Below, piece by piece: positions 1-16,152 of a stretch of DNA of 16,152 nt. The notes under the pieces were generated by a model. It saw nothing but the letters and a program-made list of their open reading frames with translations. It ran no database searches and was not told the DNA's origin. The position numbers and the translations under genes were made by a program. The stretch's first letter is position 1, and every line of letters begins with the position of its first letter. This stretch comes from Acidobacteriota bacterium (GTDB lineage: Bacteria > Acidobacteriota > Blastocatellia > RBC074), in NCBI GenBank assembly GCA_013140935.1, contig JABFSD010001071.1, forward strand, positions 1-16,152, in the 5' to 3' direction.

Positions 1-1167
1 CCGCCGCACTTTGGAAGTCAGCAACAAGCCGACGGCCATCACGAGATACAAGGCACTGAACAAATCCCGAATGTAAGGCTGCGGGAAGAAAAATTGCGCG
101 CCGAATAACACCAGTAACAAGATGCCTTCCCACACGGCAAGGCGAAAATCGGCAATGATGACGGCGGCGAAAAACGATTGCGCCGAAGTCAGTAACATTT
201 CTTCTTTGTGCTGACGGGTCAACACCATCGAACCGAAATTGCCGAACTTGGAATAGACGCCCAAGCCATAAACCAGCGGCAACGCGCCGACGAGCAACGT
301 CCATTGATTAACTTTCGACGACACCAGCGCGCCGATGCCGGTGGAGCCTTTGCCTTTCAACGCAAACAGTAGCGCGACTAAACCTTCGGGCGATTCTGAC
401 GCCAGCGGTGCCAGCCATTGAACGAGCAAGAATTGGCTCACACCGTATTGCGTACCCGTCGCTTTCAACCCTTCCGCAAACGGTTCGGAAGAAAACCAGA
501 TAACTAATCCGGCAAAGGCGAAAAACAGCACGATGACCAAACGACGCGCACCTGTGCCCAACCGTTGATCGAGTTCGCCCGCGATGCCTTCGAGTTCGGG
601 TTCTTCGTGTTTGTCGCTGCGGGTGGCGCGATAGGCATACATCAAAAAGATGGCGAACATGATGACCATGTCCACCAGCGACAACGTCCCCTTCAACGGA
701 ATCACCAGCGAATAAATCGTTGCCACCATCAGGAAGCCCAATTCCAGTTCCTGTGAATCGTCGAGCGGCACTTCTTTCTTGCCGTGTTTGAGGTAATAAA
801 CGATGGCGACTAAGGCCCAGCCTACGCCGATGAGGATGCGGTTCGCGCCAGTCATATTGGCGATGGCGAGGCCCTCATGCACACCCGACTGGCCCTCCGT
901 CCAGGCGTAATGCAAGCCAATCGCGTATTCGGGCAGCACGCTAATCAGTGCCAAAAAGATCAAGGCCAACGCGCGCGGAATGTCGCGCTCAGAAAGTTCA
1001 GCGCCCCAACTCAAAACGAAAGCCGCGCCAATAATCGCCAGTCCTGTCAAACAAGACACCAGCGCCGGATGCGAAACTTCCATCTCGTGGGCTTGCCCTG
1101 TAACGACGACGAACAGCCACGGCAACGTGGTAAGAATTGCAACGAAGAGCCAAATTAAGGTTTTCAT
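1..1167 (-). CDS. CaCA-family Na+/Ca2+ (cation) antiporter, 3' end cut by window
   Basis: An integral membrane cation antiporter of the sodium/calcium exchanger superfamily, which exchanges Ca2+ or a related cation for Na+ or H+ across the inner membrane. I translated it by hand from the minus strand: it starts at the ATG at 1165-1167 and stays open for 389 codons to the window edge, so the C-terminus is missing. Two inverted alpha repeats are visible. The first lies around residues 68-125, with an LPE motif (Glu80) followed by an NMTGANR segment. The second lies around residues 247-305, with an ASESPEG motif (Glu258, Glu261) and an SSKVNQWT segment. Acidic residues in these repeats coordinate the cation in the family. 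A hydrophilic acidic loop (about 180-208) separates the halves, as expected. The ion specificity cannot be read from the sequence. The gene lies 80 bp downstream of the yjbQ-like gene on the same strand, but a hairpin separates them. Confidence 0.88.
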
Positions 1168-1193
1168 TCAATTAATGGCTAGTGGCTGGTAGC

Positions 1194-1243
1194 TAGTGGT
1201 TAGTGGTTGATTACTAACCACTAACCACTAACCACTAACCACT
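1194..1243. repeat. Heptamer tandem repeat forming a 15-bp perfect hairpin
   Basis: Between the antiporter and yjbQ genes, ACTAACC is repeated about 4.4 times (1213-1243). It is preceded by its own inverse, GGTTAGT units. Bases 1194-1208 and 1216-1230 pair perfectly over 15 bp around a 7-base loop (GATTACT). The structure could end yjbQ transcription, but no U-rich tail is evident on the minus strand. It may instead be an interspersed repeat. Confidence 0.85.
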
Positions 1244-1247
1244 GCTT

Positions 1248-1661
1248 TCATTCTCCGATAATTTTGATGATGACGCGCTTGCGGCGCATGCCGTCGAACT
1301 CGGCGTAATAAACCTGCTGCCACGTGCCTAAATCGAGGCGGCCTTTGGTAATGGGAACTATCACTTGATGGTGCATCAACAGATTTTTGAGATGCGCATC
1401 GCCGTTGTCTTCGCCCGTCAGGTGATGGCGGTAGTCTTCACGCATGGGCGCGAGGCGTTCCAACCATTCGTCAATGTCGGCGATCAAGCCGTCTTCGGCA
1501 TCGTTGACGTAAACCGAAGCCGTGATGTGCATCGCCGACACGAGCGCGAAACCTTCCTCGACGCCGCTTTCGTCGAGGGCGCGCGCGACTTCGTCGGTGA
1601 TGTTGAGGTAATCGCGCCGCTTCGGCGTTTGAAAGACGAGATATTTCGTATGCGATTTCAT
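1248..1661 (-). CDS. yjbQ: YjbQ family protein (UPF0047)
   Basis: A small soluble protein of 137 residues, the usual length for the YjbQ/UPF0047 family. Family hallmarks are present and unbroken: [10 protein letters not shown] (His45 onward), [10 protein letters not shown] (83-92), the [10 protein letters not shown] block (107-116) and the EFDG / KIIGE ending. The conserved His and acidic residues are thought to form a small-molecule or metal site. The family has been linked to a secondary thiamine-phosphate synthase activity, but its physiological role is poorly settled, so I make no firm functional claim. The ATG at 1659-1661 has no strong Shine-Dalgarno sequence. The gene is divergent from the nfu gene, with about 130 bp between the start codons holding both promoters. 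Confidence 0.92.
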
Positions 1662-1728
1662 TGTTTATCTGTTGAGTGACGGCGCGCGGATTATGGCTTG
1701 ACGTTGCGGCGCAGGGCAACTTGCGCGG

Positions 1729-1756
1729 TTGTGATCAGACAATGCATCGCTATAAT
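1729..1756 (+). promoter_or_regulatory. Sigma70-like promoter of the nfu gene
   Basis: TTGTGA (1729-1734), a 16-bp spacer and a perfect TATAAT (1751-1756). Transcription would begin around 1763, downstream of the ATGs at 1676 and 1742 and upstream of the ATG at 1790. This decides the start of the next gene. Confidence 0.7.
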
Positions 1757-1789
1757 CGCCTTTCTCGTATCGAGAAGGAGAAACTATTT

Positions 1790-2350
1790 ATGCCGAAAAT
1801 TGCAGACATTGAGTACACGCCCAATCCCAACGCAGTGAAATTCATTTTGAAAGAACCGATCACCAGCGGTTCATCGCGCTCTTATCCCAACGCGCTGACG
1901 GCGCAAGCCGATCCGCTCGCCTCCGCCTTATTTGACGTAGGCAACGTGACTTCGGTCTTTTACATGGATCGGTTCATCACCGTGAACAAAGAAGACCACG
2001 TAGACTGGGAAGAAATGTTGCGCAAGCTGGCCGAACCGATTCGCTCGGCTCCGGCAGTCGCTGAACTGGCAATGGCGGCGGAACCGGGGATGAGCGCGAT
2101 TCCCCCTTTCGTGCCGGGCGAAAATCCGATGCTCGATCAGATTGATGCGATTCTCGATGAAAAGATTCGTCCCGGTCTGGCCGGCGATGGCGGCGGCATT
2201 GAAATCATCGGGCTAAACGAGAAGCGCCTCACGATTCGTTATCAAGGTGCGTGCGGCTCTTGTCCGAGTTCATTCACCGGAACCTTAATGGCGATTGAGA
2301 GCATTCTGCAATCGGAAGTTGATCCCGAACTCGAAGTCATTTCCGTCTAA
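1790..2350 (+). CDS. nfuA: Nfu-type Fe-S cluster carrier (Nfu_N + NifU C-terminal domain)
   Basis: A cytosolic scaffold/carrier that binds a [4Fe-4S] cluster and hands it to target enzymes. The 186-residue protein has an Nfu N-terminal domain (about 5-85, beginning [12 protein letters not shown], ending near the DWEEM segment), a variable linker, and a C-terminal NifU-like domain (about 115-186). The latter shows the [12 protein letters not shown] motif and the cluster-ligating C-G-S-C pair (Cys155, Cys158). I chose the ATG at 1790 because it has a strong GAGAAGGAG ribosome-binding site (1772-1780), the protein homology begins right after it, and the TATAAT box excludes the earlier in-frame ATGs. 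It is monocistronic, with a strong terminator directly downstream. The symbol is used in the broad sense: the domain order is that of Nfu_N-NifU proteins rather than of E. coli NfuA, which has a degenerate A-type N-terminal domain. Confidence 0.92.
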
Positions 2351-2373
2351 CGCAAAATCACAAAATCAAAGCA

Positions 2374-2416
2374 CAAAGGCGAGGCAGCCATCACGAACTG
2401 CCTCGCCTTTGTTTAT
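2374..2416 (+). terminator. Rho-independent terminator after nfu
   Basis: A perfect 14-bp GC-rich stem (2374-2387 with 2398-2411) around a 10-base loop, followed by TTTAT. It lies 24 bp after the nfu stop codon. Confidence 0.9.
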
Positions 2417-2514
2417 CCGGCGTCAGCCGCCTTTAACGAAAAGCATTCTTTTGCGCGATTGAATGCTTTGCTCTCCTCGCCTCGGGCGACTGACGCATCC
2501 GGGCTTACGCCGGA
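2416..2514. repeat. Nested palindromic intergenic element
   Basis: The spacer between the convergent nfu and secreted-protein genes folds on itself. GCGTCAG (2420-2426) pairs with CTGACGC (2490-2496). AAAGCATTC (2440-2448) pairs with GAATGCTTT (2461-2469) around a 12-base loop. TCCGGCGT near 2416 also mirrors ACGCCGGA near 2507-2514. It may terminate the minus-strand gene that ends at 2521, or be a REP-like repeat. Confidence 0.6.
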
Positions 2515-2520
2515 AATCGT

Positions 2521-3606
2521 TTACTTCACGATCTTGATCGCATTGCACACGAAGTTGTTGGCTTCGTTCGATTCGGCAATCTTGTTGCCCGGATCAATGC
2601 GGCCACAAAGGAAGTAATTGCCTGCGGGCGTATCTGCCGGAATCATCGCGCCGGTCGCATAAAGTTTCAGTTGCAGCGGCAACAGGTCTTGCGTGATCGA
2701 AATGCGTCCGCCTTGCAGCAGCGCGTCTTCGGCGAAATTCGGCGAGAAGACTGCGAAGCCCGGCGGTACGAAAGCGTCTTTCGACAGCATCACGTCAATC
2801 ATGTAACCGTTCACTCCGGCGCTCGCGGTGCCTTCGGCCAACGCGCCGCCGTCGTTGCGGGCGTAAACCTTGACCAGCGGGCCGATGTCCGTACCGGCTT
2901 GCGCTACGTTGGGCGTCGCCAACCGCACGATCAGATCAGGCTTCTGCGTCAACGGCAGCACGACGACGGTCGCGGCATCAATGTAAAACTCGCCGCCTTT
3001 CGGGTCTTGATTGACCGCGAAAAAGAAATTGCTCTTCGAGTCGCCGTTGCGGCAGGCGCGCAACAATTCCCATTCGCCGACCTTCGTGCTGAACGCGGCG
3101 CTGCTCACGCCGTTTTCATCGTTCGTGCCGATCATCACGTTGCCCCGTACCACAAACACCCACGCCGCGATCATGAAATGCGTTACGCCTTCGCCGTCAG
3201 GCAGGAAGCGTTGCGTCACGCCGCCTTCGTTGCCACGGGTCAGGACGCGCAGCATGCGCGGGCCTTGCGGGCCGTTCGAGGGCAGCATCCACGTGCCGAT
3301 GTAATCGCCCGCGTTGCTGTTGTGCATGTCCCATTGCGCGGCGGCACTGGGGGGCGGCGGCGCAGGCAAAGGCCCTAGCCACGAGGTCTGAATGCCGTTC
3401 GGCCCGACCGTGTTGTAACTGGGGTTTTTCAAAATGTTCGGATAGAGAAACGGATCGTCATCGGGCATCACGCAATTCGGAGCCACCAGGGTTTGGGCTT
3501 CGCGTTTCGGTTCATCGTCCTGTGCCACGGCGAACGTCGTCGCCACCAGCCCCGTCATAAGTAAAGCTAACGTCGTCAATAAAAGGGTCTTCAACATCTT
3601 CTGCAT
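2521..3606 (-). CDS. Secreted protein with C-terminal CARDB-like domain
   Basis: An exported protein of 361 residues. A clear signal peptide (about 1-29: Lys-containing start, hydrophobic Leu/Thr/Ala core, cleavage near AVAQ) precedes a region of about 170 residues. That region has the look of a carbohydrate-binding beta-sandwich (NPSYN near its start, then GDYIGTW, QGPRMLRVLTRG). From about residue 223 (PDLIV) to the end it resembles a CARDB cell-adhesion-type Ig-like domain, including the typical GNYFLCGRIDPGNKIAESNEANN ending split by short variations. Several cysteines, for example Cys45 and two near the C-terminus, suggest disulphides outside the cytoplasm. The start ATG at 3604-3606 has an AGGAGAAG ribosome-binding site. 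There are no catalytic motifs. The role is unknown: surface or secreted binding is an inference from domain type, and the N-terminal assignment is tentative. Confidence 0.8.
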   Translation of the reverse strand: MQKMLKTLLLTTLALLMTGLVATTFAVAQDDEPKREAQTLVAPNCVMPDDDPFLYPNILKNPSYNTVGPNGIQTSWLGPLPAPPPPSAAAQWDMHNSNAGDYIGTWMLPSNGPQGPRMLRVLTRGNEGGVTQRFLPDGEGVTHFMIAAWVFVVRGNVMIGTNDENGVSSAAFSTKVGEWELLRACRNGDSKSNFFFAVNQDPKGGEFYIDAATVVVLPLTQKPDLIVRLATPNVAQAGTDIGPLVKVYARNDGGALAEGTASAGVNGYMIDVMLSKDAFVPPGFAVFSPNFAEDALLQGGRISITQDLLPLQLKLYATGAMIPADTPAGNYFLCGRIDPGNKIAESNEANNFVCNAIKIVK

Positions 3607-3924
3607 AAACTTCTTCTCCTGCCTGCTGATCTCGCAGACTTATAAAGACTTGGGTTACTTCAAGCGCCTGACACGGGGAGCGCATCAGTGCATCTCGTTC
3701 TGACGGGTGGAAGGTAATCGAAAGATGGGTGGCGATTCAGGACGGTTTGGTGACGGTTTGGTAACGATTGTGGAATTAGTGGCTAACAGATTGCTTGCAA
3801 GCCCGCTGGCGCGACCCTTTTACCAAGAGGCTCATACGGCAAAAACGGTAAAGAAACTGGCGGGCAATGGCGTAATGCGCGGGTCCATTTGTTCAAACAC
3901 AACCAGCAGCAGCGATAAATGCCA
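3607..3924. other. Intergenic region with no supported gene
   Basis: The region holds the upstream leader of the secreted-protein gene and no convincing ORF. An 11-bp direct repeat, GACGGTTTGGT, occurs twice back to back at 3741-3751 and 3752-3762, about 140 bp upstream of that gene. It could be a regulatory site, but nothing else supports this. The only ORF here is a GTG-started frame running into the terminator, with no recognisable protein features. Confidence 0.6.
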
Positions 3925-3966
3925 AAAAGGCGGAAACGTCGAACCACGCTTCCGCCTTTTGTGTTT
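3925..3966. terminator. Terminator of the S9 peptidase gene (bidirectional)
   Basis: AAAAGGCGGAA (3925-3935) pairs perfectly with TTCCGCCTTTT (3950-3960) around a 14-base loop. On the minus strand the stem is followed by T residues, and it lies just after the stop of the S9 peptidase gene. The plus strand also has a GTGTTTTT tail. Confidence 0.85.
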
Positions 3967-3981
3967 TTGATGAATTGAGTG

Positions 3982-6900
3982 TTACGGCTTGCCGCTATTC
4001 GCTACATCCGAAGCCGTCTTGTAAGTTTCCTTTTCTTTCTCGCGTTCAATGTAACGTATGCCTTTGTTCATCCAATCAGGCATCGGAGCGCCTTTGAGTT
4101 TGTGGTCAAAGAATTCCTGCAAGCGGCGCGTGTAATCCTTCTGGTTTTGCCGTTTGCGGATGCCGTGCGGTTCGCCGTTGTAATTGAACATATAGACCTC
4201 TTTGCCCAAACGGCGCAGCCCCAGGTAATACTCAATGCCTTGATACCAGGGCACGGCGTCGTCGTTGTCGTTGTGCAACATCAGGATCGGAGTTTGCACG
4301 CGGTCTACGCGAAAGATCGGCGAGTTTTCGAGATAGCGCATTTGCTGTTCCCACAAACTTCCGCCGATGCGGCTTTGCGTGTGTTCGTATTGAAACTGGC
4401 GCGGCAATCCGGTACCCCAGCGAATGCCGCTGTAAGCACTTGTCATGTTCGCCACCAACGCACCCGGCGCAGCGGCCTTGAAGCGATTGGTTTGCGTGAC
4501 CATATACGCGATTTGATAGCCGCCCCAACTATGTCCCTGAATGCCGATGGCGTCTTCGTTGACGTAGCCCTTGTCCACTACGGCTTGAATTGCAGGCAGC
4601 ACGCATTTGAGCGCGCTCTGTCCGGGATAGCCGATGGTGTAAACGATGTCGGGTTGCAATACGAGATAGCCGTTGCTCGCGTAATACGCCGCATTGATCG
4701 AACCGCCCGGCGCGGGATTGACGAAACGATTTACGCCTTCTGACAGCTTCTCGTAAATGTAAACCATCAGCGGATACTTCTTGTTCGGGTCGAAGTTATC
4801 CGGCTTGATGAGCGAAGCCGTCAGCGCCACGCCGTCCGTATTCTTGAAGCGAACCAGTTCAGCTTTGCCCCAAGTGAACTTGTCTTTCTGTGCGCCTTCG
4901 TTAGTGACTTTCTTGAGCGCCTTGAACGACGAGTCGGTGATGTGAACGTCAGGGTATTCATCAAAGCGCGAAGCCGTCAGCATCAACACATCAGCGTTTT
5001 TGGCTTTCGTCGGTGGAGCGAAACTCTTCGCGCCCATCAAGAGTTTTTCCGGAGCAGCGCCGTCTATGCGATCGCGGTAAAAGCCGGAGTCGTGTGTCCA
5101 TTCGACATCGGCGCGGAGCAGCAAAGGTTTCGCCGGATCAATGAAACGCTCTTCGGGATCGAGCCGCACGTAGCGGAATTCAATCTTGTCTTTGCGACCA
5201 ACACCGTCAGTCAAGTTCTTTGCGGATGAGCCGTCAGGCGCGATTTGCCAGATGTCGAATTGATCGTAAAGCAACACGTACTTGTCGTCTTTGACCCAAC
5301 CAGCGTTGCCATAAGATCGAGGCGTATCTGGCATGTCGTTATCCTCTTGCCAGAAAGAAACACCAAGTTTGGAAGTCAGGTTAGTGATTTTTCCATCAGA
5401 CAGCGAGATCGTATTCCAGTCTTTGCCATCGTAAAAAAGCCCGAACTTAGCGTTGGGCGAAAGCGAGACCGCCCCCTGTGTACCCTTGAGCAACTGTTTG
5501 CGAGAACCATCCAGGGTGTTCACCAAATATGTGTCGCTCTTGCCGCCGGAATCGTAACCGATCAGCCTGCGATAAGCGCGATCATCCGTGCCGATGGCCC
5601 ATAGGCCGTTGCGCGAAGGATTGACGCTTTCCATCGTCGGGTCGGCGAGTTGTACGAATTTCTTTTCTGCGAGGTGATATACCGCGCGATACGAACGATT
5701 GCGTTCCTGCTCGACGCGCACCTTTTGCATCGGCTGAATGTAATCGTCTTTCCAGTGCCACAAATCGGCTACGACCTTTTCGTCATCGGCGATTGCGGCG
5801 TCTGCATCCTTCTCAGGTTCAGGCGGAGGCGCTACGCCGAGAAACAACCGGCTGCCGTCTTGCGCGAAGCTGATGCCGCCGCGTTCGCTGATGACCATGT
5901 CCGAACGGAATCCGGCGATGGTGTTCGAGACGAGTTCGCTGGCTTTGGCGTCGGTACGCTTCCAGTAATAAATCTTCGACTTGGGTTGTTTGGCGGCGGA
6001 GTCATCGCGGTCGCTGAAAAAGGCGAGTTGCGTTTGATCTTCATCCCACGTCAGCCGCGTGTATTTACCTTTGCCTGAAAGCAATTCGGTCGTGCCGTCT
6101 GTGCCGGGCGTGACGGCGAACAAACCGTTCTTCTCTTCCTGCTTGGCTGAGACTGTGTAAAGCAGCGCCTTGGCGTCGTTGCTGAAACTGTAATCAAGCG
6201 CGTCGCTGATCGTACGTTCCGTGTTGTCACTCAACTTACGCAACACGAGATCGGTGCCGTACTCCTTACGCGCACCGCCCGGTCTTCCCGCGCCACCTTG
6301 AACAGCGCCGCGTCCGCGTTGTTGATCGCCTTCGTCATCTTGACTCGGCTTGGCGGCGTCGGCGTTGGGTTCGGGTTTCTTTTCTTCGACTTTGGCTTCA
6401 AGTTGATAGGCGAGCCAGCCCGCAATGTCTTCTGGCACTTGAAAACTTTTCACCCGCTCTACGCGCATCAGTTGCCCCGTGACTAAATCCAGCAAGCCCA
6501 TCGCATTTTTCGGCATCGCGTCAGGCGCTTTCTTTTCTTTGCGCGCTTTCAATACGTCGGCCTTGTTCGGCTCGATGGTGAAAATCGCCAGGCGCGAATC
6601 CGCCGTGAAAAAGGGCCGCGCGCCGCGTCCGGCTGCTGCGCCAAAAGGCCCACCGGGACCGGGAGCCGTCGGTGGGCCTCCGCCCGAAGCGGCTGAAGCG
6701 GGCGGAGGCGCAGGCGCACGCCATCCGCGCGGGGCACGCCACTCAGCGCCCGTAGCCAAATTCTTGACGATGATTTCGCCGTCGCCGTCCTGCGGCATCG
6801 CGGCGTAGCCCAAATACTTGCCGTCGCGCGAGAGCGTCGTGCCGTTGATCGAACGCCACGCGTCGTAATCCTGATGCGTCAAGGCGCGTTTGGCTTGCGC

Positions 6901-7020
6901 AGCGGCGGCGGCTTGTTGCGCCTGCTGCGGACGCAGAGCAAACCAGGTAGCAGCCAAACAAAATAACAGGCTCGCGCCGATGACGCGCGCCTTACGAACT
7001 CCAAAGAGATGTGATGCCAT
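3982..7020 (-). CDS. Exported S9 family (prolyl oligopeptidase-like) serine peptidase
   Basis: A large exported serine peptidase of 1012 residues, cleaving oligopeptides outside the cytoplasm. The N-terminus has a basic start, a hydrophobic segment (about 13-29) and an Ala/Gln-rich stretch, consistent with a signal peptide or anchor. Residues from about 45 to 700 form a TolB/WD40-like beta-propeller region that in this family filters substrates. The C-terminal alpha/beta-hydrolase domain carries the full triad: Ser831 in GHSWGGY, Asp920 in HNDNDDAVP, and His952 in GEPHGI. Two low-complexity inserts are unusual: a Pro/Gly/Ala-rich one (about 101-136) and an acidic-then-Gly/Arg-rich one (about 211-252). 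I chose the ATG at 7018-7020 because it has an AAAGGA ribosome-binding site and starts the signal sequence. The in-frame upstream extension to 7179 would overlap the divergent gene's promoter. It is monocistronic with its own terminator. Substrate and final location (periplasm, outer surface or secreted) cannot be told. Confidence 0.92.
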   Translation of the reverse strand: MASHLFGVRKARVIGASLLFCLAATWFALRPQQAQQAAAAAQAKRALTHQDYDAWRSINGTTLSRDGKYLGYAAMPQDGDGEIIVKNLATGAEWRAPRGWRAPAPPPASAASGGGPPTAPGPGGPFGAAAGRGARPFFTADSRLAIFTIEPNKADVLKARKEKKAPDAMPKNAMGLLDLVTGQLMRVERVKSFQVPEDIAGWLAYQLEAKVEEKKPEPNADAAKPSQDDEGDQQRGRGAVQGGAGRPGGARKEYGTDLVLRKLSDNTERTISDALDYSFSNDAKALLYTVSAKQEEKNGLFAVTPGTDGTTELLSGKGKYTRLTWDEDQTQLAFFSDRDDSAAKQPKSKIYYWKRTDAKASELVSNTIAGFRSDMVISERGGISFAQDGSRLFLGVAPPPEPEKDADAAIADDEKVVADLWHWKDDYIQPMQKVRVEQERNRSYRAVYHLAEKKFVQLADPTMESVNPSRNGLWAIGTDDRAYRRLIGYDSGGKSDTYLVNTLDGSRKQLLKGTQGAVSLSPNAKFGLFYDGKDWNTISLSDGKITNLTSKLGVSFWQEDNDMPDTPRSYGNAGWVKDDKYVLLYDQFDIWQIAPDGSSAKNLTDGVGRKDKIEFRYVRLDPEERFIDPAKPLLLRADVEWTHDSGFYRDRIDGAAPEKLLMGAKSFAPPTKAKNADVLMLTASRFDEYPDVHITDSSFKALKKVTNEGAQKDKFTWGKAELVRFKNTDGVALTASLIKPDNFDPNKKYPLMVYIYEKLSEGVNRFVNPAPGGSINAAYYASNGYLVLQPDIVYTIGYPGQSALKCVLPAIQAVVDKGYVNEDAIGIQGHSWGGYQIAYMVTQTNRFKAAAPGALVANMTSAYSGIRWGTGLPRQFQYEHTQSRIGGSLWEQQMRYLENSPIFRVDRVQTPILMLHNDNDDAVPWYQGIEYYLGLRRLGKEVYMFNYNGEPHGIRKRQNQKDYTRRLQEFFDHKLKGAPMPDWMNKGIRYIEREKEKETYKTASDVANSGKP

Positions 7021-7034
7021 AAAGCGATCCTTTC

Positions 7035-7058
7035 TGTTGATCGGGTTTGTTGATCGAG
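7035..7058. repeat. Direct repeat in the leader of the S9 peptidase gene
   Basis: TGTTGATCGGG (7035-7045) and TGTTGATCGAG (7048-7058) are repeated with a 13-bp period, 15-38 bp upstream of the peptidase start codon. It could be an operator or a chance duplication. Confidence 0.5.
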
Positions 7059-7167
7059 TTGTATGTGTTGAGAAGGGAAGTGATCTTCGTTCGTCAAGAC
7101 GCTGCGAGTCCAGCGTGCGTTGCAAAATTCCTGCAAGGTTTTGACTGGTTTGACGCAAACAAATAGC

Positions 7168-7173
7168 TATAAT
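7168..7173 (+). promoter_or_regulatory. Possible -10 box of the small membrane protein gene
   Basis: A perfect TATAAT preceded by GC, giving the same GCTATAAT octamer as in the nfu promoter. TTGACT (7141-7146) and TTGACG (7150-7155) lie upstream, but at non-ideal spacings of 21 and 12 bp, so the -35 element is uncertain. The box overlaps the earlier in-frame ATG at 7172 and so rules it out as the start. Confidence 0.5.
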
Positions 7174-7228
7174 GCCCACGTCTTTAGGCCGCCGCGTTCG
7201 CAGCGGCCATCAATCGAGAGGTCGAGTT

Positions 7229-7819
7229 ATGGAAGAGCAAAACGGTTCCCCCGAAGGCAGAATGCGCGTATGGCGTTACATCGTCATGCTGGTCGTCGTA
7301 CCCGCACTGATTCCCATCGTTTGTCTGTTCCTGCAACAAAGCGGCTGGTCAAGCGTCAACCTCAGCATCGTGGCTTCGATCTTTGCCGGTTATTGGATTG
7401 GCGTGATGGTGGTGCTTTGGCGGGCGTTGCGCGCGCGCGGTTCGGCGAGTGCCGCGCGACTGGCTTCGCCCTTGATCGAACTCACGCTTAGTCAGGAAAT
7501 GCGCGACCGTTTGCACAACTTCGCCGACACACGCCAACAAAAACTCACTGTCGCAGCCTTTGAATTACTTGACCAACAGATTCCGCGCTTCGAACAAACC
7601 GAAGACCGCGATCGTGCGCTGCTCGACAACGAACACCTGCGCCAGCAAGCCGGGCAAGGCGTATTCCTCGTTGCCGTCACTAATGAAATCCTGCGCCGGT
7701 TGTTGTTGATCAGCGGAGCCATCGAAGAAGACCGCCAGGAATGGCGGCAACACATCAACGACACCGCCGTGCGTATAGTCAGCGACGCGCTTGATCGCGC
7801 TACCGAACAACCTTCCTGA
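7229..7819 (+). CDS. Two-helix membrane protein of unknown function
   Basis: I do not recognise this 196-residue protein. It has a short polar N-terminus, two hydrophobic helices (about 16-37 and 43-65) separated by a short turn, then a basic boundary (RALRARG) and about 130 residues of polar, helix-prone, charged sequence with a possible coiled-coil character. By the positive-inside rule the long C-terminal part should face the cytoplasm. The ATG at 7229 is supported by a GAGAGG ribosome-binding site at about 7216-7221. The longer frame from 7172 would begin inside the -10 box. It is divergent from the S9 peptidase gene with a shared promoter region. No catalytic motifs are visible. The coding character is good and ordinary for this genome. 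Confidence 0.78.
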   Translation: MEEQNGSPEGRMRVWRYIVMLVVVPALIPIVCLFLQQSGWSSVNLSIVASIFAGYWIGVMVVLWRALRARGSASAARLASPLIELTLSQEMRDRLHNFADTRQQKLTVAAFELLDQQIPRFEQTEDRDRALLDNEHLRQQAGQGVFLVAVTNEILRRLLLISGAIEEDRQEWRQHINDTAVRIVSDALDRATEQPS

Positions 7820-8061
7820 GAGGACGAATTCCCGATGAACAACTTCCCTTCTGCTCGCCTTTGTTTCAAAGACTTCGCCGCGCTGTGTCTCGCGTGTTTC
7901 ATTTATGCAAAGGTTTTTCCACAGACTGTGGAAAAACAATCAACAGATGTTACGGCAACGAAACATTCATCCGCCCCAGACTCAATGGTAAATGCTGTCG
8001 TGCAAAGCGCCTTGGAATTGGAAGCTATGGCTGTGTCGAGGTCATCAAGCGGCTGAAATGA
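7820..8061. other. Spacer with a doubtful 73-codon ORF and a small hairpin
   Basis: An ORF of 73 codons on the plus strand (7835-8056) starts 15 bp after the previous stop and has a GAGAGGA sequence 11 bp before its ATG. Its N-terminus has a short hydrophobic stretch (AALCLACFIYA), which could be a weak signal peptide, and the rest is polar and featureless. It may be a small exported protein or a decayed remnant. An 11-bp perfect hairpin with a 3-base loop (7913-7937) lies inside it. Confidence 0.3.
7913..7937. repeat. 11-bp perfect inverted repeat with DnaA-box-like arms
   Basis: GTTTTTCCACA (7913-7923) pairs with TGTGGAAAAAC (7927-7937) around GAC. Each arm contains TTTTCCACA, close to a DnaA box (TTATCCACA). 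It could terminate the upstream membrane-protein gene, but the downstream base run is not T-rich on the plus strand. Confidence 0.6.
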
Positions 8062-8192
8062 GAAGAAGAAATTCGACAGGATTTACGGGATTATCAGGAT
8101 TTACAGGATTGTTGTGAAGGTAAGGCAATGTCACCGTCGGCATCATCCTGTAAATCCTGAAAATCCCGTCAATCCTGTCGAATTTCTTCTTC
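8062..8192. repeat. Long inverted repeat, 48-bp arms, 35-base loop
   Basis: Bases 8062-8109 and 8145-8192 are reverse complements with only two mismatches over 48 bp. The arms are built from variants of a CAGGATTTA-type unit (GACAGGATT, CGGGATT, TCAGGATT, ACAGGATT). The element sits between two convergent transcription units, so a transcript from either side would form a very long hairpin. Its internal unit structure suggests an interspersed, non-coding repeat family rather than a simple terminator. Confidence 0.92.
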
Positions 8193-8202
8193 GGGCAATT
8201 GA

Positions 8203-8502
8203 TTAACCATACATCGGCAAGCCGCGATAGACGACGCTCCAGCCGCGATCTAGACTGGTCGTGATGGCGTCTTCATAAGATTTGAGTGCTTCGCCGCTGG
8301 TGTCGTATTGCTTCAGAAAAGGCTGGCCTTCGCGCGGATCGTGTTTGACGATGGCGATGATGTGCTTGCCGTTGACTTTGACCTCTGAACCTTCGAATTC
8401 GATGTCGTCCATGTCTTCGACGAGTTCGGCTTTCACAATGCCGAGAAAAGAAAACAGACTGTTCTTGGTCAAGATCGTGAGATGCGTTGATTGGTTATTC
8501 AT
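8203..8502 (-). CDS. Small soluble protein of unknown function
   Basis: I do not recognise this 99-residue acidic protein. It has no signal peptide or membrane segment. A central part (about residues 30-55, EFEGSEVKVNGKHIIAIV split by short turns) reads like a small beta-sheet, and the C-terminus ends in WSVVYRG. The ATG at 8500-8502 has an AGAAGGA ribosome-binding site about 9 bp upstream. It lies 51 bp downstream of the SpoIIM-family gene on the same strand and is probably co-transcribed with it. The long inverted repeat follows 11 bp after its stop. Confidence 0.72.
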   Translation of the reverse strand: MNNQSTHLTILTKNSLFSFLGIVKAELVEDMDDIEFEGSEVKVNGKHIIAIVKHDPREGQPFLKQYDTSGEALKSYEDAITTSLDRGWSVVYRGLPMYG

Positions 8503-8553
8503 AGGTGAAATCCTTCTTCCAGTTGTTCAACGACGCGCAGCATAGCACAGCGG

Positions 8554-9528
8554 TCACACACTTCCCTGCTGACTTTTTATGCGGCTGTCAGGTTTCATGA
8601 AATAAACCGCCAGCCCAATCGCGGTAATCAATGACACCGCAATTTTATATCCCCAATGCAGCGGCGCAGGTGAAATAAACCCTTCAATCGTTCCGGCAAT
8701 CACCAGCATCGGAACCGTACCCGCCAACAGCTTGATGGCTTGTCCGCCCTTTTCGAGCAGCGCTTCGCGTCGCGTACGTTCACCCGGCGCAAGCATTGCC
8801 CAACCCAACATCAGCCCGGCGGCTCCGGCCAAAAAGATCGCGGCGAATTCCAGCACGCCGTGCCCCGCAACGAAGCCCCAGAGCTTCTGCCTCATCTTGT
8901 ATTTGATCGCCAGCGCATTGATCGCGCCGAACTGCAACGCCGTCGGTCGCAACGCTTCAATCGTTCCTACGACCGGAATCACGCTGATAGCAAAAGTGCG
9001 CAACGTGACGCCGATATTGTTCGCCATGATTTGCGCCGCGCCGACAGGAGCGTAATTGTTCAGCGCCTTCCACCATTCGCGTCCGGTTTTCACATCGTTG
9101 ATGGCGGATGAATTCAGATAACAAAACTCCGCGAAGTCATCATTGCGCCACGTAGCCGCGCCCGAAAAAATCGCTAGCGCCACAAAGACCGCCATCACCG
9201 TCACCGTGTAACGTTTCGTCGCGCGCACCGTCGCGGGAAACTCATCGCGGAAAAATTCTTTGATCGCGCTGAAGCCCTTCCCTTCGGCGCGATAAATCAA
9301 TCCGTGCGAATGAATCACCAGATTGTTGAGATAACTTATCAAGCGCGTATCGCGCGACTCGACCCGCGCAATCGCCAGATCAGAAGCCGCACGCCGATAG
9401 CTGCGCCCTAACTCGCGGACTTCGTGCCGCGCGAGCAATCGCAAGCCGCGCGTGCTGCGAGCTTGCGCGGTCAACTCTTCCAACCGTCGCCAATTCTCTT
9501 TTCGTTTTTCGATGAAGTTATCCGGCAT
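8554..9528 (-). CDS. SpoIIM family (DUF95) membrane protein
   Basis: An integral membrane protein of 324 residues belonging to the stage II sporulation protein M family. An N-terminal cytoplasmic, charged, helical region (1-100) precedes about five membrane segments (about 106-126, 170-190, 218-246, 264-286, 293-311). The diagnostic block is HGVLE (223-227), followed by FLAGAAGLMLG, APGERTRREAL and LVIAGTIEGFISP. In Bacillus, SpoIIM acts in septal peptidoglycan remodelling with SpoIID/SpoIIP. Homologues are common in non-sporulating bacteria, where their role is unclear. None of the usual neighbours of that group (RDD, MoxR or DUF58 genes) is here, and nothing in the window suggests sporulation. 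The ATG at 9526-9528 has only a weak ribosome-binding site. A 99-residue unknown follows on the same strand. Confidence 0.9.
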   Translation of the reverse strand: MPDNFIEKRKENWRRLEELTAQARSTRGLRLLARHEVRELGRSYRRAASDLAIARVESRDTRLISYLNNLVIHSHGLIYRAEGKGFSAIKEFFRDEFPATVRATKRYTVTVMAVFVALAIFSGAATWRNDDFAEFCYLNSSAINDVKTGREWWKALNNYAPVGAAQIMANNIGVTLRTFAISVIPVVGTIEALRPTALQFGAINALAIKYKMRQKLWGFVAGHGVLEFAAIFLAGAAGLMLGWAMLAPGERTRREALLEKGGQAIKLLAGTVPMLVIAGTIEGFISPAPLHWGYKIAVSLITAIGLAVYFMKPDSRIKSQQGSV

Positions 9529-9759
9529 CGCTGCGCCATCTTACGACGTTGAGGGTTCAGTCAAAAGGAATCAATCACTTTAACGCGTTTTCGTCTATCG
9601 CCTCGACAACACAACCGGTGTTGATTATCTTGCGCGTAATAAAAACGATAAATCGCCTCATTCTTTTGGCTTATGAACCGTCAGACGTTTAAGCGAACGG
9701 TAACGAGCGCGTTTCATCATTACTTCGTCATTCAAACACAACACAAGGAGTCGTCATCT
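9529..9759. promoter_or_regulatory. Divergent promoter region of SpoIIM-family gene and pckA
   Basis: AT-richer spacer between divergent genes. CAACAC (9607-9612) pairs with GTGTTG (9618-9623), giving a small hairpin about 140 bp upstream of pckA. It could be an operator. A run of A/T-rich hexamers (TTGATT at 9621, GATAAA at 9647) follows, but the spacing is poor, so I do not define a promoter. Confidence 0.4.
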
Positions 9760-11391
9760 ATGGATCCCCGTCCCGTCAAAGCACCGAGCCAGTCTGGCTG
9801 GAATCCCAGTTCTTTTGGTTTGGATAAACAAGGCATCAAGGTGCAGCACGCTTATTGGAATCTGTCAGCCGGCGAAATTTACGAACACGTCATGCGCCGC
9901 AACGAAGGCCAGGTAGCACATCTAGGCCCACTCGTCGTCAACACCGGACAACACACCGGACGTTCGCCCAACGATAAATTCATCGTGCGCGAAGCCTCGT
10001 CAGAAAAGCACGTTTGGTGGGGCAAGGTGAACCGCGAAATCTCAGCAGAAAATTTCGAGCGCATTTATCAAAAAGTGTTGGCGCACATCGCACAACGCGA
10101 GATGTACGTGCAGGATTGCTTTGCCGGAGCCGCGCCCGAATATCGCGTACCGATTCGCGTCGTAACCGAATATGCCTGGCACAGTTTGTTCGCGCGCCAC
10201 ATGTTCGTGCGGCCTGACTGGGAAACCCAAGCCAGCCATCACACGCCGGAATTCACCGTCATCAATACGCCCAGCTTGATGGCTGACCCGGCGACTGACG
10301 GCACAACTTCGGGTACGTTCATCCTGATGAATTTCGCGCGCAAGGTGATCTTGATCGGCGGGACGAGTTACGCGGGCGAGACGAAAAAATCCATCTTCAC
10401 GTTGTTGAATTATTTGCTGCCGTTGCGCAATACGCTCTCGATGCACTGTTCGGCGAACATCGGCAAGGGCGGCGATACGGCGATCTTTTTCGGCTTGTCG
10501 GGTACTGGCAAGACTACGTTATCGGCTGACCCCGAACGCCGCCTGATCGGCGACGACGAACACGGCTGGTCTGACACCGGCGTATTCAATTTTGAAGGCG
10601 GCTGTTACGCCAAAGTCATCAACCTCTCGCCCGAAGCCGAACCGGATATTTATGCCTGCACGCGGCGGTTCGGCACCGTGCTCGAAAACGTAGTGATGGA
10701 TCAAACCACACGGCGCCTCGATCTCGACAGCAACGCGCTGACTGAAAATACGCGCGCGGCCTATCCGATTTCATACATCCCAAACTATGAACCGAGCGGA
10801 CAAGGCGGGCATCCGAGCAACATCATCATGCTCACCGCCGATGCCTTTGGCGTGCTGCCTCCGATTGCGAAGCTCACGCCCGAACAGGCGATGTACCATT
10901 TCATTTCGGGCTACACGGCAAAAGTGGCTGGCACGGAAAAAGGCTTGGGCAAAGAACCTTCGGCGACGTTCTCGACCTGCTTTGGCGCACCTTTCATGGT
11001 TCATCATCCGGGTGTGTATGCCGAGTTGCTGCGCGAACGCATCGCCAAACACAACGCGACTTGCTGGCTGGTCAATACTGGTTGGTCGGGCGGCCCTTAC
11101 GGCGAAGGCCAACGGATGAAGATCGCTTACACCCGCGCGATGGTACGCGCTGCGCTCGACGGCAGCCTCAATCAAGTGGCGACCGAAGCCGATCCGATCT
11201 TCGGCGTTCATGTACCGGTCAGTTGTCCGGGCGTGCCGAACGAAGTGCTAAAACCGCGCAACACCTGGCGCGACGCAGCGGCTTATGACGCGAAAGCCAA
11301 TCATCTGGCGGGCTTGTTTCAAAAGAACTTCAAACAGTTCGAGGCGGGCGTGTCGGATGCGGTGAAAGCGGCCGGGCCGAAAACTGAGTAA
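9760..11391 (+). CDS. pckA: Phosphoenolpyruvate carboxykinase (ATP)
   Basis: A cytosolic enzyme that converts oxaloacetate plus ATP to phosphoenolpyruvate, CO2 and ADP, the committing step of gluconeogenesis from TCA-cycle intermediates. It has 543 residues, matching the ATP-dependent family (E. coli has 540). Visible signatures are [10 protein letters not shown] (substrate-binding Arg68), YAGETKKS (Lys210, metal/substrate), MHCSAN (His229, Mn2+ ligand), the P-loop GLSGTGKTT (Lys251), the metal motif LIGDDEHGW (Asp266) and [12 protein letters not shown]. Offsets from the E. coli active-site residues are a constant three. I chose the ATG at 9760 because AAGGAG lies 9 bp upstream. The 29-codon in-frame extension to 9673 shows no family similarity. 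It is monocistronic, with a strong terminator. A decayed copy of its last codons occurs at 15861-15995. Confidence 0.97.
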
Positions 11392-11407
11392 CAAATTGTA
11401 GCTTCCC

Positions 11408-11463
11408 AAAAAAGCAAAGCGCCGAACGATTTTCAAAGGGATCGTTCGGCGCTTCGCTTTTTT
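11408..11463. terminator. Bidirectional terminator between pckA and the Kelch-like gene
   Basis: Bases 11408-11430 pair with 11441-11463 over 23 bp with one mismatch, around a 10-base loop. The GC-rich core (GCGCCGAACGAT) is flanked by A6 and T6 runs, so it works for pckA on the plus strand and for the convergent gene ending at 11474 on the minus strand. Confidence 0.93.
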
Positions 11464-11473
11464 GAGTGTGTCG

Positions 11474-13363
11474 CTAATCGCGTAAAGCGATTTCCACCGG
11501 ATTAGCGAGTTTGCCGTCTGCCAGCACCTGCACTACCTGCCTGCCCTTGAGTGCAGGCGGGATTTGAATGTTCATCTGGTCAAGTCCGAAAAACGTACCC
11601 TGCGCTCCCGCGTAAGGAACCTGCATCGCCGTGTCGTTGCAATAAACCGATACGCCTTCTTTCAATCTGCCATTGGCGGCTGCGCGATTGCGCCACCCCG
11701 TGCCGTATAAAACCAAGAACAACACTTCATCCTCCGCCGGTGGACGCGCGGGAACTAGCACGAGCTTGCCGTTCTCAAGCGTCGTCACAGGTTCATAACG
11801 CCCCATCGAACCATCTCTTTTAGCACGATAAAAGAGTGCCGCCGCCGCGCCGCGTCCCGAAGCATCCGCCGTCAACACGTCCGGCGCAGTTCTTACGACC
11901 GTGATTGGTGTGCATTTCGTTTGTTGCGCTTGGGTCAAACACAGCAAGGCTCTCCCCTCAATGCCTTCCTGATCGGGCAATACGGCGTTAATTTGGGTTG
12001 GAGAAGCATAAATCATCCGTACCGGCAATTTTTCTTTGGTGGTGGTCAGCAATGACATTTCCGGCACGCCTTGGCCTTCGACCATCTTGTCGCCGAACAG
12101 CGTGATTAACGAACCGCGCGCAAACGGTTTAATGGCGTAGCTGCCTGAACTGGTAACTACCGCATTTAATGGGTTATCTGCCTGATTAGCATAACGATAA
12201 TCGAGGCCCCAAAAATCGCCATTCGCCAAAGGGATAGCTCCACGCGGCTCTTTGGGAGTCGCAAGGTAAGTTACTGACTGATTATGGACGTTATAGATGC
12301 GGTCTTTATTTTCGGGATATATATCTCTGCCACTCACCAAAATCTCGCCCCAGTCACTGGGTGCCATTGTAATTAACGGTTCGCTGGTTTCGGTCAGCGG
12401 CGTAATCTCAAAACCGGTCGTTAACCCTTTATCAAGATCAAGATAAGTCAAATAACTTTTGGGCGACGAATTAGTGTCAAAATAGTAACCCACTAATTGA
12501 TTGCCTAGCATACTGGATTGAAATGATGGCGATGGGAGCAATACCCAGTACAAGAACTTCTTTGGGTCAGGCCAGGTTATTTGCGTCCACTGTTTGGCAA
12601 CCGGGTCGAAAATTCCCAACACTGGAGCAGCATCTACGACTCCCATCCCCGTCTGTTCATATAAGTGTGAAGATAACAAAACCCTTCCATCCCCCAGCAA
12701 GCTCAGAACGTAAATTCGGATTCCTGAATGGAGAGGTGGATTAGGAACTCGTTCAATTTGTCCAGTTTTCCAGTCCAGTATGATTGATGAATCAACGCCC
12801 CCCGACTGTCGCGAAATAATTAATAGACGTGCGTCAGGTAAAAGAATACTGACCGGTGGTACCAATAATGCACTGTACATCGCTCTCCAATTATAATCTG
12901 GCGTGGCGATTCGTTCGGAGCGATTGTTATAAGGGTCGTAAATCTCCGCACTTTGCACGGCGCTGATGGGATACCCGCTTGAATCAGGTATCCCATTATA
13001 GCCCCCGGCCATCAGCACACGGCCATCCGGCAATAGACTCATAACCTGTAACCGTCGTGCTTCCGCCAACGGCGCAGCCTGCTTCCAAGCACTGGTTCGC
13101 GGGTCGAAAATCGCCGTTTCCGCGCTTGGCACAAACTTAGCAGACGCATCTATAACTGTCGCACCCGCACAATAAATGCGTCCGTCCAGCAACCTCAAAC
13201 AACCGGAAAACCCAAGAATTTTTCCGCTTGCCACATTTGGATAGATGTCGTGAGAGACCGTCTCAAAAGCAGGCCATTTGCTTTGCGCAGCTATCAGACA
13301 CGAACACAAAACGTTCAAAAAAACGGACGCAATCAATTGTCCCCACCTCGTCGTTTCTTTCAT
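11474..13363 (-). CDS. Secreted Kelch-like beta-propeller protein with TIGR03437-type C-terminus
   Basis: An exported protein of 629 residues with a signal peptide (about 1-26, hydrophobic core then AAQS). Residues about 30-400 contain repeated Kelch/galactose-oxidase-like blades, for example LLPDGRVLMAGGYNG, SAEIYDP and LLGDGRVLLSS. This implies a beta-propeller for binding rather than catalysis. From about residue 405 to the end it matches the acidobacterial 'Solibacter uncharacterized C-terminal domain' pattern: FARGSLITLFGDKM, YASPTQINAVLP, FLVLYGTGWRNR, then GLDQMNIQIPPALKG and a final ADGKLANPVEI. That domain type is the best taxonomic clue in the window. Its function is unknown; a C-terminal surface or sorting role is a guess. 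The ATG at 13361-13363 has a GAGGCGG site upstream. It converges on pckA across a shared terminator. Confidence 0.85.
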   Translation of the reverse strand: MKETTRWGQLIASVFLNVLCSCLIAAQSKWPAFETVSHDIYPNVASGKILGFSGCLRLLDGRIYCAGATVIDASAKFVPSAETAIFDPRTSAWKQAAPLAEARRLQVMSLLPDGRVLMAGGYNGIPDSSGYPISAVQSAEIYDPYNNRSERIATPDYNWRAMYSALLVPPVSILLPDARLLIISRQSGGVDSSIILDWKTGQIERVPNPPLHSGIRIYVLSLLGDGRVLLSSHLYEQTGMGVVDAAPVLGIFDPVAKQWTQITWPDPKKFLYWVLLPSPSFQSSMLGNQLVGYYFDTNSSPKSYLTYLDLDKGLTTGFEITPLTETSEPLITMAPSDWGEILVSGRDIYPENKDRIYNVHNQSVTYLATPKEPRGAIPLANGDFWGLDYRYANQADNPLNAVVTSSGSYAIKPFARGSLITLFGDKMVEGQGVPEMSLLTTTKEKLPVRMIYASPTQINAVLPDQEGIEGRALLCLTQAQQTKCTPITVVRTAPDVLTADASGRGAAAALFYRAKRDGSMGRYEPVTTLENGKLVLVPARPPAEDEVLFLVLYGTGWRNRAAANGRLKEGVSVYCNDTAMQVPYAGAQGTFFGLDQMNIQIPPALKGRQVVQVLADGKLANPVEIALRD

Positions 13364-13417
13364 TTACTTATACCGCCTCTTTTCCAAATTAATTTGCTCT
13401 TTGCCCAAAGTAGCAAA

Positions 13418-13451
13418 TTTTCTGCCGCACAAATACTTGTACGGCAGAAAA
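13418..13451 (-). terminator. Terminator of the 412-residue secreted protein gene
   Basis: TTTTCTGCCG (13418-13427) pairs with CGGCAGAAAA (13442-13451). An inner ACAA/TTGT extends the stem after one mismatch. On the minus strand the stem is followed by a T-rich run, and it lies just past that gene's stop and before the Kelch-like gene's start. Confidence 0.75.
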
Positions 13452-13477
13452 CTCTCTATTCCAAGCGGTCTTTTGAT

Positions 13478-14716
13478 TTAGTTTCCGTGGCCAAAAGCAA
13501 CGGACAAATTTTGCGCCGCAAGGTCACTAACTCCAAACCTAGCAGTAATTGCGTAGCGACCATGGGGCAGCGTGTTAAGTGGTACATTCCACTGTTCCTG
13601 TCCAAGAAATACTTCTCCAATGTAAGTTGGGTTTATCGCGTATTGCACATTAGCGCCAATCTTGAAACCCACATTTTGCCCAGTAACGGGATTGTTGGTG
13701 ATCGGGCAAGCAGGTTGCGCCGGATAAAACGGAGGCGTCGTAGTATTCGCAGGAACGTTACATTGCATGTTTTCAGCGCCCGTTGTGTAAATGACTAAAA
13801 AGTTAGGCTGCCCGCCAGTAGTAACTGGGCATAAATTAGGATTACTATTGCAGGTTGAAAGTGGAGTAAGTGCCCCTGTATTCCACTTGAAATGAAACCC
13901 TGCTGGAGCCCCATATCCGCTTCCATCTTCGGTAAAGAGCCCTGGTGTCCTGAGGTTCATTCCTGTAAATATGAAGAAATTAGGAAAAGCAGGAAGAGAC
14001 GTGTTAGCCGCGTAGAAAGGGGTTCCTAGAGGAGCCATCACATTAAATGAGACGTTAGATTGGCTTGTAACTCCAGTACACTGCCCGAACTGCTCGCCCT
14101 TTGTAGCTATATTGCTCCCTGGCACATACGCGTTGATTTGATAATATCCCCCTAAGTCAAATACACCCAAAATCGCCGTATCTTTGGCGGTTGGTGACGT
14201 AGTGGTGCATGTATCAAATCGAAGTTTGAACCCATCGCTAAGGACTGTTTTCCACGGGCTAAAAGCCCCTAAATCAGTAGTCGGCTGGGGGCTGACATAG
14301 GCAGTCACGAATTGCCCATCCGTGCAGCGATTTGATTGACCGGCAGTGGAATTAAGGCAATGTAGCTGAGTTGCTGTATTGACGATTGAAGCCGATGGTG
14401 TAGGGGTAGCCATCGCCGAGGCAATCCCGCCAGACCCCCGGGCAGATTTAAGGCGGGCAGCTTCTTGCGATTCGTGAAGGCGTTGCTCAAATGCCTCATT
14501 GCGAATGGGGCGATTCAGCTTTGTAATTTCAAGAAACATCTTTTCAGTCATGCGCGGAATTTTTACATCATCTGATTGCGCCAATGCCATAATTGGCATC
14601 AGTGAAAGGGCTACGAAAAGTAACAATAACTTATTCGCGTAACATCCTCTTTTGGTTGCAAAACCGCGAACTGACAGCAGTGAAAATGCGCTGTGTTGGT
14701 AACGTGATGTGGTCAT
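13478..14716 (-). CDS. Secreted protein of unknown family, Cys-containing
   Basis: I do not recognise this 412-residue protein. A long polar/basic N-terminus (1-29) precedes a hydrophobic core (30-44) and an ALA-Q cleavage site near residue 46. This is an unusually long n-region, so either the signal peptide is extended or translation starts later. A charged helical stretch follows (about 50-95), then a Ser/Thr/Pro-rich section, then beta-rich sequence rich in Gly, Asn, Pro and aromatic residues with scattered cysteines (for example in QLHCLNS, NRCTDG, DTCTTT, GQCTG, NPNLCP, MQCNVP, PACP). The cysteines are probably disulphide-bonded. The ATG at 14716 has a strong AAGGAG site. The longer open frame to 14887 lies in the leader and lacks such a site. 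The DNA looks more AT-rich and less codon-biased than pckA or the S9 gene, which suggests recent acquisition. No enzymatic motif was seen. Confidence 0.7.
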   Translation of the reverse strand: MTTSRYQHSAFSLLSVRGFATKRGCYANKLLLLFVALSLMPIMALAQSDDVKIPRMTEKMFLEITKLNRPIRNEAFEQRLHESQEAARLKSARGSGGIASAMATPTPSASIVNTATQLHCLNSTAGQSNRCTDGQFVTAYVSPQPTTDLGAFSPWKTVLSDGFKLRFDTCTTTSPTAKDTAILGVFDLGGYYQINAYVPGSNIATKGEQFGQCTGVTSQSNVSFNVMAPLGTPFYAANTSLPAFPNFFIFTGMNLRTPGLFTEDGSGYGAPAGFHFKWNTGALTPLSTCNSNPNLCPVTTGGQPNFLVIYTTGAENMQCNVPANTTTPPFYPAQPACPITNNPVTGQNVGFKIGANVQYAINPTYIGEVFLGQEQWNVPLNTLPHGRYAITARFGVSDLAAQNLSVAFGHGN

Positions 14717-14943
14717 GGTAATTCTCCTTTTAGAATTCTTTTCGTTTGAGTTAATGCCGCAGCATTCGCGGCGGCACAGTTTGCATGAGGGAGTAGGGGG
14801 AAAAGAACCTGGGGCACCGGGAAAACCGGTAGGCGTTGCGGTGGAGAAAATCGCGCTTAATTTCAGGCAGAAGGGATGATTCCACAAAAAAGCGATCTCG
14901 CCATAACTGTTGGGTGTGACGGGCGAAACCTTAGCCGAACCAG
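14717..14943 (-). promoter_or_regulatory. Leader/promoter region of the 412-residue secreted protein
   Basis: About 227 bp precede the start codon on the minus strand. Two short hairpins are visible: GCCGC/GCGGC (14756-14772) and ACCGG/CCGGT around GAAAA (14816-14830). AGAATTCT lies next to the ribosome-binding site. I recognise no known riboswitch and cannot place a promoter with confidence. Confidence 0.35.
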
Positions 14944-15071
14944 CTAGCAGCCTGTCGGAGAAGTCGGAAAGGGCGCAATCGGTTGACGAAGAATCAACAA
15001 CTTACGAGCAGTCTTGGGTATGTGACCCCGCCTTTTCGGACAGAAAACCGGGTTCTCCGACAGGCTGCTAG
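14944..15071. mobile_element. 128-bp MITE-like element with 19-bp perfect terminal inverted repeats
   Basis: CTAGCAGCCTGTCGGAGAA (14944-14962) is exactly mirrored at 15053-15071. The outer CTAG on both sides could be a 4-bp target duplication, leaving 15-bp terminal repeats that begin CAGCCTGTC. The interior has no ORF and folds further: TCGGAAAGGGCG is roughly complementary to CGCCTTTTCGGA, and GTTGA/TCAAC forms a small central hairpin. This is the anatomy of a miniature inverted-repeat transposable element mobilised in trans by a transposase not in the window. It lies 23 bp beyond the AraC-type gene's stop codon. Confidence 0.82.
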
Positions 15072-15082
15072 GCAATGCTAGA

Positions 15083-15115
15083 GACATTTCCGGCTATCTT
15101 GCGACATTTCCGGCT
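15083..15115. repeat. 13-bp direct repeat spanning the AraC-type gene's stop
   Basis: GACATTTCCGGCT occurs at 15083-15095 and 15103-15115 with a 20-bp period, overlapping the last codons and stop of the regulator. It may mark a small duplication or insertion scar beside the MITE-like element. Confidence 0.6.
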
Positions 15116-15453
15116 GCGTTGTCGCGATACTCAGAAGGGTTGATGCCATGTTTCTTCTTGAAAGCGCGACGGAGCTTCAATTCATTCGAGAATCCGACTT
15201 TGATTGCGATCTTGCTCAGGTTCAACTCTGTCGTTTCGAGCAGTCGCCTAACGTGATGTAATCTGATTTCACAAAGATATTCCCGCAAACCCGCACCGAC
15301 TTGATCTCGGAACAAATGACGGAAGCGTTCTTCTGTAAGCTTGAAACGCTTGCCCAGTTTTTTGTATCCCCAACCCTTAGCGAATTTGTCGCGAAGCAAA
15401 GGAAGGGTCAGCCTGATGCGCCGGTCTGAAACCGTCGCTAAAAACTCTTCCAT
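15094..15453 (-). CDS. AraC-family single-domain transcriptional regulator (possibly phase-variable)
   Basis: A DNA-binding protein consisting almost only of the AraC-type double helix-turn-helix domain. The first ATG-started form has 119 residues. The first HTH is around 31-51 and the second around 79-100, with the family signature GFSNELKLRRAFKKKHG then INPSEYR (87-110). No effector-binding domain is present. The ATG at 15453 has no good ribosome-binding site. The frame stays open upstream, through protein-like codons (IDTLEQLLNAAIS) and then through a CCAAA pentanucleotide array, to a stop at 15607-15609, with no ATG, GTG or TTG in this frame. A strong GGAAGGAG site (15584-15591) followed by GTG (15578) and ATG (15571) lies on the far side of the array, but both starts are out of frame at the present repeat number. 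The true N-terminus probably depends on array length. Targets are unknown. Confidence 0.85.
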   Translation of the reverse strand: MEEFLATVSDRRIRLTLPLLRDKFAKGWGYKKLGKRFKLTEERFRHLFRDQVGAGLREYLCEIRLHHVRRLLETTELNLSKIAIKVGFSNELKLRRAFKKKHGINPSEYRDNAAGNVAR

Positions 15454-15491
15454 CGAAATCGCTGCGTTTAGTAACTGCTCAAGTGTATCAA

Positions 15492-15564
15492 TTGGTTTGG
15501 TTTGGTTTGGTTTGGTTTGGTTTGGTTTGGTTTGGTTTGGTTTGGTTTGGTTTGGTTTGGTTTG
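15492..15564. repeat. Pentanucleotide array (TTTGG)14.6
   Basis: TTGG (15492-15495), thirteen perfect TTTGG units (15496-15560) and TTTG (15561-15564): 73 bp without a single interruption. On the coding strand it reads CCAAA and encodes Pro-Asn-Gln-Thr-Lys repeats in every frame, with no stop codon. Perfect short arrays of a unit not divisible by three mutate by slippage and shift the downstream frame. Confidence 0.97.
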
Positions 15565-15568
15565 TTGA

Positions 15569-15591
15569 CATGAGACACAGTGGCTCCTTCC
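15569..15591 (-). promoter_or_regulatory. Ribosome-binding site and GTG/ATG starts upstream of the repeat array
   Basis: GGAAGGAG (15584-15591) is followed at 5 bases by GTG (top base 15578) and at 12 bases by ATG (top base 15571). At the present array length the ATG frame stops after 27 codons and the GTG frame after 36, both just past the array. A weak -10-like TATAGC (15606-15611) lies 15 bp upstream of the ribosome-binding site, with no clear -35. Confidence 0.65.
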
Positions 15592-15611
15592 GAAAATTTT
15601 GTTGAGCTATA

Positions 15612-15802
15612 GCGGTGAGAGTGAAACCAGTGCCAGGAAAATTGACCGGGGTTCTGAGGCAATTGTCTCTGCGGTTTCCCCTCATCGAACGAGTTTGGCA
15701 AAAATCTTGACCGTTGATGTTGTGGTTAAGGTTGGGGGAAACGAGAGAGCAACGAACGGGCTAGATTCTCTAACAAGGCCGAGCGCGAGGCAAGACAGCT
15801 TC
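15612..15802. other. Upstream region of the AraC-type gene, no gene seen
   Basis: I see no convincing coding sequence on either strand. Short open frames exist but lack ribosome-binding sites and protein character. The region presumably holds the promoter of the array/AraC transcript. Confidence 0.5.
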
Positions 15803-15846
15803 AAAAAAAGAGGGCGGCGTTTCTTCAAAGAAATGCCGCCCTCTTT
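15803..15846 (-). terminator. Strong hairpin terminator facing leftward
   Basis: AAAGAGGGCGGC (15807-15818) pairs with GCCGCCCTCTTT (15835-15846). The stem continues inward with GTTTCTT/AAGAAAT (one G-T pair), leaving a 2-base loop, about 19 bp in all. On the minus strand it is followed by a T7 run. No gene that it would serve is visible to its right, and the pckA-like remnant begins directly beside it. Confidence 0.88.
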
Positions 15847-15860
15847 CCTGTGCGCCGCCC

Positions 15861-15995
15861 GAAGTACTGAAGCCGCGCAGTAGGTAGCGCGACGCGAAAG
15901 CCAAACATTTGGCGAACTTGTTTCAAGAGAACGTCAAACAGTTTGAGGCAGGCGTCTCGGAGGCAGTGAAATGAACAAGGCCGAAAGTCGAATAA
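15861..15995 (+). pseudogene. Decayed 3'-end fragment of a second pckA
   Basis: Translating in one frame gives EVLKPRSR*RDAKAKHL, then [20 protein letters not shown] and a stop. This matches the end of the PEP carboxykinase in this window ([22 protein letters not shown], then [20 protein letters not shown]), with an in-frame loss of five codons between GACGC repeats. Bases 15891-15998 align without gaps to 11287-11394 with 21 mismatches in 108 (about 81% identity), including the TAA stop in register. In-frame stops at 15885-ish and 15972 disable it. Similarity continues past the stop into the left arm of the pckA terminator (AAAGCGCC, AACGATTT), where the right arm has diverged. Nothing upstream of codon 490 or so is present. 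Synonymous as well as amino-acid changes suggest that it diverged as a working gene before decay. Confidence 0.85.
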
Positions 15996-16090
15996 CAAGC
16001 TGTCTTTGGCAGAAAAAGAAAAGCGCCTAACGATTTGCTCAAAAAAGCAGAACGTCTTACGTCGGGACGAGCGTCCTGTCGGCCCAGACT

Positions 16091-16152
16091 GCCTTGCCAC
16101 AACTCGGTGCGGGTGCCACGAATGCAGTACCCGCACCGAGTTGTGGCAAGGC
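16091..16152. repeat. Perfect 24-bp inverted repeat at the window edge
   Basis: Bases 16091-16114 and 16129-16152 are exact reverse complements (arms begin GCCTTGCCACAACTCGG) around a 14-base loop. The outer end coincides with the window edge, so the arms may be longer. There is no T-rich tail within view. It resembles a REP/MITE-type repeat more than a terminator. Confidence 0.9.

What the first reader, a model, noticed from the sequence alone, without database searches (positions are those of the whole stretch)
15094..15612. AraC-type regulator behind a pentanucleotide array: candidate phase-variable switch
Seen: a perfect 73-bp TTTGG array lies between a strong ribosome-binding site with GTG (15578) and ATG (15571) starts and the regulator's frame. 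ATG(15571) to the AraC frame (15453) is 118 bases and GTG(15578) is 125, so neither is in frame now. Gaining one 5-base unit would put the ATG in frame, giving about 160 residues. Losing one would put the GTG in frame, giving about 159. The internal ATG at 15453 has no good ribosome-binding site, while the codons between array and ATG (IDTLEQLLNAAIS) look like genuine protein. Known: slippage in such arrays switches genes on and off in phase-variable loci of pathogens. Inference: this is a frame switch for a transcription regulator, and so possibly a phasevarion-like regulon, in an environmental acidobacterium.
Basis: partly seen in the sequence, partly recalled or inferred. Interest (0 to 1): 0.78.

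Follow-up and report, generated by a model that had tools for sequence, protein, structure and literature searches.

The report
Repeat-tuned start of AraC-type regulator
A small gene-regulator gene in a bacterium carries a stutter-prone DNA repeat right after its start signal, so that gaining or losing one repeat unit would be expected to switch the protein on or off; its layout and its relatives support this, but no actual variation in repeat number has been seen.

Summary
A perfect 73-bp pentamer array (14.6 units, 15492-15564) separates a Shine-Dalgarno with GTG 15578 and ATG 15571 from the frame of a stand-alone AraC/XylS-type regulator. At the assembled length neither start is in frame; one unit fewer opens the GTG, one more the ATG.

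The array is an outlier: the longest perfect period-5 run is 17 bp in 405.6 kb sampled from the same genome and 16 bp in 387 kb of a congener.

Homologues support a start upstream of the array: 12 of 15 carry the segment after the array plus a leader (common form MPHENSTQTKP..LLEQ), and 0 of 14 have Met at the internal ATG. Several leaders look pentamer-derived.

Best explanation: a translational simple-repeat switch with two starts in different frames, working like Haemophilus lic2A but acting on a transcription factor, for which Campylobacter FlgR is a precedent. Switching itself is not shown: one allele only, from a fragmented draft genome, and the unit number could be an assembly product. 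'Phasevarion' is the wrong term.

Extra: a paired 18-nt direct repeat whose core occurs in this genome only at the 3' ends of this gene and its paralogue.

The parts
15571..15598 (-). Shine-Dalgarno GGAAGGAG with two starts in different frames: GTG at 15578 (5-nt spacer) and ATG at 15571 (12-nt spacer)
   Evidence: sequence; duplex energies
15492..15564 (-). perfect pentamer array, 14.6 units (AACCA on the minus strand, TTTGG on the plus), encoding NQTKP repeats in any frame
   Evidence: TRF; frame computation; background
15454..15492 (-). coding segment between array and internal ATG (IDTLEQLLNAAIS), conserved in homologues
   Evidence: alignments and sequences
15094..15492 (-). frame of the stand-alone AraC/XylS-type regulator after the array; HTH_18 domain; the frame is open up to the stop at 15607-15609 but holds no ATG, GTG or TTG upstream of 15453
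15451..15453 (-). internal ATG, start of the mechanical ORF; no Shine-Dalgarno; position is Leu or Val in homologues
15078..15115 (-). two 18-nt direct repeats (15078-15095 and 15098-15115, spacing 20) over the 3' end and stop codon; candidate operator

Best explanation
The array is a hypermutable stretch inside the 5' end of the coding sequence of a stand-alone AraC/XylS-type regulator (DNA-binding domain with a short leader, no sensor domain). Slipped-strand mispairing is expected to add or remove 5-bp units. Because 5 is not a multiple of 3, each change moves the regulator to another frame relative to the two upstream starts: one class of lengths opens the GTG (5-nt spacer to the Shine-Dalgarno), one the ATG (12-nt spacer, probably weaker), and one, the assembled length, opens neither. 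The result would be two ON levels and one OFF state, heritable and reversible, of a transcription factor and of what it controls. Shown: array, frames, conserved coding segment and upstream leader, outlier status. Inferred: slippage in the cell, expression differences, regulon.
For: Frames: of the 13 lengths from -6 to +6 units, 4 open the GTG, 4 the ATG, 5 neither. Start upstream: 12 of 15 homologues carry segment and leader; Met at the internal ATG in 0 of 14. SD pairing at the upstream starts, none at the internal ATG. The array is a clear outlier against two genome samples and resamples and unique in 162 genomes. Leaders of P0003, P0007, P0009, P0011 fit period 5 better than all of 200 shuffles and P0008 better than 199. 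Regulator frame open over 131 codons. Described mechanism: several starts in different frames before a repeat (PMC4235727, passage).
Against: No variation in unit number was observed; one allele only. The assembled allele is OFF from both starts, which also fits an assembly error or a decaying gene. Leaders of P0002 and P0010, among the relatives most like the window protein, are not pentamer-like (101 and 32 of 200 shuffles reach them). The paralogue's leader is only weakly periodic (133 of 6945 windows do as well). No held genome besides this one carries a family member at the level of the two own copies.
Confidence: 0.6

Rival explanations
1. The unit number in the assembly is wrong. In the cell the gene is in frame and constitutive, and the array is only a tolerated low-complexity leader.
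For: The genome is a draft of 1235 contigs, and a 73-bp perfect repeat is prone to length errors in short-read assembly (general knowledge). Relatives have in-frame leaders of varying length.
Against: A perfect 14.6-unit non-triplet array is expected to be unstable in itself; it is unique in the class genomes searched. A wrong count would not remove the potential to switch.
Confidence: 0.2
2. A neutral repeat expansion has knocked the gene out of frame and it is on its way to being a pseudogene.
For: The assembled allele is out of frame from both starts.
Against: No stop in 131 codons of the regulator frame; against the paralogue, differences fall 60, 42, 78 at codon positions 1, 2, 3 of 125 codons, though this cannot exclude a recent loss.
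Confidence: 0.13
3. Translation starts at the internal ATG 15453 and the array lies in the 5' untranslated region.
For: It is the only ATG, GTG or TTG in the regulator frame between the upstream stop and the domain; the mechanical ORF starts there.
Against: No Shine-Dalgarno (-0.3 kcal/mol); Leu in 13 and Val in 1 of 14 homologues at this place; it would cut off a segment that 12 of 15 homologues carry.
Confidence: 0.06

Closest known systems
Translational simple-repeat switching with several starts in different frames, lic2A of Haemophilus influenzae (review passage PMC4235727; original paper not held)
   Different: Pentamer instead of tetramer (unit recalled); the product is a transcription factor, not a surface-sugar enzyme; variation not observed here
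FlgR of Campylobacter jejuni, a phase-variable regulator of flagellar genes (PMC3928116, passages)
   Same: Slippage in a repeat would switch a transcription regulator and so its genes
   Different: Short poly-A tracts in a two-component system of a host-associated species; here a pentamer array and an AraC-type protein
AraC/XylS family (Pfam HTH_18; solved AraC DNA-binding domain 2k9s)
   Same: Two-helix-turn-helix domain; profile match E 4.2e-16 to 2k9s
   Different: No sensor or dimerisation domain; leader with repeat in its place
Phasevarion (phase-variable DNA methyltransferase)
   Same: One switch would change a set of genes
   Different: The switched product is a DNA-binding regulator, not a methyltransferase

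Membership tests
AraC/XylS family | HTH_18-type DNA-binding domain | tested here: met
   PF12833 71.9 bits, cutoff 33.6; 2k9s E 4.2e-16 with the family profile
AraC/XylS family | DNA binding and regulation | not testable with these tools
   needs EMSA or DAP-seq
Simple-repeat translational phase-variable locus | Non-triplet tandem repeat inside the 5' coding region | tested here: met
Simple-repeat translational phase-variable locus | Unit changes move the product in and out of frame of an upstream start | tested here: met
   computed for -6 to +6 units
Simple-repeat translational phase-variable locus | Unit number varies between cells or strains | not testable with these tools
   no reads; no second allele; no other genome with the gene
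Simple-repeat translational phase-variable locus | Reversible ON/OFF expression | not testable with these tools
   needs reporter fusions
Several starts in different frames (lic2A-like) | Two usable starts upstream of the repeat in different frames | tested here: inconclusive
   both starts exist with a shared Shine-Dalgarno; use of either not shown
Phasevarion | The phase-variable product is a DNA methyltransferase | tested here: not met
   the product is an HTH_18 regulator

The most novel reading that the evidence does not exclude
A small, apparently undescribed family of stand-alone AraC-type regulators has a built-in slippage tract just after its start codon, renewed more than once with different pentamers (ACTCA-like and AACCA), so that a transcription factor and its regulon switch stochastically between two expression levels and OFF in uncultured environmental bacteria; the regulator acts on the paired direct repeat at the 3' end of its own gene.
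Probability: 0.38. Interest if true: 0.7.

Novelty: new member of a known kind. Interest (0 to 1): 0.52.

Why it matters
[quoted passage not shown] A repeat-switched transcription factor of an uncultured, probably acidobacterial organism would be bet-hedging of a regulon outside the usual setting. FlgR of Campylobacter shows that regulators can be switched in this way (PMC3928116, passages), so the kind is known; the setting, the pentamer and the recurrent leader tract would be new. It can be tested by counting units in reads that already exist.

Tried and rejected
Internal-start reading: judged unlikely on SD and homologues. Array as one of many like repeats in the genome: not supported; in the sample the other perfect arrays of at least 21 bp are of period 7 or 12, and AACCA runs of four or more units occur at this place only. 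Other members in genomes: (162 class genomes, E up to 1e-15) gave domain matches in 76 genomes, best outside this genome 4.2e-26 against 1.4e-72 and 2.3e-70 for the two own copies; (396 phylum genomes, E up to 1e-30, at most 10 candidates scored per genome) gave this genome only. Of the domain matches I looked at one locus by ORF list (L044) and own-genome C486, neither with the leader; the rest, including a few that reach profile position 18, were not inspected. Genome contigs: one search gave 0 confirmed relatives, one search gave 41 loci of 21-49% identity, not inspected. Viral contigs: 1 distant match. Shared target at the two regulator loci: not supported; the downstream proteins are unrelated (best E 0.39). 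Rfam: no match in the window or the paralogue's contig. Structure prediction was asked for seven times and never ran.

Literature: ten searches listed no repeat-switched AraC regulator and no phase-variable locus of an acidobacterium; the library holds open-licence papers only. Of papers I saw passages only: PMC6479036, PMC3711429, PMC9147433, PMC4700210, PMC4235727, PMC5084427, PMC4692102, PMC13343947, PMC11475388, PMC3928116. Other titles were seen as listings.

Full report
WHAT IS THERE. On the minus strand GGAAGGAG is followed after 5 nt by GTG (15578) and after 12 nt by ATG (15571), then by a perfect array of AACCA units from 15564 to 15492 (73 bp, 14.6 units), then by the frame of a small regulator that ends at 15094. 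The regulator carries Pfam HTH_18 (E 5.3e-20), and the family profile matches the solved AraC DNA-binding domain 2k9s (E 4.2e-16). The NCBIfam AraC model aligns from its position 162 of 292 on and stays below its cut-off (71.5 against 208 bits), so this is a DNA-binding part without a sensor domain and not AraC itself. The regulator frame is open upstream through the array to a stop at 15607-15609 but holds no ATG, GTG or TTG before 15453.

FRAMES. GTG and ATG are 125 and 118 nt from the internal ATG. At the assembled length both run into stops, after 36 and 27 residues. For lengths from -6 to +6 units, -4, -1, +2 and +5 open the GTG, -5, -2, +1 and +4 the ATG, and -6, -3, 0, +3 and +6 neither. 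The unit encodes the cycle NQTKP in every frame, so only the frame after the array changes.

IS IT UNUSUAL? In 84 contigs of the same genome (422,104 bases, 16,507 of them N; window not included) the longest perfect period-5 run is 17 bp; in 387,392 bases of a genome of the same genus it is 16 bp. Leaving out six all-N contigs, the perfect arrays of at least 21 bp in that sample are six of period 7 and two of period 12; in the congener 18 of 21 are of period 7. Over-representation of heptamer repeats in many bacteria is in print (PMC4692102, passages). At least five AACCA units in a row occur in 1 of 162 genomes of the class, this one.

WHERE DOES THE PROTEIN START? The protein database holds a small family (in one search only the 8000 candidates sharing most words were scored). 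I count 15 homologues besides the window's own ORF P0001: P0002, P0003, P0005 to P0013, P0015, P0036, P0037, P0038. Dropped before the count: P0004, P0014 (distant, without the N-terminal part, but a row of alignment A2), P0016 to P0035 and P0039 onward (longer proteins or distant domain matches by the tables). Twelve of 15 (P0002, P0003, P0005 to P0011, P0013, P0015, P0036) contain the counterpart of IDTLEQLLNAAIS and a leader before it, commonly like MPHENSTQTKPAALLEQ (P0015, P0036 and P0038 placed by eye). The residue at the window's internal Met is Leu in 13 and Val in 1 of the 14 that reach it. P0012 and P0038 begin exactly at the Leu/Met of LLEQ, and P0037 further in. The window's GTG reading, (M)SHVN, lines up by eye with MPHAN of the paralogue on contig C879; the ATG reading, MSTNQTKP, resembles the starts of P0011 (VNTQTKP) and P0003 (MNTQ). 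The paralogue's Shine-Dalgarno is unremarkable (-5.2 kcal/mol; 17.6% of random 20-mers reach -5), the window's is strong (-8.6), the internal ATG has none (-0.3). A start upstream of the array is well supported; which of the two starts is used is open.

A RECURRENT TRACT? Leaders differ in length. With codons chosen to favour period 5, the window and P0003, P0007, P0009 and P0011 exceed all of 200 residue shuffles and P0008 all but one, while P0010 (32 of 200 reach it) and P0002 (101 of 200) do not. I tested 7 of the 12 homologues with a leader, picked by eye, and had only their protein sequence, so this is suggestive. The paralogue's real DNA (AACTC GATCC AACCC AAACC) is weakly periodic: 133 of 6945 windows of its contig do as well. 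P0012 and P0038 would fit out-of-frame tracts, but contig ends would explain them too.

IS THE GENE ALIVE? The frame has no stop over 131 codons. Against the paralogue, 125 codons aligned without gaps differ 60, 42 and 78 times at positions 1, 2 and 3, and 29 of 45 identical residues use different codons. That speaks for past coding constraint and cannot exclude a recent loss.

MECHANISM. The arrangement matches translational simple-repeat switching with several starts in different frames, for which a review cites lic2A of Haemophilus influenzae (PMC4235727, passage). A regulator switched by slippage has a precedent in FlgR of Campylobacter jejuni (PMC3928116, passages). Slippage, ON and OFF expression and a regulon are inferred here. 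The term phasevarion belongs to phase-variable methyltransferases (PMC9147433, passages).

LIMITS. One allele only. The genome is a fragmented draft, 1235 contigs, 73.8% complete, probably a metagenome bin; the length of a 73-bp perfect repeat may be an assembly product. No other held genome carried the gene at family level, so strains could not be compared.

AN ADDED OBSERVATION. At the 3' end of the gene lies an 18-nt direct repeat (15078-15095 and 15098-15115, spacing 20). Its core, GGAAAT(N)GTCNCNAG, occurs at exactly four places in the 6.09-Mb draft, two here and two at the 3' end of the paralogue (0 for the reversed control). A looser form (one mismatch, fixed length) gave 13 places against 6 for the control, so only the exact form is specific. 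In the window one copy lies over and after the stop codon, so coding alone does not explain its conservation. Direct repeats about two helical turns apart are typical of AraC-type operators (recalled), so this may be the regulator's own site; that is inference. Beyond it sits a 128-bp element with 24-nt inverted ends; a copy, identical over its 126 bases, ends contig C840.

Noticed in passing
window 14944-15071; contig C840 of the same genome (L181), 7209-7334: 128-bp element with 24-nt, 92% complementary inverted ends starting with CTAG, MITE-like, just downstream of the regulator; a second copy, identical over 126 bases, runs into the end of contig C840.
   Followed up: partly
window 15078-15115; L042 2424-2457: Paired direct repeat at the 3' end of both family genes and nowhere else in the draft in its exact form; candidate operator.
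   Followed up: partly
window 1176-1243: Two facing heptamer arrays (TGGCTAG and ACTAACC, 4.4 copies each) between genes; heptamers are the commonest perfect repeats in the samples of this genome and a congener.
   Followed up: partly
window 16091-16152: Perfect 24-nt inverted repeat with a 14-nt loop at the very end of the contig, perhaps a repeated element that ended the assembly.
   Followed up: no
window 13478-14887; L042 2624-5026: Each family gene is followed on the same strand by a protein that looks secreted by eye; the two proteins are unrelated (best E 0.39) and have no Pfam match above cut-off.
   Followed up: partly
   Followed up: no
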